A DNA stretch of 64,000 nucleotides from Streptantibioticus cattleyicolor NRRL 8057 = DSM 46488 (GTDB lineage: Bacteria; Actinomycetota; Actinomycetes; Streptomycetales; Streptomycetaceae), in contig NC_017586.1 in assembly GCF_000240165.1 (NCBI RefSeq), positions 4,278,001 to 4,342,000 on the forward strand, given 5' to 3'. The notes under the pieces are model-generated. The model had not been told where the DNA came from. It saw nothing but the letters and a program-made list of their open reading frames with translations, and did not search any database. The position numbers and the translations under genes were made by a program. Below are positions 1 through 64,000 of this stretch, in pieces (positions within the stretch are counted from its first letter, which is position 1; each line of letters begins with the position of its first letter).

Positions 1-592
1 GCGAGTGCCGGGTGTTCTTGCCGAAGTCGTGCCCCGGGTCGATCAGGATGGCGTCCCGCGGCACCCCCAGTTCGGCCGCCCGCTGCGCCAGGCCCAGCGT
101 CACCCGCAGGATGTCGGCCATCACGTCCTCGTACCCCACCCGGTGCGGGCGGGTCCGCGGCTCGGCGCCGCCGGCGTGGGTGCACACCAGCCCCACCCGG
201 TGCCGGGCGGCGACCTCGGCGAGGTGCGGATCGACCCCGCCCCAGGCGTCGTTGAGCAGGTCGGCGCCGACCGCGCAGACCGCCTCGCCGACCTCGTGGC
301 GCCAGGTGTCCACGCTGATCACCACGTCCGGGTGGCGCTCGCGGACCTCGGCGACGAAGGGCACGATCCGGCGGATCTCCTCCTCGGTGGTGACCTCCTC
401 GCCGGGTCCGGCCTTCACCCCGCCGATGTCGATGATGGCGGCCCCCTCGGCGACCGCCCGGTCGACCCGGGCCAGCGCCGCCTCGTCGGCGAAGGTGGCA
501 CCTTGGTCGTAGAAGGAGTCCGGGGTACGGTTCACGATCGCCATGATCACCGGCTCGTGATCGCCGAATTCGCGCTTGCCCAGCCGCAGCAT
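1..592 (-). CDS. folP: Dihydropteroate synthase homologue, FolP2 type (3' end outside window)
   Basis: The protein starts at an ATG at 592 and runs off the left edge. About 197 residues are visible. The N-terminal motif reads NRTPDSFYD rather than the NVTPDSF usual in bona fide dihydropteroate synthases. IDIGGVKAGPG and SVDTWRH follow, and IDPGHDFGKN lies near the window edge, all TIM-barrel pterin-binding motifs. From family knowledge, the Val-to-Arg change marks the actinobacterial FolP2 paralogue, for which folate activity has been doubted in mycobacteria. GAGGAGG about 12 nt upstream is the ribosome-binding site. It is divergent from the DivIVA-like gene. The family is certain; that it makes dihydropteroate is not. 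Confidence 0.9.
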   Translation of the reverse strand, partial: MLRLGKREFGDHEPVIMAIVNRTPDSFYDQGATFADEAALARVDRAVAEGAAIIDIGGVKAGPGEEVTTEEEIRRIVPFVAEVRERHPDVVISVDTWRHEVGEAVCAVGADLLNDAWGGVDPHLAEVAARHRVGLVCTHAGGAEPRTRPHRVGYEDVMADILRVTLGLAQRAAELGVPRDAILIDPGHDFGKNTRHS

Positions 593-737
593 GCTGTTTC
601 CGTCCTCCTCGTGTCCTGTCGGCGACCTTAGCGTCTACGCCGCCGGGGCCCGGACACCGCGATCCCGCGCCGGGCGGGGCATGGCACGATCGTGACCGAC
701 AGCAGCCCCACCACAGGTCCGGACCCGGGAGATCGTC

Positions 738-1157
738 TTGTTCTGGTTCATGCTCATCGCGCTGGTCGCGGTGGTCGCCGCGGTCGCCCTCGCGGTGCTC
801 GGCGACGGCGGGACGCTGCCGGAGACCGAACCCGACCTGGCCGCGGGGGCGTTGCCGGCCGACCGGCCCACCGCCCGCGCCGACCTGGAGGAGCTGCGCC
901 TGCCGGTGGCGCTGCGCGGCTACCGGATGACAGAGGTGGACGACGTGCTCGACCGGCTCGGCGCCGAACTGGCCGAACGGGACGCGCGCATCGCGGAGTT
1001 GGAGGCCGCGCTGGCCGGGGCGCACGACGCCGCGCTGGGCGGCCGGGCGCTCGGCGAGGGGCATCCGCCCGCCCCGGAACCCGGCGGTCCGCCGGGCGCG
1101 CCGGACGCGGGCGCCGGTGACCACCCGGCCGGCGGCGAGGAGGGGCGCCATGAGTGA
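738..1157 (+). CDS. Small membrane-anchored DivIVA-domain protein
   Basis: This 139-residue protein opens with a single hydrophobic helix (about residues 3-22). A short DivIVA-like segment follows (RGYRMTEVDDVLDRLGAELAERDARI, split here as RGYRMTEVDDVL then DRLGAEL), the signature that precedes a coiled coil. The tail is low-complexity and rich in Pro, Gly and Ala. The chosen TTG start at 738 has GGGAG 6 nt upstream; an ATG at 750 is the alternative. It overlaps the next gene (tag) by 8 bp, implying translational coupling. DivIVA-like segments often bind curved membranes or polar-growth complexes, but no partner can be inferred here. Confidence 0.8.
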   Translation: MFWFMLIALVAVVAAVALAVLGDGGTLPETEPDLAAGALPADRPTARADLEELRLPVALRGYRMTEVDDVLDRLGAELAERDARIAELEAALAGAHDAALGGRALGEGHPPAPEPGGPPGAPDAGAGDHPAGGEEGRHE

Positions 1158-1791
1158 GCCGGTACGCCCGCCCCGCCCGGTCGCCCCGGTCACCGGCGCC
1201 GACGGCCTGGCCCGCTGCCCGTGGGGCATGGAGGGCGACGGGTACCAGGACTACCGCGACTACCACGACACCGAGTGGGGACGCCCGGTCCACGGCGACG
1301 ACGCGCTCTACGAGCGGGTCTGCCTGGAGGCGTTCCAGTCCGGGCTGTCGTGGCTGACGATCCTGCGCCGCCGGGAGGGGTTCCGGCGGGCCTTCGCCGG
1401 GTTCCGGATCGAGGCGGTCGCCGGCTTCACCGAGGCCGACCGGGAACGGCTGCTGGCCGACCCCGGCATCATCCGCAACCGCGCCAAGATCGACGCGGCC
1501 ATCGCCAACGCCCGGGCGGCGCTGGCGCTGGCCGAGTCGTACCAGGGCGGGCTGGACGCGCTGATCTGGTCCTACGCGCCCGACCCGGCGGGGCGGCCGG
1601 TGCCGGATACGCTCGCCGACGTGCCCGCGGTCACCCCCGAGTCCACCGCGCTCGCCAAGGACCTCAAGAAGCGCGGCTTCCGCTTCGTCGGCCCCACCAC
1701 CGCCTACGCGCTGATGCAGGCGTGCGGCCTGGTCGACGACCACCTCGCCGGGTGCCACGTCCGGCGGGCGGCGGCTCAGCGGCCGGTGTAG
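1150..1791 (+). CDS. tag: DNA-3-methyladenine glycosylase I
   Basis: This 213-residue Tag-family base-excision glycosylase removes 3-methyladenine from alkylated DNA. The family landmarks are present: CPWG near the N-terminus, YHDTEWGRP, FQSGLSWLTIL, the IIRNRAKIDAAI helix and the FVGPTTAYALMQACGLVDDH segment. The ATG at 1150 follows GAGGAGGGG by about 5 nt and overlaps the end of the DivIVA-like gene. The last 16 bp overlap the converging enoyl-CoA hydratase gene, so the C-terminal tail is shared sequence. The neighbourhood (folP2, DivIVA-like, tag, DUF3117) matches an actinobacterial core cluster. Confidence 0.95.
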   Translation: MSEPVRPPRPVAPVTGADGLARCPWGMEGDGYQDYRDYHDTEWGRPVHGDDALYERVCLEAFQSGLSWLTILRRREGFRRAFAGFRIEAVAGFTEADRERLLADPGIIRNRAKIDAAIANARAALALAESYQGGLDALIWSYAPDPAGRPVPDTLADVPAVTPESTALAKDLKKRGFRFVGPTTAYALMQACGLVDDHLAGCHVRRAAAQRPV

Positions 1792-2576
1792 CGCGGCTTC
1801 TCCTTCTTCAGGAAGGCGTCCACCGCGATCCGGTGGTCGGCGGAGGTGCCGGCGCGCTCCTGGAGTTCGTCCTCCTTGGCCAGCGTCTCGATCAGCGAGT
1901 GGCCGGCGCCGTAGGCCAGCGACTCCTTGAGCGCCGCGTAGGCGACGGTGGGCCCCTCGGCGAGCCGCCGGGCCACCGCGCGGGCCGCCTCGGACAGTTC
2001 GGCCGCGGGCACCACCTGCTGGGCGATGCCCAGCTCCAGGGCCTCGGCGGCGGTCACGGAGCGTGGGAAGAACAGCAGGTCGGTGGCGCGGGCGTGGCCC
2101 ACCAGGCGCGGCAGCGTCCACGAGACGCCGGAGTCGGCGGTGAGCGCCACCCCGGCGAACGCGGTGGTGAACGAGGCGCTGTCGGCCACCACCCGGTAGT
2201 CGGCGGCGAACGCGAAGCCCGCGCCGGCCCCGGCGGCCACCCCGTTGACCCCGGCCACCACCGGCTTGGCCATGGTGGCGATGGCGGTGACGATCGGGTT
2301 GTAGTGCTCCTGCACGGTGCTCATGGTCCGCCCGCCCGGCGCCCGGCCGTCGCCGTGCAGGGTGGCCACGTGCTCCTTGAGGTCCTGGCCGACGCAGAAC
2401 GCGCGGCCGGTGCCGGTGAGCAGCACCGCGCGTACCGCGGGGTCGGCCCCGGCCTCGCGCAGCGCGTCCCGCAGCGCGTTCTTGGTGGCGGTGTCGAGGG
2501 CGTTCATCGCCTCCGGCCGGTTCAGCGTGATGGTGGCGAGGGCGTCGGTCACCTCGTAGAGCACGGTGTCGGCCAT
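1776..2576 (-). CDS. Enoyl-CoA hydratase/isomerase family protein
   Basis: A 266-residue crotonase-fold protein. It carries the N-terminal LNRPEAMNALD motif, an oxyanion-hole region at FCVGQDL and the helix GVNGVAAGAGAGFAFAADYR. The hydrophobic C-terminal segment ends FLKKEKPRYTGR. Proteins with this arrangement are often named PaaG-like or EchA8-like and hydrate or isomerise 2-enoyl-CoA; the exact substrate cannot be read. The ATG at 2576 has GGAGGG 8 nt upstream. The gene converges on tag and overlaps it by 16 bp. It is a single-gene unit, as the region upstream is noncoding. Confidence 0.9.
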   Translation of the reverse strand: MADTVLYEVTDALATITLNRPEAMNALDTATKNALRDALREAGADPAVRAVLLTGTGRAFCVGQDLKEHVATLHGDGRAPGGRTMSTVQEHYNPIVTAIATMAKPVVAGVNGVAAGAGAGFAFAADYRVVADSASFTTAFAGVALTADSGVSWTLPRLVGHARATDLLFFPRSVTAAEALELGIAQQVVPAAELSEAARAVARRLAEGPTVAYAALKESLAYGAGHSLIETLAKEDELQERAGTSADHRIAVDAFLKKEKPRYTGR

Positions 2577-2762
2577 GGCAGTAGTCCCTCCGTCGCGGCT
2601 CGGGTCGGCCCCAGCATGCCGGAGATCACCGGGGGCGAACATGTGACCTGCGTCAAAGTTCCGGACCGGCCGGGGTGCGCCCGGTACGCGGCGGGACACG
2701 AGTATCGCGCCGGGCTCGCCGGATTGGGGGGTTTTGCGGGTGTGCGTCGCCGAAGGGGCGGC

Positions 2763-2783
2763 CCCCGATGTTGTTCATCGGGG
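2763..2783. promoter_or_regulatory. Perfect inverted repeat overlapping a putative -35 region
   Basis: CCCCGATG and CATCGGGG flank a 5-nt TTGTT centre. The repeat lies just upstream of a GATAAT -10-like hexamer (2796-2801) that probably drives the DUF3117 gene. The centre supplies a TTG, so the palindrome covers the likely -35 element. It could be an operator or an RNA hairpin; the sequence alone does not decide. Confidence 0.45.
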
Positions 2784-2881
2784 ACCGGCATGCGGGATAA
2801 TGGCGTGGAACCAATGTGTTCGAGTCCGGTGGCGCCTGGGTTGCCGGTTGCGAAGAACGGGTTTCAGGAAGGGGAACGAGC

Positions 2882-3049
2882 ATGGCGGCCATGAAGCCGC
2901 GGACGGGTGATGGCCCGCTCGAGGTGACCAAGGAGGGGCGGGGCATCGTCATGCGCGTTCCGCTCGAAGGCGGCGGGCGTCTGGTCGTCGAGCTGACACC
3001 GCAGGAGGCCGAGGAACTCGGCGAGGCTCTGAAGAAGGTGTGCGCCTGA
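2882..3049 (+). CDS. DUF3117 family small protein
   Basis: A 55-residue protein beginning MAAMKPRTGDGPLEVTKEG and ending in a short helix, EAEELGEALKKV. This is the highly conserved actinobacterial DUF3117 family, which has no assigned function. The ATG at 2882 is preceded by GGAAGGGG. The gene stands alone with its own putative promoter (GATAAT at 2796-2801) and a strong hairpin after it. Its place between tag and the sigma-factor locus matches the mycobacterial order, supporting a core housekeeping gene. Confidence 0.92.
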   Translation: MAAMKPRTGDGPLEVTKEGRGIVMRVPLEGGGRLVVELTPQEAEELGEALKKVCA

Positions 3050-3083
3050 ATCCGGCGCGCTGAGCCACGGCTCAAGTCATCCG

Positions 3084-3144
3084 GACGGCTCCGGGCTGCG
3101 GTCACCCACGCGGGAAGCGTGAGCGGCCGGAGCCCGGAGCCGTC
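3084..3144. terminator. Compound hairpin, probable bidirectional terminator
   Basis: A 14-bp outer stem (3084-3097 with 3131-3144) encloses an inner CACGC/GCGTG hairpin (3107-3121). It sits between the convergent ends of the DUF3117 and O-methyltransferase genes. There is no long T-run, as is common for Streptomyces terminators. Confidence 0.65.
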
Positions 3145-3168
3145 GGCGTTCCCGCCCGGCCGCGCGGC

Positions 3169-3804
3169 TCAGGCCCGCTTCACCGCGCACAGCAGGCCGT
3201 CGTCGGTGGGGAGCAGCACCGGCACCAGCGCCGCGCTGTCGCGCACCACCCGCAGCACCTCGCGCAGCTCCTGCACCTCGGTCTCCTGGTGCGCGGCGTC
3301 CATCGAACGCCCCTGGGCGAGCACGCCCTCGAAGCAGACCACCCCGCCGGGGCGCAGCAGCCGCAGCGACTCGGCGAGGTAGCTGAGGTACTCCTGCCGG
3401 TCGCCGTCGCAGAAGACGAGGTCGTAGCCGCCGTCCGCGAGGCGGGGGAGGACGTCCAGCGCCCGGCCGGGGATGAAGCGGGCGCGGTTGGCCGCGAAGC
3501 CGGCCTCGCGGTAGGCGGCGCGGGCCAGTTGCTGCCGTCCCGGCTCGGTGTCCACGGTGGTCAGCACCCCGTCCGGCCGCATGCCCTGGAGCAGATGGAT
3601 ACCGGAGACCCCCAGGCCCGTGCCGATCTCGGCGACCACCCGGGCGTCCGCGGTGGCCGCCAGCATCCGCAGGGCGGCCCCGGTGGCCGGGGAGACCGCG
3701 CGCACCCCCGCCTCCCGGGCGCGCTCGCGGGCCCGTAGCAGCGCGTCGTCCTCGGCGACGAACGCATCGGCGAACGCCCAGCTCGCCTGCCGGTTGCCGG
3801 TAAT
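3169..3804 (-). CDS. SAM-dependent O-methyltransferase (family 3), probable ATT start
   Basis: A 211-residue class I methyltransferase of the caffeoyl-CoA/catechol type. It has the SAM motif VAEIGTGLGVSGIHLL, the acidic TTVDTEP after strand 2, YDLVFCDGDR and LRLLRPGGVVCFEGVL. The conserved N-terminal helix of the family (TGNRQASWAFADAFV) lies upstream of the first in-frame GTG (3705). No ATG, GTG or TTG covers it. An ATT at 3804 directly follows AGGAGAGG at good spacing, so I take ATT as the start; the GTG product would be 178 residues and truncated. Divergent from the ECF sigma gene, as in mycobacteria. The substrate is unknown. Confidence 0.85.
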   Translation of the reverse strand: MTGNRQASWAFADAFVAEDDALLRARERAREAGVRAVSPATGAALRMLAATADARVVAEIGTGLGVSGIHLLQGMRPDGVLTTVDTEPGRQQLARAAYREAGFAANRARFIPGRALDVLPRLADGGYDLVFCDGDRQEYLSYLAESLRLLRPGGVVCFEGVLAQGRSMDAAHQETEVQELREVLRVVRDSAALVPVLLPTDDGLLCAVKRA

Positions 3805-3868
3805 GGCCCTCTCCTGTCCCCGTCGCTGTGATGCGGTAGCCGCTCGGCGACTGTATCCGCTGCGCGCG

Positions 3869-3895
3869 GGAACCTGCCCGGGAGGCCGCGCGTTG
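3869..3895 (+). promoter_or_regulatory. ECF-type promoter of the sigma-factor gene
   Basis: GGAACC (3869-3874) is separated by 16 nt from CGTTG (3891-3895). This fits the GGAAC-N16/17-CGTT pattern of ECF sigma-factor promoters. It lies about 100 nt upstream of the sigma gene, so autoregulation is the simple inference. Confidence 0.6.
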
Positions 3896-3996
3896 ACGCT
3901 GGTGGGATCGGGTACGGAAGGCGCGCAGGCTTCCGGCCCGACGGGAAGAGCTGGGGCAAAGTTTCTTATCCGGAGCTAACGGGCGAGGTGGATATG

Positions 3997-4782
3997 GTGG
4001 GGGCTCTACTGGACACCACCAGAGCCGACAGGGGAGGTGCGGCTGCCGACGGCGACAGGCGGGTGCTTCGGCGCCTCCGCAGGCCGGCCGGCCAGCCGAG
4101 ATCCGTGAACGAGACCGCTGACCGTCCCGCCGCCGACACCGGCTCCGCGACCGCGTCCTTCGCCGCGACCGCCTCCTTCGGCACCGACGGCGAGGCGTGG
4201 ACCCCTCCCTCCTGGGAGGAGATCGTCAGCACCCACAGCGCTCGGGTCTACCGCCTCGCCTACCGCCTCACCGGCAACCAGCACGACGCCGAGGACCTCA
4301 CCCAGGAGGTCTTCGTCCGCGTCTTCCGGTCGCTGTCCACCTACACCCCCGGCACCTTCGAGGGGTGGCTCCACCGCATCACCACCAACCTCTTCCTCGA
4401 CATGGTCCGCCGCCGCCAGCGCATCCGCTTCGACGCGCTCGGCGAGGACGCGGCGGAACGGCTGGCCAGCCGCGAACCGTCGCCCGCGCAGCACTTCAAC
4501 GACACCCACTTCGACGCGGACGTCCAGCAGGCGCTGGACACCCTCGCCCCGGAGTTCCGCGCCGCGGTCGTGCTGTGCGACATCGAGGGGCTGTCGTACG
4601 AGGAGATCGCGGCCACCCTCGGGGTGAAGCTCGGCACCGTACGCAGCCGCATCCACCGCGGCCGGTCCCACCTGCGCAGCGCCCTCCGGCACCGTGCGCC
4701 CGCCACCCGTCCCGGGCGTGCGATGGCTGCCGTGTCGGGCGCGACGGGCAGTGACGGAGCGGCGACGCGGGGGAAACAGTGA
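3997..4782 (+). CDS. ECF RNA polymerase sigma factor (SigE-like)
   Basis: A 261-residue extracytoplasmic-function sigma factor. An unconserved N-terminal extension of about 70 residues precedes region 2 ([31 protein letters not shown], here residues about 78-108; [20 protein letters not shown] follows). Region 4 is an HTH ([25 protein letters not shown]). The GTG at 3997 follows GAGGTGG by 5 nt; ATG 3994 and GTG 3988 are alternatives. The gene overlaps the anti-sigma gene by GTGA and is followed by htrA-like and tatB, as at the mycobacterial sigE locus. It is not the Streptomyces gene usually called sigE. It probably controls an envelope-stress regulon and itself. Confidence 0.95.
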
Positions 4783-5675
4783 GTGGTGCCGGACCCTTCC
4801 GACAGATCCGAAACCCCCGGGGCCTCGGTACGAGACCGGCGGTGAAGCCGGCCGCGGCCTCCGCCGCCGAGGAGCACCTCGGCGACCGGCTCGCCGCCTT
4901 CGTCGACGGTGAGCTCGCCGACGACACCCGGGAACGCGTGCTGGCCCATCTGGCCACCTGCGAGCAGTGCAAGGCCGAGGCCGACGAGCAGCGCCGGCTG
5001 AAGGACGCCATCGCCGGCGCCACCCCGCCGGTGCTCTCCGCCGGGCTGCTGGCCCGGTTGCAGCAGTTGCCCGGGGGCGGCCCGGACGGCCCCGGCGGCG
5101 GTCCGCTCGACCGGATCGACGGCGCTCTGTTCGGCGGTGGCCTCTTCGGCCCGGCCGACGGCCACCACGGTCACGGCGAGGCGGAGGTCCGCGGGCCCGA
5201 GCGGGAGCCGCTGCTGGCGCCCGGCCGTGGTTCCGCCGCTCACCCGGGGCGGATGGACGGCTTTAGAATCCACGAGTTCTCGCGCCCCTCGCGCGGCCGT
5301 CGGTTCGCCTTCGCCGCGGCCGGCGCGTTCTCCATGGCGGCGCTGGCGCTCGGCGGCGCGCTGCCGCTGGACGCGGCGATCGAGGGCGGTACGGGCCCGT
5401 CCGACGGCGGGGCGGGCACCTCGCTGACGCCGATCGGGGCGAGCGGTGCCGGGGGGCGTCCGGCCCGCCCGGAGCCGGGGCTGCTCAGCGCCCAGGTGGG
5501 CGGCGCGGCCACCCCGGTCTCGGCCTCCTGGCCGCTGCTGCTGCGCCCGCGGCCGGACGCCGGTGTCACGCGGCCGGTGCCGGTCATATCCGGGGTTCCG
5601 GCGACGCCGCTGGCACAGGCCCCGTCGCCGCTGATCGGCGGTGCCGTCCCGGCCCGGGGCGACACCCAGCGCTGA
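4779..5675 (+). CDS. Zinc-binding anti-sigma factor (RseA-like)
   Basis: A 298-residue partner of the preceding sigma factor. The ZAS signature is present: His33, then His57-x3-Cys61-x2-Cys64 (AHLATCEQC). Such domains bind the cognate ECF factor and often sense stress. A Gly/Pro-rich linker follows. A hydrophobic segment near residues 178-198 ([20 protein letters not shown]) could anchor it in the membrane, leaving a Pro/Ala-rich extracytoplasmic tail. The GTG start lies within the sigma-factor stop (GTGA), so the two are translationally coupled and made in matched amounts. Confidence 0.88.
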
Positions 5676-5826
5676 TCACCCGCCCGCCTCGCACACCTGG
5701 TTGAATCCTCGGTGACACCGGCCGCGTTGCGACCCGCGGCGGACGGGTGTGGGCTTGGAGTGCTTCGGCACCGGGGTGACGCCGTTCGCGTCCACCCTCC
5801 GCCGGACCGCGGACCGAGGGGAGAAC

Positions 5827-7293
5827 ATGGACGAGGGGAAGAACACCCGGCCGCACTGGTGGAGCCGCCCGCGGCAGGCCGACGGCGACCCCGCCCCGGC
5901 CGCCCCGCCGCCCCCGGACGCGCCGCCCGCCGGCCCCGGCGCCCCCGTACCGCCCGGCCCGGCCGACCCGGTGCCCGCCGCGCCTCCGGTCGGCCCCCTC
6001 GCCGGGGAGCCCCCGGTACCGCCGCCGCACCCGGCCGACCCGTACGACACGCCGCCGTACGGGCCGCCCGGGCCGTGGGCGCCTGCCCCGCCGGTGCAGC
6101 GCACCTGGCAGCCGTACGACCCCTGGGCGGCGCCGGGGTACCCCGCGGTGGTGCCGGTGCCGGCCACGGCGACCGGGCGGCGGCGTGGGCGGCTGCTGGC
6201 CGGGGCGGTGCTGATCGCGCTGGTGGCCGGCGGCATCGGCGGGGTCACCGGGGCCTGGCTGCAGCGTGCCGGCGGGGTCGGCGGGGTCACCCTGCCGCAG
6301 GCGCCCGCCGACCACAGCGGCCGGGCGGCGGGTACGGTGGCCGCCATCGCCCGCGCCGCGCTGCCCGGGGTGGTCTACATCCACGTCAAGGGCGGCGGCG
6401 AGGAGGCCACCGGCACCGGTTTCCTGCTCGACTCCGACGGCCGCATCATCACCAACAACCACGTGGTGGAGCCCGCCGCGACCAGTGGCGAGATATCGGT
6501 GACCTTCAACGGCGGCACCGTCCGCAAGGCGCGGGTCCTCGGCCGGGACGGCGGCTACGACCTCGCGGTGATCAAGGTGGACGGCGTCGCCGGGCTCAGG
6601 CCGCTGCCGCTGGGCAACTCCGACTCGGTGCGGGTGGGCGACCCGGTGGTGGCCATCGGCGCCCCCTTCGGGCTGGAGGGCACCGTCACCTCCGGCATCA
6701 TCAGCGCCAAGGACCGGCCCATCACGGCGGGCGGCAGTGGCGGCGGGGGCGACCAGGTCTCCTACGTCGACGCGCTCCAGACCGACGCGCCGATCAACCC
6801 GGGCAACTCCGGCGGCCCGCTGATGAACGGGCAGGGCCAGGTGATCGGCATCAACAGCGCGATCCGCTCCGCCGACGGCGGCGCCTCCGGCGGCATCGGC
6901 GGCCAGGGCGGCAGCATCGGTCTCGGCTTCGCCATACCGGTCAACCAGGCCCGGCGGGTCGCCGAGGAGCTGATCAACACCGGCCACGCCGAGCACCCGG
7001 TGATCGGGGTGACGGTGGACATGCGGTACACCGGCGACGGCGCCCGGATCGCCGACAAGGGCACCGGCGGCGCCCCCGCGGTGGTCCCCGGCGGCCCCGG
7101 CGACGCGGCCGGCCTCGCCTCCGGCGACGTGATCACCGCGGTCGACGGCGACCGGGTGCACAGCGGCCAGGAGCTGATCGTCAAGACCCGCAGCCACCGC
7201 CCCGGCGACCGGATCACGCTCACCGTGCGGCCGTCCGGGGGTGGCGCCGAACACACCGTGGAGCTGGTGCTGGGCAGCTCGTCCGGCGGCTGA
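5827..7293 (+). CDS. Membrane-anchored HtrA/DegP-like serine protease with PDZ domain
   Basis: A 488-residue protease. A Pro-rich cytoplasmic region of about 115 residues precedes one membrane helix (LLAGAVLIALVAGGIGGVTG). The trypsin-like domain has His212 (TNNHVVE), Asp245 (YDLAVIK) and Ser328 (NPGNSGGP). A C-terminal PDZ domain (VIGVTVDM through ITAVDGDRV) follows. The ATG at 5827 has GAGGGGA 5 nt upstream. It lies 151 bp after the anti-sigma gene and before tatB. In mycobacteria the equivalent protease acts in the SigE/RseA stress pathway; here that is inferred from context. Confidence 0.95.
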   Translation: MDEGKNTRPHWWSRPRQADGDPAPAAPPPPDAPPAGPGAPVPPGPADPVPAAPPVGPLAGEPPVPPPHPADPYDTPPYGPPGPWAPAPPVQRTWQPYDPWAAPGYPAVVPVPATATGRRRGRLLAGAVLIALVAGGIGGVTGAWLQRAGGVGGVTLPQAPADHSGRAAGTVAAIARAALPGVVYIHVKGGGEEATGTGFLLDSDGRIITNNHVVEPAATSGEISVTFNGGTVRKARVLGRDGGYDLAVIKVDGVAGLRPLPLGNSDSVRVGDPVVAIGAPFGLEGTVTSGIISAKDRPITAGGSGGGGDQVSYVDALQTDAPINPGNSGGPLMNGQGQVIGINSAIRSADGGASGGIGGQGGSIGLGFAIPVNQARRVAEELINTGHAEHPVIGVTVDMRYTGDGARIADKGTGGAPAVVPGGPGDAAGLASGDVITAVDGDRVHSGQELIVKTRSHRPGDRITLTVRPSGGGAEHTVELVLGSSSGG

Positions 7294-7490
7294 CCGGCGG
7301 CTCGGCCGGGGCGCGGCGCCGCCAAGGCCCCCGCGGCCTGCGCGAAGTCCCGTCCCGGCGGTCCGCCGCCCCCGCCGCGGCGCCCCCGTCGGCCGCCGCT
7401 CGCCATCCGGTGTTCAACCCGGTACCCTCCCGCGTCGCCGGGGCGGCCGGGTACCGTGGTGTTCTCTGACGTCTCCGAGGAGCTGCACCG

Positions 7491-7949
7491 GTGTTCTTCG
7501 ACATAGGGCCACTCAAGCTGGTCACGCTCGTGCTGCTTGCCGTGATCGTCTTCGGCCCGGACAAGCTCCCGAAGCTCATCCAGGACGTCGCCCGGATGAT
7601 CCGCAAGCTCCGCGCGTTCTCCGACAACGCCAAGGAGGACATCCGCAAGGAGCTGGGCCCGGAGTTCAAGGACTTCGAGTTCGAGGACCTCAACCCCAAG
7701 ACGTTCGTCCGCAAGAACCTGCTGGACAACGACCGGCTCGGGCTCCAGGAGATCCGCAACGGCTTCGACCTCAAGGACGAGATGGCCACCGTCACCGACG
7801 CGGTGCAGGAGGGCCGTGGCGCCGTGCGCGGTGCCACCGGTTCCGACGCCGGTCCGGTGAACGGCACCCCGTCCGCCGCCGACCCGCTGCGCAAGCGCGA
7901 CCCGCTGGCCCCCGGGGAGCCGCCGCCGTTCGACGCGGACGCCACCTGA
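7491..7949 (+). CDS. tatB: Sec-independent translocase protein TatB
   Basis: A 152-residue Tat subunit with the diagnostic short N-terminal membrane helix (FFDIGPLKLVTLVLLAVIVFGP). The Gly-Pro hinge (VFGPDKLPKL) follows, then an amphipathic helix (IQDVARMIRKLRAFS). The C-terminal region is charged, with an acidic end. With TatA and TatC it exports folded twin-arginine substrates; those partners are encoded elsewhere. The GTG start at 7491 has GAGGAG about 9 nt upstream. The 197-bp gap from the protease gene holds an 8-bp inverted repeat (CGGTACCC/GGGTACCG) that may mark a separate promoter. Confidence 0.95.
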   Translation: MFFDIGPLKLVTLVLLAVIVFGPDKLPKLIQDVARMIRKLRAFSDNAKEDIRKELGPEFKDFEFEDLNPKTFVRKNLLDNDRLGLQEIRNGFDLKDEMATVTDAVQEGRGAVRGATGSDAGPVNGTPSAADPLRKRDPLAPGEPPPFDADAT

Positions 7950-8083
7950 TCCGGCGGGCGGCCCGGTGTGCCGTCATGATGTGGCTATTCTCCTAAGGTT
8001 GGATTCGCCCGGGGGTGGCGCGCGCGAGCCGCGCGGGGGATCCGGCCGACCGGACGTCAGGGCATGGAGGAGGCGCCGCGCGT

Positions 8084-8779
8084 ATGGAGACGACGAGTCG
8101 TACCGGTGGAACGGCGGGCGCCGACCGGACGGCCGAGGACCCGCGGGCGGTGGACGGTTACCTGATGGCCGCCTTTCCCTGGTACGGCCTGGACGAGGCG
8201 TTCACCGGCCCCAGATGGCTGTTGCGGGTGGGGGTCACCGCGGACGGCACGGTGGAGCACGGCTCGCTGGGCCACGGGGACACCCCGACGCTGAAGTCCT
8301 CGGTGCCCATGGGGGACCCGGCGCCCGACGCCCGACGCTTCGCGGTGGTGGTCACCCTCGCCCGGCGCCCGGTGCGGCCCAGCCCTGACGGCAGCGGGGT
8401 GCTGGAGGCCACCACGGCCGCCTCCGCCGCCTGGCTGGCCGGGGCCGGACTGCTCAGCTCCACCTGGCCGCTGCGGATGGCCCGCGGGCTGCGCCAGGCG
8501 TGGGTGGACCAGCAGACCGCGATCGCCTGGGAGCTGGCCGACGCGCTCGACGGCCCCGAGTGGTCCTCGCTGACCCTGCCGGTGGACGGCGCGCCGGTGC
8601 CGTTCCGCTACCGGGAGTCGGAGTACGGCTGGGTGGTCGCCGGATCGGCGCGCGGGGTGCACCTGGGCGCGTACGGACGCGGGATGAGCCCGTACGGCCT
8701 GGGGTTCGCGGTGGTGCGGGACATCACCGGCTACGGGACGCCCGGTGCGGTGCGCGGGGCCGCCGCCCGCCAGGGGTGA
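8084..8779 (+). CDS. Conserved actinobacterial protein of unknown function
   Basis: A 231-residue protein I do not recognise beyond conservation among streptomycetes. It has no signal peptide or clear membrane helix. The central part contains a moderately hydrophobic helix (ASAAWLAGAGLLSSTW). The C-terminal half is rich in Trp, Tyr and Gly (EYGWVVAGSARGVHLGAYGRGM). The ATG at 8084 has GGAGGAGG 9 nt upstream; a GTG at 8015 would add 23 unconvincing residues. It sits between tatB and the converging Mrp gene. Confidence 0.7.
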   Translation: METTSRTGGTAGADRTAEDPRAVDGYLMAAFPWYGLDEAFTGPRWLLRVGVTADGTVEHGSLGHGDTPTLKSSVPMGDPAPDARRFAVVVTLARRPVRPSPDGSGVLEATTAASAAWLAGAGLLSSTWPLRMARGLRQAWVDQQTAIAWELADALDGPEWSSLTLPVDGAPVPFRYRESEYGWVVAGSARGVHLGAYGRGMSPYGLGFAVVRDITGYGTPGAVRGAAARQG

Positions 8780-8818
8780 CCCCGGCGCGGGCGGCGGCCC
8801 GTGCGCCGTCCGGAACGT

Positions 8819-9997
8819 TCAGAACTTGTTGCGCGGGGTGAGCCCCAGCGACATCCCGGACAGGCCGCGCTGCCGGCCGCCGAGCTTGCCGGCCACCGTG
8901 CGCAGCGCCGCGCCGGCCGGGGAGCCGGGGTCGGTGAGGACCACCGGGCGGCCGTCGTCGCCGCCTTCGCGCAGCCGCACGTCGATCGGGATGGAGCCGA
9001 GCACCGGCACGTTGGCGCCGGTGACCTTGGTGAGCCCCTCGGCGACCCGCTGGCCGCCGCCGGTGCCGAAGACGTCCACCATCTCGCCGCAGTGCGGGCA
9101 GGGCATGCCCGACATGTTCTCGATCACGCCGACGATCTTCTGGTGGGTCTGCACCGCGATGGTGCCCGCGCGCTCGGCGACCTCGGCGGCGGCCTGCTGC
9201 GGGGTGGTCACCACCAGGATCTCGGCGTTGGGGACCAGCTGGGCCACCGAGATCGCGATGTCACCGGTGCCGGGTGGCAGGTCGAGCAGGAGGACGTCCA
9301 GGTCGCCCCAGTAGACGTCGGCGAGGAACTGCTGGAGCGCGCGGTGGAGCATCGGGCCGCGCCAGACCACCGGGGCGTTGCCGGGGGTGAACATGCCGAT
9401 GGAGATGACCTTCACGCCGTTGGCGGACGGCGGCATGATCATGTTCTCCACCTGGGTGGGCCGCCCCTCGACGCCCAGCATGCGCGGCACCGAGTGGCCG
9501 TAGATGTCGGCGTCGACCACGCCGACCTTGAGCCCGTCGGCGGCCATCGCGGCGGCCAGGTTGACGGTGACCGACGACTTGCCGACCCCGCCCTTGCCGG
9601 AGGCGACCGCGTAGACCCGGGTGAGCGAGCCGGGCCTGGCGAACGGGATCTCCCGCTCGGCCTGACCGCCGCGGAGCGAGGCCGCCAGCTCACGGCGCTG
9701 CTCGTCGCTCATCACGTCCAGCTCGACCTCGACCCCGGTGACCCCGGGGACCTTGGCCACCGCGTCGCCGACCTGCCGGGTGATGGTCTCCCGCAGCGGA
9801 CAGCCGGAGACGGTCAGGTACACGCCAACCCGTACGGTGCCGTCCGCCTCGACGCCGATCGATTTGACCATGCCCAGGTCGGTGATGGGCTTGTGGATCT
9901 CGGGGTCGTTGACCGTGGCGAGCGCGGCGCGGATCGCGTCCTCGCCGGGCGTCTCGGGCAGGCCTTGTGTCCCGGAGCCGTACGTGTCGGTAGCCAT
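8819..9997 (-). CDS. mrp: Mrp/NBP35 (ApbC) family Fe-S cluster carrier ATPase
   Basis: A 392-residue protein. The N-terminal DUF59/MIP18 domain (about residues 18-100, DPEIHKPITDLGM and VSGCPLRETI) is followed by a deviant Walker A P-loop (ASGKGGVGKSS). Asp in VVDADIYG, LLDLPPGTGD and the C-terminal CPHC pair, which bridges a labile cluster in dimers, are present. It is expected to deliver [4Fe-4S] clusters to apoproteins. The ATG at 9997 lies 7 nt behind TAACAT with no Shine-Dalgarno site, so its mRNA may be leaderless. It lies with DUF1003 and MgtE-N genes, as in mycobacteria. Confidence 0.95.
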   Translation of the reverse strand: MATDTYGSGTQGLPETPGEDAIRAALATVNDPEIHKPITDLGMVKSIGVEADGTVRVGVYLTVSGCPLRETITRQVGDAVAKVPGVTGVEVELDVMSDEQRRELAASLRGGQAEREIPFARPGSLTRVYAVASGKGGVGKSSVTVNLAAAMAADGLKVGVVDADIYGHSVPRMLGVEGRPTQVENMIMPPSANGVKVISIGMFTPGNAPVVWRGPMLHRALQQFLADVYWGDLDVLLLDLPPGTGDIAISVAQLVPNAEILVVTTPQQAAAEVAERAGTIAVQTHQKIVGVIENMSGMPCPHCGEMVDVFGTGGGQRVAEGLTKVTGANVPVLGSIPIDVRLREGGDDGRPVVLTDPGSPAGAALRTVAGKLGGRQRGLSGMSLGLTPRNKF

Positions 9998-10007
9998 ACG
10001 ACCGATG

Positions 10008-10601
10008 TTACGGCGCCTCGGGCGGCGAGCCGTCGTCGCCTTCGTCACGCCGGTCGCGGCGGTGGCGCTCGACGTCGGCGTAGACGCGTTCCTCCAGTTC
10101 CTTGATCATGTCCTGGAGTTCGGAGCGGATCCAGTCGCGGGTGGCCACCTCGCCCAGGTTCATCCGCAGCGCGGCGATCTCCCGGGTGAGGTACTCGGTG
10201 TCGGCGATGGAGCGCTCGTTCTGCCTGCGGTCCTGCTCCAGGTTGACCCGGTCGCGGTCGTCCTGCCGGTTCTGCGCCAGCAGGATCAGCGGGGCCGCGT
10301 AGGACGCCTGCAACGACAGCGCCAGCGTCAGGAAGATGAACGGGTACGTGTCGAAGCGCAGATCACGCGGGGCCGAGACGTTCCAGATGATCCACACGAT
10401 GATGACCACGGTCATCCAGACGATGAACCGTCCGGTTCCCAGGAACCGCGCGATGCGTTCACTCATCCGCCCGAACGCCTCCGGGTCCCAGGCGGGCAGC
10501 AGACTGCGGCGCGGTGCCCGCGGCTGGTCCAGCCGCACCCGGGAACGCGGCGGCGCGGCGGTGGCGCCCAGCGCCGGCTTGGTCCGCTCAGTGCTGCTCA
10601 T
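10008..10601 (-). CDS. DUF1003 membrane protein
   Basis: A 197-residue protein with the DUF1003 core: an amphipathic region (SERIARFLGTGRFIVW), two closely spaced membrane helices (about residues 59-75 and 86-108) and the loop motif PFIFLTLALSLQASYAAPLIL. A long charged coiled coil (NRQDDRDRVNLEQDRRQNER) ends the protein. Function is unknown. It overlaps the upstream MgtE-N gene by 14 bp, so the two are probably co-translated and may act together. Its end lies only 10 bp from the Mrp gene start. Confidence 0.9.
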   Translation of the reverse strand: MSSTERTKPALGATAAPPRSRVRLDQPRAPRRSLLPAWDPEAFGRMSERIARFLGTGRFIVWMTVVIIVWIIWNVSAPRDLRFDTYPFIFLTLALSLQASYAAPLILLAQNRQDDRDRVNLEQDRRQNERSIADTEYLTREIAALRMNLGEVATRDWIRSELQDMIKELEERVYADVERHRRDRRDEGDDGSPPEAP

Positions 10602-11895
10602 CGGTGGCCTCCCGCAGCCCCGGCACGGGGGTCAGCCCGGTCGTCGTGTCGTGGGCCGCCGAGTCCCGCCAGTCCTCCGGCAGCAGATGGTCGAGCACGT
10701 CGTCGACGGTGACCGCGCCCAGCAGCGACCCGCTCTCGTCGACCACCGGCGCGGCCACCATGTTGTACGTGGCGAGATAGCTGGTGACCGCGGGCAGCGA
10801 GGTGTCCGGCGGCAGCGGACGCAGGTCGGTGTCGACGATCGAGCCGACCAGGGTGAACGGCGGATCACGCAGCAGCCGCTGGAAGTGGACCACCCCCAGG
10901 TACTTGCCGGTCGGCGTTTCGTCCGGCGGGCGGCACACGTACACCTGCGCGGCGAGCGCCGGCGACAGGTCCTTGTTCCGTACCCGGGCGAGCGCGTCGG
11001 CGACCGTGGCGTCCGGGCGCAGCACGATCGGCTCGGTGGTCATCAGGCCGCCCGCGGTGCGCTCCTCGTAGGTCAGCAGCCGGCGCAGCGGGGCGGCGTC
11101 CTGCGGGCGCATCAGCTCCAGCAGCCGCTCCTTGTCCTCCTCCGGCAGCTCGGACAGCAGGTCGGCGGCGTCGTCGGGGTCCATCGCCTCCAGCACGTCC
11201 GCGGCGCGCTCCTCGGCCAGCTTGCCCAGGATCTCCACCTGGTCGTCCTCGGGCAGCTCCTCCAGCACGTCGGCGAGGCGGTCGTCGTCGAGGGCGGCGG
11301 CCACCTCGGCGCGGCGCTTGGCCGACAGATGGTGGAGCACGTTGGCCAGGTCGGCGGGGCGCAACTGCTCGAAGGTGGCGAGCAAGGTGGCCGCGCCCTG
11401 CCCCTGTTCCTCGGCGGAGAACCCGGTCACCGCCGACCACTCCACGGTCAGCGCCTCCCCGCGCCGGCGCAATGGGCCGCCCTTGCCGCGCCGTACGAAG
11501 ACCTTGTCGATCTCCCACTCGCGGCGGGCCGGCAGCTGCACCATGGCCACGTCCAGCACGGTGACCTCCTCTCCGCCGTCCACCAGGCGCACCCGCCGGT
11601 CCAGCAGCTCGCCCAGGACCAGCGTCTCGGCGGCGCGCTGCTCGAACCGGCGCAGGTTGACCACCCCGGTGGTGATCACCTGCCCGGACTCCAGGCTGGT
11701 GACCCGGGTCATCGGCAGGAAGATCCGGCGCCGGCTGACCACCTCGACCACCAGGCCGAGCACCCGCGGCGGCAGCTTGCCGACCCGCAGTATGACGACG
11801 ACGTCCCGTACCCGGCCGACCTCGTCGCCGTTCGGGTCGAAGACGGCGACCCCCGACAGATGCGAGATGAACACCCGTGGGGCCCCTGCGACCAT
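10588..11895 (-). CDS. Soluble MgtE N-domain/CBS-domain protein with PRC-barrel-like N-terminus
   Basis: This 435-residue protein resembles the cytosolic half of an MgtE magnesium channel. Residues about 8-90 form a PRC-barrel-like beta domain (GVAVFDPNGDEVGRVRDVVV). The superhelical MgtE-N repeats follow (LEELPEDDQVEILGKL, MDPDDAADLLSELP). A CBS pair begins near AGGLMTTEPIVLRPD and ends at AVTVDDVLDHLL. The five-helix channel domain of MgtE is absent and no membrane helix is visible. The ATG at 11895 has GGAGG 6 nt upstream. The likely role is Mg/nucleotide sensing, perhaps with the coupled DUF1003 membrane protein; that is inference. Confidence 0.9.
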   Translation of the reverse strand: MVAGAPRVFISHLSGVAVFDPNGDEVGRVRDVVVILRVGKLPPRVLGLVVEVVSRRRIFLPMTRVTSLESGQVITTGVVNLRRFEQRAAETLVLGELLDRRVRLVDGGEEVTVLDVAMVQLPARREWEIDKVFVRRGKGGPLRRRGEALTVEWSAVTGFSAEEQGQGAATLLATFEQLRPADLANVLHHLSAKRRAEVAAALDDDRLADVLEELPEDDQVEILGKLAEERAADVLEAMDPDDAADLLSELPEEDKERLLELMRPQDAAPLRRLLTYEERTAGGLMTTEPIVLRPDATVADALARVRNKDLSPALAAQVYVCRPPDETPTGKYLGVVHFQRLLRDPPFTLVGSIVDTDLRPLPPDTSLPAVTSYLATYNMVAAPVVDESGSLLGAVTVDDVLDHLLPEDWRDSAAHDTTTGLTPVPGLREATDEQH

Positions 11896-12130
11896 GCCGA
11901 GCCTCCGTTGCGGTATGCGCGCGCCGCGCCTGCCGGTACGACGCGCGTGTGGTGTGCGGATGATGGGGCCGATCTCGTCAACGGTCCCGGACCGAACAGA
12001 AGATCAGTCGTAAGACTAACCGCCCGGCGCGGCCGGGTCGCGGCGCGCCTACCCGTGGGCGCGCGGGCGGACACCCACCGCCCTCGGCTGCGGTAGCTTC
12101 GGTGGCCGACCGGAACGGAAGGGAGCGCGG

Positions 12131-12826
12131 GTGATCGCCGGACGGGTCGGGTCCGCGGGGTTGGCGGTGGTGTGCGCGGGGCTGCTGGCCGCCGGGTGCG
12201 CCGGCGACCCCGACGAGGGCACCAACGGGGTGGGCAGACTGCCCGCGCCGACGATAGTGCGCCAGGCCCGGGACGCCGCCGAGCACGCCGACACCGTACG
12301 GCTGACCGGCTCGGTGGTCAGCCGGGGGCGCACCTACCGGCTCGACATGCGGCTCGCCCCGGACGGCGGCACCGGCCAGGTGGCCACCGACCGGCGGACC
12401 TTCACCCTGCTGCGGGTCGGCGGCGACCTCTACCTCAAGGGCGGCGCCGGCTTCTACGACCACGCCCAGCCGTCCGCCGCCGCCGCGCTCACCGGCAAGT
12501 ACGTCAAGGTGCCGGCCGGCGACCCGGCCTACCGCGAACTGTCCGGCTTCACCGACAAGAAGAGCCTGCTGGACGGGCTCTTCGCGCTCGGCGGCCACCC
12601 CGCCCGCGGCGACCACCGCACCGTGGCCGGCGTCCGCACCGTCGCCGTCACCGCCGACGCCGGCACGCTGGACGTCTCGCTGGAGGGGCTGCCGTACCCG
12701 GTGCGCTACCAACGGGCCGGCGGCGCCGGATCGCTCCGGCTGGCCGACTGGGGCGAGCCGGTCGCGGTACGGGCGCCACGCCGCGGTGACGTGGTCGACT
12801 ACGGCCGGCAGATCAGCGCGGGGTGA
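12131..12826 (+). CDS. Secreted lipoprotein, LppX/LprG-like fold possible
   Basis: A 231-residue protein with a lipoprotein signal peptide: an Arg near the N-terminus, a hydrophobic core and the lipobox LLAAGC with Cys23 as the lipidated residue. The mature part has the alternating strands seen in actinobacterial LolA/LppX-like lipoproteins (VRLTGSVVSRGRTYRLDMRL, YLKGGAGFYD). That assignment rests on pattern only. The GTG start at 12131 has AAGGGAG 6 nt upstream. Its 3' end overlaps the converging gene by 14 bp. Confidence 0.75.
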   Translation: MIAGRVGSAGLAVVCAGLLAAGCAGDPDEGTNGVGRLPAPTIVRQARDAAEHADTVRLTGSVVSRGRTYRLDMRLAPDGGTGQVATDRRTFTLLRVGGDLYLKGGAGFYDHAQPSAAAALTGKYVKVPAGDPAYRELSGFTDKKSLLDGLFALGGHPARGDHRTVAGVRTVAVTADAGTLDVSLEGLPYPVRYQRAGGAGSLRLADWGEPVAVRAPRRGDVVDYGRQISAG

Positions 12827-13343
12827 CCCCGCGGCGCCGCAGGAGCAGCTTGGGCAGGGCCGCCGGGACCGGGCGGCGGGTGGTGGCCGGCGAGGGGACC
12901 GGGGCGGCGGCCCCGCTGCCGTCCGGCATCGCCCCGGGCGTCTCGGTGGGCGGCCCGGACGGCTCCAGCCGCAGCACCCGGCACTCCCGGGCCCACCGCC
13001 GCGGCATGGTGTCGGCGTCCGGGGCGTTGAGCCGCTTGCCCTTCAGCTCCTCGACGGCGGCCGTCCACGCCTCGCCGTCCGGCGGCAGGGCGACGACCCG
13101 GGCCGGGAAGGACACCAGCCGCCCGCCCTTGTCCTTGCTGCGGACGGTCACCGTCGCCGTGCCGCCGTCCGCCAGCCCCGGCAACGGCTGCTCGCCGGGC
13201 CCGTCACCGACCACGCAGACGGCCCCGTCGTGCCAGACGTGCCACAGCGCCGTCGTCCTCCCCTCCGCCCCGCGCACCCACACCAGCCCCGACTTCTTGG
13301 CGGCCTCCTCGACGAGCGCGCGGCCCAGCAGCATGTCGTCCAT
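12813..13343 (-). CDS. Conserved protein, possible FMN-binding split-barrel fold
   Basis: A 176-residue soluble protein. The first 110 residues read as a small beta barrel (GLVWVRGAEGRTTALWHVWHDG, AVCVVGDG, ATVTVRSKDKGGRLVSFPARV) like pyridoxamine-oxidase-type proteins. The family call is tentative. The C-terminal third is Pro/Ala-rich and ends in a basic stretch (LLLRRRGVTPR). The ATG at 13343 lies exactly 6 nt behind TAGGCT with no Shine-Dalgarno site, suggesting a leaderless mRNA. It is divergent from the EamA exporter. Confidence 0.7.
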   Translation of the reverse strand: MDDMLLGRALVEEAAKKSGLVWVRGAEGRTTALWHVWHDGAVCVVGDGPGEQPLPGLADGGTATVTVRSKDKGGRLVSFPARVVALPPDGEAWTAAVEELKGKRLNAPDADTMPRRWARECRVLRLEPSGPPTETPGAMPDGSGAAAPVPSPATTRRPVPAALPKLLLRRRGVTPR

Positions 13344-13414
13344 GCGGCCAGCCTAGTGGGGGGTGGATGAGGGGCCACTACGGGCGGATCCGGCGCCCGC
13401 ACTACGCTGAACGG

Positions 13415-14389
13415 GTGCGCGCCTCACCCCGTTCCTCCCTGCCCTCGGCCGTCGTTCCGCGGAGCGGAGGCGGGGAGCCGGACGGGGCGGGTGGACGCCG
13501 GGTCGACCTGGTGCTGCTGGCGGTGGCGATCTGCGGGGTGTCGCTGTCGGCCCCGCTGATCGCGGCGACCGCGGCGCCGGCGCTGGCCATCGCGTTCTGG
13601 CGCAACGCCATGGCGGTGGGCGTGATGTCGCCGTTCGTGCTGGTGCGCAACCGTGCGGAGCTGCGCGGGATGGGGCGGCGGGCGGTCGGGCTGTCGGCGG
13701 CGGCCGGGGTGGTGCTCGCGGTGCACTTCGGGCTGTGGCTGCCGAGTCTGTCGATGACCTCGGTGGCCTCCTCCACGGCGCTGGTGACGACGACCCCGAT
13801 CTGGACCACGGTGCTGCTGCGGCTGCGCGGGCAGCGGCGGCCGGGGCTGGTGTGGGCCGGTGGCGCGCTGGCCGTGCTGGGCGTGGCCGTCCTGTCGGGG
13901 CTGGACTTCTCCGCCTCGCCACGGGCGCTGGCCGGGGACGCGCTGGCGCTCGGCGGCGGGATGGCGGCGGCCGGGTACGTGCTGCTCGGCGCCGAGGTGC
14001 GGCGCACGGTGGGCACGGCCGCGTACACCTACGTCTGCTACGCCACCACGGCGCTGGCGCTGCTGGTGGCGTGCCTGGTCTCCGGCGCGTCGCCGTTCGC
14101 CGGCTACCCGGCGGCGACCTGGGGCAAGCTGGCGGCGCTGACGGTGGCCGCGCAGTTGCTCGGGCATTCGCTGCTCAACCGGGTGGTGCGCGGGCTGGGC
14201 CCGTCGGTGACCTCCACCGCGATCCTGCTGGAGACGCCGGGCGCGGCGCTGGTCGCCGCCGTGTGGCTGGGCCAACGGCCGCCGGTGGCCGCCTACCCGG
14301 CGCTGCTGCTGGTGCTCGCCGGGCTGGCCCTGGTGATCCTCGCCGACCGCCGGGGGAGCGCCACCGCCACCCCCGAACCGGGCGTGTGA
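13415..14389 (+). CDS. EamA/DMT family transporter
   Basis: A 324-residue integral membrane protein with about ten helices in two EamA repeats. The first begins VDLVLLAVAICGVSLSAPLI and the second ALAGDALALGGGMAAAGYVL. FWRNAMAVG and the MTSVASSTALVTTTPIW segment are typical of drug/metabolite exporters; the substrate cannot be predicted. I chose the GTG at 13415 because TACGCT lies 6 nt before it, consistent with a leaderless transcript. An ATG at 13367 would add 16 polar residues. Confidence 0.85.
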   Translation: MRASPRSSLPSAVVPRSGGGEPDGAGGRRVDLVLLAVAICGVSLSAPLIAATAAPALAIAFWRNAMAVGVMSPFVLVRNRAELRGMGRRAVGLSAAAGVVLAVHFGLWLPSLSMTSVASSTALVTTTPIWTTVLLRLRGQRRPGLVWAGGALAVLGVAVLSGLDFSASPRALAGDALALGGGMAAAGYVLLGAEVRRTVGTAAYTYVCYATTALALLVACLVSGASPFAGYPAATWGKLAALTVAAQLLGHSLLNRVVRGLGPSVTSTAILLETPGAALVAAVWLGQRPPVAAYPALLLVLAGLALVILADRRGSATATPEPGV

Positions 14390-14402
14390 GGCGGTACCGC
14401 GG

Positions 14403-15521
14403 CTACAGCCAGCCGTTGCGCCGGAAGCCGCGGTGGATGGCGGCGCAGACCACGACCATGGAGACGAGCACCACGTAGTAGCCGTAGCGGGTGTGCAGTT
14501 CGGGCATGTGGTCGAAGTTCATCCCGTAGACCCCGGTGATCATCGTGGGGACGGCGAGGATGGCCGCCCACGCGGTGATCTTGCGCATGTCCTCGTTCTG
14601 CGCGACGGTCGCCTGGGCCAGGTTGGCCTGGAGGATGGAGTTGAGCAGGTCGTCGAAGCCCACCACCTGCTCGTGGACGCGCACCAGGTGGTCGGCGACG
14701 TCCCGGAAGTACTTCTGGATGCCGGGGTCGACCACCGGCAGCGGGCGCTCGCTGAGCAGTTGCAGCGGACGCATCAGCGGGGTGACCGCGCGCTTGAATT
14801 CCAGCACCTCGCGCTTGAGTTGGTAGATCCGGCCGGCCGTGGTGTCGGCGCCGGAGGTGGCGGTGTCGGAGAAGACATCGATCTCCACCTCGTCGATGTC
14901 GCTCTGCACCGCGTCGCAGACCGCGAGGTAGTCGTCGACCACCCGGTCGGAGATCGCGTGCAGCACCGCGCTGGGCCCCTTGACCAGCAGCTCCGGCTCG
15001 TCCTCCAGCCGGTGCCGCAGCGCCCGCAGCGAGCCGTGGCCGCCGTGCCGGACGGTGATGACGAAGTCGGGGCCGGTGAAGACCATCACCTCGCCGGTCT
15101 CCACCACCTCGCTGGTGGCCGTCAGTTCGGCGTGCTCGACGTAGCGGATCGTCTTGAACACGGTGAACAGCGTGTCGTCGTACCGCTCCAGCTTGGGCCG
15201 CTGGTGGGCGTGGACGGCGTCCTCCACGGCCAGCGGGTGGAGGCCGAACTCCCCGGCGAGACCGGCCAGTTCGCGCTCGCCCGGCTCGTGCAGCCCGATC
15301 CACACGAAGCCCTCCCCGGCGCCTCGGACCCGTTCCAGCGCCTCGCGCGGGGTGAGCCGTTCGGCACAGCGGCGCCCACCGGTGTAGACGGCGCAGTCGA
15401 CCACCGAGTCGCCCAGGGCGTCGGCCCCGGCGCGCGGGGCGGCACCGGAACCGGCGGCGTAGGCATCGCCCTTGCGCAGGGCCGGGCGGACCACGGCACG
15501 CAGATCGCGCATCATCGACAT
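14403..15521 (-). CDS. corA: CorA-like magnesium/cobalt transporter
   Basis: A 372-residue CorA protein. The large N-terminal cytosolic funnel domain (WIGLHEP, LHPLAVEDAVHAHQRPKLERYDD split as two motifs) is followed by a long helix and two C-terminal membrane helices. The selectivity motif GVYGMNF is intact. The ATG at 15521 lies 6 nt after AAGGAG; an earlier GTG (15536) overlaps that site and is unlikely. It converges tightly (13 bp) on the EamA gene. The long 5' leader has hairpins (for example 15724-15745), but I recognise no known Mg riboswitch. Confidence 0.93.
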   Translation of the reverse strand: MSMMRDLRAVVRPALRKGDAYAAGSGAAPRAGADALGDSVVDCAVYTGGRRCAERLTPREALERVRGAGEGFVWIGLHEPGERELAGLAGEFGLHPLAVEDAVHAHQRPKLERYDDTLFTVFKTIRYVEHAELTATSEVVETGEVMVFTGPDFVITVRHGGHGSLRALRHRLEDEPELLVKGPSAVLHAISDRVVDDYLAVCDAVQSDIDEVEIDVFSDTATSGADTTAGRIYQLKREVLEFKRAVTPLMRPLQLLSERPLPVVDPGIQKYFRDVADHLVRVHEQVVGFDDLLNSILQANLAQATVAQNEDMRKITAWAAILAVPTMITGVYGMNFDHMPELHTRYGYYVVLVSMVVVCAAIHRGFRRNGWL

Positions 15522-16064
15522 GGCAAGCTCCTTCACGGGCCGGCCGCCGGGACGGTCGGCGGCGCCTGGCCGAACGGGGACGTTTCGGCAACTGCGGGAA
15601 AGGGCGCTCTTCCCGAGGAGCGGGCCGCCTCGGCCGTCGCCCCGCGACCGCGTCCGGTACGCCGGCCTACCCGCGCGTGGAACGGATCGCGGGACGGACG
15701 GAGCCGGTGACGTGCCGCGGGGTTACCCGGCTGTGGGGCCGGGTAGGGGGACGACGCCTGGAGTCGACGGAGCCGGTGCTTCACGCGGCCGACGGGCGCA
15801 CGGCCGATGCCATGGACGGCCGGCGAGGGCCGGCATCGCGGGGGATCGGTGCGTCAGGCGGACAGGGACGCTCGGCGGGAAGAGCTGCCGGTACTGCACG
15901 GTCGACTGGGATCCATCGCAGCCCCACCTCCTCCGGCCGGTCCCCGCCAGGGGATTGTCCAACAGGAGCCGCCGGAACACCGGCGGCCAGCGATCCACCT
16001 TATCAAGGGGGCACCCCGTCACCATGCCGTTTTGCCTGTTCGATACGGGCTCTATGCTCCCCGT
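15522..16064. other. 543-bp intergenic region between corA and the SUFU gene
   Basis: No reading frame here has convincing protein character. It holds the corA 5' leader on the minus strand, including an 8-bp-stem hairpin at 15724-15745 and a CGATGCC/GGCATCG pair at 15805-15838. On the plus strand it holds the promoter of the SUFU gene. No recognised riboswitch core is visible. Confidence 0.5.
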
Positions 16065-16066
16065 AT
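16043..16066 (+). promoter_or_regulatory. Promoter with symmetrical operator-like repeat, SUFU gene
   Basis: TATGCT at 16053-16058 lies 6 nt before the ATG at 16065. TTGCCT at 16032-16037 is a possible -35 with a short 15-nt spacer. ATACGGG (16043-16049) and CCCGTAT (16060-16066) form a perfect inverted repeat centred on the -10 element, as expected for an autorepressor or other operator. Confidence 0.45.
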
Positions 16067-16679
16067 GGCTGACGATGCGCGCCCCCCGGCGGACGCCGAT
16101 GTGCTGGAGCTGACGGAACGACGGCTGCGTGCGGCCCTCGGCGAACCCGACGCCCGCGCGGCGGTGACGTTCCTGGGCACCGAACGCATCGAGGTGCTGC
16201 GCTTCGCCGACGGCGACGTGATCCGCTACGCCACGCTCGGCATGGCCCGGCAGCCGATGAGCGACCCCACCGCCCCGACCGCCGACCCGTTCCGCGGCCC
16301 CCGGGCCGAACTGGTGCTGTCGGTACGGGGCGGCAGGGCCGACACCGACAAGGTGCTGCGCCCGCTGGCCGTGCTCGCCGCCACCCCGCAGGTCGAGGGC
16401 GTCGTGGTGGCCCCGGGCGCCTCGCTCGACCTGGGCGAGCCGCTATGGCCCGGGGCGCCGTTCTCCGCCGTGCTGGTCGCCGAGCCCGGCGGGCTGGTGG
16501 CCGACCTGGAGCTGCCGGAGCCGATGGAGGCGGTGCGGTTCTTCCCGCTGCTGCCGATGACCGCCAACGAGGCCGCCTGGAAGCGGGTGCACGGCGCCGC
16601 GGCCCTCCAGGAACGCTGGCTGGCGGCCGGCACCGACCTGCGGGACCCGCTGCGCGCCCCGGTGCCGCTGGCCGGCTGA
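16065..16679 (+). CDS. Suppressor of fused (SUFU) domain protein
   Basis: A 204-residue protein of the bacterial SUFU family, named for the eukaryotic Hedgehog regulator but of unknown bacterial function. Visible family features are the central beta sheet (RAELVLSVRGG), a Pro-rich loop after DLGEPLWPGAPFSAVLV, and the C-terminal FFPLLPMTANEAAWKRVHG. Related proteins appear among immunity-like polymorphic-toxin genes, but there is no toxin nearby. The ATG at 16065 sits 6 nt after TATGCT without a ribosome-binding site, so a leaderless mRNA is likely. Confidence 0.8.
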   Translation: MADDARPPADADVLELTERRLRAALGEPDARAAVTFLGTERIEVLRFADGDVIRYATLGMARQPMSDPTAPTADPFRGPRAELVLSVRGGRADTDKVLRPLAVLAATPQVEGVVVAPGASLDLGEPLWPGAPFSAVLVAEPGGLVADLELPEPMEAVRFFPLLPMTANEAAWKRVHGAAALQERWLAAGTDLRDPLRAPVPLAG

Positions 16680-16777
16680 CCCCCGCCGGGCCGCCCCCGC
16701 CGGGCCGCCCCGGCGACCCGCTGCGGACGGGTGATCGTCCTTGACGCGGCCTGCCGCGGAGAGGACCGTGGGGCGCT

Positions 16778-17416
16778 ATGAGGGGCGAACCCAGTTGCCC
16801 GAAGTGCGGTGGCCGGGTGCGGGCGCCCGGCCTCTTCTCGGATTCCTGGCAGTGCGACGACCACGGCGCCGTCCACCCGTTGCAACCGGTCGTACCGCCC
16901 AGCGTGGAGGCGCTCGGCGTGGTCGTGCACCGGGCGCGGGTGCCGGTGTGGATGCCGTGGCCGCTCCCGGTCGGGTGGCTCTTCACCGGGGTCGCCTCGG
17001 CCGGCGACGACCGCAGCGGCGGACGCGCGACCGCCGTCGCCTGCTCCGGCCCCGGCCCGCTCGGCGGCCCCGGCGAGCTGCTGCTGGTCGCCGAGGAACT
17101 GGGGGTCGGCCTCGGCGCCCGGTACGCCGGCATCCCCGGCCCGGACCCGGGGCCCCACATGTGCGTGGACAAGCCGCCGGACGCCAAGGTGCTGGCGGCC
17201 GGCCACCCCACCCCGCTGTGGCACGTGGCCGGCTCCCCGGCCGACCGCGCGGTCTTCGCCGGCGAGGCGTCCGGCCTGTGGCTGTGGGCCGTCGTCTGGC
17301 CCGAGCGCTCCGGGATGCTCGTCTACGACGAGCTGATACTGGCCGATCTGCGTGACGCGGGCGCGGAGGTGGAGATGGTGCCGTGCGGGGCGCTCTCGCC
17401 CCGGCTGCTGGAGTGA
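16778..17416 (+). CDS. DUF6758-like streptomycete protein with N-terminal zinc ribbon
   Basis: A 212-residue protein opening MRGEPSCPKCGGRVRAPG, a CxxC knuckle followed by WQCDDHG, which probably completes a zinc site. The rest is conserved in streptomycetes (VPVWMPWPLPVGWLFTGVA, SGPGPLGGPGELLLVAEELG). I recall the family as DUF6758; function is unknown. No membrane anchor is evident despite several hydrophobic stretches. The ATG at 16778 has GAGAGG about 12 nt upstream, a weak site. Confidence 0.75.
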   Translation: MRGEPSCPKCGGRVRAPGLFSDSWQCDDHGAVHPLQPVVPPSVEALGVVVHRARVPVWMPWPLPVGWLFTGVASAGDDRSGGRATAVACSGPGPLGGPGELLLVAEELGVGLGARYAGIPGPDPGPHMCVDKPPDAKVLAAGHPTPLWHVAGSPADRAVFAGEASGLWLWAVVWPERSGMLVYDELILADLRDAGAEVEMVPCGALSPRLLE

Positions 17417-17505
17417 ACCCCGGGCGCTCGGCCCCACCCGCGCCCCCGCGGCTCGCCTTGCGAAACGGGGGTTGCCACGGCCGTTATCCTTGGAATCCGA
17501 AGATT

Positions 17506-17523
17506 GACCCCGGGCCCGGGGTC
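17506..17523. promoter_or_regulatory. 18-bp perfect palindrome in the PHP-gene leader
   Basis: GACCCCGGG joined directly to CCCGGGGTC lies 43 bp upstream of the PHP start and downstream of a TATCCT -10-like hexamer (17485-17490). It may be an operator or a mRNA hairpin; its G+C composition makes chance a real possibility. Confidence 0.3.
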
Positions 17524-17565
17524 GGGACCTGAAGCGAGGCCGGGGAAGCCGGGAGGAGGAGAGCC

Positions 17566-18462
17566 GTGCGCATCGACCTGCACACCCATTCCACCGCCTC
17601 CGACGGCACCGACACCCCGGCCGAGCTGGTCCGCAACGCCGCCGCGGCCGGGCTCGACGTGGTGGCCCTCACCGACCACGACACGGTGGCCGGACACCCC
17701 GAGGCCACCGAGGCGCTGCGCACCCTGCACCGGCTGGACGGCTCCCGCCTGACCCTGGTCACCGGAGCCGAACTCTCCTGCCGGGTCGGCGGCGTCAGCA
17801 TGCACATGCTGGCCTACCTCTTCGACCCGGCCGAGCCGGAACTGGCCCGGGAACGCGAACTCGTCCGCGACGACCGGGTGCCGCGCGCCAAGGCCATGAT
17901 CGCCAAACTGCGCGACCTGGGGGTCCCGGTCACCTGGGAACAGGTCGCCCGGATCGCCGGCGTACCGGCGACGGCCGCCACCGGCGGCGGGATATCGGTC
18001 GGCCGCCCGCACCTGGCCGCCGCGATGGTCGAGCTCGGCGTCGTCGCCACCGTCTCCGACGCCTTCACCGACCAGTGGCTGGCGGACGGCGGCCGGGCCT
18101 ACGCCGAGAAGCACGAACTCGACCCGTTCGACGCGATCCGCCTGGTCAAGGCGGCCGGCGGGGTCACCGTCTTCGCCCACCCGGCCGCCGCCAAGCGCGG
18201 CCGGCTGGTCCCCGAGGACGTCATCGCCGAACTCGCCGCGGCCGGCCTCGACGGCATCGAGACCGACCACATGGACCACGACGAGGACACCCGCGTCCGG
18301 CTGCGCGGCCTCGCCGCCGAGCTGGGCCTGCTGACCACCGGCTCCAGCGACTACCACGGCAGCCGGAAGACCTGCCGGCTCGGCGAGTACACCACCGACC
18401 CCGAGGTCTACCGGGAGATCTCGCGCCGGGCCACCGGCGCGGTCCCGATCAGCGCCATCTAG
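17566..18462 (+). CDS. PHP-domain metal-dependent phosphoesterase
   Basis: A 298-residue PHP protein of the YciV/RNase AM type. The metal-site motifs are HTHSTASDG at the N-terminus, LTDHDT, GAELSC, FAHPA and the terminal TGSSDYHG. Relatives hydrolyse 3',5'-bisnucleotides such as pAp or trim RNA 5' ends; which applies here is not visible. The helical insert around residues 95-160 is typical. The GTG at 17566 has GGAGGAGGAG about 6 nt upstream. The gene is followed after 111 bp by the MarC gene on the same strand. Confidence 0.92.
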   Translation: MRIDLHTHSTASDGTDTPAELVRNAAAAGLDVVALTDHDTVAGHPEATEALRTLHRLDGSRLTLVTGAELSCRVGGVSMHMLAYLFDPAEPELARERELVRDDRVPRAKAMIAKLRDLGVPVTWEQVARIAGVPATAATGGGISVGRPHLAAAMVELGVVATVSDAFTDQWLADGGRAYAEKHELDPFDAIRLVKAAGGVTVFAHPAAAKRGRLVPEDVIAELAAAGLDGIETDHMDHDEDTRVRLRGLAAELGLLTTGSSDYHGSRKTCRLGEYTTDPEVYREISRRATGAVPISAI

Positions 18463-18573
18463 CGCGCTCCCCTCCGCCCCGGCGGCCACGCGCCCGTCAA
18501 GCGCGCCGCGCCGCCGCCCCCGCCCGCCCGGCGGCGTCACCCTGCCCGAGAACCGCGAAAGCCCCTCACTGAA

Positions 18574-19179
18574 ATGTTCGACGTCACCCTCTTCGGGTCG
18601 GTCTTCGTCACGCTGTTCGTGATCATGGACCCGCCCGGGATCACCCCCATCTTCATCGCCCTCACCGGCGGTCGCACCACCAAGGTCCAGCGGCGGATGG
18701 CCTGGCAGGCGGTACTGGTCGCGTTCGGCGTCATCGCCGTCTTCGCCCTGTGCGGCCAGCAGATCCTGGACTACCTGCACGTGTCGGTGCCGGCCCTGCG
18801 GATCTCCGGCGGGCTGCTCCTGCTGCTGATCGCGCTCGACCTGCTGACCGGCAAGGCCGACGAGCCGAGCCAGACCAAGGACGTCAACGTCGCCCTGGTG
18901 CCGCTGGGCATGCCGCTGCTGGCCGGCCCCGGCGCCATCGTCACGGTGATCCTCGCCGTGCAGCACGCGGGCGGCGCCGGCCAGCAGATCTCGGTCTGGG
19001 CGGCCATCGTCGCCATGCACATCGTGCTGTGGCTGACCATGCGCTACTCGCTGGCGATCATCCGGATCATCAAGGACGGCGGCGTGGTGCTGGTCACCCG
19101 GCTCTCCGGCATGCTGCTGTCGGCCATCGCCGTCCAGCAGGTGGCCAACGGCGTGATGGGCTTCATCCACGGCGGCTGA
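18574..19179 (+). CDS. MarC family integral membrane protein
   Basis: A 201-residue protein with six predicted membrane helices. It has the MarC/YhcE signature segments FVIMDPPGITPIF, RISGGLLLLLIALDLL and PLGMPLLAGPGAIVTVIL. Despite the name (multiple antibiotic resistance), MarC is not a proven drug pump and its substrate is unknown. It lies on the same strand as the PHP gene, as in other actinobacteria. The strong hairpin at 19207-19238 ends the unit. Confidence 0.9.
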   Translation: MFDVTLFGSVFVTLFVIMDPPGITPIFIALTGGRTTKVQRRMAWQAVLVAFGVIAVFALCGQQILDYLHVSVPALRISGGLLLLLIALDLLTGKADEPSQTKDVNVALVPLGMPLLAGPGAIVTVILAVQHAGGAGQQISVWAAIVAMHIVLWLTMRYSLAIIRIIKDGGVVLVTRLSGMLLSAIAVQQVANGVMGFIHGG

Positions 19180-19206
19180 CGGCACCCGCGCCGTCCCGGA
19201 CGCGTC

Positions 19207-19238
19207 AGCGCCCCCGTACCACGTCGTACGGGGGCGCT
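19207..19238. terminator. Bidirectional terminator hairpin
   Basis: A perfect 13-bp stem (19207-19219 with 19226-19238) with a 6-nt loop lies between the convergent MarC gene and the 46-residue protein gene. It lacks a T-tract. Confidence 0.75.
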
Positions 19239-19260
19239 CGGCGTCTTCAGTCTCGACCGT

Positions 19261-19401
19261 TCACTCCGCAGGGCGGATGTAGAGGCGCTGGCCGGTCGCC
19301 GCGGCCTGCTGCACGATCTTCTTGACGGAGGCGGCGTCCACGACGGTGCTCTCGACAGCGGTGCCGTCGACATCGTCGAGTCGCATGATCTCGAAGCGCA
19401 T
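19261..19401 (-). CDS. Conserved 46-residue streptomycete protein
   Basis: A small soluble protein, MRFEIMRLDDVDG at the start and QRLYIRPAE at the end, with a helix VKKIVQQAAATG between strands. It looks like a compact beta-alpha-beta unit. The ATG at 19401 is preceded by AGGGAG at about 7 nt. It is probably a real, widely kept gene of unknown role. A roughly 200-nt leader separates it from an AT-rich putative promoter near 19580-19605. Confidence 0.75.
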   Translation of the reverse strand: MRFEIMRLDDVDGTAVESTVVDAASVKKIVQQAAATGQRLYIRPAE

Positions 19402-19441
19402 GGGGCTTCTCCCTTCGTCCGTCCCGCGTCGACCACGGGGT

Positions 19442-19588
19442 TCAGGCAAGCGAGCACTCCTCCATTGGAGAACGACGCTGGGTCACGGCCGTTGCCGGGC
19501 CGTGAACACTGAGTTGCGCGGCCGACGTGTGACCGCGCTCCACCAGTTCCAACGACGCTGTCGCAGGGATTGTTCCCTTGGCTAACAA
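19442..19588 (-). CDS. Possible 48-codon leader reading frame with a TTA second codon
   Basis: A TTG-initiated frame would encode a peptide containing ASLELVERGHTSAAQLSVHG and ending PMEECSLA. Its third-codon-position G+C is low for this genome and there is no ribosome-binding site. The second codon is TTA, the rare bldA-dependent leucine codon. It lies in the leader of the 46-residue protein gene and may be chance. Confidence 0.25.
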   Translation of the reverse strand: MLAKGTIPATASLELVERGHTSAAQLSVHGPATAVTQRRSPMEECSLA

Positions 19589-19602
19589 AATTTTTGAGCG
19601 GT

Positions 19603-20505
19603 CTAATTCCCGCCCTGCGCAACGGAACCGGAAAACCAGAAGTCGAGCAGCGCGCGTGCCGTCCCACCTGGGCGTTCGGCGTTGGGGGAGTGCTCGGCGC
19701 CGGGGATCACCACGCGTCGGGCGGCGAGGCGGCGGGCCATCTCGTCCAGCCACGGAACGGGCCAGGCGTAGTCGACCTCGCCGGAGATCACCAGCTTGGG
19801 CAGCGGGACGGCGGCCAGCTCGGCGACCCGGTCGGGCTCGGTCGTCAGTTGCTCACCGGTGACCGCGAGCTGCTCGGGCACGTTGGCCAGCCAGCGCTGG
19901 TGCAAGAACTCCTCGATCCCGGAGGGCAACGGGGGCTCGCCGCCGCCCCCGGGGCCGCCCGCCGCCCGCCGGGCCGCGGCCTGCTCGGCGTCCATGGCCC
20001 GCATGGTCCGCCAGATGGACTCCAGATCGGTGGCGGCCAGCGCCTCGACGAGCAGCCGGGTGCGCACCCGCTGGCCCTCGTCGATCGCGGCCGGGCCCGA
20101 GCTCATCAACGTCAGCGAAGCCCACGGCCCACCGCCGCGCAGCACCGCGGCCCGGGCCAGCTGACCCCCCATCGAGTGGCCCACCAGATGCACCGGCCCG
20201 CCCAACGCCTCGCCCTGCGCCAGCAGATCGGCCGCCAGCTCGTCCTGGGCGTACGCGCCGCGCACCCGCGGCCCACCGGTCTCGTACTGCCCGCGGCCGT
20301 CCACCGCCACCGCCCGCAGCCCGGCCTCGGCCAGCGGTTGCAGCAGCGCGATGAAGTCCTCCTTGCTGCCGGTGAACCCCGGCACCAGCAGAACGGTCCC
20401 GCGCCGCGGCTCACCCGCGTCCAGCACGGCGAACGACCCCCGCCCCGTCTCCAGCCGACGGGCACGGGCGGAGGGCGGGAGGGTCAGCATCGGAGGTCGG
20501 CTCAT
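19603..20505 (-). CDS. Alpha/beta hydrolase
   Basis: A 300-residue hydrolase with the oxyanion region LLVPGFTGSKEDF, the nucleophile elbow GHSMGG, a lid of about 70 residues (RTRLLVEALAATDLESIW and onward) and the catalytic His in GAEHSPNAERPG. The acid is probably the Asp in ISGEVDYAWP. The substrate is unknown. The ATG at 20505 lies 6 nt after TAGCCT with no ribosome-binding site, a leaderless pattern. The gene sits alone between the small protein and the RNA helicase. Confidence 0.88.
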   Translation of the reverse strand: MSRPPMLTLPPSARARRLETGRGSFAVLDAGEPRRGTVLLVPGFTGSKEDFIALLQPLAEAGLRAVAVDGRGQYETGGPRVRGAYAQDELAADLLAQGEALGGPVHLVGHSMGGQLARAAVLRGGGPWASLTLMSSGPAAIDEGQRVRTRLLVEALAATDLESIWRTMRAMDAEQAAARRAAGGPGGGGEPPLPSGIEEFLHQRWLANVPEQLAVTGEQLTTEPDRVAELAAVPLPKLVISGEVDYAWPVPWLDEMARRLAARRVVIPGAEHSPNAERPGGTARALLDFWFSGSVAQGGN

Positions 20506-20514
20506 GACCGCAGG

Positions 20515-22965
20515 CTAACCGTCCGGCCTGGGCGAACGCCGGACGGCCGGCCACCCCACGGGTGACCGGTCGTCCGTCGCGTACGCCCTCGCGCGGCTCA
20601 GCCGGCGACGGCCTCCTCGGCCACGACGGCCTTGGCGGCCGTCTTGCGGGTCGTCCGCTTGCGCGGCGCGGGTGCCGCGTCGGCCTCGGCCGGCTCGGCG
20701 GCGACGGCCTTGCGGGTCGTCCGCTTGCGCGGCGCGGGTGCCGCTTCGGCTTCGGGAGCCTCGGCGACGGCCTTGCGGGTGGCCCGCTTGCGCGGGGCCG
20801 GGGTCGCTTGGGCTTCGAGTGCCTCGGCGACCGTCTTGCGCGTGGTGCGCTTGCGCGGGGCCGGGGTGGCTTCGGCCTCCGGGGCGTCGGCTACCGCCTT
20901 GCGCGTGGTGCGCTTGCGCGGGGCGGGCGCGGCCTCGGCCTCGGGTGCTTCCGCTACCGCCTTGCGGGTCGTGCGCTTGCGCGGCGCGGGGCGCCTCGGC
21001 CTCCGGTGCCTCGGCGACGGCCTTGCGGGTGGCCCGCTTGCGCGGGGCCGGGGTGGCTTCTGCCTCGGGGGCGTCGGCTACCGCCTTGCGGGTGGTGCGC
21101 TTGCGCGGGGCGGGCGCGGCCTCGGCTTCGGGGGCCTCGGTCGGCTCGGCGGCCACGGCGGCGGCCTTGCGGGTGGTCGTGCGCTTGCGCGGGGCCGGGA
21201 CGGTCTCGGTGACCGGCGCCGTGACCTCGGACGCGGTCTCCGGCGCCGCCTCGGGCTCGGCGACGGCCTTGACGGCACGGGTACGACGGCGGGCGGGCTT
21301 GGCGGGGGCCTCGGCCGCCGGCTCCAGCACCGTCACCGCGACGGGAACCTCGACCGGCTCGGCCACCGCAGCCACCGGAGCGGAATCCACCGGAGCGGAA
21401 TCCACCGGCGCCAAGGCCACCGGGGCGGAGGCGCCCGACCGGGTACGGCGACGGCGGCGCGGGGTGCGACGGCCTTCCGGAGCCTCCGGCGCGGCGGAGT
21501 CGCCGCCCTCGGCCACGGCGGCCGGCTGCTCGGCCGGGGCGTCGGACGTCTGGCCGCCACGGGTACGGCGACGGCGGCGCGGCGTACGTTCCCGCCGGGG
21601 CCGCTCGGCCTCCGGCTCGGCGTCACCGCGGCGGCGGCCACGCGGCCCCCGTCCGCCGGTCTCGCCGAGGTCCTCGATCTCCTCGGCGGCGAGCCCGGCC
21701 CGGGTGCGCTCGGCGCGCGGCAGCACACCGGTGACGTCCGTCGGGATGTCCAGCAGCTCGTAGAGGTGGCCGGAGGTGGAGTAGGTCTCCTCCGGCTCGT
21801 TGAACGACAGGTCGAGCGCCTTGTTGATCAGCTGCCAGCGCGGCACGTCGTCCCAGTCGACCAGGGTGATCGCGGTGCCCGAGGCGCCCGCCCGGCCGGT
21901 GCGGCCGACCCGGTGCAGATAGGTCTTCTCGTCCTCGGGGCACTGGTAGTTGACGACGTGGGTGACGCCGTCCACGTCGATGCCGCGCGCGGCGACGTCG
22001 GTGCACACCAGCACGTCGACCTTGCCGTTGCGGAACGCGCGCAGCGCCTGCTCGCGGGCGCCCTGGCCGAGGTCGCCGTGGACCGCACCGGCCGCGAAGC
22101 CGCGCCGGGAGAGCTGGTCGGCGACGTCGGCGGCGGTGCGCTTGGTACGGGCGAAGATCATGGCGAGCCCGCGCCCGCGCGCCTGGAGGATGCGGGAGAC
22201 CATCTCGACCTTGTCGAGCGAGTGGGCCCGGAAGACGTGCTGGGTGATGTTGGCCACGGTCGCGCCCTCGTCGTCCGGGGCGGTGGCCCGGATGTGGGTG
22301 GGCTGCGACATGTAACGGCGGGCGAGGGAGATCACCTGGCCGGGCATGGTGGCCGAGAAGAGCATGGTCTGGCGCTTGCGCGGCAGCATCTCCATGATCT
22401 TCTCGACGTCGGGCAGGAAGCCCAGGTCGAGCATCTCGTCGGCCTCGTCGAGCACCAGCGCGCGCACCGAGCCCAGCGCCAGCTTGCGCTGTCCGGCCAG
22501 GTCGAGCAGCCGGCCCGGGGTGCCCACGACCACGTCGACGCCCTTGTTCAACGCCTCGACCTGCGGCTCGTACGCCCGGCCGCCGTAGATCGCCAGCACC
22601 CGCACGTCACGTACCTTGCCGGCGGTGAGCAGGTCGTTGGTGACCTGGACGCACAGCTCCCGGGTGGGGACCACGACGAGGGCCTGCGGGGCGCCGTCGG
22701 CCAGCTCCTCGGGCCGGGCGCGGCCGGCCTCCACGTCGGCGGCGACGGTGACGCGCTCCAGCAGCGGGAGGCCGAAGCCGAGCGTCTTGCCGGTGCCGGT
22801 CTTGGCCTGGCCGATGACGTCGTTGCCGGCCAGCGCGACCGGCAGGGTCATCTCCTGAATGGGGAACGGGGTGGTGATGCCGACGGCCTCGAGGGCCTCG
22901 GCGGTCTCGGGGAGGATCCCGAGATCACGGAACGTCGTGGTGGACAGGGTGCTTGCCTCTTCCAT
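20515..22965 (-). CDS. DEAD-box RNA helicase with repetitive, frameshifted C-terminal tail
   Basis: 816 residues as read. The two RecA-like lobes are intact: Q-motif region to residue 40, Walker A AKTGTGKT (54-61), PTREL, GTPGR, DEAD (173-176), SAT (204-206) and HRVGRTGR (351-358). After residue ~430 the protein is a basic, Ala/Pro-rich tail with tandem repeats of about 21 residues (KRTTRKAV plus an acidic APEAEA stretch). At 20985-20995 the repeat is 2 nt short, so the frame changes and the last ~160 residues lose the pattern. The original frame would end at 20598 (VVAEEAVAG). The tail probably binds RNA. Homologous to RhlE/CshA-type helicases acting in ribosome or mRNA metabolism. Confidence 0.9.
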   Translation of the reverse strand: MEEASTLSTTTFRDLGILPETAEALEAVGITTPFPIQEMTLPVALAGNDVIGQAKTGTGKTLGFGLPLLERVTVAADVEAGRARPEELADGAPQALVVVPTRELCVQVTNDLLTAGKVRDVRVLAIYGGRAYEPQVEALNKGVDVVVGTPGRLLDLAGQRKLALGSVRALVLDEADEMLDLGFLPDVEKIMEMLPRKRQTMLFSATMPGQVISLARRYMSQPTHIRATAPDDEGATVANITQHVFRAHSLDKVEMVSRILQARGRGLAMIFARTKRTAADVADQLSRRGFAAGAVHGDLGQGAREQALRAFRNGKVDVLVCTDVAARGIDVDGVTHVVNYQCPEDEKTYLHRVGRTGRAGASGTAITLVDWDDVPRWQLINKALDLSFNEPEETYSTSGHLYELLDIPTDVTGVLPRAERTRAGLAAEEIEDLGETGGRGPRGRRRGDAEPEAERPRRERTPRRRRRTRGGQTSDAPAEQPAAVAEGGDSAAPEAPEGRRTPRRRRRTRSGASAPVALAPVDSAPVDSAPVAAVAEPVEVPVAVTVLEPAAEAPAKPARRRTRAVKAVAEPEAAPETASEVTAPVTETVPAPRKRTTTRKAAAVAAEPTEAPEAEAAPAPRKRTTRKAVADAPEAEATPAPRKRATRKAVAEAPEAEAPRAAQAHDPQGGSGSTRGRGRARPAQAHHAQGGSRRPGGRSHPGPAQAHHAQDGRRGTRSPSDPGPAQAGHPQGRRRGSRSRSGTRAAQADDPQGRRRRAGRGRRGTRAAQADDPQDGRQGRRGRGGRRRLSRARAYATDDRSPVGWPAVRRSPRPDG
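20650..21195. repeat. Tandem 63-bp coding repeats in the helicase tail
   Basis: The motif CGCTTGCGCGG recurs at about 20656, 20722, 20785, 20848, 20911, 20974, 21035, 21098 and 21181 (plus strand). Most steps are 63 bp (21 codons). One step (20974 to 21035) is 61 bp and causes the frameshift. Confidence 0.9.
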
Positions 22966-23361
22966 GAGCGCGGCACCGTCGGTGAGGGGGGTCGAACATC
23001 CGTGAGCCGGATGTTGACCGCGCCGAAGGGTCGTACGGCCGCGAAGTCCCCCGGGCACAAGGCCGGGGGCGGCCGAGAAGCGCGGGACCGCAGCCCTCAC
23101 GCGTGCCGCGAGCGGGGCCCCTCCCACCGGCAGGTGGGCGAGGCGGTCGGTTCGGAGCCGATCGGGCCACCGACCGGGCATCCGCGTTCATACGTCGGCC
23201 CGTCGGCGGTCCGTTGGCACGGACTCAGGCGGGCTCTTTATCACTGTACCCCGGAATGCCGCACGCGCGCGGAACGGATTCCGCGCGACCGCCCGGGGCC
23301 GGGCCGGACGCCGCCCGGGCGGGGGCTTGTGGCGCGGTTCCGGCGGGCTATTGTGCCGAGC
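22966..23361. other. 396-bp divergent intergenic region, long helicase leader
   Basis: On the minus strand a plausible promoter lies near 23235-23250 (TACAGT followed by GATAAA). It would give the helicase mRNA a 5' leader of over 250 nt, as is common for autoregulated RNA helicases. On the plus strand TTGTGG-N16-TATTGT (23327-23354) serves the ferritin-like gene. No protein-coding frame here is convincing. Confidence 0.5.
23327..23354 (+). promoter_or_regulatory. Promoter of the ferritin-like gene
   Basis: TTGTGG at 23327-23332 and TATTGT at 23349-23354 are 16 nt apart. The ATG at 23362 lies 7 nt after the -10, so transcription would start at or next to the start codon (leaderless). Confidence 0.5.
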
Positions 23362-24093
23362 ATGCAGACGCCTGACGAGACCAACGCCACCCCCGCCACC
23401 GGCATCGCCGCCCGCGACTGGGCCACCGCCGCCGCGGACCCGCAGTACCGCGCCGCGGTCGTCGACCTGCTGGGGGCGCTGGCCTACGGCGAGCTGGCCG
23501 CGTTCGAACGGCTGGCGGAGGATGCCAAGCTGGCGCCCACCCTGGCCGACAAGGCGGAGCTGGCGAAGATGGCGTCGGCCGAGTTCGGCCACTTCGAACG
23601 GCTGCGGGACCGGCTCGCCGAGGTCGGCGAGGAGCCCACCGCCGCGATGGAGCCGTTCGCCGCCGCGCTCGACGGCTTCCACCGCCAGACCGCCCCGTCC
23701 GACTGGCTGGAGGGCCTGGTCAAGGCGTATGTGGGCGACTCGATCGCCAGTGACTTCTACCGCGAGGTGGCCGCCCGGCTCGACTCCGACACCCGCTCGC
23801 TGGTGCTGGCGGTGCTGGACGACACCGGGCACGCCAGCTTCGCGGTGGAGAAGGTGCGGGCCGCCATCGAGGCCGAACCGCGGGTCGGCGGACGGCTGGC
23901 GCTGTGGGCCCGCCGGCTGATGGGCGAGGCGCTCTCCCAGGCCCAGCGGGTGGTCGCCGAGCGCGACGCCCTGTCCACGATGCTGGTCGGCGGGGTCGCC
24001 GACGGCTTCGACCTGGCCGAGGTGGGCCGGATGTTCACCCGGATCACCGAGGCGCACACCAAGCGGATGTCCGCCCTCGGCCTCGCCTCCTGA
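23362..24093 (+). CDS. Ferritin-like fold protein (MiaE-like)
   Basis: A 243-residue all-helical protein. Repeated helix pairs carry candidate metal ligands: YGELAAFERLAEDAKL, ASAEFGHFERLRDRL, and later YVGDSIASDFYREVA and LDDTGHASFAVEKVR. The Glu-x-x-His spacing resembles the diiron ferritin/MiaE superfamily. Whether it binds iron or modifies tRNA is unknown. Its place beside the DEAD-box helicase parallels mycobacteria. No ribosome-binding site is visible and the transcript is probably leaderless. Confidence 0.85.
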   Translation: MQTPDETNATPATGIAARDWATAAADPQYRAAVVDLLGALAYGELAAFERLAEDAKLAPTLADKAELAKMASAEFGHFERLRDRLAEVGEEPTAAMEPFAAALDGFHRQTAPSDWLEGLVKAYVGDSIASDFYREVAARLDSDTRSLVLAVLDDTGHASFAVEKVRAAIEAEPRVGGRLALWARRLMGEALSQAQRVVAERDALSTMLVGGVADGFDLAEVGRMFTRITEAHTKRMSALGLAS

Positions 24094-24099
24094 CCGTAC

Positions 24100-24128
24100 G
24101 GCGGCGGCACCCGCCGGATGCCGCCGCC
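24100..24128. terminator. Terminator hairpin between convergent genes
   Basis: A perfect 10-bp stem (24100-24109 with 24119-24128) with a 9-nt loop follows the ferritin-like gene and precedes the end of the converging small membrane protein. Confidence 0.6.
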
Positions 24129-24146
24129 CCGTCGTCCCGCGGCCGG

Positions 24147-24419
24147 TCATGCCGTCCGCGGCGAGGCTGATCGGCGCGGCGCCGCCTCCCGTACCAGCAG
24201 CGACAGCAGCGCGCCGGCCACTGCCAGGGCACCGGCGAGCACCAGCGGCGGATGGCCGGCGCCGAGCACGGCCCGGGTGACCAGACCGCCGAGGAGCGCC
24301 GCCACCGGGCCGGTGGCCAGCGTCAGCGGCCGGGCCGGGAACCGTGCCGGGAACAGCCGCAAGGCCACGTACGCCAGCCCCAGGCCGATCGCCGCGCTGC
24401 CGAGCGCCTCCCAGACCAT
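24147..24419 (-). CDS. Small membrane protein of unknown function
   Basis: A 90-residue protein with about three hydrophobic helices (ALGSAAIGLGLAYVALRL, LTLATGPVAALLGGLVTRA, PLVLAGALAVAGALLSLLV) and a basic Arg-rich tail. I recognise no family. The ATG at 24419 directly follows GGGAGGGAG, a strong site. It lies downstream of the DUF3107 terminator, so it probably has its own promoter. Confidence 0.75.
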   Translation of the reverse strand: MVWEALGSAAIGLGLAYVALRLFPARFPARPLTLATGPVAALLGGLVTRAVLGAGHPPLVLAGALAVAGALLSLLVREAAPRRSASPRTA

Positions 24420-24524
24420 GGTCTCCCTCCCGCTTCCTCGAGCGCGAAGTGCCGCCGCCGCAACCGACGGCGAGCGGTCGTCGGGTGGCGTCCTACCCAT
24501 GGCGCGGGGGCGGCCAAACGAAAG

Positions 24525-24560
24525 CGGCCGGCCCGGTTCTGCGAGGAACCGGGCCGGCCG
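24525..24560 (-). terminator. Intrinsic terminator of the DUF3107 gene
   Basis: A perfect 15-bp stem (24525-24539 with 24546-24560) and 6-nt loop. On the minus strand it is followed by CTTTCGTTT, a weak U-rich tail. Confidence 0.85.
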
Positions 24561-24603
24561 TGACGCGTACGAGAAGGGCCCGCCGGGGGCGCACCCGAGG
24601 GCT

Positions 24604-24831
24604 TCAGATGGCTCCGAAACCGACCTTGTGCTTGGTCGGCTCGCCGATCTCGACGTAGGCGAGGCGCTCGGACGGCACCAGGACCTTGCGGCCCCGGTCG
24701 TCGGTGAGGCTGAGCAGCTTGGCGGAACCGGTGAGCGCGGCGGCGACCGCCTGCTCGATCTCCTCACCCGACTGCTCGCTCTCGATGACGATCTCGCGCG
24801 GCGCGTGCTGCACGCCGATCTTGACCTCCAC
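24604..24831 (-). CDS. DUF3107 family protein
   Basis: A 75-residue protein (start VEVKIGVQHAPREIVIESEQ, middle LLSLTDDRGRKVLVP, end KHKVGFGAI). It matches the actinobacterial DUF3107 family, whose mycobacterial member TB9.4 sits beside a TetR gene as here. Function is unknown; the pattern suggests a small beta-rich fold. The GTG at 24831 lies 7 nt after GGAGGG. It probably forms a unit with the TetR gene 95 bp upstream. Confidence 0.92.
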   Translation of the reverse strand: MEVKIGVQHAPREIVIESEQSGEEIEQAVAAALTGSAKLLSLTDDRGRKVLVPSERLAYVEIGEPTKHKVGFGAI

Positions 24832-24926
24832 GGTGCTTCCCTCCGATGGTCTGGCGGTACGCGTGTCAGCCACGCGTTACGCCGCCCACATTAGCGAACC
24901 CCAAGGCCGGGCAAACCGCCCGACGA

Positions 24927-25577
24927 TCAATGCTGGCCCGGCACTCCCTCGGCGCCGTGCAGCGGGAAGCCGGCGATGCCGCGCCAGGCCAGCGAGGTCA
25001 GCAGCTGCACGGCCTCCTCGCGGGGCAGCCGGCTGCCGGTGGACAGCCAGTAGCGGGCCACCACCTGGGAGACCCCGCCCAGGCCCACCGCGAGCAGCAT
25101 CGCCTGCTCCTTGGCGAGGCCGGTGTCCTCCGCGATGACCTCGCTGATCGCCTCCGCGCAGTCCAGCGAGACCTTGTCCACCCGCTCGCGCACGGCCGGC
25201 TCGTTGGTCAGGTCCGACTCGAAGACCAGCCGGAAGGCGCCGCCCTCGTCCTCCACGTAGGCGAAGTAGGCGCGCATGGTGGCCTCGACGCGCTTCTTGT
25301 TGTCCGTGGTGGTGGACAACGCGGTGCGCACCGACTGCAGCAGCGCCTCGCAGTGCTGGTCGAGCAGGGCCAGGTAGAGCTCCAGCTTGCCGGGGAAGTG
25401 CTGGTAGAGCACGGGCTTGCTGACCCCGGCGCGCTCGGCGATGTCGTCCATCGCCGCCGCGTGGTAGCCCTGGGCGACGAACACCTCCTGGGCCGCGCCG
25501 AGGAGCTGGTTGCGTCGGGCGCGGCGCGGCAGACGCGTCCCGCGCGGGCGCGCCTCGGTCTGCTCCGTGGCTGTCAC
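24927..25577 (-). CDS. TetR family transcriptional regulator
   Basis: A 216-residue repressor-type protein. The N-terminal HTH reads RNQLLGAAQEVFVAQGYHAAAMDDIAERAGVSKPVLYQHF (cited in parts: AQEVFVAQGY, DDIAERAGVSKPVLYQHF). The helical ligand-binding domain is of the type found beside DUF3107 in actinobacteria. The GTG at 25577 follows GGAGG by 4 nt; an ATG at 25625 is possible but leaves that site internal. The ligand and targets are unknown. Confidence 0.92.
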   Translation of the reverse strand: MTATEQTEARPRGTRLPRRARRNQLLGAAQEVFVAQGYHAAAMDDIAERAGVSKPVLYQHFPGKLELYLALLDQHCEALLQSVRTALSTTTDNKKRVEATMRAYFAYVEDEGGAFRLVFESDLTNEPAVRERVDKVSLDCAEAISEVIAEDTGLAKEQAMLLAVGLGGVSQVVARYWLSTGSRLPREEAVQLLTSLAWRGIAGFPLHGAEGVPGQH

Positions 25578-25723
25578 GCCGCCTCCAAATGCTTGCCGTG
25601 CCGGTGTCGGGAAAACTGCCGCCATCGTACTTTTCGGTAACCGGGGTGTGCGTGGCGCTGCGGCAGAATCTCATCACCTGGGACTTGTGGGAAGCCGACA
25701 GACGTCCCCGTCGGGGCGGGATG

Positions 25724-25906
25724 TCAGCGGTAGTCCTCTTCGTCCAGTGGCACCGGGATCTGCTGGTCGGCGGTGTCGGCCGGATCGGCCTCCACCGGCG
25801 GCTCGGCGGGCACCGGCACCGGGGCCGTCTGCTCCTCCTCGTCCACCAGGGCGGAACTCTGCTCCACCGCGTCCGCCTCGTTGGCCTCCAGAGGTTCCTC
25901 GGACAT
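25724..25906 (-). CDS. Small acidic protein
   Basis: A 60-residue, strongly acidic, Pro-rich peptide (MSEEPLEANEADAVEQSS; end VPLDEEDYR) with no hydrophobic segment. The ATG at 25906 is preceded by GGAGG at 5 nt, supporting translation. It is not a family I recognise and is probably disordered. It is divergent from the alpha/beta hydrolase gene. Confidence 0.65.
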   Translation of the reverse strand: MSEEPLEANEADAVEQSSALVDEEEQTAPVPVPAEPPVEADPADTADQQIPVPLDEEDYR

Positions 25907-26038
25907 GACGCCTCCCTTCCCTGCGGGCGTAGGGAAGGGTGCCCGCAGCGGCCGGGCGCATGCACGCCGGGCGGTCCGGATGGGGGCTGTGAGCGTGGCC
26001 ACAGCGGGACGCGTGTGATCAGCTCGTAATATTGGGCC

Positions 26039-27037
26039 ATGTCATCGACCGAGTCGTCCGACGCCGACGCGGCCCAGACGGCCGTCACCGTCCCGCCCGC
26101 CGGGCCGGTGGCGCAGGGCGGCGAGAGGCTGCGGGTCTTCTCCCGGCCCGGCTTCTCGCTGACCGTACGGTCGCGGGCGGGACGGACCGCGGGGCTGCCG
26201 ACCGCGCTCTTCCTGCACGGGCTCGGCGGCTCCTCGCAGAACTGGTCGGTGCTGATGGCCAAGGTCGCCGACGTCGTCCAGGGCGAGGCGCTCGACCTGC
26301 CCGGCTTCGGCTACTCCCCGCCGCCGGACGACGGCGACTACTCGATCAGCGGCCACGCCCGCACCGTCGTGCGCTACCTGGAGGAGTCCGGGCGCGGCCC
26401 GGTGCACCTGGTCGGCAACTCGATGGGCGGCACGGTGGCCGTCCGGATCGCCGCCCGCCGCCCCGACCTGGTGCGCACCCTCACCCTGATCTCCCCGGCG
26501 CTGCCGGAGATCCCGCCGCAGCGCACCGCGTGGCCCACCGCGCTCGCCTCGGTCCCCGGGCTGCCCCGGCTCTACCAGCGCGTCACCCGCGACTGGCCGA
26601 TCGAACGGCGCACCCGGGCGCTGCTCGCCCTGTGCTACGGCGACCCGGGGGCCGTCGGGCGGCGCGAGTTCGAGGAGGACGCCCGGGAGTACGCGCGGCG
26701 GTTGACGCTGCCGTACTTCTGGGACGCCATGGCGCGCTCCACCCGGGGCATCGTCGACGCCTACACCCTCGGCGGCCAGCACGCGATGTGGCGGCAGGCG
26801 GAACGGGTGCTGGCGCCCACGCTGCTGGTCTACGGTGGGCGGGACAAACTGGTGTCGTTCCGCATGGCACGCCGGGCCGCCAGGGCGTTCCGGGACTCGC
26901 GGCTGCTGGCCATCCCGGACGGCGGCCACGTGTCGATGATGGAGCACCCGGAGCTGGTGGCGCGGGCCTTCCGCGACCTGCTCGCCGAGCGGGCCGACGG
27001 CAAGGGGACCGCCCCCGGCACCACGGACAGGAGCTGA
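26039..27037 (+). CDS. Alpha/beta hydrolase
   Basis: A 332-residue hydrolase: LFLHGLGGSSQNW (oxyanion hole), nucleophile elbow GNSMGG (Ser about 139), a helical cap, YGGRDKLV (catalytic Asp) and DGGHVSMMEHPE (catalytic His). Substrate unknown. The ATG at 26039 lies 6 nt after TAATAT and has no Shine-Dalgarno site, so a leaderless mRNA is likely. The DUF3152 gene starts 8 bp after its stop, so the two are probably one operon. Confidence 0.9.
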   Translation: MSSTESSDADAAQTAVTVPPAGPVAQGGERLRVFSRPGFSLTVRSRAGRTAGLPTALFLHGLGGSSQNWSVLMAKVADVVQGEALDLPGFGYSPPPDDGDYSISGHARTVVRYLEESGRGPVHLVGNSMGGTVAVRIAARRPDLVRTLTLISPALPEIPPQRTAWPTALASVPGLPRLYQRVTRDWPIERRTRALLALCYGDPGAVGRREFEEDAREYARRLTLPYFWDAMARSTRGIVDAYTLGGQHAMWRQAERVLAPTLLVYGGRDKLVSFRMARRAARAFRDSRLLAIPDGGHVSMMEHPELVARAFRDLLAERADGKGTAPGTTDRS

Positions 27038-27044
27038 ATCCCTC

Positions 27045-28091
27045 GTGGGACGCCACAGCGCGAGGGGCCGCACGGCCCCCGAGGAGGCACGCCCGTCGGA
27101 CGGGACGGTACCCGTCCCGGCACCCGGCACCGGCCGCCGGCGCAAGCCGCAGGGCCACCCCGGGCACCGGGAGCCGCCGGCCCGTCCTCACCCGGACGAG
27201 ACCGCGGCCACCGACGACCACCTCCCCCGGCCGGGTGAAACCGGTGCGCGGGACGAAGAGGGCGCCGCGCCCGCCCGTACCCGCCGGGTCTCCCGGCCGC
27301 TGATCCTCGCCGGAGCAGCCGCCGCGGCGGTCACCGCGGTGCTCGCCGTGGTCGTCGGCGGCCCGGCGACCGGCGGCGGCGCCACCCACGACGAGGGCGC
27401 CGCCGGCCACGGCCCGGCCGGCCACGCCGCCCCCGGCGCGGCCTCCCGTTCCGACCAGCGGCCCACCCCGGACACGTCCCCCGCCCGGCTCGACTACGAC
27501 CAGGCGATGGCCAAGGCGTACCCGCTCGACCCCAAGCTGGCGCTCGACGGCACCTTCCGTACCGTCCCCGGCCACGACCCCGCGCCGGGCCACGGCACCG
27601 TGCTGCGCTACCGGGTGGACGTCGAGGACGGACTCCCGCTGGACGGCGCCCTGTTCGCCCAGGCCGTGCAGAGGACGCTCAACGACGACCGCAGTTGGGC
27701 GCACGGCGGGACCCGCACCTTCGAACGGGTCTCCGGCGGCCACCCCGACTTCGTGATCACGCTGGCCAGCCCCGGCACCACCGCCCAGTGGTGCGCCAAG
27801 TCCGGGCTGGACACCCTGGACGAGAACGTCTCGTGCGACTCGGCCGCCACCGACCGCGTGATGATCAACGCCTACCGGTGGGCGCAGGGCGCGGCCACCT
27901 ACGGACCGGGCCGGATGCACATGTACCGGCAGATGCTGATCAACCACGAGGTCGGCCACCGGCTCGGCCACAACCACGAGAAGTGCCCGGCGCAGGGCGC
28001 CCTGGCCCCGGTGATGATGCAGCAGACCAAGTTCCTCACCCTCGACGGGGTCACCTGCAAGCCCAACCCCTGGCCGTACCCGGCCAGTTGA
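27045..28091 (+). CDS. DUF3152 membrane-anchored zinc metalloprotease-like protein
   Basis: A 348-residue protein. A disordered Pro/Arg-rich N-terminus (about 80 residues) is followed by one membrane helix (PLILAGAAAAAVTAVLAVVV, about 85-104) and an extracytoplasmic domain. That domain contains HEVGHRLGHNHEKCPA, the zincin HExxHxxGxxH motif, and two likely disulphide cysteine pairs. Family members are annotated as putative proteases without known substrates. The GTG at 27045 is 8 bp from the hydrolase stop. A strong terminator follows at 28096. Confidence 0.9.
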   Translation: MGRHSARGRTAPEEARPSDGTVPVPAPGTGRRRKPQGHPGHREPPARPHPDETAATDDHLPRPGETGARDEEGAAPARTRRVSRPLILAGAAAAAVTAVLAVVVGGPATGGGATHDEGAAGHGPAGHAAPGAASRSDQRPTPDTSPARLDYDQAMAKAYPLDPKLALDGTFRTVPGHDPAPGHGTVLRYRVDVEDGLPLDGALFAQAVQRTLNDDRSWAHGGTRTFERVSGGHPDFVITLASPGTTAQWCAKSGLDTLDENVSCDSAATDRVMINAYRWAQGAATYGPGRMHMYRQMLINHEVGHRLGHNHEKCPAQGALAPVMMQQTKFLTLDGVTCKPNPWPYPAS

Positions 28092-28095
28092 GCCG

Positions 28096-28137
28096 GACCG
28101 GCCCCGCGGACGGCGGCGGGGCCGGTCGGCCGGTTTT
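28096..28137 (+). terminator. Intrinsic terminator after the DUF3152 gene
   Basis: A perfect 12-bp stem (28096-28107 with 28116-28127), 8-nt loop, then GGCCGG and TTTT. The T-run overlaps the -35 of the next promoter. Confidence 0.8.
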
Positions 28138-28164
28138 GACATCGCACCCGACATCGGTCAATCT
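28136..28164 (+). promoter_or_regulatory. Strong vegetative promoter upstream of the peptide-transport leader
   Basis: A consensus TTGACA (28136-28141) is separated by 17 nt from CAATCT (28159-28164). The ATG of a 30-codon frame begins 7 nt after the -10. Confidence 0.7.
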
Positions 28165-28171
28165 CTTCGGC

Positions 28172-28264
28172 ATGTCGTCCCACCACGCCCCGCTGCGCGC
28201 CGCCATCGAGCTGGCGCTCATCGGCGTGGCCGGACACTCCGTCGCCGACGTCGACTGTCGCTGA
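28172..28264 (+). CDS. Putative 30-residue leader peptide of the peptide ABC operon
   Basis: A short frame (MSSHHAPLRAAIELALIGVA, ending VADVDCR) starts exactly where the strong promoter should initiate, so it is likely translated from a leaderless mRNA. Short frames with Cys near the end precede several actinobacterial sulphur and peptide transport operons and can act in attenuation. Here Cys-Arg directly precedes the stop. About 165 nt of G+C-rich leader follow before the binding-protein gene. Function is inferred from position; translation is unproven. Confidence 0.55.
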   Translation: MSSHHAPLRAAIELALIGVAGHSVADVDCR

Positions 28265-28428
28265 CCCGCCCGTCCCCGCCGCGCCCCGGCCTGCCGCCGG
28301 CCCGCGCCGGGACGGTTCCGCCGCGGGTGCAGTACCTCCCGGGCCGCCGTCCGGCCGTCCTTCCCTTTCCGCTGCCGCCCGCGGGATCGATCTCCCCAGC
28401 CCCCCGGCAGTGAAAGGTCCACCGACCC

Positions 28429-30150
28429 GTGTCACCCCTGTCCGCCATACCCCGTCCCCGGCGGCGCGCCGCCGCCGTCGCGGCCCTCACCGCCGTCGTC
28501 GCCGTGGCCGCCGCCGCGTGCGGCCCCAAGAGCCAGAACGCGGCCACCGACGCCGCCCCGCACCCCGGCGGCACCCTCACCGTGCTCAACCAGGACCCGC
28601 AGGACAAGTTCGACCCCGCCCGGGAGTACACCTCCGGCGGCGGAAACGTTCCCTCGCTGGTCTTCCGCACCCTGACCACCCGCAACCGCGCGGCCGGCCA
28701 GGCGGGCACCAAGGTCGTCCCCGACCTCGCCACCGACACCGGCACCCCCTCGCACAACGCCACGGTGTGGACCTACCACCTCAAGGACGGGCTGAAGTAC
28801 GAGGACGGGACCGCGATCACCACCGCCGACATCAAGTACGGCATCGAGCGCTCCTTCGCTCCCGAACTCACCGGCGGCCCGCCCTACTTCCGCGACTGGC
28901 TGGCCGGCGCCGCCGACTACCAGGGCCCGTACAAAGACCCCAAGGGCCTCGCCTCCATCGAGACCCCCGACCCGAAGACCATCGTCTTCCACCTGCGCAA
29001 GCCCGAGGGCGACTTCCCGTACCTGGCCACCGCCACCCAGTTCGCCCCGGTGCCCAAGGCCAAGGACACCGGCGTGAAGTACGCCGAACACCCGGTCTCC
29101 TCCGGCCCGTACGAGGTCGTCAGCAACGAGAACGACGGCCAGCACCTGGTGCTCGAGCGCAACCCCCACTGGTCCGCCAGGACCGACCCGCAGCGCAAGG
29201 CGTACCCCGACACCATCGACGTGCGCTCCGGGCTCGACCCGGCGGTGATCAACCAGCGGCTGGCCGGCAGCACCGGCCCGGACGCCGCGGCCGTCACCAC
29301 CGACACCAACCTCGGCCCCTCCGAACTCGCCCGGATCTCCGGCGACAAGGAGCTGGCCGCCCGGGTCGGCACCGGCCACTTCGGTTACACCGACTACCTG
29401 GCCTTCAACACCAAGGTGAAGCCGTTCGACAACCCCAAGGTGCGCCAGGCCATCGCCTACGCGATCAACCGCACCTCGGTGGTGAACGCGGCCGGCGGCT
29501 CCTCCCTCGCCGAGCCCGCCACCACCTTCCTGCCCGACCAGGCGGCCTTCGGGTACACCCCCTACGACCCGTTCCCGGCCGGCGCCGCCGGTGACCCGGC
29601 CAAGGCCAAGGAACTGCTGAAGCAGGCCGGTTACCCCGACGGGCTCACCGTCACCCTCACCCACTCCGACTCCAACGCCGCCGCCTACGGCCCCGACATC
29701 GCCACCGCCGTGCAGGACGGGCTCAAGGCGGCCGGCATCACCGTCAAGCTCAGCGCCGTCCCGGAGAGCGGCTACCGGCAGACCATCCACGCTCTCAAGA
29801 CCGAGCCCGGGTTCTTCCTGGCCGGCTGGGGCGCCGACTGGCCCTCCGGCGGCCCCTTCCTCGCCCCGATCTTCGACGGCCGGCAGATCGTCGCCGACGG
29901 CTCCAACTTCAACAGCGCCCAGTTCGACGACCCGGCCGTCAACCAGGAGATCGACGCCGTCAACGGGCTCACCGACCACGCCGCGGCGGCCAAGCGGTGG
30001 GGCGCCCTCGACCAGCGGATCGGCGCCCAGGCGCTCACCGTCCCGCTCTTCCACCCGGTCTACAAGCGGCTCGTCGGCAAGGACGTGCGCAACGTCGTGA
30101 TCAGCGACTGGACCGGCGTGCTGGACATCTCGCAGGTCGCGGTCAAGTGA
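28429..30150 (+). CDS. Peptide/dipeptide ABC transporter substrate-binding lipoprotein
   Basis: A 573-residue SBP family 5 protein. A signal peptide with lipobox AAAAC (Cys31) is followed by the family features GGTLTVLNQDP, ADIKYGIERSF, the SSGPYEV segment and NPKVRQAIAYAINR. It should capture oligopeptides (or nickel/other ligands in this family) at the outer face of the membrane. GTG 28429 has GAAAGG about 10 nt upstream. It is the first gene of a four-gene operon whose members overlap by GTGA. Confidence 0.93.
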   Translation: MSPLSAIPRPRRRAAAVAALTAVVAVAAAACGPKSQNAATDAAPHPGGTLTVLNQDPQDKFDPAREYTSGGGNVPSLVFRTLTTRNRAAGQAGTKVVPDLATDTGTPSHNATVWTYHLKDGLKYEDGTAITTADIKYGIERSFAPELTGGPPYFRDWLAGAADYQGPYKDPKGLASIETPDPKTIVFHLRKPEGDFPYLATATQFAPVPKAKDTGVKYAEHPVSSGPYEVVSNENDGQHLVLERNPHWSARTDPQRKAYPDTIDVRSGLDPAVINQRLAGSTGPDAAAVTTDTNLGPSELARISGDKELAARVGTGHFGYTDYLAFNTKVKPFDNPKVRQAIAYAINRTSVVNAAGGSSLAEPATTFLPDQAAFGYTPYDPFPAGAAGDPAKAKELLKQAGYPDGLTVTLTHSDSNAAAYGPDIATAVQDGLKAAGITVKLSAVPESGYRQTIHALKTEPGFFLAGWGADWPSGGPFLAPIFDGRQIVADGSNFNSAQFDDPAVNQEIDAVNGLTDHAAAAKRWGALDQRIGAQALTVPLFHPVYKRLVGKDVRNVVISDWTGVLDISQVAVK

Positions 30151-31112
30151 GCACCGGAGCACCCCCGATCACGCGCGAGGCCGCCGGGACCGTCCCGGCG
30201 GCCCCGCCCCGGCCGGTGTGGCGGCGGCTGCGTTCCCGGCGCGCCGCGCTGGCCGGCGGTGTCGTCCTCGCCCTGCTGGCGCTGACCGCGATCGCCGCGC
30301 CGTGGCTGGCCGCGGCCGAGGGCCAGGACCCCACCACGTACCACGACACCCTGCTCAACTCGGCCGCCGGCGGGGTGCCCCACGGCGCCTTCGGCGGGGT
30401 CAGCGGCAGCCACTGGCTCGGCGTGGAGCCGGGCACCGGCCGGGACGTCTTCGCCCGGCTCGTCTACGGCGCGCGGATCTCCCTGCTGGTCGCCCTCGGC
30501 GCCACCGCCGTCCAGGTGCTCGTCGGGGTGGCCGTCGGCCTCGCCGCCGGACTCGGCAGCCGCCTGCTGGACCAGGCGCTCGACCACACCACCTCGGTGA
30601 TGCTGGCGCTGCCCACCCTGGTGCTCGCCCTGGCGCTGATGGCCGTCGTCCCGGCCGGCTTCCCCCGCCCGGTGCTGCTGATGCTCGTCATCGGCCTGCT
30701 CGGCTGGGGCGGCACCGCCCGGGTGGTACGCGCCCAGACGCTCACCCTGAGGGAACTCGACTACGTGGCCGCCGCCCGGCTCGGCGGCGCCTCCCGGCTG
30801 CGCATCGCCCGGCGCGAACTGCTGCCGTCGCTGGCCGCGCCGGTGATCACCTACGCGGCGCTGCTGCTCCCCACCAACGTGGTCAGCGAGGCCGGGCTCT
30901 CCTTCCTCGGCGTCGGCGTCCGTCCGCCGACCTCCTCCTGGGGCCAGACGCTCTCCACCGCGACCACCTGGTTCCGCGCCGACCCCACCTACGTGCTGCT
31001 GCCCGCGCTGCTGCTCTTCGTCACCACGCTGGCCTTCACCGTCACCGGCGACGCGGTGCGTTCCGCGCTCGACCCGCGCGCCGCCTCCCGGGTGAACGGA
31101 GGCACCCGGTGA
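30147..31112 (+). CDS. Peptide ABC transporter permease (DppC/OppC type)
   Basis: A 321-residue membrane permease with a cytoplasmic N-terminal helix region (WRRLRSRRAALAGGVV), an extracytoplasmic loop (HWLGVEPGTGRDVFARLVYGARISL) typical of DppC, and the EAA loop YVAAARLGGASRLRIARRELLP. The GTG overlaps the previous stop. It pairs with the next permease to form the channel. Confidence 0.93.
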   Translation: MSTGAPPITREAAGTVPAAPPRPVWRRLRSRRAALAGGVVLALLALTAIAAPWLAAAEGQDPTTYHDTLLNSAAGGVPHGAFGGVSGSHWLGVEPGTGRDVFARLVYGARISLLVALGATAVQVLVGVAVGLAAGLGSRLLDQALDHTTSVMLALPTLVLALALMAVVPAGFPRPVLLMLVIGLLGWGGTARVVRAQTLTLRELDYVAAARLGGASRLRIARRELLPSLAAPVITYAALLLPTNVVSEAGLSFLGVGVRPPTSSWGQTLSTATTWFRADPTYVLLPALLLFVTTLAFTVTGDAVRSALDPRAASRVNGGTR

Positions 31113-32101
31113 CCGGTTACGTCCTGCGCCGGCTCGTCGGCATGGCCGTTGTCCTGCTGGTGCTCTCGGTGGTCGTCTACGCGGTCTTCTACCTCGCCCC
31201 CGGCGACCCCGCCCAGATGGCCTGCGGCATGCGCTGCGGCCCGGTACAGGTGCACCAACTGCGCGCCCAGCTCGGCCTGGACGAGCCGGTGCTCACCCAG
31301 TACGGCCACTTCCTCATCGGGCTGTTCACCGGCCGCACCTTCGGCTCCGGCGCCGCCGCGCTCCACTGCGACGCGCCGTGCCTGGGCATCTCCTACCGCA
31401 CCAACGAGCAGGTCTGGGCCATGATCACGGCCCGGCTGCCGGTCACCGCGTCGCTGGCGCTCGGTGCCATGGTGGTCTGGCTGCTGCTCGGGGTGGGCAC
31501 CGGGCTCCTCTCCGTGCTGCGCCGCGGCCGGTTCACCGAACGGCTGCTGACCTCGCTCACCCTGGCCGGCACCGCGGTCCCGGTGTTCATCATCGGGCTG
31601 CTGCTCCTGCTGCTGTTCTGCGCCTACCTGCAATGGCTGCCGTTCCCCAGCTACGTACCGCTCACCCAGGACCCGCAGCAGTGGTTCTGGGGGCTGCTGC
31701 TGCCGTGGGTGTCGCTGGCGCTGATCGAGTCCGCCAAGTACGCGCGGCTGACCCGCTCGGCGATGCTGGAGACGCTCGCCGAGGACCACATCAGGACGTT
31801 CCGCGCCTACGGCATCGGTGAGCGCCACCTGGTCACCCGGCACGCGCTGCGCGCCTCGCTCACCCCGGTGATCGCCTTGTCCGCGATGGACCTGGGCACC
31901 ATGTTCGGCAGCGCGGTGCTCACCGAGTCGCTCTTCGGACTGCCCGGCCTCGGGCGGCTGATGGTCGGCTCGGTCAACGTCCTCGACCTGCCGGTGGTGG
32001 TCGGACTCGTCCTGGTCACCGGCTTCTTCGTGGTGGCCGCGGGCGCGGTCGCCGACATCCTCTACGCGGTCGCCGACCGAAGGGTGGTGGCGCGGCCGTG
32101 A
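31109..32101 (+). CDS. Peptide ABC transporter permease (DppB/OppB type)
   Basis: A 330-residue permease beginning with the DppB-type N-terminus (YVLRRLVGMAVVLLVLSVVV, YLAPGDPA). The EAA loop is HIRTFRAYGIGERHLVTRHA and the C-terminal helix bundle is complete. Two Cys-containing inserts (MACGMRCG; LHCDAPCLG) lie in the first extracytoplasmic loop, which is longer than usual. Start GTG overlaps the previous stop by 4 nt. The permease order C then B is reversed from the classical dppBC order. Confidence 0.93.
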   Translation: MTGYVLRRLVGMAVVLLVLSVVVYAVFYLAPGDPAQMACGMRCGPVQVHQLRAQLGLDEPVLTQYGHFLIGLFTGRTFGSGAAALHCDAPCLGISYRTNEQVWAMITARLPVTASLALGAMVVWLLLGVGTGLLSVLRRGRFTERLLTSLTLAGTAVPVFIIGLLLLLLFCAYLQWLPFPSYVPLTQDPQQWFWGLLLPWVSLALIESAKYARLTRSAMLETLAEDHIRTFRAYGIGERHLVTRHALRASLTPVIALSAMDLGTMFGSAVLTESLFGLPGLGRLMVGSVNVLDLPVVVGLVLVTGFFVVAAGAVADILYAVADRRVVARP

Positions 32102-33708
32102 ACGACGCGAACGAGCCGCTGATCGACATCGCGGGGCTCACCGTGGACTTCCCGGTGGCCGACGGCAACGTACGGGCCGTGGACCGGCTCGACCTGCGCC
32201 TCGATCCGGGCGAGGCGCTCGGCATCGTGGGCGAGTCCGGCTCCGGCAAGAGCACCGTCGCCTTCAGCCTGCTGGGGCTGGAACGCGGCACCGGGGCGCG
32301 GGTGACCGGACGGATCCGGGTCGGCGGGATCGACCCGCGCACCGCCGAGGGGGCCGAACTGCGCAGACTGCGCGGGGAGGTGGCGGCCATGGTCTTCCAG
32401 GACCCGCTCTCCGCCCTCGACCCCTACCAGGCCGTCGGCGACCAGATCGCCGAGGTGGTCCGGGCACACCGGGCGCTGCCCCGCAAGGCGGCCCGGGCCC
32501 GCGCCGTCGAGGTCCTCGACCGGGTCGGCATCCCCGACGCCGCCCGCCGCGCGCGGTTCCGTCCGCACGAGTTCAGCGGCGGCATGCGGCAACGGGTGCT
32601 CATCGGCATGGCGTTGGCCTGCGAACCCCGGCTGGTCGTCGCCGACGAGCCGACCACCGCGCTGGACGTCACCGTGCAGGCGCAGATCCTCGCCCTGCTG
32701 CACGAGGTGCGCCGGGAGACCGGCGCCGGACTGCTGCTGGTCACCCACGACCTGGGGGTGGCCGCCGGGGCGGTGGAACGGGTGCTGGTGATGAAGGACG
32801 GCCGCGCGGTGGAGAGCGGCCCGGCCGGACAGGTGCTCGCCACCCCGCGTGAGCCGTACACCAAGGCGCTGCTGTCCGCGGTGCCGCGGGTGGACGCGCC
32901 GCGCGAACCGGCGCGGCGGACCGGGGACGAGGTGCTGCTCCAAGCGGACGGCCTGCGGCGGGAGTTCGGGCGCCGTGGCGCCGCCGTCACCGCCGTGGAC
33001 GGCGTCTCACTGACCGTACGGCGTGGTGAGACGCTGGGCGTCGTGGGCGAGTCCGGCTCCGGCAAGACGACGCTGGGCCGCATGCTGGTCGGTCTGCTGC
33101 CGCCCACGTCCGGGCGGCTGGTCCTGGACGGGCGGGAGCTGACCGGGCTCGGCGAACGCCGGCTCCGGCCGCTGCGGCGCGAGTTGCAGATGGTCTTCCA
33201 GGACCCGGTCGCCTCGCTCAACCCCCGGCGCACCATCGGCGAGTCCGTCGCCGACCCGCTGCGCGCGGCGGGCCGCCCCGACCCCGCCGCCGTCCGGGGG
33301 CGGGTACGGGAACTGCTGGAACGGGTCGGCCTCGACCCGCGCTGGTACGACCGCTACCCGCACGAACTCTCCGGCGGACAGCGACAACGCGTCGGCATCG
33401 CCCGCGCGCTGGCCCCCGGGCCCCGGCTCATCGTCTGCGACGAACCGGTCTCCGCCCTCGACGTCACCACCCAGGCACAGGTCGTCGAGGTCCTCAAGGA
33501 CGTGCAACGGGACCTCGGCGTCGCCCTCGTCTTCATCGCCCACGACCTCGCCGTCGTCCGGCAGATCAGCGACCGCGTCGCCGTCCTGCGGGCCGGTCGC
33601 GTCGTCGAGGAGGGCCCCGTCGACACCGTGTACGACGCTCCCGCGCATCCGTATACGCGGACGTTGCTGGCCGCGGCCCCGATGCTCCCGGCGGGGGCGC
33701 TGGACTGA
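32098..33708 (+). CDS. Peptide ABC transporter ATPase, two fused domains (DppD-DppF)
   Basis: A 536-residue protein holding two complete ATPase domains. Domain 1 has Walker [10 protein letters not shown] (about residues 44-52), signature FSGGMRQRV and Walker B VVADEPT. Domain 2 has GESGSGKTT (about 316-324), LSGGQRQRV and [11 protein letters not shown]. Each has a C-terminal YTKALL/YTRTLL oligopeptide-type tail. Fused DppDF proteins are common in actinobacteria. The GTG overlaps the permease stop. The operon ends here; repeat-rich noncoding DNA begins immediately after the stop. Confidence 0.95.
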
Positions 33709-34038
33709 GGGCTCGCTCGCGCTGGCGTCAGCCATTACCTCCTCGGGGTGCGCCCGTTCCCCGTTTCGTCGTGGCTGGCGTCACAGCTGTTTCCCCCCGC
33801 CCACCCGTGGCTGTGTTCGTACAGTGCGGGGTGCGCACTGTCTGCCTTGGGTCCGGGGGCCCTCCGGGGTGAGGGTTCGCTCGCGCTGGCGTCAGCCATT
33901 ACCTCCTCGGGGTGCGCCCGTTCCCCGTCTCGTCGTGGCTGAGGTCACGGATGTTTCCCCCCCGCCCACCCGTGGCTGTGTTCGTACAGTGCGGGGTGCG
34001 CACTGTCTTCCTGGGTTTCCGGGGGCCCTCCGGGGTGA
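33709..34038. repeat. Direct tandem repeat, 164-bp unit, two copies
   Basis: Copy 1 is 33709-33872 and copy 2 is 33873-34038. Each begins GGG(C/T)TCGCTCGCGCTGG and ends CCCTCCGGGGTGA. They are highly similar, with scattered substitutions (for example TTTCGTCG versus TCTCGTCG). The first copy starts directly after the stop codon of the ABC ATPase gene. No protein signal is visible. Confidence 0.9.
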
Positions 34039-34477
34039 CTCCTCGCTCCGCGTATCCGCCACGGTTGCGCTCCGGTTGCTGGGTCGCTGCGGGGACACCC
34101 CTGCACGCCCCCGTTCTGTTGCGTTCCGCGCTGCGGCACGGGGTGGGTGAGAAAAAAAATCGGGGTCACCCCAACCTCCTCACTCACCCCCACCCGCGAA
34201 GAGAGGCACCCGCCAACGGACAGAAGGGGGTGTGCCGGGGGTGTCCCCGCAGCGACCCAGCGGGGCGGGCGCAACCTTGGAGCGAAACCTGGGGCGAGGA
34301 GTCACCCCCGGCGCGCCCCCGACCCCGTACCGGCAGTAGGCGAAGCCCCCGGTGCCGAACCAAACCAAAAACCCACCCCCACCCCCCACCGGGCAGGGGC
34401 GAACGGGGGCCACCCCGGAACCCTGAAACGGGCGAACCGGCCACCACGTAATGGCTGACCGCCAGCGCGAGCGAACC
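33874..34477. repeat. About 600-bp imperfect palindrome
   Basis: The region is symmetrical about position ~34168. Outer ends 33874-33902 and 34448-34477 are inverted copies (with one inserted base). Inner arms at 34032-34047 and 34294-34308 match. A perfect 23-bp pair lies at 34079-34101 and 34238-34260. The centre is GGGGTCACCCC flanked by an A8 run (34152-34159). The rest to 34834 is noncoding and poor in codon signal. It resembles a MITE-like or decayed mobile element, but no transposase is present. Confidence 0.85.
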
Positions 34478-34834
34478 CGCGCGAGCGGACCCGCCCTAGC
34501 GGGGATTCGGGGGGTTGGGAGGGGAAAGTCGGCGGGGTTCACCCGTTTTGGTGGCGCGGCGGAGGTCTTTTCGTCGGGGTGGTGGGGGACGGGCATAGCG
34601 TCACCCCGTCGTGCTCACCCACGCCCTGAGGGGGTGCCTGTTGCGTTCAGCCGTGCCTGTGCGCTGCCGCGTCACCGGCGAGGCGGACCGTTTCAGCATC
34701 GCGGGGGCGGGGGTGCGGCTGATCGTTTTTGCCGCCACGGGCCGCCGGCGGGGTGGGCCGTGGTGATGGCCGAGTGGGTGATATCCGCCGGGCGCCGCGG
34801 GAGCGGGGCCGGCCGGTCTCGTCCGGGAGGGCGA
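34478..34834. other. Noncoding stretch between the palindrome and the next gene
   Basis: No convincing reading frame, although open frames cross it because stops are rare at this G+C. It ends with the ribosome-binding site of the next gene. No promoter is clear. Confidence 0.5.
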
Positions 34835-35812
34835 ATGAGCGACCACACCGAGGACCTCGTGCAGGCGGTGCTGGAACGCCACCGGGAGCTGTGCGTCCGG
34901 GCGACGCACCCGGTGCAGATCGCGGCGGCGCTGGAGGCGCACGGGGTGACCGACCGGGTCGCCGTCCTCTTCCACCACCGGGACGTGTTCTCCCTCGCCG
35001 AGGAGTTGTACGCCAGGGTGGCGCGCCCGCCGGCCCCGGTGCCCTCGGCGGCCCGCACCGCCGTACTCCACCTGCTGCCCGGGGCGGCCTGCGCGGCCGG
35101 GGTGGTGGCGGTGCGGCTGGCCGGGCCGGACCCGTGGCGCGCGGCGGCCTGCGCGGCGCTGGCGCTGGTCGCGGTGGCGGCGACGACACGGGCCGCGGTG
35201 CGCGAGGGCCCGTTGCGCGGCCCGGCGGTCCCCGGCGGCGCGCTGACCGCGCTGTGGCTGCTGGCGTTCGCCCTCTTCGGCGGCGAGGTGCTGGGCGGCG
35301 CCGGCATCGGCACCCCGGACACCGGGGTCGACGCGGGCGTCCTCGGTCCGGCGTTCGCGGTGCTCCCCGCGGCCTGGTGCGCCCGCCGGTTCGCCGCCCG
35401 CGAGCGCGTCCGGCTGGCCCCGGCCCTCGCCGCGTTCGCCACCGTGGTGGCCGCCCTGTGCGCCGCCGCCTACCTGGTGCTCGCCCTGGCCGGCGCGGAC
35501 GGCCGCCCCGACCCGGTGCGGGCCGGCGGCACGGCCGCGCTCGGCGTGCTGCTCTTCGCCGCCCGGCTGCTCGCCACCCGCGGCCTGACCGCCGCCGCCG
35601 CGGCCGGCTGCGCCGCCGCCTGCGCCGTCGAGGCCGCCGCGCTCGCCGTCACGGCCTGGTCCGGCCCCGCCGTCCGGCCGCTGGACGCCCTGGTGCGGGC
35701 CGGCGGCCCCGGCGCCGTCGAGGCGGTCGCCTGCGCCGTCGCCCTCGCCGCGCTGACCGGCTATGCCCTGCCGGTCCTCGCCCGTACCGCCACCACCTCG
35801 CAGCAACACTGA
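34835..35812 (+). CDS. Integral membrane protein of unknown function
   Basis: A 325-residue protein. The N-terminal 65 residues are cytosolic and helical (EDLVQAVLERHRELCV, VAVLFHHRDVFSLAEELYA). About eight Ala/Leu/Val-rich membrane helices follow. The family is not one I can name. The ATG at 34835 has GGGAGG 5 nt upstream; upstream in-frame starts would run into the repeat region. It is followed within 13 bp by a 22-codon frame and then the epimerase gene. Confidence 0.8.
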   Translation: MSDHTEDLVQAVLERHRELCVRATHPVQIAAALEAHGVTDRVAVLFHHRDVFSLAEELYARVARPPAPVPSAARTAVLHLLPGAACAAGVVAVRLAGPDPWRAAACAALALVAVAATTRAAVREGPLRGPAVPGGALTALWLLAFALFGGEVLGGAGIGTPDTGVDAGVLGPAFAVLPAAWCARRFAARERVRLAPALAAFATVVAALCAAAYLVLALAGADGRPDPVRAGGTAALGVLLFAARLLATRGLTAAAAAGCAAACAVEAAALAVTAWSGPAVRPLDALVRAGGPGAVEAVACAVALAALTGYALPVLARTATTSQQH

Positions 35813-35825
35813 GGAGCAAAGGAAC

Positions 35826-35894
35826 ATGACAACCTGTCAGCAGGGCGCCGCGACCTGCGGCACCCTCCGCCCGACGTGGGGTGGCGGCCGATGA
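35826..35894 (+). CDS. Possible 22-residue peptide coupled to the epimerase gene
   Basis: MTTCQQGAATCGTLRPTWGG then GR. It is preceded by AAAGGA 3-5 nt and AGGAG 12 nt upstream of its ATG. Its TGA overlaps the epimerase ATG (ATGA). It contains two Cys residues. The strong site suggests ribosome loading, either for a real micropeptide or to drive coupled translation. Confidence 0.4.
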   Translation: MTTCQQGAATCGTLRPTWGGGR

Positions 35895-36814
35895 GAGTGC
35901 TGCTCCTCGGCGCCGACGGCTTCCTCGGCCGGCACGTGGCCGACCGGCTGCTCGCCGACCCGGCCGTGCAGCTCACCGCGCTCGGCCGGCGCGACGGGTC
36001 CGACGTACGGTTCGACCTCGCGGCCGGCAGCCCCGGCGCCCTGGCCCGTTTCCTGGACGCCGTCCACCCCGGCGTCGTGGTCAACTGCGCCGGCACCACC
36101 CGGGGCAGCGCCCGCGACCTGACCCGGCACAACACCGTGGCGGTGGCCACCGTCTGCGAGGCGCTGCGGCGCAGCTCGTGCGGGGCCCGGCTGGTGCACG
36201 TCGGCTGCGCGGCCGAGTACGGGCCCGCCCCGGCCGGCTCGTCCACCGGCGAGGACGCGGTGCCCCGGCCGGGCGGACCGTACGGGGTGAGCAAGCTGGC
36301 CGCCACCGAACTGGTCACCGGCTCCGGCCTCGACGCCATCGTGCTGCGGGTCTTCTCCCCGGCCGGCCCCGGCACCCCGCCCGGCTCCCCGCTCGGCCGG
36401 CTCGCCGAGGCGATGCGGCGGGCGATGCAGAACGGGGACGGCGAGCTGAAGCTGAGCGGCCTGGGCATGCAGCGGGACTTCGTGGACGTCCGGGACGTGG
36501 CCCGCGCGGTGCACGCCGCCTCCCTCTCCGCCGCGCAGGGCGTGGTCAACATCGGCACCGGACGCGCGGTACGGCTGCGGGACGCGGTCGGCTGCCTCGC
36601 CCGCGCCGCCGGCTTCTGCGGCACCGTCCACGAACTGGACGAGGGCCACCCCGCCGCCCCCGGCGTCCCGCACCCGGTGCCGTACCCGGACGGCTGCGGC
36701 GGCTGGCAGCAGGCCGACGTGCGCACCGCCCGCGACCGGCTGGGCTGGCGGCCCCGGATCGCCCTGGAGGAATCGCTGGCCGACATCTGGATGGAGGCCG
36801 CCTGCCGGGTGTGA
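35891..36814 (+). CDS. NAD-dependent epimerase/dehydratase (extended SDR)
   Basis: A 307-residue extended short-chain dehydrogenase. Rossmann motif GADGFLGRHVAD is near the N-terminus, VNCAGTT follows strand 4, and the catalytic YGVSK is at about residue 134. The C-terminal part (GMQRDFVDVRDVARAV, VNIGTGRAVRL) is typical of nucleotide-sugar epimerases. The sugar substrate is unknown. The ATG overlaps the stop of the 22-codon frame; no independent site of strength is seen. Confidence 0.88.
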   Translation: MRVLLLGADGFLGRHVADRLLADPAVQLTALGRRDGSDVRFDLAAGSPGALARFLDAVHPGVVVNCAGTTRGSARDLTRHNTVAVATVCEALRRSSCGARLVHVGCAAEYGPAPAGSSTGEDAVPRPGGPYGVSKLAATELVTGSGLDAIVLRVFSPAGPGTPPGSPLGRLAEAMRRAMQNGDGELKLSGLGMQRDFVDVRDVARAVHAASLSAAQGVVNIGTGRAVRLRDAVGCLARAAGFCGTVHELDEGHPAAPGVPHPVPYPDGCGGWQQADVRTARDRLGWRPRIALEESLADIWMEAACRV

Positions 36815-36820
36815 ACGGCC

Positions 36821-36850
36821 GCTCCGGGACCGGCGTTCCGGCCCCGGAGC
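36821..36850 (+). terminator. Terminator hairpin after the epimerase gene
   Basis: An 8-bp outer stem (36821-36828 with 36843-36850) continues past one mismatch into a 4-bp inner stem (36830-36833 with 36838-36841). Confidence 0.55.
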
Positions 36851-36998
36851 ACCGGCGCCGTACCGGACGGCTCCACCGCTGCCCGGTATATGGGCGCAAA
36901 CCATCTCGCGCCTCGGAACAGGTGTCTCGGAATGGCGGACGGCGTGGCAGTGTTACGGGGAGAGCCATCGTATTGAGATACCGACCAACGGAGTCCCC

Positions 36999-38177
36999 GT
37001 GTCGCTGCCACCCCTGGTAGAGCCGGCCGCCGAGCTCACCGTCGACGAGGTCCGCAGGTACTCCCGTCACCTGATCATCCCGGATGTCGGGATGGACGGA
37101 CAGAAGCGGCTGAAGAACGCCAAGGTGCTGTGCGTCGGCGCCGGCGGTCTCGGTTCCCCGGCGCTGATGTACCTGGCCGCCGCCGGCGTGGGCACCCTCG
37201 GCATCGTCGAGTTCGACGAGGTCGACGAGTCGAACCTGCAACGGCAGATCATCCACAGCCAGGCGGACATCGGCCGCTCCAAGGCGGAGTCCGCCCGCGA
37301 CTCGGTCCTCGGGATCAACCCGTACGTCAACGTGGTGCTCCACGAGGAGCGCCTCGAGGCCGAGAACGTCATGGACATCTTCGCCCAGTACGACCTGATC
37401 GTGGACGGGACGGACAACTTCGCCACCCGTTACCTGGTCAACGACGCGTGCGTGCTGCTGGGCAAGCCGTACGTGTGGGGCTCCATCTACCGCTTCGACG
37501 GCCAGGCTTCGGTCTTCTGGAGCGAGCACGGTCCGTGTTACCGCTGCCTGTACCCGGAGCCGCCGCCGCCCGGCATGGTGCCGTCCTGCGCCGAGGGCGG
37601 GGTGCTCGGCGTGCTGTGCGCCTCGATCGGCGCGATCCAGGTCACCGAGGCGATCAAGGTGCTCACCGGCACCGGCGAGCCGCTGGTCGGGCGGCTGATG
37701 ATCTACGACGCCCTGGAGATGCAGTACCGCCAGGTCAAGGTCCGCAAGGACCCCGAGTGCGCGGTGTGCGGCAAGAACCCCACGGTCACCGAGCTGATCG
37801 ACTACGAGGCGTTCTGCGGTGTCGTCTCCGAGGAGGCGCAGGCCGCCGCGGCCGACTCCACCATCACCCCCAAGCAGCTCAAGGCGTGGATCGACGCGGG
37901 CGAGAACATCGAGATCATCGACGTCCGCGAGCCCAACGAGTACGAGATCGTCTCCATCCCGGGCGCCCGGCTGATCCCGAAGAACGAGTTCCTGATGGGC
38001 ACCGCCCTCGGCGACCTGCCGCAGGACAAGCGGATCGTGCTGCACTGCAAGACCGGGGTGCGCTCGGCCGAGGTGCTCGCGGTGCTGAAGAACGCGGGCT
38101 TCGCCGACGCCGTCCACGTCGGCGGCGGCGTGATCGGCTGGGTCAACCAGATCGAGCCGGAGAAGCCGGTCTACTGA
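36999..38177 (+). CDS. moeZ: Adenylyltransferase/sulfurtransferase MoeZ
   Basis: A 392-residue two-domain protein. The N-terminal MoeB/ThiF E1-like domain has GAGGLGSPALMYLAAAGVG and CYRCLYP, with CAVCGKN as the second zinc pair. The C-terminal rhodanese domain carries the catalytic loop HCKTGVRSAE (Cys about 349). MoeZ activates ubiquitin-like carrier proteins such as MoaD, ThiS and CysO and transfers sulphur for molybdopterin, thiamin, cysteine and natural products. The GTG at 36999 follows GGAG by 6-7 nt. Transcribed alone, ending at a strong terminator. Confidence 0.96.
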   Translation: MSLPPLVEPAAELTVDEVRRYSRHLIIPDVGMDGQKRLKNAKVLCVGAGGLGSPALMYLAAAGVGTLGIVEFDEVDESNLQRQIIHSQADIGRSKAESARDSVLGINPYVNVVLHEERLEAENVMDIFAQYDLIVDGTDNFATRYLVNDACVLLGKPYVWGSIYRFDGQASVFWSEHGPCYRCLYPEPPPPGMVPSCAEGGVLGVLCASIGAIQVTEAIKVLTGTGEPLVGRLMIYDALEMQYRQVKVRKDPECAVCGKNPTVTELIDYEAFCGVVSEEAQAAAADSTITPKQLKAWIDAGENIEIIDVREPNEYEIVSIPGARLIPKNEFLMGTALGDLPQDKRIVLHCKTGVRSAEVLAVLKNAGFADAVHVGGGVIGWVNQIEPEKPVY

Positions 38178-38189
38178 CCCCTCGACGCC

Positions 38190-38227
38190 GCGGGCGGTGA
38201 ACGGAAGGTCTTCCGTTCACCGCCCGC
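38190..38227. terminator. Bidirectional terminator, moeZ and the VC0807-type gene
   Basis: A perfect 17-bp stem (38190-38206 with 38211-38227) closed by a GGTC tetraloop, with CTTTCC after it, between convergent genes. Confidence 0.9.
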
Positions 38228-38239
38228 GTGCTTTCCCGG

Positions 38240-38947
38240 TCAGGCGGAGGTCTCGCGGGCCAGCAGCCGTTCCATGGTGGGCACCGAGACCGGGCCGGCC
38301 ACCAGGCAGGCCAGGGCGATCGCGGCGAACAGCAGCGTGGACGACAGCCACACCATGGTGGTCACCGGCAGGGTGTAGGCGCCGATCACCCGGGCCGCGG
38401 ACTCGGCGAGGAAGACGGCCCCCCACACCGCGGTGAACCGCTGCTCGGCCCGGCGGAAGCGGCGCGAGGAGGCGCTGAGCCGGTCCCACGCCGCGGATTT
38501 GGCGGCGTCCTTCTTGACCACCATCGGCTTGAGACCCGCGGTCATCAGCGGCTTGCCGCGCCACGCCGACAGCAGGATGCCCAGCCCGATCACCCCGGAG
38601 CCGACGGAGTCCTTGGCGATCATCAGACGGGGGTCGCCGGTGAGGAAGTTGAGCGCGATGCCGGCCAGGTTGACCACGAGGATGAGCCCGGCCAGCCCGT
38701 TGAACCGGCGCTTGCGCAGCGCGGTGACGACGGTGCTGACGGCCGGCGGGATGCTGCTGATCACCAGCGCGGGGACCACGCCGACGCCGAACACCTTGTG
38801 CAGCAGGTAGTAACCGCCCAGCGGCAGGCCCACGTCGAGCAGCAGGGACTTCATCCCGTCCAGCGGGGAGCCCTCGGGCGCGGGCGCGGCGGGTGCCGTC
38901 CCGGTGCCCTCGGTCCGCTCGTCCGTGCTGGTGGTCGTGGTGGTCAT
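38240..38947 (-). CDS. VC0807-like integral membrane protein
   Basis: A 235-residue protein with five or six membrane helices. The N-terminus is Thr/Glu-rich and cytosolic (MTTTTTSTDERTEGTG). The segment LLLDVGLPLGGYYLLHKVFG and VISSIPPAVSTVVTALRKRR resemble the VC0807 family of unknown function. A terminator shared with moeZ follows. The ATG at 38947 has GAGGCGGGGG upstream. Confidence 0.8.
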   Translation of the reverse strand: MTTTTTSTDERTEGTGTAPAAPAPEGSPLDGMKSLLLDVGLPLGGYYLLHKVFGVGVVPALVISSIPPAVSTVVTALRKRRFNGLAGLILVVNLAGIALNFLTGDPRLMIAKDSVGSGVIGLGILLSAWRGKPLMTAGLKPMVVKKDAAKSAAWDRLSASSRRFRRAEQRFTAVWGAVFLAESAARVIGAYTLPVTTMVWLSSTLLFAAIALACLVAGPVSVPTMERLLARETSA

Positions 38948-39062
38948 GTCCCCCGCCTCTTCCCGTCTGTACGCGTCGTCCGGTGGTGTCGTGCCTCAGC
39001 TTCGCGGTTGGCGCGGGGCCGGCGGCAGTGTCGTCGCTCCACATCCGGGCAGTACAAATGTC

Positions 39063-39106
39063 CCGGCCGGCCCCTCCCCGCGGGTGGGCGGGAAGGGGCC
39101 GGCCGG
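39063..39106 (-). terminator. Terminator of the beta-propeller gene
   Basis: A 13-bp stem (39063-39075 with 39094-39106) lies 18 nt after the minus-strand stop at 39124. The loop is G+C-rich. Confidence 0.7.
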
Positions 39107-39123
39107 AACGGGTGGCCGTGGGC

Positions 39124-41742
39124 TCAGCGGTGGCCGGGCAGGGCGATCGACCAGATGCCGCGGCCGTGGGTGGCCGCGTAGATCCGGCCGTCCGGGCCGA
39201 GTTTGACCTGGAGGACGGCGACCGCGGGCAGCCGGCCCAGGCGCTGCCAGCCGGTGCGGCCGGGGGCGCGGTAGAGCACGCCCAGGTCGGTGGCGACCAC
39301 CAGGCCGCCGCCGGGCAGCGCGAGCACCGAGTCGGCGGGGACGTCGGGCAGGTCGGCGGAGATGTCCCGCCAGGTGGCGCCGGAGTCGGTGGTCTCGAAC
39401 AGGTGGCCCGTGCCGGCGCCGGGGCCGTCGGTCCAGTGCCGGGAGAAGCCGTTGACCGCGAGGTAGACGTGGCCGGCGTCGGCCGGGTCGACCGCGAGGC
39501 CGGCCAGGTAGCGGTTGGGCACGGTGGCGTCGGCGGGCAGGTTCAGCTGGTGCCACCCGGTCCCGTCGGCCTGTCCCACCGCGATGCCGCGGGTGAAGCC
39601 GACCCGGTCGCACGGGCCGCACCAGGCGGCGTAGACCGTGCCGCCGGAGGCGGCCAGCGCGGTGGCGGTGTGGCCGGCGCCCAGGTCGAAGGCGTTCTTC
39701 CACTGGGCCGGGGTGCGGATGGCGTACCCGGCGGTGTTGACCCACACGTGCCGGCCGCCGGCGATCCAGGTGTTGCCGTCCTTCAGGTCCGCGGTGAGCG
39801 GGGCGATGAAGCGGGCCTCGTTGGTGGCGTTGTCCGGCGGGGCGACCGCGTAGGAGGTGGCCTTGGTCGGGTCCGTCTCCCACGAACCGTTGTTGACCGC
39901 GCAGTTCTGGGTGACGTTGACCGCCAGGTAGACGTACTCCTGGGCGATCTCGCAGCCGTTGGCGGGGTTGGTGAGGGTGTCGCCGCCGTCGCCGCCGAAG
40001 TTGGAGCCCATCACGGTGTCCCGGCCGCGCAGGATCGACTGGCCGTTGTCCTGGAGGCCGCCGCCCACCGCGACGCCGCCGAAGTCGTGGTCGGCGCCGA
40101 TGCCCACCGAGTAGTACTGGAGGGTGTCGATGGTGCCGTCGTTGAGGGATGTCCAGTCGGTGGCGTGGCCGGCGCTGTCCTGGGAGCCGGCGACCGGGCG
40201 CCGGTAGACGCCGCCGTCGTTGCCGACGTACAGGTAGGTGTGGCCGTGCGAGCCGCCCACGGCGACCGCGTGCTGGTCGGAGTGGGTGGTGGGGTGGCAG
40301 TCACCGGTCTGCTTGGCGGGGTCGATGTTCCAGCAGGGGAAGGTGAAGTTCCAGTAGGGGCCCACCGCCGACCAGGTGGCGCCGCCGTCGTGGGACTCGA
40401 AGACCTCTTCCAGGCCGGCCCACACGTGCTGGGGGTCGGCCGGGTCCACCTGGAGGAACTGGTTGTACCAGGACTGGACGCCGGGCATGTCGCCCTTGGT
40501 GGTGAGCGCCGAGCCGGCCGCGCTGAGCTGCTGGTAGCCGGTGAGTTTGGTCCACGGGCCCAGCGGGGAGCCGGAGGCGGAGACGAAGATCCCGGCGAGC
40601 GAGCTGTCCGCGTTGCCGCCGCTCAGCGCGGCGGGCGACTGGTCGATGGCGTAGAGGCGGGAGCCGTCGGCGGCCTGGGCGAAGGTGACCTCGCCCACCT
40701 GGCCGCTGTCGGTGGGCAGATCGCCCAGCGAGGTCAGCCGGCGCCAGGTACCGGTGGCGTCCTTGGCGTAGAAGCCGTTGTAGTCGTCACCGCTGCGCCA
40801 GCCGAGCGCCAGCACGATCCTGGACGGGTCCTCGGGGTCGACGGCCAGGTCGTTGGCGATGTTCTTGTACGGCGCGTCGGGGGCGCCGGCCTGTGAACCA
40901 CCGGGCAGGTAGGCCGGGTTGGGGGCGAACTCCAGCTTCCACGGGCCGCGGGTGTCGGTCGCCGAGTGCGACCACACCCCGCGGCTGGTGGCCGCCCACA
41001 CCCGGCCCCCGGCGAACCGCAGCCGGTGGATGGTGGTGCTGTCCAGCTCGCTGCCGCCGACCCGGTCGCGCGCGGTGAACCGGCCGTGCCGCGGGTCCTT
41101 CAGCACGTACACGCCGCTGCCCAGGAAGGCGTCGGAGTTGGTGGTCGCCTCGCCGGTGCCCAGCCACAGCCGGCCATGGTCCAGCGCGAGCGCGCCGGTG
41201 GACTGGGTGGGCAGGGCGTCGCTGATCGGCTGCCAGTGGCCGCCGCCGGAACGGGACCGCCACACGCCGCCGCCGGCGCTGCCCGCGTACACCGTGCCGT
41301 CATCGTCCGCGGCGAGGGCCGCCATGCGTCCGGTGACCCGGCCGGAGCCGCCGGAGGAGTTGGAGTCCACGTCCCGGTAGCGCGGGTCGTCGGAGTCGTA
41401 GGGCAGCCCGGTCAGATGGCGCCACCGGCCGCCGGTGGCGGGCAGCGCGGACAGCTCGTTCCAGGCGGCGGTGTAGGCGCCCGGGCGCAGCGTCCCCGGC
41501 GAGGTGCGGGCCTCCGCGTACTGGTCGGCGCCCTCGGCTATCTCGTCGGCCTCGCCGCCCCGGTCGCCGTCGTCCAGCGGGGAGAGCAACCGGCCGGTGC
41601 GGTACGGGTTGCCGTACGGGCCCGGCCCCTTGGCGTGGCCGCCGGCCGCCGACGCGGGGACGGCGACCAGGGCCGCCGTGGCGGTCAGTGAACAGAGCAT
41701 GAGCAGACGTCTGGTGCGTTTGGACGCGGCTGCCGTCGGCAC
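39124..41742 (-). CDS. Secreted sortilin/BNR-type beta-propeller protein
   Basis: An 872-residue exported protein. A Sec-type signal peptide (RRLLMLCSLTATAALVAVPASA) is followed by repeated Asp-box/BNR motifs (SRSGGGHWQP, SHDGGATWSA, TTDSGATWRD) and blades typical of the VPS10/sialidase-like superfamily (VYAGSAGGGVWRS, HVYLAVNGFS). No sialidase catalytic residues are evident. Such proteins may be glycoside hydrolases of the xyloglucanase family or scaffold propellers; I cannot decide. GTG 41742 has GGGGAGG at 6 nt. Several Cys residues may form disulphides. Confidence 0.88.
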   Translation of the reverse strand: MPTAAASKRTRRLLMLCSLTATAALVAVPASAAGGHAKGPGPYGNPYRTGRLLSPLDDGDRGGEADEIAEGADQYAEARTSPGTLRPGAYTAAWNELSALPATGGRWRHLTGLPYDSDDPRYRDVDSNSSGGSGRVTGRMAALAADDDGTVYAGSAGGGVWRSRSGGGHWQPISDALPTQSTGALALDHGRLWLGTGEATTNSDAFLGSGVYVLKDPRHGRFTARDRVGGSELDSTTIHRLRFAGGRVWAATSRGVWSHSATDTRGPWKLEFAPNPAYLPGGSQAGAPDAPYKNIANDLAVDPEDPSRIVLALGWRSGDDYNGFYAKDATGTWRRLTSLGDLPTDSGQVGEVTFAQAADGSRLYAIDQSPAALSGGNADSSLAGIFVSASGSPLGPWTKLTGYQQLSAAGSALTTKGDMPGVQSWYNQFLQVDPADPQHVWAGLEEVFESHDGGATWSAVGPYWNFTFPCWNIDPAKQTGDCHPTTHSDQHAVAVGGSHGHTYLYVGNDGGVYRRPVAGSQDSAGHATDWTSLNDGTIDTLQYYSVGIGADHDFGGVAVGGGLQDNGQSILRGRDTVMGSNFGGDGGDTLTNPANGCEIAQEYVYLAVNVTQNCAVNNGSWETDPTKATSYAVAPPDNATNEARFIAPLTADLKDGNTWIAGGRHVWVNTAGYAIRTPAQWKNAFDLGAGHTATALAASGGTVYAAWCGPCDRVGFTRGIAVGQADGTGWHQLNLPADATVPNRYLAGLAVDPADAGHVYLAVNGFSRHWTDGPGAGTGHLFETTDSGATWRDISADLPDVPADSVLALPGGGLVVATDLGVLYRAPGRTGWQRLGRLPAVAVLQVKLGPDGRIYAATHGRGIWSIALPGHR

Positions 41743-41832
41743 GGAACCTCCCCGGGGTCACGACTGCCACCACTGCCGGTGGGGTCATCGCGTGGCACCC
41801 GATCACGGAGGGGGCGCGGGCGGTCGCATTTG

Positions 41833-41857
41833 ACCAAAACTTGACGGTGTCCCGTCA
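41833..41857 (-). terminator. Intrinsic terminator of the modA-modBC unit
   Basis: On the minus strand a 6-bp TGACGG/CCGTCA stem with a 4-nt loop (41842-41857) is followed by AGTTTT. It lies 26 nt after the modBC stop. Confidence 0.55.
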
Positions 41858-41883
41858 GAAATGTCTCGTTCGGGGCGCCCTGG

Positions 41884-43827
41884 TCACAGCGTCACCAGGG
41901 TCACCTCGGTCGCCTTCACGCTCAGCCACACCCCGGCGCCCTCGGCCAGCCCCAGCTCGTCCGCCGCAGCCGCGGTGACCTCGGCGACCACCTCCAGGCC
42001 GGCGTCGGCGGCGACCAGCACCCGGATCCGGCCGCCCAGCGCGGTCAGTTCACGGACCCGGCCGCGGGCCACGTTGCGCGGACTCCCCGACGGGCGCTCC
42101 CGGTGCAGCGAGACCGCCTCCGGGCCCACCACGGCGAGCGCGGCGGCCCCGGCCGGCACCGGGTCGGCCGCCACCAGCCGCGCCCCGCCCGGGAGTTGGA
42201 GCCCGTCCCCGGTCGCGGTGCCGGCCCACGCGTTGCGCCCCAGCATCCGGGCCACCCAGGGCGAGCGGGGGTGCCGGGCCACCTCGGCGCAGGGCGCGTA
42301 CTGCACCGCCCGGCCGTCCTGAAGCACCAGCACCCGGTCGGCCAGCGAGACCGCCTCCACCGGATCGTGGGTGACGATCAGGCAGACCCCGGGGAACCCG
42401 GCCAGATGCTCGCGCAGCGCGTGGCGCACCCGGGAGCGCGTGGTCTGGTCGAGGGCGGCCAGCGGCTCGTCCAGCAGCAGCAGCCGGGGCCGGGCCGCCA
42501 ACGCCCGGGCCAGCGCCACCCGTTGGGCCTGGCCGCCGGAGAGCCGTCCGGGCCGGGCCCCGGCCAGATGGCCCACCCCGAGCCGGTCCAGCCACGCCTG
42601 GGCCTCGGCCCGCGCCCGCCGCCGGGGCACCCCCTGGGCCCGCAGCCCGTACGCCGTGTTGGCCAGCGCCGACAGATGCGGGAAGAGCGCGCCGTCCTGC
42701 GGCACCCACGCCACCCGGCGCCGGTGCGGTGGCAGCGCCTCGGCCCGGGTCGTCCCCAGCGCCAGCGACTCGGCCGTGGCCCGCGGGGTGAGCCCGAGCA
42801 GCGCCCGCAGCAACGTGGTCTTGCCCGCGCCGTTGGGGCCCACCACCGCGATCGTCGTCCCGGCCGGCGCGTCCAGCTCCACCGCGGTGTGCCCGGTCAC
42901 CCGGGCCCGCAGCGGCCAGCTCTCCGCGCCGGAGACGGCCGGGCGCGGCGGCGGCGCCGGCCACCCGGCGGACCCGTCCGCCTCCGCCGCCGGATCCGGC
43001 CGGTGCTCCCGCTCCGGCCCGCCCTGCGCCCCGGCCCACCGGCCGCGCAACGCCACCAGCACCGCCAGCGCCACCGCCAGCAGCAGCAACGAGACCGCGG
43101 TGGCCCCCTCCGGGTCGTCCTGGAGCATCAGATAGACCTTGAGCGGCAGCGTCTGGGTCACCCCGGGCAGGTTGCCGGCGAAGGTGATGGTGGCCCCGAA
43201 CTCGCCCAGCGCCCGCGCCCAGCACAGCGCGGCGGCGGCCAGCAGCCCGGGCGCCGCCATCGGCAGCGTCACCGTCCGGAAGACCCGCAGCGGGGTCGCC
43301 CCCAGCGAGGCCGCCGTCTCCTCGTAGCGGCGGTGCAGCCCGCTCAGCGTGCCCTCCAGGCTCACCACCAGGAACGGCATCGCCACGAAGGCCGCCGCCA
43401 CCACCGCGCCCGCCGTGGAGAACGGCAGGGTCACCCCGAACCAGTCGGCGAGCCACGGCCCGGCCACCCCGCGGCGGCCGAACCCCATCAGCAGCGCCAC
43501 CCCGCCCACCGTCGGCGGCAGCACCATCGGCAGCATCACCAGCGCCCGCACCAGCGTCCGGCCCGGGAACTCGGTCCGCGCCAGCAGCCACGCCAACGCC
43601 ACCCCGAACAGCAGCGAGAGCCCCAGCGCCCAGAACGAGACGGTCAGCGAGAGCACCAGCGCGCCGGTGACATCGGGCGCGGAGAGCCGTCCGGCCAGAC
43701 CGGACCAGGGGGTACGGGAGAGCACACCGGCCAGCGGGAGCGCCAGAAAGGCGATCGCCGCCATCGCGGGGAGGGCGAGGAGCAGCGGCGGTCTCCTGCC
43801 GCCCGCCGCCGGCCGGGTGCCGGTCAC
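41884..43827 (-). CDS. modBC: Fused molybdate ABC permease-ATPase (ModBC)
   Basis: A 647-residue fusion. Residues about 1-260 are a ModB permease with six helices and the EAA loop [21 protein letters not shown]. Residues about 300-515 are a ModC ATPase: Walker [10 protein letters not shown], signature LSGGQAQRV, Walker [15 protein letters not shown]-terminal TOBE/Mop-like domain (about 570-647) binds oxyanion. It imports molybdate or tungstate with ModA. The GTG start overlaps the modA stop (GTGA). The ModB-ModC junction is an Ala/Pro-rich linker with no stop. Confidence 0.93.
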
Positions 43828-44618
43828 GGCTGCTGGAATCCGGCGGCGCGCAGGATCGACTGCGCCTGCGGGGAGTCCAGCCAGGCCACGAAGTCGGCGG
43901 CGGCCTTGGCGTGCGCCGAGCCCTTCAAGGTGGCCGCGGGGTAGGCGGCGATGGCGTTTCGCGCATCGGGCACGGTGACGGTGGACACCTTCGCGCCGCC
44001 GGCCTTGGCGTCGGTGACGTAGACGATCCCGGCGTCCGCCTCGCCCAGCTCCACCTTGCCGAGCACCGAACGCACGCTGGGCTCCTGCGAGACCGGGTGG
44101 ACGGTGACGTGCTGGGCGTCGAGCACCTTCTTGCCGTACCGGCCCACCGGCACCTCGGGGGCGGCGAGGACGACCTTCAGGCCCGGCTTCGCCAGGTCGG
44201 ACAGGCCGGTGATCTTCTTCGGGTTGCCCGGGGCGGTGACGATGGTGAGCCGGTTCTTCGCGATGACGGTGGGGGTGCCGGTCTCCTCGCGCAGCCCGTC
44301 CATCGTCTTGGTGTCCGCGGTGACCAGGGCGTCGGCGGGGGCGCCCTGCCGTACCTGGGCGGCCAGGTCCTGCGAGCCGGCGAAGGAGAACTTCACCGTG
44401 GTGCCGGGGTGGCTCTTCTCGTAGGCGGCGCCCTCGTTCCTGAAGACGTCGGTGAGCGAGGCGGCGGCCAGCACGGTCAGCGTGGTCCGGCCGCCGGCCG
44501 GGGCGCTGCCGGAGGCGGCCGGGGCCGCGCTCTTGCTTCCGCCGCAGGCGGCCAGCGGTATGACGAGGGCGGCGGCGCCCATCACGAGCGCGGCGCGGCG
44601 GGGCAGGGAACGGGACAT
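43824..44618 (-). CDS. modA: Molybdate ABC transporter substrate-binding lipoprotein
   Basis: A 264-residue periplasm-type binding protein. The lipobox LAAC gives Cys25. Family motifs are [31 protein letters not shown] and the C-terminal [13 protein letters not shown]. It binds molybdate/tungstate outside the membrane. The ATG at 44618 has GGAG 7 nt upstream and lies 30 bp from the upstream regulator gene, so regulator, modA and modBC form one operon. Confidence 0.95.
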
Positions 44619-44648
44619 CTGGTGACTCCGGGGGGCTGCGGGATCCGC

Positions 44649-45050
44649 TCAGGCGCGGTCGATGTGGACGTTGGTGGACTTCACCCGGGCGACGGCCTCC
44701 ATCCCGACCTCGAAGCCCAGTTCCTCGACGGCCTCCCGGGTCAGGAGGGAGACGAGGCGATGCGGACCCGCCTGGATCTCCACCTGCGCGGCGACGTCCC
44801 CGAGCTTGACGGCGGTGATGATGCCCGGGAAGGCATTGCGCGCCGAGGTGTACGGGGCCTCCCCGTCCTCGGCGGCCCCCGACTCCTCGGCGAGGGCGAC
44901 CGAGAACGCGGCGAGATCCCGGCCGTCGATCAGCCGCTTGCCGGACTCGTCCCGATGGGTACGCATCCGTCCCGCGTCGGCCCAGCGCCGCGCGGTGTCC
45001 GGGCTGACGCCGAGCAGCCGAGCCGCCTGGCCGATGGTGTAGGACCGCAT
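44649..45050 (-). CDS. MerR-type HTH / Mop-domain molybdate regulator
   Basis: A 133-residue protein. An excisionase/MerR-like winged HTH (YTIGQAARLLGVSPDTARRW) joins a C-terminal Mop (molbindin) domain of about 65 residues (SARNAFPGIITAVKLGDVAAQVEIQAG). This is an alternative to ModE for molybdate sensing in actinobacteria. The ATG at 45050 begins right at the HTH; a GTG at 45074 would add 8 residues. It is first in the mod operon and probably binds the palindromes just upstream (45080-45132). Confidence 0.85.
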   Translation of the reverse strand: MRSYTIGQAARLLGVSPDTARRWADAGRMRTHRDESGKRLIDGRDLAAFSVALAEESGAAEDGEAPYTSARNAFPGIITAVKLGDVAAQVEIQAGPHRLVSLLTREAVEELGFEVGMEAVARVKSTNVHIDRA

Positions 45051-45079
45051 GTGCGGCACCGTAGGGGCACCCACCTCGC

Positions 45080-45132
45080 ACCTGCAAGCAGGTTCAGCCG
45101 ATCCGACCGGCGTATGCGAGGCTCCTCATACG
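45080..45132. promoter_or_regulatory. Two operator-like inverted repeats upstream of the mod operon
   Basis: A perfect ACCTGC-AA-GCAGGT palindrome lies at 45080-45093. A second, imperfect dyad (CGTATG and CATACG arms around GAGG/CCTC) spans 45111-45132. Both lie between the mod regulator start and the end of the LPG-synthase-like gene. Confidence 0.45.
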
Positions 45133-45157
45133 TTCCTCCGAGACCGCGGGGGCCCCG

Positions 45158-48037
45158 CTACAGGGCTTCCTTACGGGTCAGATGGGTGAAGGAAGCCCAG
45201 CCGGGCAGCACCGGCAGCCACAGCGTCATCATCCGGTAGAGCAGCACCGCCGGGGTGGCCACCTCCTTGGGCACCCCGAACGCGATCAGCGCCGCGATCA
45301 GCGCCGCCTCGACCGCCCCGATCCCGCCCGGGGTCGGTGCCGCGGAGCCCACCGCGTTGGCGGTCAGGAAGACCACCGCGATGCTCGCGTAGCTGGCGCT
45401 GCCGCCGAACGCCCGGATCGAGGCGTCCAGGCACATCACGAACGTCAGGCTCAGCAGCAGCATGCCGCCCACCCCGGTCAGCAGCTTCTTGGGCCGCTGC
45501 AACAGGTCGAGCATGCGCGGCACCACACCCGCGAAGAGCGACCGCAGCCGGGTCATCACGAACTTCCGCAACTGCGGCACCGCGGTGACCACCAGCACCA
45601 GCACCGCGGCCGTCAGCAGCCCGGCGATCACCGTGTGCGAGGTGGACAGCGTCGGCTGCCGCTCGGTTCCGGTGATGTAGCCGAACGTCAGCAGCAGCAG
45701 GATGTGGGTGCCCAAGGTGGCCAGCTGCGAGGCGCCCACACTGGCCACCGCCAGCCCCGGCCGCACCCCGTTGCGTTGCAGGAAACGGGTGTTGAGCGCC
45801 ACGCCGCCCACCGCCGCGGGCGTGACGATCTTCACGAACGACCCGGCGACCTGCGCCATCACCGCCCGCCAGAACGGCACCTTCTCGGGGACGAACCCCA
45901 GCAGGCTCATCGCCGCGGCCACGTAGCTGAGCGCCGAGAACGCCATCGCGGCGGCCACCCAGCCCCAGTCCGCGTGGGCCACCGTGTCCAGGTGGAAGTC
46001 GCTGATCTGGGAGAGCAGGAAGTACGCGGCGACCGCGCCGGCGATGAAGCTCACCAGGGTGCGCGCCTTGAACCGCTCCAGCCGCACCGGCTCCACCGGC
46101 GCCTGAGGCCGGATCCGCAACACCTGCTGGCGGATCTGGGAGAGCAGGTCGGCCTCGCGCGCCTCCTCCAGCGCCTCGTCGATGGCCCGCTTCTCGGCGT
46201 GCTTCTCCGCCTTGGACGCCTTGCGGTCGCCGTGGCCGGCCTCCTCGCGGGCCCGGTCCGCCGCCGCGATCACCGCCTCCCGCTCCCGCCGCGCCCGTTC
46301 CTTGCCGAGCTGCCGCAGCCTCCCCCGGGTGGAGCGGCTCAGCGCGATCGGCTGGAGCAGCGGCAGGCTGTCGGCGACCGCGTCCGGCCCCAGCACCCGT
46401 ACCGCCGAGGCCACCGCCCGCTCCGGCCCGATCCGCAGCGCGAACGTGGTCAGCAACTGCGCCACGTCCATCCGCAGCACGATGTCCCCGGCCGCGATCT
46501 CCCCGCTGCGCAGATCGGTCACGTACAGCCGCCCGGACCGGTCCAGCAGCAGCGACTCGCCGATCAGCCTGCGGTGCGCGATCCGGCGCGACTGCAGCGC
46601 CGCCACCTGCCGCCACGCCGCGTCCATCACCTCGTCGGTGACCTCGGCGTCGGCCAGGGTGTCCAGCGAACGGGCGTCGATGTGCTCGTAGACCAGCATC
46701 ACCGCGTCCGGGCCCAGCTCGGAGGTGGCGATCAGCTTGGGCGCGTTGGCCCCCGCCGAGATCGCCGCGTAGGCCAGCAGCGCCTCCTGCTCCAGCGCCT
46801 GGCGCAGCGAGAGCAGGCTGCGGCGCTCGTTGACGCCGCGCAGCAGCATGCGCCGCCAGACCCGGTAGAAGAAGCCGTGCGCCTGCTGTTCCCGGTCCAC
46901 CACGGTGACGCTCAGCGGCGGGCCGTCCTCCAGGGTCACCAGGTAGCGCCGGCCGCGTTCGGCGTCGGGCGCCTCCGGGCCGTCGTCCACCCGCTGCGCG
47001 GTGACCGGGGCGAAGCCGACCCGGCGCAGCCCGGACAGCAGCGTCTTGCCGGTGGGACGCACGTTGGGCGAGCCGACCGCGTAGATCGTGCCGTACGCCA
47101 CCGTCCAGCCGATCAGCACGGTCACCAGGATGGAGAACGGCGTGGTGAAGCCGCCGACCAGCACCGCGAAGGCGTCCAGCAGCAGCACGCACCACAGCGC
47201 CACCCGCCAGCGCGGCCGGCGGGCCATCCCCACCGCCGTCATGTACGCGATCACCGGCGCCAGATAGCCGTGCACCGGGTCGGTGATCCCGCCGCCGGGC
47301 GCGGGCTGGGTGAGCGCCAGCCGGATCGCGCTCGGCGCGGCGTTGGTCACCCACAGGTCACCGGCGAGCGAGAGCCCGTGCGCCAGCACCGCCGCCAGCA
47401 CGCCGTCGGCCACCCGCAGCCCGTCCCGCTGGAGCAGCCGCTCCACCGCGAAGGCCACCGGGACGATGAGCACGGCCACGCTGGCGGTGAACCCGGCGAA
47501 GGTGATCAGGAAGTCCGGCGCGTGGCCCGCGCCCCGCGAGATGTCCTGCTCCACGCCGGTCGTCGTACCATGCGCGAAACCGGCGATGGCGAGCACCACG
47601 GCGACCCCGAGCAGCCCGAGCAGGAACCGCAGCAGATCGCCGGGCCGGTGCACCCGGGCGGCGAGCAGCGGCTCGTCGCCGGAGAGCTGGTCGACGTGTT
47701 CGACGGGGGCCTCGGCGGAGAGCGGGTGCGCCCCGGCGGGCCGGGGCGATCCGCCGGGGCGGCCCCCGGGGCCTGGTGGCTGCCCGGGGTCACCGGGGCC
47801 GGTGGGGTCACCGGGGGGCGCGGGCACCGCGGGCTCCTCGGAGGACGGGCCGACAGGTGGGTCGGGCGACGGGTCCGCCGGTGGGTCCACCGGCGGCTCG
47901 ACGGGTGGGTCGACCGGGGGAAGGGCCGGTTCGTCGGCCGCCGCCTCGCCGGTTCCGGGCACGCCCGAGGGGGCGCGGAGCGCCCGTCGTGGCTCCGTGC
48001 CCTGCTCTCCGGCCGTCGATTCTTGATCTCGTATCAC
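45158..48037 (-). CDS. Flippase-like membrane protein (LPG-synthase TM family) with kinase-like segment
   Basis: A 959-residue protein. A Pro-rich N-terminus of about 120 residues precedes a first membrane block (FLLGLLGVAVVLAIAGF and about six more helices). A cytosolic kinase-like region (about 355-560) contains ALLAYAAISAGANAP, VMLVYEHID, RRIAHRRLIGESLLLD and YVTDLRSGE. Two charged coiled segments follow, then the eight-helix LPG_synthase_TM/YbhN region (YFLLSQISDF to the end). The kinase HRD Asp position reads HRR, so it may be a pseudokinase. GTG start at 48037 with a weak site. Role: probably lipid flipping or modification, inferred. Confidence 0.85.
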   Translation of the reverse strand: MIRDQESTAGEQGTEPRRALRAPSGVPGTGEAAADEPALPPVDPPVEPPVDPPADPSPDPPVGPSSEEPAVPAPPGDPTGPGDPGQPPGPGGRPGGSPRPAGAHPLSAEAPVEHVDQLSGDEPLLAARVHRPGDLLRFLLGLLGVAVVLAIAGFAHGTTTGVEQDISRGAGHAPDFLITFAGFTASVAVLIVPVAFAVERLLQRDGLRVADGVLAAVLAHGLSLAGDLWVTNAAPSAIRLALTQPAPGGGITDPVHGYLAPVIAYMTAVGMARRPRWRVALWCVLLLDAFAVLVGGFTTPFSILVTVLIGWTVAYGTIYAVGSPNVRPTGKTLLSGLRRVGFAPVTAQRVDDGPEAPDAERGRRYLVTLEDGPPLSVTVVDREQQAHGFFYRVWRRMLLRGVNERRSLLSLRQALEQEALLAYAAISAGANAPKLIATSELGPDAVMLVYEHIDARSLDTLADAEVTDEVMDAAWRQVAALQSRRIAHRRLIGESLLLDRSGRLYVTDLRSGEIAAGDIVLRMDVAQLLTTFALRIGPERAVASAVRVLGPDAVADSLPLLQPIALSRSTRGRLRQLGKERARREREAVIAAADRAREEAGHGDRKASKAEKHAEKRAIDEALEEAREADLLSQIRQQVLRIRPQAPVEPVRLERFKARTLVSFIAGAVAAYFLLSQISDFHLDTVAHADWGWVAAAMAFSALSYVAAAMSLLGFVPEKVPFWRAVMAQVAGSFVKIVTPAAVGGVALNTRFLQRNGVRPGLAVASVGASQLATLGTHILLLLTFGYITGTERQPTLSTSHTVIAGLLTAAVLVLVVTAVPQLRKFVMTRLRSLFAGVVPRMLDLLQRPKKLLTGVGGMLLLSLTFVMCLDASIRAFGGSASYASIAVVFLTANAVGSAAPTPGGIGAVEAALIAALIAFGVPKEVATPAVLLYRMMTLWLPVLPGWASFTHLTRKEAL

Positions 48038-48204
48038 CAGTCACCGCCCGGAAGATGGTGGCACGACCAGAGCCCGGATGGGGGCATCAGGGTGCATTTC
48101 GCGAGCGCGGAGGACGGATGATATGCGCCCTCGTACCCTCTTTCCGGAGATCGCCACGCCTGGACGCGGGCGGGTTGTCGGTGCCCTGCGGCAGGATGGG
48201 GAGA

Positions 48205-48570
48205 ATGAGCGAGGAAGGGATCCCGGACTACGCGGAACGGGTGCTCGGGATCGCCGAGACCATTCCGCCCGGAAAGGTGATGACCTACGGGGACGTCGCC
48301 GAATGGATCGCCCAGCAGGTCGAGGGCGTCGGCGGCGGCCCCCGCCAGGTCGGCCGGGTGATGTCGCTGTACGGCGCCGCGGTGCCGTGGTGGCGCGTGG
48401 TGCGCGCGGACGGCGTGCTCCTCCCCGGCCACGAGCAGCGCGCACTGGCGCACTACCGCGAGGAAGGCACCCCGCTGCGCGCCGCCACCCACTCCTCCCC
48501 CCACCACATACCCCGCCTCGACCTCCCCCGAGCCCGCTGGACGGCCCCCTTCGACCCCCCGCCGAACTGA
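48205..48570 (+). CDS. Alkyltransferase-like protein (ATL, MGMT family)
   Basis: A 121-residue protein matching the DNA-binding half of O6-alkylguanine alkyltransferases (IPPGKVMTYGDVAEWI, GPRQVGRVMS, WWRVVRADGVLLPG). The active-site PCHRV of true transferases reads PWWRV, so the acceptor Cys is Trp. That is the hallmark of ATLs, which flip damaged guanine and recruit nucleotide-excision repair rather than repairing it. ATG 48205 has a close GGGGAG; ATG 48196 is an alternative. Position next to adnA parallels mycobacteria. Confidence 0.88.
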   Translation: MSEEGIPDYAERVLGIAETIPPGKVMTYGDVAEWIAQQVEGVGGGPRQVGRVMSLYGAAVPWWRVVRADGVLLPGHEQRALAHYREEGTPLRAATHSSPHHIPRLDLPRARWTAPFDPPPN

Positions 48571-48879
48571 GCACCGCCGTCCCGGCGACGTGCGGGTCCC
48601 CGCGGGGCGGGATCGTTCGGCGGTCCGGCGTCCCGGGCGTGCCGGGGCCGTCGGCGTGAGGTCGTCCGCCGGGCGGAGCCGTTCGGCGGTGCGGTGCCTC
48701 GCGCCGGGCTTCCCCGGCGGGGCGGAGCCGTCCGCGTTCGCCGGGCGGAGCGTCGGCGTGGGCGTGACCCCGTCCGGCGGCGGGGGCGCGGATCGCGTAC
48801 CGTCAACGGGCGCACCGCGTCGGGGACCGGCCGGGGCGGGCAGATCCGTACGCGACCGGAACCGGAACAGCCGATTCAC
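48571..48879. other. 309-bp intergenic region before adnA
   Basis: No coding signal. Three loosely spaced copies of GGCGGAGC-like motifs (48672, 48721 and 48744) suggest a degenerate repeat. The adnA GTG has no clear ribosome-binding site; no -10 is obvious. Confidence 0.4.
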
Positions 48880-51800
48880 GTGACCTCCTCCACTCGACAG
48901 ACGCGAACCCGCACGGTGCCCGGCGGCTACCGGCTGGTGCGCACACCGCCGGAGCAGGTCGAGCCCCCTGTCCTGGACGCGCGGCAGCGTGCCGTGGTTG
49001 AGCACGACGGCGGACCGCTGCTGGTGCTGGCCGGCCCCGGTACAGGCAAGACCACCACGCTCGTCGAGGCGGTCGCCGCCCGGGTGGCGCGCGGCGGCGA
49101 CCCGGAACGCGTCCTCGTCCTCACCTTCAGCCGCAAGGCCGCCACCGAGCTGCGGGACCGGATGGCCGCCCGGATGCCGGTGGCGCCCCGGGCCACCACG
49201 TTCCACTCGTTCTGCTACGCCCTGGTCCGCGCCGAGCAGGCGCCCGACCTCTTCGCCGAGCCGCTGCGCCTGTTCTCCGGTCCGGAACAGGACCTCGCGG
49301 TGCGCGAGTTGCTGGCCGGCCACGCCGAGCTGGCGCGCGCCGGGCACGCCCCCGTGCGCTGGCCGGACGACGTGCGCGCCGGCTTGACCACCCGCGGCTT
49401 CGCCGACGAGGTACGCGCCGTCCTCGCCCGCACCCGCGAACTGGGCCTCGGCCCCGGCGACCTCGCCGCCTTCGCCGCCCGCGCCGGACGCCCCGACTGG
49501 TCGGCCGCCGCCCGCTTCCTCAACGAGTACCTGGACGTGCTCGACGCCCAGGGCGCGGTGGACTACGCCGAACTCGTCCACCGCGCGGTGCTGCTCGCCG
49601 AACGCCCCGGCGCCGCCGCCCGGATCACCGCCCGCTACGACGCCGTCTACCTCGACGAGTACCAGGACACCGACGCCGCCCAGGTCCGCCTGGTGCGCGC
49701 GCTCGCCGGCGACCACCGGGCCGGGCGCACCCTGGTGGCCTTCGGCGACCCCGACCAGTCGATCTACGCGTTCCGCGGCGCCGACGTGGGCGGCATCATC
49801 GACTTCCCGGAGACCTTCCGGCGCCCCGACGGCCGGCCCGCCCCGGTCGTGGTGCTGGGCGTCTCCCGGCGGGCCGGCGCCCGGCTGCTCGCCGCCACCC
49901 GCCTGATCACCGCCCGGATGCCGCTGCCCCGGCTGCCCGCCGACGCGGTCCGCGCCCACCGCGAGCCAGCCGCGGACCGCCCCGGCGGCCGGGTCGAGGT
50001 CTACACGTACCCCACGCCGGGCGCCGAGACCGCCAACATCGCGGACATCCTGCGCCGGGCGCATCTGGAGGACGGCGTGCCCTGGCGCGAGATGGCCGTG
50101 CTGGTGCGCGCCGGCGCGCGCGGCCTGCCCGTTCTGCGCCGCGCGCTGACCCAGGCCGGCGTCCCGGTGGACATCGACGGCGACGACCTGCCGTTGCGCG
50201 CCGAGCCCGCGGTGGCTCCGCTGCTGCTCGCGCTGCGCGTGGTGGCCACCCCCGCGCCGCCGCCGGAGGATCCGGACGAGGACGCCGGCCCCTCCTTCCC
50301 GCTGCCCGTCGCCGACGCGATCGCCCTGCTCACCTCGCCGCTGGGCGGGATGGACGCGGCCGACCTGCGGCGGCTCGGACGGGCGCTGCGGGAGGAGGAA
50401 CGGGCCGCCGGGCAGGCGGTGCCGCGCCCCTCCGACGTCCTGCTCGCCGAGGCGCTGGCGCAGCCGGAACGCCTCGTGGCGCACGACCAGTCGTACGCGC
50501 GGGGCGCACGCCGGCTCGGCGAACGGCTGGCGCGCGCCCGCGCGATCCTGGCCGGCGGCGGCACCGCCCACGACGCGCTGTGGGCGCTGTGGCACGAGAC
50601 GCCGTGGGCCGACCGGCTGGCCCGGGCCGCCCACGGCGGCGGCGCCGCGGCCCGCAACGCCGACCGCGACCTGGACGCCGTCTGCGCCCTGTTCGACACC
50701 GCCGCCCGCGCCGAACAGCGCACCGGTGGCCGGGGCGCCCTCAACTTCCTGGAGGAACTCGACGCCCAGGACATCGCCGCCGACGTCCTCACCCGCCGCG
50801 CGGTCCGCCCCGACGCCGTCCGCCTGATGACCGCCCACCGCGCCAAGGGCCTGGAATGGCACCTGGTGGTCGTGGCCGGCGTCCAGGAAGGGCTCTGGCC
50901 CGACCTGCGCCGCCGCGGCTCGGTGCTGGAGGCCGACCGCATCGGCCGCGACGGCCTGGCCGAGCCGCTCACCCCCGGCGCCCTGCTCGCCGAGGAACGC
51001 CGGCTGTTCTACGTGGCCGCCACCCGCGCCCGGGAACGCCTCGTGGTCACCGCCGTCAAGGCCCCCGCCGACGACGGCGACCAGCCCTCCCGCTTCCTGG
51101 CCGAACTCGGCGTCGAGCCACGCGACGTCACCCAGCGCCCGCTCCGCCCGCTGGCCGTCGCCGCCCTCGTCGCCGAACTGCGGGCCACCACGGTCGACCC
51201 GGCCGCCTCCCCGGCGCTGCGGGACGCCGCCGCCCGCCGGCTCGCCCGGCTCGCCGCGCTCGCCGACGACGAGGGCCGCCCGCTGGTGCCCGCCGCCCAC
51301 CCCGACCGCTGGTGGGGGCTGTACGAGCCGACGCGCTCCGCGGTGCCGCTGCGCGACCGGGACCGCCCGGTGACGCTCACCGGCAGCGCCCTCGACCAAC
51401 TGGTCAACGCCTGCTCGCTCCAGTGGTTCCTGGGCCGCGAGGTACGCGCCGAGGACCCGGCCTCCACCGCCCAGGGGTTCGGCAACGTCGTCCACGTCCT
51501 CGCCGACGAGGTGGCCTCCGGGCAGACCCCGGCCCGCCTCGACGCGCTCCTGGCCCGGCTGGACTCGGTGTGGGACTCGCTCGCCTTCGACGCCCCCTGG
51601 AAGTCCCGCCAGGAACGCGACCAGGCCCGCGCCGCCCTCGAACGCTTCCTGCGCTGGCACGTCCTCGAACGCGGCCGTGAGCCGGTCGCCACCGAGCACG
51701 GCTTCGACGTGACGCTCGGCGCCGGCGAGTACCAGGTGCGGGTGCGCGGCAGCATGGACCGCGTCGAACGGGACGCGGCCGGCCACGCCTACGTGGTCGA

Positions 51801-52167
51801 CTTCAAGACCGGCCGCTCCGCCCCCACCGGCCCCGAGGTCGCCGCCCACCCCCAGCTCGCCGTCTACCAGCTCGCCGTCCGCGAAGGCGCCGTGGACGAC
51901 CTCTTCGACGGCCACCGCCCCGAACCCGGCGGCGCCGAACTCGTCCACCTGCGCCTGCCCGCCCCCAAGAAGGAGGGCGGCGACACCCTCCCGAAGGTGC
52001 AGACCCAGCCCCCGCCCGACACCGACTGGGCGGCCGGCCTCCTCGCCGAGGCCGCCGGCCGGGTCCTCGACGAACGCTTCACCCCCGCCCCCGGCCGCCC
52101 CTGCGGCACCTGCTCCTTCCGCCCCGCCTGCCCCGCCCGCCCGGAGGGCCGGCAGATCGTCGAATGA
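48880..52167 (+). CDS. adnA: ATP-dependent DNA helicase-nuclease AdnA
   Basis: A 1095-residue UvrD/RecB-type motor-nuclease. Motif I GPGTGKT (52-58), motif II VYLDEYQDTD, motif III GDPDQSIYAF and motif VI region VAATRARERL are present. The C-terminal PD-(D/E)xK nuclease has VVDFKTGR. Cys residues in NACSLQ and CGTCSFRPAC provide the four ligands of an AddB-type Fe-S nuclease. AdnA with AdnB resects DNA ends for recombination. GTG 48880 is chosen as the last plausible start before conserved sequence. Its partner is downstream, beyond a reversed Uma2 gene. Confidence 0.93.
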   Translation: MTSSTRQTRTRTVPGGYRLVRTPPEQVEPPVLDARQRAVVEHDGGPLLVLAGPGTGKTTTLVEAVAARVARGGDPERVLVLTFSRKAATELRDRMAARMPVAPRATTFHSFCYALVRAEQAPDLFAEPLRLFSGPEQDLAVRELLAGHAELARAGHAPVRWPDDVRAGLTTRGFADEVRAVLARTRELGLGPGDLAAFAARAGRPDWSAAARFLNEYLDVLDAQGAVDYAELVHRAVLLAERPGAAARITARYDAVYLDEYQDTDAAQVRLVRALAGDHRAGRTLVAFGDPDQSIYAFRGADVGGIIDFPETFRRPDGRPAPVVVLGVSRRAGARLLAATRLITARMPLPRLPADAVRAHREPAADRPGGRVEVYTYPTPGAETANIADILRRAHLEDGVPWREMAVLVRAGARGLPVLRRALTQAGVPVDIDGDDLPLRAEPAVAPLLLALRVVATPAPPPEDPDEDAGPSFPLPVADAIALLTSPLGGMDAADLRRLGRALREEERAAGQAVPRPSDVLLAEALAQPERLVAHDQSYARGARRLGERLARARAILAGGGTAHDALWALWHETPWADRLARAAHGGGAAARNADRDLDAVCALFDTAARAEQRTGGRGALNFLEELDAQDIAADVLTRRAVRPDAVRLMTAHRAKGLEWHLVVVAGVQEGLWPDLRRRGSVLEADRIGRDGLAEPLTPGALLAEERRLFYVAATRARERLVVTAVKAPADDGDQPSRFLAELGVEPRDVTQRPLRPLAVAALVAELRATTVDPAASPALRDAAARRLARLAALADDEGRPLVPAAHPDRWWGLYEPTRSAVPLRDRDRPVTLTGSALDQLVNACSLQWFLGREVRAEDPASTAQGFGNVVHVLADEVASGQTPARLDALLARLDSVWDSLAFDAPWKSRQERDQARAALERFLRWHVLERGREPVATEHGFDVTLGAGEYQVRVRGSMDRVERDAAGHAYVVDFKTGRSAPTGPEVAAHPQLAVYQLAVREGAVDDLFDGHRPEPGGAELVHLRLPAPKKEGGDTLPKVQTQPPPDTDWAAGLLAEAAGRVLDERFTPAPGRPCGTCSFRPACPARPEGRQIVE

Positions 52168-52169
52168 GG

Positions 52170-52709
52170 TCAGTCCCGGGGCCAGTCCGACGTGTCGATC
52201 CGGATCTGCGACACGGGCAGGGTGAACGCCTGGCCGAAGGCCCATGTGTCCACGTTCGTGTAAGCACCGTCGCGCGGGGTGTTGTGGACGTGGACGTATC
52301 CGAGCTTCGGGTCCGCGAGGAGGTAGACGGGGACGAGGGCGCTGGCGTAGGTCTGGAGTTTGACGCCGTAGTCATCGCGCCGACTGCTGTGGGAGACGAC
52401 CTCGGCGACCAGTTCAAGGTCCTGGTAAGCGTAGGTCCCGTTGGGAGCCGCCTTGGCGTCCCGCGCGACCAGGGCGAGGTCGGGCGCATAGCCGTTCAGG
52501 GTCCCGGGGAAGTCGACGCGCATGTCCCACAGGATGGGGGCGCTTCGGCCCCGGGCTTTCGCCAGGTCGTCACCGATCAAACGGATGATCGTCCCATGTA
52601 CGAAACGCTGCGGGTTCATGACGATCTCCCCCTCGATGATCTCCGCGCGGTAGCCCTCGGGAACCCGCCCCTCGATCAGCTCGAACATCTCGTCCAACGT
52701 GGTGGACAT
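52170..52709 (-). CDS. Uma2 family endonuclease-like protein
   Basis: A 179-residue PD-(D/E)xK protein of the Uma2 (DUF820) family: a long N-terminal helix region (TLDEMFELIEGRVPEGYRAE), IIEGEIVMNP, YAPDLALVARD and LELVAEVVSHSS, with the acidic catalytic residues in PDLAL and ELVAEV. Codon use is less G+C-biased than in the flanking adn genes. The ATG at 52709 has GGGAGG 5 nt upstream; GTG 52712 is too close. It interrupts adnA and adnB on the opposite strand, 2 bp after adnA ends, an unusual location. Confidence 0.88.
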   Translation of the reverse strand: MSTTLDEMFELIEGRVPEGYRAEIIEGEIVMNPQRFVHGTIIRLIGDDLAKARGRSAPILWDMRVDFPGTLNGYAPDLALVARDAKAAPNGTYAYQDLELVAEVVSHSSRRDDYGVKLQTYASALVPVYLLADPKLGYVHVHNTPRDGAYTNVDTWAFGQAFTLPVSQIRIDTSDWPRD

Positions 52710-52797
52710 CACGCCCTCCCAGGTCGTTTTGGTTCAGTCTAGGGCCCCCGTACGACACCCGGCCGGGGTTGTCACAGGGGGCGGTTAGCCTCCTTGG

Positions 52798-55700
52798 GTG
52801 GCTTCCCGTATCACCGATGCCGAGCAGCTCAAGGAGGTGCTCGGCATCCCGTTCACCACGGAGCAGCTGGCGTGCATCACCGCGCCGCCGGCTCCGCAGG
52901 TCGTCGTGGCCGGGGCCGGGTCCGGCAAGACGACGGTGATGGCCGCGCGGGTGGTGTGGCTGGTGGGCACCGGACAGGTGGCGCCGGAACAGGTGCTGGG
53001 GCTGACGTTCACCAACAAGGCCGCCGGCGAGCTGGCCGAGCGGGTGCGCAAGGCGCTGGAACGGGCCGGGGTCACCGAGGCCGACCCGGCCGACCCGGAG
53101 CAGGCCCCCGGGGAGCCGCGGATCTCCACCTACCACGCCTTCGCCGGCCAGCTCCTGGCCGACCACGGGCTGCGCATCGGCCTGGAACCGCAGGCCAGGC
53201 TGCTCGCCGACGCCACCCGCTACCAGCTCGCCGCCCGCGTGCTGCACACCGCCCCCGGCCCCTACCCCGCGCTCACCAAGGGGCTCCCCGCCCTCGCCGC
53301 CGACCTGCTCGCGCTCGACGGCGAGCTGGCCGAACACCTCGTCCCCCTCGACCGGCTGCGCGAGCACGACACCGAGCTGGCCGGCCACCTCGACCCGCTC
53401 GACCCCGCCACCCGCGGCTACGCCTGGGTCGGCGAGGTACGCCCCGCGGTACGGGCCCGTACCGAGCTGGCCGGGCTCGTCGAGCGCTACCGCGCCGAGA
53501 AGAACAGCCGCGACCTGCTCGACTTCGGCGACCAGATAGCGCTGGCCGCCACCCTCGCCCGGGAGCGTCCCGAGGTGGGACGCACGCTGCGCCAGGAGTT
53601 CGCGGTCGTCCTGCTCGACGAGTACCAGGACACCTCGGTCGCCCAGCGGATCATGCTCTCCGGGCTCTTCGGCGCCGGCACCGGCCACCCGGTCACCGCG
53701 GTGGGCGACCCCTGCCAGGCGATCTACGGCTGGCGCGGCGCCTCGGTGGCCAACCTCGACGACTTCCCCGACCACTTCCGCGCCGCCGACGGCACCCCGG
53801 CCCGCCGCTACTCGCTCAGCGAGAACCGGCGCAGCGGCGGACGTCTGCTCGCCTTCGCCAACCGGCTCGCCGCTCCGCTGCGCGCCCGCCACGAAGGCGT
53901 CGAGGCGCTGCGCCCTGCCCCCGGCGCCGAACGGGACGGGATGGCGCGCTGCGCCTTGCTGCCCACTCAGGACGAGGAGATCGCCTGGCTCGCCGACCGC
54001 ATCGCCCACCTGACGGCCACCGGCACCCCGCCCGGGGAGATCGCGGTGCTGTGCCGCACCGCCGGCCAGTTCGCCGAGGTGCACGCCGCCCTGGTGGCCC
54101 GCGAGGTGCCGGTGGAGGTGGTGGGGCTGGCCGGGCTGCTGCACCTGCCGGAGATCGCCGACCTGGTCGCCACCTGCCAGGTGCTCCAGGACCCGACGGC
54201 CAACGCCGCCCTGGTCCGGCTGCTCACCGGCCCCCGCTGGCGCATCGGCCCCCGTGACCTGGCGCTGCTCGGCCGCCGCGCCCGCCTGCTGGTGCGGTAC
54301 GGACCGGCCGGCCCGGACCCCGACGCGCCCCCCGCCGACCGGCTGGCGCTCGCCGTCGAGGGCGTCGACCCCGCCGAGGTCGTCTCCCTCGCCGACGCCC
54401 TGGAGACGTTCCTGGAGCCCCAGGGCCACGACGACGGCCTGCCGTTCTCCGCCGAGGCCCGGGTACGGTTCGCGCTGCTCGCCGCCGAGATACGCGACCT
54501 GCGGCGCTCGCTGGCCGACCCGCTGATGGACATCCTCCACCGGGTGCTCGCCGTCACCGGCCTGGAGGTGGAGCTGGCCGCGTCCCCGTACGCGCTGGCC
54601 GCCCGCCGCCGCGAGACCCTGCAGAACTTCCTGGACGTCGCGGCCGGCTTCGCCGCCCTCGACGGCGCCACCACCCTCGCCTCCTTCCTCGCCTTCCTGC
54701 GCACCGCCGAGCAGTACGAGAAGGGGCTCGACAGCTCGCTGCCCGGCGGCGACAACACCGTCAAGGTGATGACCGCGCACAAGTCCAAGGGCCTGGAATG
54801 GGACGTGGTGGCCGTGCCCGGCCTGGTCAAGGACGCCTTCCCGAGCGGCCGGGTACGCGAGCTGTGGCCCTGGCACGGCCAGGTGCTGCCGTACCCGCTG
54901 CGCGGTGACGCGGCCACCTTGCCGCAGGTCACGCAGTGGACCAAGAAGGGGCTCGACGCCTTCAAGGAGGAGATGAAGGGCCACAACGCCACCGAGGAGC
55001 TGCGGCTGGGGTACGTCACCTTCACCCGTCCGCGTTCGCTGCTGCTCGCCTCCGGCCACTGGTGGGGGCCGACCCAGCGCCGGCGCCGCGGCCCCTCGGA
55101 GTTCCTGCTGCGGCTGCGCGAGCACTGCGAGGAAGGCCACGGCGAGGTCGAGCACTGGGCCGAGGAGCCCGCGGACGACGCCGAGAACCCCGCGCTGGAC
55201 CGCCCCGCCGACCACGTCTGGCCGCTGCCGCTCGACCCCGGCGCGTTCGCCCGCCGCAAGGACGCCGCCGACACGGTACGTGCCCTGCTCGCGGCGACCC
55301 CGCCGCCGGAGGAGGACCCCTCGGCCGGCGGGAACGGCCCCGTACCCGCGCTGCCCCGGCAGGCCGGCGACCCGGACGGGCTCACCCCCGAGGAACGCCG
55401 GCTGGTGATGTCCTGGGACCGCGACCTCGACGTGCTCGCCGGGGAGCTGCGGCGGGCCCAACAGCGGGTGCGCGAGGTCCCGCTGCCGCCCTCGCTGACC
55501 GCCACCGAGCTGATGCGGCTGGCCGCCGACCCGGACGCCTTCGCCGCCGAACTGGCCCGGCCGATGCCGCGTGAGCCCCGCCCCGCCGCGCGCCGCGGCA
55601 CCCGGTTCCACGCCTGGCTGGAGTCGCGCTTCGACGAGCTGCCGCTGATCGGCCTGGATGAGCTGCCCGGGATGGAACCGGAGGCACCCGAGGAGATCGC

Positions 55701-56088
55701 CGACGAACGGGACCTCGCCGAGCTGAAGGAAGCCTTCCTGCGCACCCCCTACGCCGACCGCGTCCCCTACCGGATCGAGGCCCCCTTCCAGCTCCGGCTG
55801 GCCGGCCGCACCGTACGCGGCCGGATCGACGCCGTCTACCGCGATCCCGACGGCTCCTTCGAACTCGTCGACTGGAAGACCGGCCGCCCCGGCACCGCCG
55901 ACCCCCTGCAACTCGCGATCTACCGCCTCGCCTGGGCCGAAACCCACCACCTCCCCCCGCACCATGTCCGCGCCTGCTTCGTCCACATCCGCACCGGCGA
56001 GATCGTCCGCCCCACCGCCCTGCCCGGCCGCGCGGAACTGGAACGCCTGATAGCGGAAGAACCGAAAGCGCCGCCCCAGGAGCCATGA
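52798..56088 (+). CDS. adnB: ATP-dependent DNA helicase-nuclease AdnB
   Basis: A 1096-residue partner of AdnA. Motif I GAGSGKTT, motif II LLDEYQDTS, motif III GDPCQAIYGW, the MTAHKSKGLEW motif and the nuclease ELVDWKTGRP are intact. No Fe-S cysteine set is visible, distinguishing it from AdnA. The pair forms an AddAB/RecBCD-like end-resection machine. GTG 52798 lies 6 nt after TAGCCT, with no ribosome-binding site, so this gene probably has its own leaderless promoter instead of reading through from adnA. Confidence 0.93.
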   Translation: MASRITDAEQLKEVLGIPFTTEQLACITAPPAPQVVVAGAGSGKTTVMAARVVWLVGTGQVAPEQVLGLTFTNKAAGELAERVRKALERAGVTEADPADPEQAPGEPRISTYHAFAGQLLADHGLRIGLEPQARLLADATRYQLAARVLHTAPGPYPALTKGLPALAADLLALDGELAEHLVPLDRLREHDTELAGHLDPLDPATRGYAWVGEVRPAVRARTELAGLVERYRAEKNSRDLLDFGDQIALAATLARERPEVGRTLRQEFAVVLLDEYQDTSVAQRIMLSGLFGAGTGHPVTAVGDPCQAIYGWRGASVANLDDFPDHFRAADGTPARRYSLSENRRSGGRLLAFANRLAAPLRARHEGVEALRPAPGAERDGMARCALLPTQDEEIAWLADRIAHLTATGTPPGEIAVLCRTAGQFAEVHAALVAREVPVEVVGLAGLLHLPEIADLVATCQVLQDPTANAALVRLLTGPRWRIGPRDLALLGRRARLLVRYGPAGPDPDAPPADRLALAVEGVDPAEVVSLADALETFLEPQGHDDGLPFSAEARVRFALLAAEIRDLRRSLADPLMDILHRVLAVTGLEVELAASPYALAARRRETLQNFLDVAAGFAALDGATTLASFLAFLRTAEQYEKGLDSSLPGGDNTVKVMTAHKSKGLEWDVVAVPGLVKDAFPSGRVRELWPWHGQVLPYPLRGDAATLPQVTQWTKKGLDAFKEEMKGHNATEELRLGYVTFTRPRSLLLASGHWWGPTQRRRRGPSEFLLRLREHCEEGHGEVEHWAEEPADDAENPALDRPADHVWPLPLDPGAFARRKDAADTVRALLAATPPPEEDPSAGGNGPVPALPRQAGDPDGLTPEERRLVMSWDRDLDVLAGELRRAQQRVREVPLPPSLTATELMRLAADPDAFAAELARPMPREPRPAARRGTRFHAWLESRFDELPLIGLDELPGMEPEAPEEIADERDLAELKEAFLRTPYADRVPYRIEAPFQLRLAGRTVRGRIDAVYRDPDGSFELVDWKTGRPGTADPLQLAIYRLAWAETHHLPPHHVRACFVHIRTGEIVRPTALPGRAELERLIAEEPKAPPQEP

Positions 56089-56696
56089 GCCCGGGTGCCC
56101 CGTCCCGCCCCGCCCCGCCGCCTGGCCGCCGGGCCACGGGGTCACGCCGCGCGCGGCGTGACCCGCCCGCCGGGGCGTCCCTCGCGTCCGCTCGCGCGCC
56201 GGGACCCGTCCCGGGTCCGCGCCGGGTGCGCCTCGGTACGGCCGCCGGGCCGCCCGCCCGGCAGGTCCGTCGCTTCGCGCAGGCGGGCGTGAGCTGCCCG
56301 TCGGCCTTGCGCCGGGTGGGCGTCGGCAGCGCCGTCCGACTCCGCGCTGCCCCGTGGTGGTGCCCCGCGGCGTGATCCGCCCGCCGGGGCGTCCGCCACG
56401 TCCGCCCGCGCGTCGGGCCCCGACCCGGGCCCCCGCCGGATGCACCTCGGTACGGCTACCGGGCCGCCCACCCGGGCCCCGACAGGCCCGTCGCTTCGCG
56501 CAGACGGGCATGACCCCCGCCGGCCCCCGCCACGTGGGCGTCGGCAGCGCCGCCTGCCACGTGGTGGCGCAACGAGGCGTGACCCGCACGGCCTGCCGGG
56601 GCGTCGGGCACGTCGGGCCGAGCCGTACGGAGCGCTCGGGGGTTCCTCCGGTGGGCGGGCGGAACGGGGTGGGCGGGGCCCGGATAGGCTCGCGGT
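56089..56696. other. 608-bp noncoding region with degenerate tandem repeats
   Basis: Open frames cross this region but are Arg/Pro-rich with no conserved character. A repeat of about 207-214 bp begins at 56155, 56369 and 56576 (third copy partial). The M20 gene promoter (TAGGCT at 56685-56690) lies at its end. Confidence 0.55.
56155..56640 (+). repeat. Degenerate tandem repeat, unit about 210 bp
   Basis: Unit landmarks recur: GGCGTGACCCGCCCGCCGGG (copy 1), CTCGGTACGGC, CGTCGCTTCGCGCAG and GGGCGTCGGCAGCGCCG. Copies start at 56155, 56369 and 56576; the last keeps about 60 bp. Confidence 0.75.
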
Positions 56697-58094
56697 ATGA
56701 GCACCGAGCCGGACGCCGTCGTCCGCGCGTACATCGACGCGCACCGCGCCGCCTTCCTCGACGACCTCGCCGAGTGGCTGCGCATCCCCTCCGTATCCGC
56801 CGACCCGGAGCGCGCCGGGGACGTGGCGCGCAGCGCCGAGTGGCTCGCGGCGGAGTTGAGCGCGACGGGGTTCCCGGTGGCCGAGGTGTGGCCCACCGAG
56901 GGCCTTCCGGCGGTGTACGCGGAGTGGCCGAGCGCCGACCCGGGGGCGCCGACGGTGCTGGTCTACGGCCACCACGACGTACAGCCCGCGGCGCGCGCGG
57001 ACGGCTGGGACACCGAGCCGTTCGAGCCGGTGGTCCGGGACGGCCGGATGTACGGGCGGGGCGCCGCCGACGACAAGGGGCAGGTGTTCTTCCACACCCT
57101 GGGGGTGCGCGCCCACCTGGCGGCCACCGGCCGGGACACCCCAGCGGTCAACCTCAAGCTGCTGATCGAGGGCGAGGAGGAGTCCGGCTCGCCGCACTTC
57201 GCCGCCCTGCTGCGGGAGCGGGCCGACCGCCTCGCCTGTGACGCGGTGATCGTCTCGGACACCGGCATGTGGGACGAGCGGACCCCCACGGTCTGCACCG
57301 GCATGCGCGGCCTGACCGACTGCCAGATCGACCTGTACGGGCCCGACCAGGACATCCACTCCGGTTCGTTCGGCGGCGCGGTGCCCAACCCGGCCACCGA
57401 GGCCGCCCGGCTGGCCGCCGCCCTGCACGACGAGGACCGCCGGGTCACCGTGCCCGGGTTCTACGACGGGGTGATCGAACTCACCGACCGGGAGCGGGCG
57501 CTCTTCGCCGAGCTCCCCTTCGACGAGGCCGCCTGGCTGCGCGCCGCCAAGTCGCACGCCCTCCTCGGCGAGGCCGGCTACCGCACCCTGGAACGCGTCT
57601 GGGCCCGCCCGACCGCCGAGGTCAACGGCGTGGTCGGGGGGTACACCGGCCCCGGCGGCAAGACGATCGTGCCCTCGTCCGCCCAGCTGAAGCTGTCGTT
57701 CCGGCTGGTCGCCGGGCAGGACCCGGCCGCCGTGGAGCGCGCGGTACGCGCCTGGGTGGCCGGCCGGCTGCCGGACGGCATCCGGCACGAGATCACCTTC
57801 TGGGGCGCCACCCGCCCGTGCCTGACCCCGCTGGACCACCCGGCGCTCCAGTCGGTGGTGCGCTCGATGGGCCGGGCCTTCCAGTCCAAGATCCTCTTCA
57901 CCAGGGAGGGCGGCTCCGGTCCGGCCGCCGACCTCCAGGACGTTCTCGAGGTGCCGGTGCTCTTCCTGGGAATTTCCGTGCCGTCCGACGGTTGGCACTC
58001 GGTGAACGAGAAGGTCGAACTCGACCTGCTCCTCAAGGGCGTGGAGACCGCCGCGTACCTGTGGGGCGACCTCGGCGAACACTGGCACCGCTGA
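56697..58094 (+). CDS. M20 family metallopeptidase (dipeptidase)
   Basis: A 465-residue dizinc peptidase. Metal and catalytic motifs are YGHHDVQP, GRGAADDKGQ, IEGEEESGS and the late HSVNEK His. The lid/dimerisation domain lies at about 200-370 (GPDQDIHSGSFGGAVPNP). Members cleave dipeptides; the natural substrate is unknown. ATG 56697 lies 6 nt after TAGGCT and lacks a Shine-Dalgarno site, a leaderless pattern. It is followed 59 bp later by nudC on the same strand. Confidence 0.92.
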   Translation: MSTEPDAVVRAYIDAHRAAFLDDLAEWLRIPSVSADPERAGDVARSAEWLAAELSATGFPVAEVWPTEGLPAVYAEWPSADPGAPTVLVYGHHDVQPAARADGWDTEPFEPVVRDGRMYGRGAADDKGQVFFHTLGVRAHLAATGRDTPAVNLKLLIEGEEESGSPHFAALLRERADRLACDAVIVSDTGMWDERTPTVCTGMRGLTDCQIDLYGPDQDIHSGSFGGAVPNPATEAARLAAALHDEDRRVTVPGFYDGVIELTDRERALFAELPFDEAAWLRAAKSHALLGEAGYRTLERVWARPTAEVNGVVGGYTGPGGKTIVPSSAQLKLSFRLVAGQDPAAVERAVRAWVAGRLPDGIRHEITFWGATRPCLTPLDHPALQSVVRSMGRAFQSKILFTREGGSGPAADLQDVLEVPVLFLGISVPSDGWHSVNEKVELDLLLKGVETAAYLWGDLGEHWHR

Positions 58095-58153
58095 CCGGTT
58101 CGCCGCACCCGCTGACCGACCCATCCACGCCGAACGGGGAGTTGGAAGCCGTC

Positions 58154-59095
58154 TTGTCCCTCGCAGAGCCGCCCCTGAGCAGTGCCGAGCCGCAAGCCCC
58201 GCTGGCGCTCACCCGCGCCACGGTCGACCGCGCCGCCCACCACCGTCTGGACGAGGCCTGGCTGGCCGCCGCCTGGAGCCACCCCAGCACCCGGGTGCTG
58301 GTGGTCTCCGGCGGCCAGGTGCTCGTCGAGGACACCGCGGACGGCGGTGTCGAGCTGGTGCTGGTGCCCTCCTTCGAGGCGCCGTACGCGGAGAACCACC
58401 GTTACTTCCTGGGCACCGACGACGGGGTGAGCTACTTCGCCGTCCAGAAGGACGCGCTGCCCGGCAGGATGGACGACGCCGCGCGCCCGGCCGGGCTGCG
58501 CGAGGTCGGCGGGGTGCTGTCGGAGCGCGACGCGGGGCTGATGGTGCACGCGGTGGCGCTGGAGAACTGGCAGCGGCTGCATCGTTTCTGCTCGCGCTGC
58601 GGCGAACGCACCGTGATAGCCGCGGCCGGTCACGTGCGCCGCTGCCCGGCGTGCGGCGCCGAGCACTACCCGCGTACCGACCCGGCGGTGATCATGCTGG
58701 TCACCGACTCGCGGGACCGGGCGCTGCTGGGCCGGCAGGTGCACTGGCCGGAGGGGCGCTTCTCCACGCTGGCCGGCTTCGTGGAGCCGGGCGAGTCCGC
58801 CGAGCAGGCGGTGGTGCGCGAGGTGGCCGAGGAGGCCGGGGTGCGCGTCGGTGAGGTCGGCTACGTGGCCAGCCAGCCGTGGCCGTTCCCGTCCAGCCTG
58901 ATGCTGGGGTTCACCGCCCGCGCGGTCTCCGAGGAGATACAGGTGGACGGCGAGGAGATCCACGAGGCCCGCTGGTTCTCCCGGGCCGACTACCGGGCGG
59001 CCATCGAGTCCGGCGAGGTGCTGCCGCCGACCGGGATCTCCATCGCGGCCCGGCTGATCGAGAACTGGTACGGCGAACCGCTGCCGCGCCGCTGA
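58154..59095 (+). CDS. nudC: NADH/NAD+ diphosphatase NudC
   Basis: A 313-residue Nudix enzyme. The N-terminal domain is followed by a zinc ribbon (CSRC and CPAC), then the Nudix box (GFVEPGESAEQAVVREVAEEAG) and the NudC-specific SQPWPFPSSLM. It cleaves NAD(H) to NMN(H) and AMP, and decaps NAD-capped RNA in other bacteria. The TTG at 58154 has GGAAG 5 nt upstream. An earlier TTG (58142) is possible. Terminated by the bidirectional hairpin at 59103. Confidence 0.94.
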   Translation: MSLAEPPLSSAEPQAPLALTRATVDRAAHHRLDEAWLAAAWSHPSTRVLVVSGGQVLVEDTADGGVELVLVPSFEAPYAENHRYFLGTDDGVSYFAVQKDALPGRMDDAARPAGLREVGGVLSERDAGLMVHAVALENWQRLHRFCSRCGERTVIAAAGHVRRCPACGAEHYPRTDPAVIMLVTDSRDRALLGRQVHWPEGRFSTLAGFVEPGESAEQAVVREVAEEAGVRVGEVGYVASQPWPFPSSLMLGFTARAVSEEIQVDGEEIHEARWFSRADYRAAIESGEVLPPTGISIAARLIENWYGEPLPRR

Positions 59096-59102
59096 GCCCC
59101 GT

Positions 59103-59133
59103 CCGGCCCGGCCCCGCGTAAGGGCCGGGCCGG
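59103..59133. terminator. Bidirectional terminator between nudC and mycoredoxin
   Basis: A perfect 12-bp stem (59103-59114 with 59122-59133) with a 7-nt loop between convergent genes. Confidence 0.8.
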
Positions 59134-59165
59134 CGTGCGTCCGGCCGCGCGGAACGGCCGCCGGA

Positions 59166-59408
59166 TCAGGCCGCGATCTTGGCCTTGACCTGGGCCAGGG
59201 ACGGGTTGGTCAGGGTGCTGCCGTCGGCGAAGAGCACGGTGGGCACCGTCTGGTTGCCGCCGTTGGCCTTCTCCACGAAGGCGGCCGATTCCGGGTCCTG
59301 CTCAATGTTGATCTCGGTGTAGGCGATGCCCTCGCGGTCGAGCTGGCTCTTGAGGCGACGGCAGTAGCCGCACCAGGTGGTGCTGTACATCGTCACAGTG
59401 CCCTGCAT
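59166..59408 (-). CDS. mrx1: Mycoredoxin (glutaredoxin-like)
   Basis: An 80-residue thioredoxin-fold protein with the CGYC active site (TTWCGYCRRLK) and the cis-Pro loop (NQTVPTVLF). Mycoredoxins reduce mixed disulphides of mycothiol in actinobacteria. Its position between nudC and uvrD2 is as in mycobacteria, supporting the call. The ATG at 59408 has GGAG about 10 nt upstream; an ATG at 59435 would add 9 residues. Transcribed away from uvrD2. Confidence 0.93.
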   Translation of the reverse strand: MQGTVTMYSTTWCGYCRRLKSQLDREGIAYTEINIEQDPESAAFVEKANGGNQTVPTVLFADGSTLTNPSLAQVKAKIAA

Positions 59409-59619
59409 CGGTCCGTGGCTCCTTCGTGTCGGCACGACCGCCGTTCCGGACGGGCCATCCCGCCGGCGTCCCGCACGGTCGCGGTGCGTGATTCAGGAGG
59501 GAGAACGCGTGACCGGGACGGACCATTCCCGGACACGTTCCGATGTGACCTTATGACTTACGGTTGCCGCCTGTGGACAACTTTGCCGGACGTCCGCGCC
59601 GAGCTGGCAGCATGGCGGG

Positions 59620-61902
59620 GTGACCACATCACGTACCGAAGCCTCGCTCTTCCCGGCCGCCCCGGAATCGGCGGACGCGGTGCTCGACGGGCTCGACCCC
59701 GAGCAGCGTGCCGTCGCCACGGCGCTGCACGGGCCGGTGTGCGTGCTGGCGGGCGCGGGCACGGGTAAGACCCGCGCCATCACCCACCGCATCGCCTACG
59801 GGGTGCGGGCGGGCATCCTGCAGCCGGGCAGCGTGCTGGCGGTCACCTTCACGGCGCGCGCGGCGGGGGAGATGCGCGGCCGGCTGCGGCGGCTCGGCGC
59901 GGGCGGGGTGCAGGCCCGCACCTTCCACTCGGCGGCCCTGCGCCAGCTCCAGTTCTTCTGGCCCCGGGTGATCGGCGGCGAGCTGCCCCGGCTCGTCGAC
60001 CGCAAGGCACCTCTGGTCGCCGAGTCCGCCACCCGCGGCCGGCTGCGGCTGGACCGCACCGAGCTGCGGGACGTCACCGCGGAGATCGAGTGGGCCAAGG
60101 TCACCCAGACCGCCGCCGAGGACTACCCGCTCGCCGCCGCCAAGGCCGGCCGCGAGGCCCCCCGCGACCCCGCCGAGATCGCCCGCGTCTACGCCGGCTA
60201 CGAGGAGCTCAAGCGCGAGCGCGGCGTGCTCGACTTCGAGGACGTGCTGCTGCTCACCGTCGCCGTACTGGAGGACCGCCCCGACGTCGCCGACCAGGTG
60301 CGCGCCCAGTACCAGCACTTCGTGGTCGACGAGTACCAGGACGTCAGCCCGCTCCAGCAGCGCCTGCTCGACCTGTGGCTCGGCGGCCGGGACAGCCTGT
60401 GCGTGGTCGGCGACGCCGGCCAGACCATCTACTCCTTCACCGGCGCTACCCCCGAATACCTGCTGGCCTTCCGCACCCGTTACCCGCGGGCCACCGTGGT
60501 CGAGCTGGTCCGCGACTACCGCTCCACCCCGCAGGTGGTCCACCTGGCCAACGGCGTGCTCGCCGGGGCCCGCGGCAAGGCCGCCGCCCACCGGCTGGAG
60601 CTGGTCGCCCAGCGCGAGCCCGGCCCGGCCCCGCTGTTCACCGAGTACGCCGACGAGCCCGCCGAGGCCGAGGGCACCGCCCGCCGCGTCCGGCAGCTGA
60701 TCGACACCGGGGTGCGCCCCAGCGAGATCGCCGTGCTCTACCGGGTCAACGCCCAGTCGGAGATCTACGAGCAGGCGCTGGCCGACGCCGGGGTGCCCTA
60801 TCAACTGCGCGGCGCAGAGCGGTTCTTCGAGCGTCCCGAGGTGCGGGAGGCCGGGATGCTGCTGCGCGGCGCCGCCCGGGCCGGCTCCGGCGCCGACCCC
60901 ACGCTCGCCGACGCCGACGTGCCCGGCCAGGTGCGGGCCGTGCTCGGCGCCCGGGGCTGGTCCCCGCAGCCGCCGGCCGGCGCCGGGGCCGCCCGGGACC
61001 GCTGGGAGTCGCTGGCCGCGCTGGTCCGCCTCGCCGAGGAGTTCTGCCAGGCGTCCGCCCGGGCCGGCGGCCCCGCGCCCACCCTGGCGGACTTCGTGGC
61101 CGAGCTGGACGCCCGGGCCGCCGTGCAGCACGCGCCCACCGTCGAGGGGGTCACCCTGGCCTCGCTGCACGCCGCCAAGGGTCTGGAGTGGGACGCGGTC
61201 TTCCTGGTCGGCCTCACCGAGGGCACCTTGCCGATCACCTACGCCAGGACCGATGAGCAGATCGAGGAGGAGCGGCGGCTGCTCTACGTCGGGGTCACCC
61301 GGGCCCGGGTGCACCTGGCGCTCTCCTGGGCGCTCTCCCGGTCCCCGGGCGGCCGGGGCGGACGGCGCCCGTCCCGCTTCCTGACCGGTCTGCGGCGCGG
61401 TGCGGTGGGGGGCGTCGTCGCGGGGCGGCCGGGCGGGGCGACCGGGTCACGCGGTGACGCGGGGACGGAGGCGGCGCGGCGGCGTCGGCGCGGTCCGGTG
61501 CGCTGCCGGGTCTGCGGGCGCACCCTGTCCGAGGCCGGCGAGATCAAGCTGATGCGCTGCGAGGACTGCCCGTCCGACCTGGACGAGTCGCTCTACGAGC
61601 GGCTGCGTGACTGGCGGGCCGGGCGCGCCGCCGAGCTGGGGCAGCCGGCGTTCTGCGTCTTCACCGACAAGACGCTGATGGCCATCGCCGAGCGGTTGCC
61701 GGCCGAGGAGTCCGAGCTGGTGCGGATCGCCGGCGTGGGGACGCGCAAGGCGGCCCGGTTCGGCGCCGAGGTACTGGCCCTGGTGGCCGGCCGCGGTGCG
61801 GAAACCGCAGGTGGAACGGGTGACGAGGGCCCCGACACAAACGGAATGGAGGGTTCGGCCAAATCGGCCGTCCAGCCTGTTACGGATCCGTCGAATAAAT
61901 AG
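59620..61902 (+). CDS. uvrD2: ATP-dependent DNA helicase UvrD2
   Basis: A 760-residue SF1 helicase. Motif I AGAGTGKT, motif II VVDEYQDVS, motif III GDAGQTIYSF and VGVTRARVHL are present. After the motor come a tetracysteine zinc motif (CRVCG, then CEDC) and a C-terminal HRDC domain (DKTLMAIAERLPAEESELV). The combination defines actinobacterial UvrD2. It is smaller than RecB-like AdnAB. GTG 59620 lies 6 nt after CAGCAT, with TTGCCG at 59583 as a distant -35; a leaderless mRNA is likely. The wblC promoter overlaps its stop codon. Confidence 0.94.
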   Translation: MTTSRTEASLFPAAPESADAVLDGLDPEQRAVATALHGPVCVLAGAGTGKTRAITHRIAYGVRAGILQPGSVLAVTFTARAAGEMRGRLRRLGAGGVQARTFHSAALRQLQFFWPRVIGGELPRLVDRKAPLVAESATRGRLRLDRTELRDVTAEIEWAKVTQTAAEDYPLAAAKAGREAPRDPAEIARVYAGYEELKRERGVLDFEDVLLLTVAVLEDRPDVADQVRAQYQHFVVDEYQDVSPLQQRLLDLWLGGRDSLCVVGDAGQTIYSFTGATPEYLLAFRTRYPRATVVELVRDYRSTPQVVHLANGVLAGARGKAAAHRLELVAQREPGPAPLFTEYADEPAEAEGTARRVRQLIDTGVRPSEIAVLYRVNAQSEIYEQALADAGVPYQLRGAERFFERPEVREAGMLLRGAARAGSGADPTLADADVPGQVRAVLGARGWSPQPPAGAGAARDRWESLAALVRLAEEFCQASARAGGPAPTLADFVAELDARAAVQHAPTVEGVTLASLHAAKGLEWDAVFLVGLTEGTLPITYARTDEQIEEERRLLYVGVTRARVHLALSWALSRSPGGRGGRRPSRFLTGLRRGAVGGVVAGRPGGATGSRGDAGTEAARRRRRGPVRCRVCGRTLSEAGEIKLMRCEDCPSDLDESLYERLRDWRAGRAAELGQPAFCVFTDKTLMAIAERLPAEESELVRIAGVGTRKAARFGAEVLALVAGRGAETAGGTGDEGPDTNGMEGSAKSAVQPVTDPSNK

Positions 61903-61933
61903 TTTGCGCACGCCGCGGGAATCCTCATAGCCT
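61893..61933 (+). promoter_or_regulatory. wblC promoter with upstream AT-rich block
   Basis: TTGCGC (61904-61909) is 18 nt from TAGCCT (61928-61933). Directly upstream lies GAATAAATAG (61893-61902), an AT-rich block that overlaps the uvrD2 stop. WhiB7-activated promoters carry such a block beside the -35, bound by the AT-hook, so autoactivation is expected. Confidence 0.7.
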
Positions 61934-62051
61934 GCGGTAGCACGGTAACCGAGGCTCTTCCGGGAGTTCGGGAAGCCATGATGTACTGAGTCCGCGCGGC
62001 TCGGTACAGCCGCCCGTCCGCACTACGAGACGCCGAGAGGAGGCGAGTTCA

Positions 62052-62396
62052 GTGGCCAGCATCATCACGATCAACAAAATGACCGGTCGTCCGGCCATCG
62101 CCTCCTGCCTGCCCGGCGCTCCGGCGCTGCGATCCGCCCTTGTCTCCGCCGCTGCCCTCCGTGGCACCGGTGTCGCAGGCGGCCGTATCGAGCGAGCGTT
62201 CCAGGCACCGATGGCGGAAGCGGCGCAGGCGCCCCGCTATGCGCTCGCGGCCAACGGTGCCGATTCCCGCCAGCAGTGGGCCCAGGGCGGCTTCACCGCC
62301 AATGGCAACGGCACTGGCAGCACGACCGTAGCGACGCACCACGACAGCAAGATGCGGGCCTTCCGCGGGCTCGAACCCTGGAGAGATCCAGCCTGA
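62052..62396 (+). CDS. Upstream reading frame in the wblC leader
   Basis: A GTG-initiated frame of 114 codons with a strong site (GAGAGGAGG) 7-10 nt upstream. The product begins MASIITINKMTGRPAIASC and has no hydrophobic or catalytic signature. G+C at third positions is only moderately high. Its stop lies 24 nt before the terminator stem. Translation of this frame probably controls terminator formation for wblC. It is longer than the short leader frames usually described for whiB7 genes. Confidence 0.65.
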   Translation: MASIITINKMTGRPAIASCLPGAPALRSALVSAAALRGTGVAGGRIERAFQAPMAEAAQAPRYALAANGADSRQQWAQGGFTANGNGTGSTTVATHHDSKMRAFRGLEPWRDPA

Positions 62397-62459
62397 CAGG
62401 CAATCAGGTCGGCACCTTCAGGGCCGCGGAACCCGTGAACCGGGATCCGCGGCCCTTTT
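62361..62459 (+). promoter_or_regulatory. Attenuator: competing antiterminator and terminator in the wblC leader
   Basis: Terminator: perfect 10-bp stem (62421-62430 with 62446-62455), inner CCC/GGG pairs, then TTTT (62456-62459). The alternative is TTCCGCGG (62361-62368, inside the upstream frame) pairing perfectly with CCGCGGAA (62424-62431), the terminator's left arm. The two structures exclude each other. Confidence 0.7.
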
Positions 62460-62560
62460 GCTTGCGCGAGCGATCAGGCGAAGGGCCTGGGAAACCGCAA
62501 CGACCCGGTACCGACCACCCCGGCCCCCGGCCGGACCGACAGACGAGGAAGAACGCAACC

Positions 62561-62923
62561 GTGCATCCGGAACAGCGCACCCCGGCCGTACCGCACGCCG
62601 AGAAGATCCCCCCGCCTGAGTTCGTGCCCATGGAGGCCCCCTTGCTGCCGCTGTCCGAGCTCGACGACGAGATCGAGCGTCTGGGCGTACCCGTCCCGTG
62701 CCGCACCTACGACCCGGAGGTCTTCTTCGCCGAGACCCCGGCCGACGTCGAGTACGCCAAGTCCCTGTGCCAGACCTGCCCGGTCCGCGAGGCCTGCCTC
62801 GCGGGCGCCAAGGCGCGCCGTGAACCGTGGGGTGTCTGGGGCGGTGAGCTCTTCGTGCAGGGCGTCGTCGTACCCCGCAAGCGGCCCCGTGGCCGTCCGC
62901 GCAAGAGCGAGGTCGTGGCATGA
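62561..62923 (+). CDS. wblC: WhiB-family regulator WblC (WhiB7)
   Basis: A 120-residue transcription factor. Cys47, Cys70, Cys73 and Cys79 should bind a [4Fe-4S] cluster. The GVWGG turn (91-95) contacts the principal sigma factor, and the C-terminal RGRPRK (110-115) is an AT-hook specific to the WhiB7 class. It activates intrinsic resistance genes after ribosome-targeting antibiotics. GTG 62561 has GAGGAAG about 10 nt upstream. It is preceded by the attenuating leader and overlaps the next gene by ATGA. Synteny with uvrD2 and an ABC1 kinase is as in mycobacteria. Confidence 0.96.
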   Translation: MHPEQRTPAVPHAEKIPPPEFVPMEAPLLPLSELDDEIERLGVPVPCRTYDPEVFFAETPADVEYAKSLCQTCPVREACLAGAKARREPWGVWGGELFVQGVVVPRKRPRGRPRKSEVVA

Positions 62924-63258
62924 GCCGCCGACGCACCGCCATCGGCACCATCGACCATCCGTTGACCAATGATCCGCAGGCGCGGGTCAGAACCGACCGG
63001 AACGGTGCGGCGATCCGCCCGGCCACCGGTCCCGCAGACCGCACGGGAGCCGCCGCCGCGGCCTCCCGCCAGAACAGGAACCGAGAGATGCAACTCATCC
63101 CAGAAGCCATGGCCCGAGCCCACCTGCGACAACGACTGGACGAGGCGGAATCTCAACGTCCGGGCCGTCGCCTGGCGCAGGCCCGGCGGCTGCAGCGGCG
63201 CGCCGAACGCGTCTCGCTGCGGGCCCGCCGCGCCATCGCCCTCGTGGTGATGCAGTAG
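62920..63258 (+). CDS. Conserved small basic protein downstream of wblC
   Basis: A 112-residue protein whose ATG overlaps the wblC stop (ATGA). The first 56 residues are low-complexity. The second half (MQLIPEAMARAHLRQRLDEA, then an Arg-rich helix ending ALVVMQ) looks conserved. An internal ATG at 63088 with AGGAA 7 nt upstream could be the true start (56 residues). No function is known. A strong terminator follows. Confidence 0.6.
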   Translation: MSRRRTAIGTIDHPLTNDPQARVRTDRNGAAIRPATGPADRTGAAAAASRQNRNREMQLIPEAMARAHLRQRLDEAESQRPGRRLAQARRLQRRAERVSLRARRAIALVVMQ

Positions 63259-63286
63259 GCGCGGCCCGTTCCACCCGTCCCGACAG

Positions 63287-63321
63287 CGCGGGGCCGGTCC
63301 CGGAAGGGAACCGGCCCCGCG
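63287..63321 (+). terminator. Terminator after the wblC unit
   Basis: A perfect 12-bp stem (63287-63298 with 63310-63321); the loop can extend by CCC/GGG pairing. Confidence 0.85.
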
Positions 63322-63368
63322 GTGCGTTGTGCCCGCTTCCGCCGTGCTTGCGGAGGTATCGTCACCAG

Positions 63369-63572
63369 GTGGATCAGAAGACTCGTGAACCCGCTTCTGA
63401 AAGCGCGCCACCGCCCCGGGTGGTGTGCGCCCGCTGCGGAGCCGTCGCCGACCGCCCGCCGGTCACCTGGACCTGCTCCGTCGAGGGCGGCGAGCGCCGC
63501 TACTTCTGCGAGAACTGCGCCCGGGCCAACATCCGCTCCATCGAAGGCCGGCTCGACTCCGCCTGGTGGTAG
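63369..63572 (+). CDS. Small zinc-ribbon protein
   Basis: A 67-residue protein with CARC (RVVCARCGAVAD) and CENC (YFCENCARANIRSIEGRL) knuckles about 28 residues apart, a likely zinc ribbon. The sequence is conserved in streptomycetes but has no assigned function. GTG 63369 has GGAGG about 11 nt upstream. It converges on the ABC1 kinase gene. Confidence 0.75.
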   Translation: MDQKTREPASESAPPPRVVCARCGAVADRPPVTWTCSVEGGERRYFCENCARANIRSIEGRLDSAWW

Positions 63573-63621
63573 CCCGGGCGGGGCCGCCTGGAGGCGGCCG
63601 GGGCGGACGTGACCGGGCCGG

Positions 63622-64000
63622 CTACGCCCCCTCGGCCTCCTCGGGGTCTTCGGCCTCCTCGGCATCCCCGGGGTCTTCGGCCCCTTCGGACGCTTCCGGA
63701 GCGGCGAACCCCGGCAGCCAGTCCAGCAGTTCGTCCCGCAGCCGCACGGTGGCGTCCAGCTGGCAGAGCACCCCGATGGTGCTCAGCGTCACCCGATGGA
63801 TCAGCAGGTAGGACGGCGGCAGGTTGAGCTGCCGGCCCAACTGGTGGGCGGGGGAGCGCGGGTCGGCGATCCGGGCCGCCTGGGTCCGCATCCAGGCCCG
63901 GCCGAAGGTGAACTCCTCGGCCCGGGCGGGCTCGATGATCGGCAGCAGGTAGTCGAGCACCGCCTCCGGGTCGAGCTGGATCGCCGGCTTGACGAAGCCC
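63622..64000 (-). CDS. ABC1/AarF (UbiB-like) atypical kinase, C-terminal part
   Basis: The last 125 residues of an ABC1-family protein, cut by the right edge. YLLIHRVTLSTIGVLCQLDA is the typical C-terminal helical region, and an acidic, Glu/Asp-rich tail follows (EDPGDAEEAEDPEEAEGA). The N-terminal kinase motifs are outside the window. The neighbour of whiB7 in mycobacteria is such a kinase-like protein. Function (quinone/lipid homeostasis or macrolide tolerance) cannot be judged from this part. Confidence 0.8.
   Translation of the reverse strand, partial: GFVKPAIQLDPEAVLDYLLPIIEPARAEEFTFGRAWMRTQAARIADPRSPAHQLGRQLNLPPSYLLIHRVTLSTIGVLCQLDATVRLRDELLDWLPGFAAPEASEGAEDPGDAEEAEDPEEAEGA

Follow-up and report, generated by a model that had tools for sequence, protein, structure and literature searches.

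A conserved Cys leader frame with an invariant TGT codon, a likely cysteine sensor, ahead of a peptide importer operon in Streptantibioticus cattleyicolor

Features of the locus

The window analysed here is a stretch of 64,000 nucleotides from Streptantibioticus cattleyicolor NRRL 8057 (contig NC_017586.1, positions 4,278,001 to 4,342,000). Downstream of a DUF3152 gene it holds a 30-codon leader frame followed by the genes of an Opp-type importer (Table 1). As the preliminary description had read directly from the sequence, TTGACA and CAATCT are separated by 17 nt and the leader peptide ends in Asp-Cys-Arg; the frame begins with ATG at 28172 and closes with TGA at 28262-28264, and the distance to the binding-protein gene, given there as about 165 nt, is 164 nt. 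The frame has a single Cys codon, and contiguous Cys codons are absent.

A generic sigma-70 scan of this stretch found no promoter, because CAATCT resembles TATAAT weakly. With 7 nt from the -10 hexamer to the ATG and a conserved geometry, the sequence points to a leaderless start, and transcription would begin at the leader ATG. Promoter scoring was possible for 109 of the 111 distinct leaders of the family, a set that leaves out duplicates, loci without a binding-protein match and leaders below 40 bits by its own profile (L018, L159, L161, L162 and L163). TTGACA is matched at 6 of 6 positions in 91 of the 109 scored leaders, the spacer measures 17-18 nt in 99, and the start codon (ATG in 107, GTG in 2) follows the -10 hexamer after 6-7 nt in 101; an SD-like tetramer precedes it in 1 of the 109.

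The nearest solved structure to the binding protein is 2wok, an oligopeptide binder from the clavulanic acid cluster (276 bits), which we take to be OppA2 of S. clavuligerus. Elsewhere in the window, positions 20615-21140 contain a tandem array with a period of 63 (21 codons) and about 8 copies; translated from the minus strand, it would give a Pro-Glu-Ala/Arg-Lys-Thr-rich repeat.

Table 1. Coordinates of the leader, its promoter, the untranslated stretch and the importer genes in the window
Feature	Position	Strand	Evidence
-35 hexamer TTGACA	28136..28141	+	read from sequence; conserved in family leaders
-10 hexamer CAATCT, ATG of leader 7 nt on	28159..28164	+	sequence; spacing conserved
Putatively leaderless 30-codon leader frame MSSHHAPLRAAIELALIGVAGHSVADVDCR, NF042937 family	28172..28264	+	translation, profile match, relatives
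Invariant putative regulatory Cys codon TGT, two codons before stop	28256..28258	+	alignment of relatives
Untranslated stretch, 164 nt, leader to binding-protein gene (putative expression platform)	28265..28428	+	sequence, folding
GCGGGTGCAG, candidate antisequestor, possibly pairing with 28372-28382; kept in nearest relatives	28323..28332	+	sequence, alignment of relatives
Anti-SD arm CCTTTC(C)GCTGCC	28364..28376	+	folds with 28406-28417
GGCAGTGAAAGG: SD (AAAGG) within predicted sequestering hairpin	28406..28417	+	folding
Substrate-binding protein, SBP_bac_5, lipoprotein-like N terminus, GTG start	28429..30150	+	domain match, structure match
Permease, OppC type	30144..31112	+	domain match
Permease, OppB type	31139..32101	+	domain match
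Fused double ATPase, OppDF/GsiA-like	32098..33708	+	domain match

Leader family and genomic neighbours

The leader peptide matches NCBIfam NF042937 (Ms4533A Cys-rich leader) over its full length with 48.6 bits (cut-off 31), so that the frame is beyond chance and of a kind already known. As to the sulfur or cysteine operon that serves as a criterion of NF042937, the window leader precedes an Opp-type importer whose closest structure is a peptide binder. In the family of the window organism, matches of this type were found in 129 of 297 genomes at E 0.01, with 105 above the cut-off; a search of the class delivered matches at E 0.001 in 40 of 394 genomes, a second family in 84 of 151, and 14 control genomes none. 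From the NCBIfam name, the sulfate operon and the named relatives we infer that the second family is Mycobacteriaceae and that of the window Streptomycetaceae. Loose matches at L012, L015-L017 and L019-L021, where a binding-protein neighbour is absent, look like chance and were rejected.

A binding-protein ortholog at E < 1e-195 is present in 29 of 61 genomes, and the leader stands ahead of it in 28 of these 29; the best copy of G042 is the one without it. Conservation of the frame and its terminal Cys in orthologous leaders, on which the preliminary description had staked its reading beforehand, holds in 80 of 80 named orthologous loci (the best 80 of 277 relatives).

All 42 distinct leaders read in Mycobacteriaceae stand before genes resembling that of L053, which exceeds the cut-off of TIGR00971 (sulfate-binding protein); no match to SBP5 genes was found behind the Mycobacteriaceae leaders. 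In genome G471, from a different family, a leader-like frame with TGT (L300:420-2999; 29.9 bits, below the cut-off of 31) lies ahead of a sulfatase gene. Homologous leaders before a sulfate-binding gene and a sulfatase make cysteine control of the importer likely.

Genome G671 carries two leaders 1.8 kb apart (L294:262 and 2094), each with its own sulfate-binding-type gene; several further genomes of its genus have two leader matches, and the second family includes genomes with closely spaced pairs. Among the 30 best matches in the family of the window, the operon behind the leader is truncated in two (L022 and L045), and at L282 and L285 the leader likewise precedes a deleted or broken operon; in these four genomes the leader outlives its operon.

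Conserved peptide core and codon usage

Leu-1, Gly1, Asp9 and Cys12 are invariant in 111 of 111 distinct leaders and Val7 in 110. Cys12, the terminal Cys, is encoded by TGT in all 111 and in 64 of 64 further distinct leaders from the scan of named genomes (best 80 of 277 relatives), and it alone is invariant in both residue and codon among the 111. The Cys codons of the window, counted with a rough ORF filter, number 116 TGC against 6 TGT; this count replaces a pooled long-ORF codon background, which was set aside as it included antisense frames. On the binding-protein tree, at least 24 synonymous changes fall on Leu-1, at least 19 on Gly1, at least 16 on Val7 and at least 19 on Ile10, and none on Cys12. 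Turnover is low too at Asp9 (3), Val2 (2), Ala8 (2) and the upstream Cys6 (2), so that low turnover alone is not rare; the oddity is that Cys12 is locked on a codon avoided by the genome, while Cys6 is TGC in 77 of 79 leaders.

The same codon recurs in other Cys leaders. In Mycobacteriaceae, 42 of 42 leaders use TGT for the first Cys that follows the Asp (all Cys codons: 74 TGT, 9 TGC). The SxxC Cys of NF042934 leaders is TGT in 60 of 60 parsed (70 loci less 9 unparsed and 1 duplicate), with 41 TGC and 7 TGT at their remaining Cys. The matching position of Ms4527A leaders is TGT in 26 of 27 Cys codons, two more leaders having no Cys there (other Cys: 28 TGT, 36 TGC), and that of Ms5788A leaders in 21 of 27 (others: 45 TGT, 65 TGC). 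Three of the four leader families thus follow the rule without exception or almost so, and the fourth shows a tendency; as the counts come from related sequences, Fisher values overstate their significance.

Five further leaders of the NF042934 type occur elsewhere in the genome of the window, three above and two below the cut-off, and all use TGT. The neighbour of one (L178) scores above the cut-off for cysteine synthase. Neighbours of three others, each below the cut-off of its own protein family, are related to rhodanese or mercaptopyruvate sulfurtransferase (L303), to nitrite/sulfite reductase (L305) and to methanethiol oxidase (L302); the last, with its TGT-bearing leader (L302:1501-3037), is a possible further cysteine-controlled gene. 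A scan of the tRNA loci, with nine long tRNA matches left out, found one tRNA-Cys gene in this genome, with the anticodon GCA. Because the codon is invariant, the rare UGU, read by wobble, may be the sensor.

The invariant TGT codon and the conserved core of residues other than Cys go beyond the preliminary description, and the codon invariance of the regulatory Cys is new here. No statement of the UGU rule was found in the available parts of PMC4633059, PMC9031893, PMC1262725, PMC8632094, PMC8079986, PMC9094748 and PMC13236596; Canestrari 2020 lay outside this search, and an earlier mention there is possible.

RNA folding of the untranslated stretch

The SD of the window has an unpaired probability of 0.02-0.05 in all folding states tried, and its anti-SD arm shows no change (0.13 to 0.13); the window leader does not switch on folding. 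When 109 complete leaders were folded at equilibrium with a ribosome on the Cys codon, the SD showed no systematic change (13 up, 9 down), and SD release as a general rule is unsupported by this approach. Sequestration of the SD is slightly stronger than in a control with shuffled upstream sequence (unpaired 0.195 versus 0.249; lower in 36 of 55). Beyond the stop codon, pairing of the anti-SD increased in 38 of 97 leaders and decreased in 4.

In a clade of 21 Streptomyces leaders three helices are apparent, in a 1:2/2:3/3:4 RNA layout: H1 spans the leader end, H2 is a hairpin followed by U residues, and in H3 the SD side pairs with GACGACC. Four pairs of H2 have changed on both sides; H1 and H3 are nearly invariant and therefore offer no covariation support for either helix. 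When the ribosome stands at Cys and the SD has not yet been made, pairing of region 2 with the anti-SD (2:3) reaches 0.67-0.69, compared with 0.20-0.24 in the free RNA, and it rises in 17 or 19 of the 21 leaders, depending on transcript length. A control with shuffled region 2 gave a mean of 0.38, and 0 of the 21 leaders exceeded the pooled 95th percentile.

A search of the window stretch for an intrinsic terminator ahead of the first gene found none; one was found in the relative L087. Rfam at gathering scores delivered no match in the window. The cysteine attenuation put forward in the preliminary description is supported by membership in NF042937 and by the sulfate and sulfatase targets of homologous leaders; as to the attenuation step itself, the window stretch yielded no terminator and the window fold no switch.

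Comparison with known systems

With the Ms4533A leaders of NF042937 the window leader shares the full-length match, the homologous core and spacing and the leaderless promoter geometry. It differs in that an Opp-type importer lies downstream in Streptomycetaceae, whereas Mycobacteriaceae have a sulfate-binding protein there, and in that a single Cys close to the stop takes the place of a run.

Polycysteine leaderless short ORFs of mycobacteria were reportedly described by Canestrari in 2020. These attenuators are said to carry contiguous Cys codons and to raise expression on cysteine limitation, when the stalled ribosome frees a sequestered RBS. They share with the window leader the short leaderless frame and the Cys codons near the stop, and a sulfur operon lies downstream there. 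The window leader lacks contiguous Cys codons, its signature being a core of other residues plus a fixed rare codon; its SD is sequestered without a switch, and the rise in 2:3 pairing is seen in one clade, with a weak shuffle control. From a classical transcription attenuator it differs in that no intrinsic terminator was found before the first gene. NF042934 leaders (RHVDLxRxxSAxC) occur in the same genomes (61 of 61) and follow the TGT rule, but have a different peptide motif.

The polycysteine short ORFs of Canestrari 2020 are described in a review (PMC9031893), mycobacterial Cys-rich leaderless frames are reported with attenuation as a speculation (PMC4633059), and mycobacterial cys operons have Cys leaders without terminators (PMC1262725). 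The Rhodobacterales cysS frame uORFC-8-2 is likewise a Cys-codon leader for which attenuation is proposed, but with tandem Cys codons, UGC dominant, a clear terminator and a tRNA-synthetase target (PMC8632094). Eight leaders are treated in S. lividans, the present one not among them (PMC8079986); the metL leader in that paper, called methionine-dependent, ends in CMCRRMCAF with three Cys and may answer to cysteine.

Proposed mechanism and alternatives

The leader before the peptide importer is old and conserved and most likely serves soil bacteria in sensing cysteine shortage. Judged from sequence, the operon is probably switched on when a scarcity of Cys-tRNA makes the ribosome pause at one UGU codon. 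Translation of the leader peptide would start on a leaderless transcript. Short of charged tRNA-Cys, the ribosome would pause at the single UGU, two codons before the stop, and cover the end of the leader RNA; this would shift the fold of the 164-nt stretch, and SD release or escape from termination would allow expression of the binding-protein gene. The cell would thereby import peptides as a source of cysteine or sulfur, and with ample cysteine the ribosome would end, leave and keep the operon low. We infer the pausing, the direction of control and the SD release (or termination escape). Points against this mechanism are the one Cys in place of a run, the window SD that stays closed on folding, the leader before a deleted or broken operon in four genomes and the peptide binder as nearest solved structure. 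As the folding support is confined to one clade and the window leader is unchanged, it is the sensing part that is considered likely, and the output part is tentative.

An arrest peptide of the TnaC kind acting with Rho is unlikely. On this reading the conserved nascent chain itself (LALIxV....VADIxC), for which cysteine or a thiol may act as ligand, would halt the ribosome at the end of the leader and mask a Rho-loading site just behind the stop. The core is conserved, and its distance to the Cys constant, in Streptomycetales and Mycobacteriaceae alike, and the frequent synonymous changes at several of its residues indicate that the amino acids matter. The lack of a detected terminator in the window stretch agrees with Rho, which was suggested for mycobacterial cys leaders in Seliverstov 2005 (PMC1262725). 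C exceeds G in the untranslated stretch in 108 of 108, but equally so in leader frames and gene starts (108 of 108), so this composition is not specific for Rho; moreover, one clade has a terminator-like hairpin instead, and arrest through the peptide alone leaves the TGT rule unexplained.

It is about as improbable that the invariant TGT reflects an RNA pairing constraint, its third base pairing with A in the leader-end hairpin H1, and not decoding. The U6-A41 pair is present in 21 of 21 aligned Streptomyces leaders, but NF042934, with another peptide and setting, makes the same codon choice, as do the Ms4527A leaders at one position, and the near invariance of H1 deprives the pairs of covariation support.

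A response to peptide supply or general starvation, not cysteine, is suggested by the Opp-type importer itself and is very unlikely in view of the sulfate import and sulfatase genes behind homologous leaders and of a Cys that is the sole residue fixed in amino acid and codon; the response to peptide supply offered in the preliminary description found no support of its own. That the 30-residue product acts as a small protein, such as one that binds membranes or metals, and has no control role is least probable: its hydrophobic stretch and C-terminal Cys are conserved, but such a protein gives no reason for TGT in every leader or for targets that comprise two unrelated transporters and a sulfatase.

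It is conceivable, at somewhat less than even chances, that in actinobacterial Cys leaders the pause is set not by a Cys run but by one dedicated UGU, rare and read by wobble, in a constant position behind a conserved nascent-chain motif, acting together with the peptide inside the exit tunnel, and that one leader module came to be joined to unrelated genes for sulfur acquisition (sulfate importer, sulfatase, peptide importer), which would mark the peptide importer as a cysteine source. Searches for runs of Cys codons miss such single-Cys sensors. The codon choice of the leader provides a testable rule, as a change from TGT to TGC, with the peptide the same, predicts a weaker response. For a peptide importer that many Streptomycetaceae carry, the leader points to a likely signal and to the nutrient probably gained, cysteine or sulfur.

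Follow-up and report, generated by a model that had tools for sequence, protein, structure and literature searches.

A REP/BIME-like palindromic repeat at gene ends in Streptantibioticus cattleyicolor and its streptomycete relatives

Bacterial genomes carry several kinds of short, non-coding repeat that fold into hairpins. The REP/BIME sequences and REPINs of enterobacteria and pseudomonads are intergenic, often lie 3′ of genes and form hairpins with unpaired bases; their units, 20–40 nt in the case of REP, are arranged as inverted pairs and as mosaics of modules, and are homogeneous within a genome. The ERIC (or IRU) elements of enterobacteria are imperfect intergenic palindromes of ~127 bp, for which we know of no transposase. 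Integron attC sites are likewise imperfect hairpins with conserved unpaired bases, found after stop codons. Lastly, bacterial MITEs are dispersed, non-coding elements bounded by terminal inverted repeats (reviewed in PMC10969869).

Streptomycete intergenic DNA is poorly understood, and the repeat described here is a warning that transcription may be terminated or insulated at such regions in these industrially important bacteria. The window analysed here is a stretch of 64,000 nt from the chromosome of the antibiotic-producing soil bacterium S. cattleyicolor NRRL 8057 (C2:4278001–4342000). The genome comprises this chromosome (C2; 6,282,967 bp) and a second replicon of 1,812,548 bp, which is the S. 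cattleyicolor NRRL 8057 megaplasmid NC_016113.1 (a 6-kb piece is 100% identical).

An initial annotation had described a non-coding palindromic element spanning 33709–34834 of the window. The element in fact occupies 33709–34500, the right end lying near 34478–34500, and consists of a 164-bp unit present twice in tandem together with an imperfect palindrome of ~606 bp, ~600–770 bp in the whole (Table 1); the remainder (34501–34834) is ordinary intergenic DNA, and it still aligns to the promoter region of a neighbouring gene that relatives have retained. The tandem copies had been placed directly at the stop of an ABC ATPase gene (32098–33708), and this is exact: the first unit starts at the next base after the stop codon, and the two units are identical in 153 of 166 alignment columns. 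The palindrome, originally estimated at ~600 bp with a centre at ~34168, is centred on ~34170 and has inverted arms at 34059–34119/34220–34280, 34018–34056/34284–34322 and 33873–33891/34460–34478. The perfect arm, reported as 23 bp, measures 24 bp, against a maximum of 12 bp when this stretch was base-shuffled 20 times. Folded as a single strand, 33873–34478 is predicted to reach −391 kcal/mol (z −12), and 0 of 20 dinucleotide shuffles were as low. A run of eight A had been noted at the centre; the run is real but lies ~15 nt off centre, and six or more A at this position occur in only 2 of 40 copies, the window copy and one other.

Table 1. Features of the palindromic element and its right border, in window coordinates
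Feature	Position	Strand	Remarks
Outer tail unit (first 164-bp tandem copy)	33709–33872	+	First base directly follows the stop codon of the ABC ATPase gene
Second 164-bp tail unit, joined to left core hairpin	33873–34036	+	
Left terminal inverted repeat, GGGTTCGCTCGCGCTGGCGTCAGCCATTAC	33873–33903	+	Most frequent left end among family copies
Left core hairpin unit, GGGGTGACTCCTCGCTCC...GGGTCGCTGCGGGGACACCCC	34019–34114	+	CM match C2:4312019–4312114
Left 24-bp perfect arm	34078–34101	+	
Centre between the two cores	34115–34224	no strand	Mosaic sequence blocks and copy-specific A8 (34152–34159)
Right core hairpin unit	34225–34321	−	Inverted relative to the left one; CM match C2:4312224–4312322
Right 24-bp perfect arm	34238–34261	−	
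Right tail module	34322–34478	−	Ends in right terminal inverted repeat 34448–34478
Partial extra copy of terminal repeat, CCCGCGCGAGCGGACCC	34476–34500	−	
Promoter-region remnant of a glycosyltransferase gene lost from the locus	34537–34637	+	Outside the element; marks its right border

Related copies, for which a search had been proposed, are abundant. DNA and pattern searches of the S. cattleyicolor genome located the element at at least ~50 chromosomal sites, and further copies are present in relatives; it is not a one-off recombination relic. Copy numbers here and below are lower bounds, the searches scoring only their best candidates. None of the matches listed in the own-genome searches fell on the megaplasmid, an outcome with P=3e-6 for copies distributed in proportion to replicon length. 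A complete copy has the order tail modules, core (+), centre, core (−), tail modules. The S. cattleyicolor copies include 40 inverted dimers, in which the units are inverted, the modules mosaic and the blocks freely assorted, and 40 complete cores have a mean pairwise identity of 89%. Tandem repetition of the 164-bp tail unit is confined to some copies. A ~30-bp terminus, GGGTTCGCTCGCGCTGGCGGTCAGCCATTAC, is common to both element ends: more than 70% of left ends begin no further than 6 nt from it, and about half of right ends reach it, the others being truncated. Half elements are present in two chromosomal regions, L120 (C2:2304381–2311216) and L123 (C2:2576199–2581245).

With dispersed intergenic copies, a covarying hairpin and inverted mosaic units, the element is of the REP/BIME-like kind. 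We are confident in assigning it to the REP/BIME/ERIC-like palindromic intergenic repeats, as the form that a widespread streptomycete family takes in S. cattleyicolor. It differs from REP, BIME and REPIN sequences in its unit of ~100 nt rather than 20–40 nt, its palindromes of up to ~770 bp, the lack of a RAYT (Y1) partner in the S. cattleyicolor genome, and its sequence and hosts. With ERIC it shares the imperfect intergenic palindrome, but no sequence relation is known, and the present element forms inverted dimers with tandem tails in a different phylum. The initial annotation had recognised no named element, and the same is true of Rfam 15, in which nothing scored above the gathering threshold at any copy (one sub-threshold, microRNA-like match was attributed to GC-rich pairing), and of the literature searched, in which subscription journals were thinly covered, so that its undescribed status is provisional. 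An RNA survey covering S. avermitilis lists mobile/repeat candidates (PMC11109978). The family is a structured one without an Rfam entry and apparently without a name; it is located at gene ends, and a single genome can hold 98 matches or more.

The conserved unit is a hairpin of ~95–112 nt, with a long, GC-rich outer stem (20+ bp), a variable inner stem and loop, and flanking tail modules. Its asymmetric internal loop is fixed, with TC opposite TGC, and the bases around the loop (CTCC-TC-G...C-TGC-GGGG) are invariant. The hairpin is conserved by covariation: in an alignment of units from genus g6 (A2), 16 of 31 pairs carry two-sided changes, 0 of 500 shuffles reached the observed value on any of five measures, and structures slid along the alignment dropped to background. 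Covariation was not significant on the R1 alignment alone, which holds Streptantibioticus-type and S. cattleyicolor units. The outer stem of S. cattleyicolor contains a fixed A·A mismatch, so that its single hairpin is weaker than those of relatives. In GGGTG(A/T)CTCC, 86 of 90 S. cattleyicolor cores have A, and relatives mostly have T. A large structured RNA had been among the initial proposals, and the structure is indeed strong, but what is conserved is only the ~100-nt hairpin. A giant hairpin kept by arm-to-arm pairing was rejected, the similarity between arm loops of the same copy being 0.684 against 0.683 for shuffled pairs (P=0.47); because the two arms of a copy do not have matching variable loops, the whole giant palindrome is not under selection via these loops.

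Outside S. cattleyicolor, exact core matches were found first in S. ferralitis, S. rubrisoli and Streptomyces sp. RPT161, where copies are mostly single units that fold into ~95-nt hairpins, mostly of −45 to −74 kcal/mol. A covariance model (R1) used with strict filters detected the family in at least 15 of 121 Streptomycetaceae genomes and at least 4 of 17 genera. In genus g6, which is probably Streptomyces in the broad sense, the unit is 107–112 nt long and has a clear inner stem that varies in sequence by species with its pairing kept. A second model (R2) found the family in at least 24 of 35 genomes of this genus, with between 1 and at least 98 matches in each; inverted unit pairs lie 240–300 bp apart, and in one genome (G070) this layout recurs in larger mosaics. 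As the hairpin family is present in other species and genera, the window element is a local version of a family-wide repeat and not a cattleyicolor invention. On a tree, the cores from S. cattleyicolor are set apart from the others by a branch with support 99/87. Several copies in relatives are located at contig ends, and the element may explain assembly breaks in those genomes.

All 51 scored copies are intergenic: none lies inside a gene called with a simple codon-usage gene caller, and no called gene lies inside any copy, which bears out the lack of coding signal noted initially. The copies are placed close to stop codons. The gap between a gene 3′ end and the element has a median of 9 nt (39/56 are 20 nt or less), compared with 134.5 nt at gene 5′ ends (2/46; P=3e-14 for 3′ versus 5′), and in several copies the stop codon falls inside the element end. 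Sites between convergent genes are mildly enriched (13/51 versus 26/205; Fisher P=0.03). Insertions near promoters may have been purged, which could account for the short distance to stop codons. Terminator-like sites number only two, against 0.7 expected by shuffling, and none is at the core; the location is compatible with an intrinsic terminator or a 3′-UTR stabiliser.

The window locus itself offers a comparison. In four relatives, the ATPase gene is followed by a glycosyltransferase gene (DUF3492 plus group 1) and then by the counterpart of the gene at 34835, and in all four the element is absent from this locus. Their spot between the ATPase stop and the conserved promoter holds unrelated, species-specific hairpins, with tail-like modules in S. 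rubrisoli. In the window, the element occupies this same spot, the promoter region is retained, and the glycosyltransferase coding sequence is missing, its best match elsewhere being 49% identical. That the element fills the relatives' hairpin spot supports the view that repeats of this type take up the terminator space that follows a stop codon and precedes the next promoter. We consider it somewhat probable that the element is a 3′-flanking terminator-space repeat homogenised by gene conversion, through a mechanism that we in part infer. It would persist by fitting the space between stop codon and next promoter, where its hairpins might stand in for a terminator, an insulator or a 3′-end-protecting stem–loop on either strand.

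The initial annotation had also named a MITE-like element among its readings. A MITE or REPIN-like non-autonomous transposon would be moved in trans by a lost or unrecognised transposase, and its adjacency to stop codons would reflect target preference or purging. Much of the layout fits: the family is dispersed and non-coding, it has ~30-bp inverted ends, with the commonest end in over half of the copies, and the inverted pairs recall REPINs. Presence and absence at a syntenic site, a check that had also been proposed, fits as well, as the same convergent gene pair is separated by 569 bp in one species and by 62 bp in another (a third species has other repeat modules). This shows gain or loss of the element, in either direction. 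However, direct repeats are not in excess at the flanks of the 21 copies whose two ends are intact, which therefore show no target-site duplication, and a classical DDE-transposon MITE is not supported on this test despite the terminal inverted repeats. The Y1 (RAYT) transposase domain PF01797 had no match in the S. cattleyicolor genome, with control genomes positive, and a REPIN/RAYT system was discarded on that ground and on unit length (95–112 nt, not the short 20–40-nt REP). No autonomous relative with the same ends was found, the matches listed in the own-genome DNA search being element copies only. Moreover, the megaplasmid is without copies, many ends are ragged, and several sites are long-standing, being common to related species. 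Overall, movement by a transposase is an unlikely account of this family, although one that keeps some weight.

Other mobile sources were discarded individually. A plasmid origin found no match in 72,556 plasmid records, which also counts against the transposon reading, and a phage origin found none in viral contigs searched with the exact gapped motif. A tRNA or tmRNA attachment relic was dismissed, there being no tRNA within the window. In two genomes a pair of inverted copies is separated by 1.75 kb, and an autonomous element between them was considered and set aside: the enclosed gene is alpha/beta-hydrolase-like, is the same in both and is no transposase. At L128 (5300–6210) an IS of ~870 bp with a DDE transposase gene lies inside an element copy; it was inserted into that copy and is not its source.

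Some positions of the element are old. Core hairpins occur at shared sites in three species in one case (L127 with L190 and L203) and at a further pair of loci (L130 with L191); shorter remnants mark weaker shared sites (L124/L207 and L134/L199), and at L133 and L174 the element adjoins the 3′ end of the same gene. Among 40 dispersed S. cattleyicolor copies, variant linkage falls from an r2 of 0.39 at 5 bp or less to 0.025 at 41–80 bp, and the four-gamete fraction rises from 0.19 to 0.95 at 41–80 bp (0/1000 permutations). Linkage vanishes into background within ~40 bp, so dispersed copies exchange short tracts; their identity is independent of chromosomal distance, and a second genome shows the same trend of decay, over ~80 bp. 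At the alpha/beta-hydrolase-like gene flanked by inverted copies in two further species (L258 and L259), these copies are identical within each species (108/108) and match at 94 of 108 positions between species. Copies within one genome therefore swap short tracts and evolve in concert, at positions some of which are old and common to species, and they behave as a single pool that recombines freely over millions of bases. The family offers a tractable case for asking how bacterial non-coding repeats can spread and keep their similarity when no transposase is involved.

From the linkage patterns we infer gene conversion as the probable route of exchange, and hypermutable sites could add homoplasy. 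The question of gene conversion as a route of REP evolution was raised early on by Higgins et al. 1988 (cited in PMC4681348). For a terminator-space repeat, the exchange would be RecA-type gene conversion, possibly begun by breakage of the long palindrome, and new sites would be rare, coming from inserted element fragments and not from the action of a target-duplicating transposase. A stronger version would have the palindromes propagate themselves, replication breakage and repair from another copy driving both homogenisation and spread without a transposase, with the hairpin and its fixed unpaired bases as the recognition site of a host nuclease or recombinase; this extension appears to us rather improbable.

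Concerted evolution could also arise by selection for a common binding sequence, were the element a cis-acting DNA site for protein binding, nucleoid organisation, or replication and segregation. Its restriction to the chromosome, the invariant loop sequence on both strands and the lack of orientation bias relative to genes (by inspection) would suit such a site. So would the biggest copy-free chromosome stretch (C2:2728244–3598119; 0.87 Mb, P=0.03 under uniform placement), which includes dnaA at 3.284 Mb; depletion of copies around the replication origin is possible. A range from 0 to at least 98 copies within one genus is, however, odd for a housekeeping site, adjacency to stop codons is unexpected, and the tails are homogenised too. 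A binding-site role is in our judgement decidedly doubtful.

A folded-strand recombination site comparable to attC, at which a recombinase or nuclease would recognise the unpaired bases within the hairpin and neighbouring genes would have been captured, is very improbable. The conserved asymmetric unpaired TC/TGC and the position of hairpins at gene 3′ ends are attC-like features, and L120 has a cassette-like look, in that each of three genes has, within ~20 nt of its end, a half element pointing in its own direction; L123 holds a similar cluster. Read by eye, however, the conserved core lacks the GTTRRRY/RYYYAAC boxes of attC, most copies lie outside arrays, the palindrome has two units, and relatives have positions in common but not gene content.

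Further repeats and RNAs were encountered alongside the element. The tail module AGGGGCGCGGGGAACTGCGCGACAAGCCACGAC occurs beside hairpins and also alone in other genomes (flanks of L278–L297), and is apparently a widespread streptomycete intergenic repeat. Positions 841–969 of L203 match the Rfam family Scr4115, a Streptomyces sRNA, just above the gathering score. Elsewhere in the window, at 20615–21140, lies a 63-bp tandem repeat array of about eight copies.
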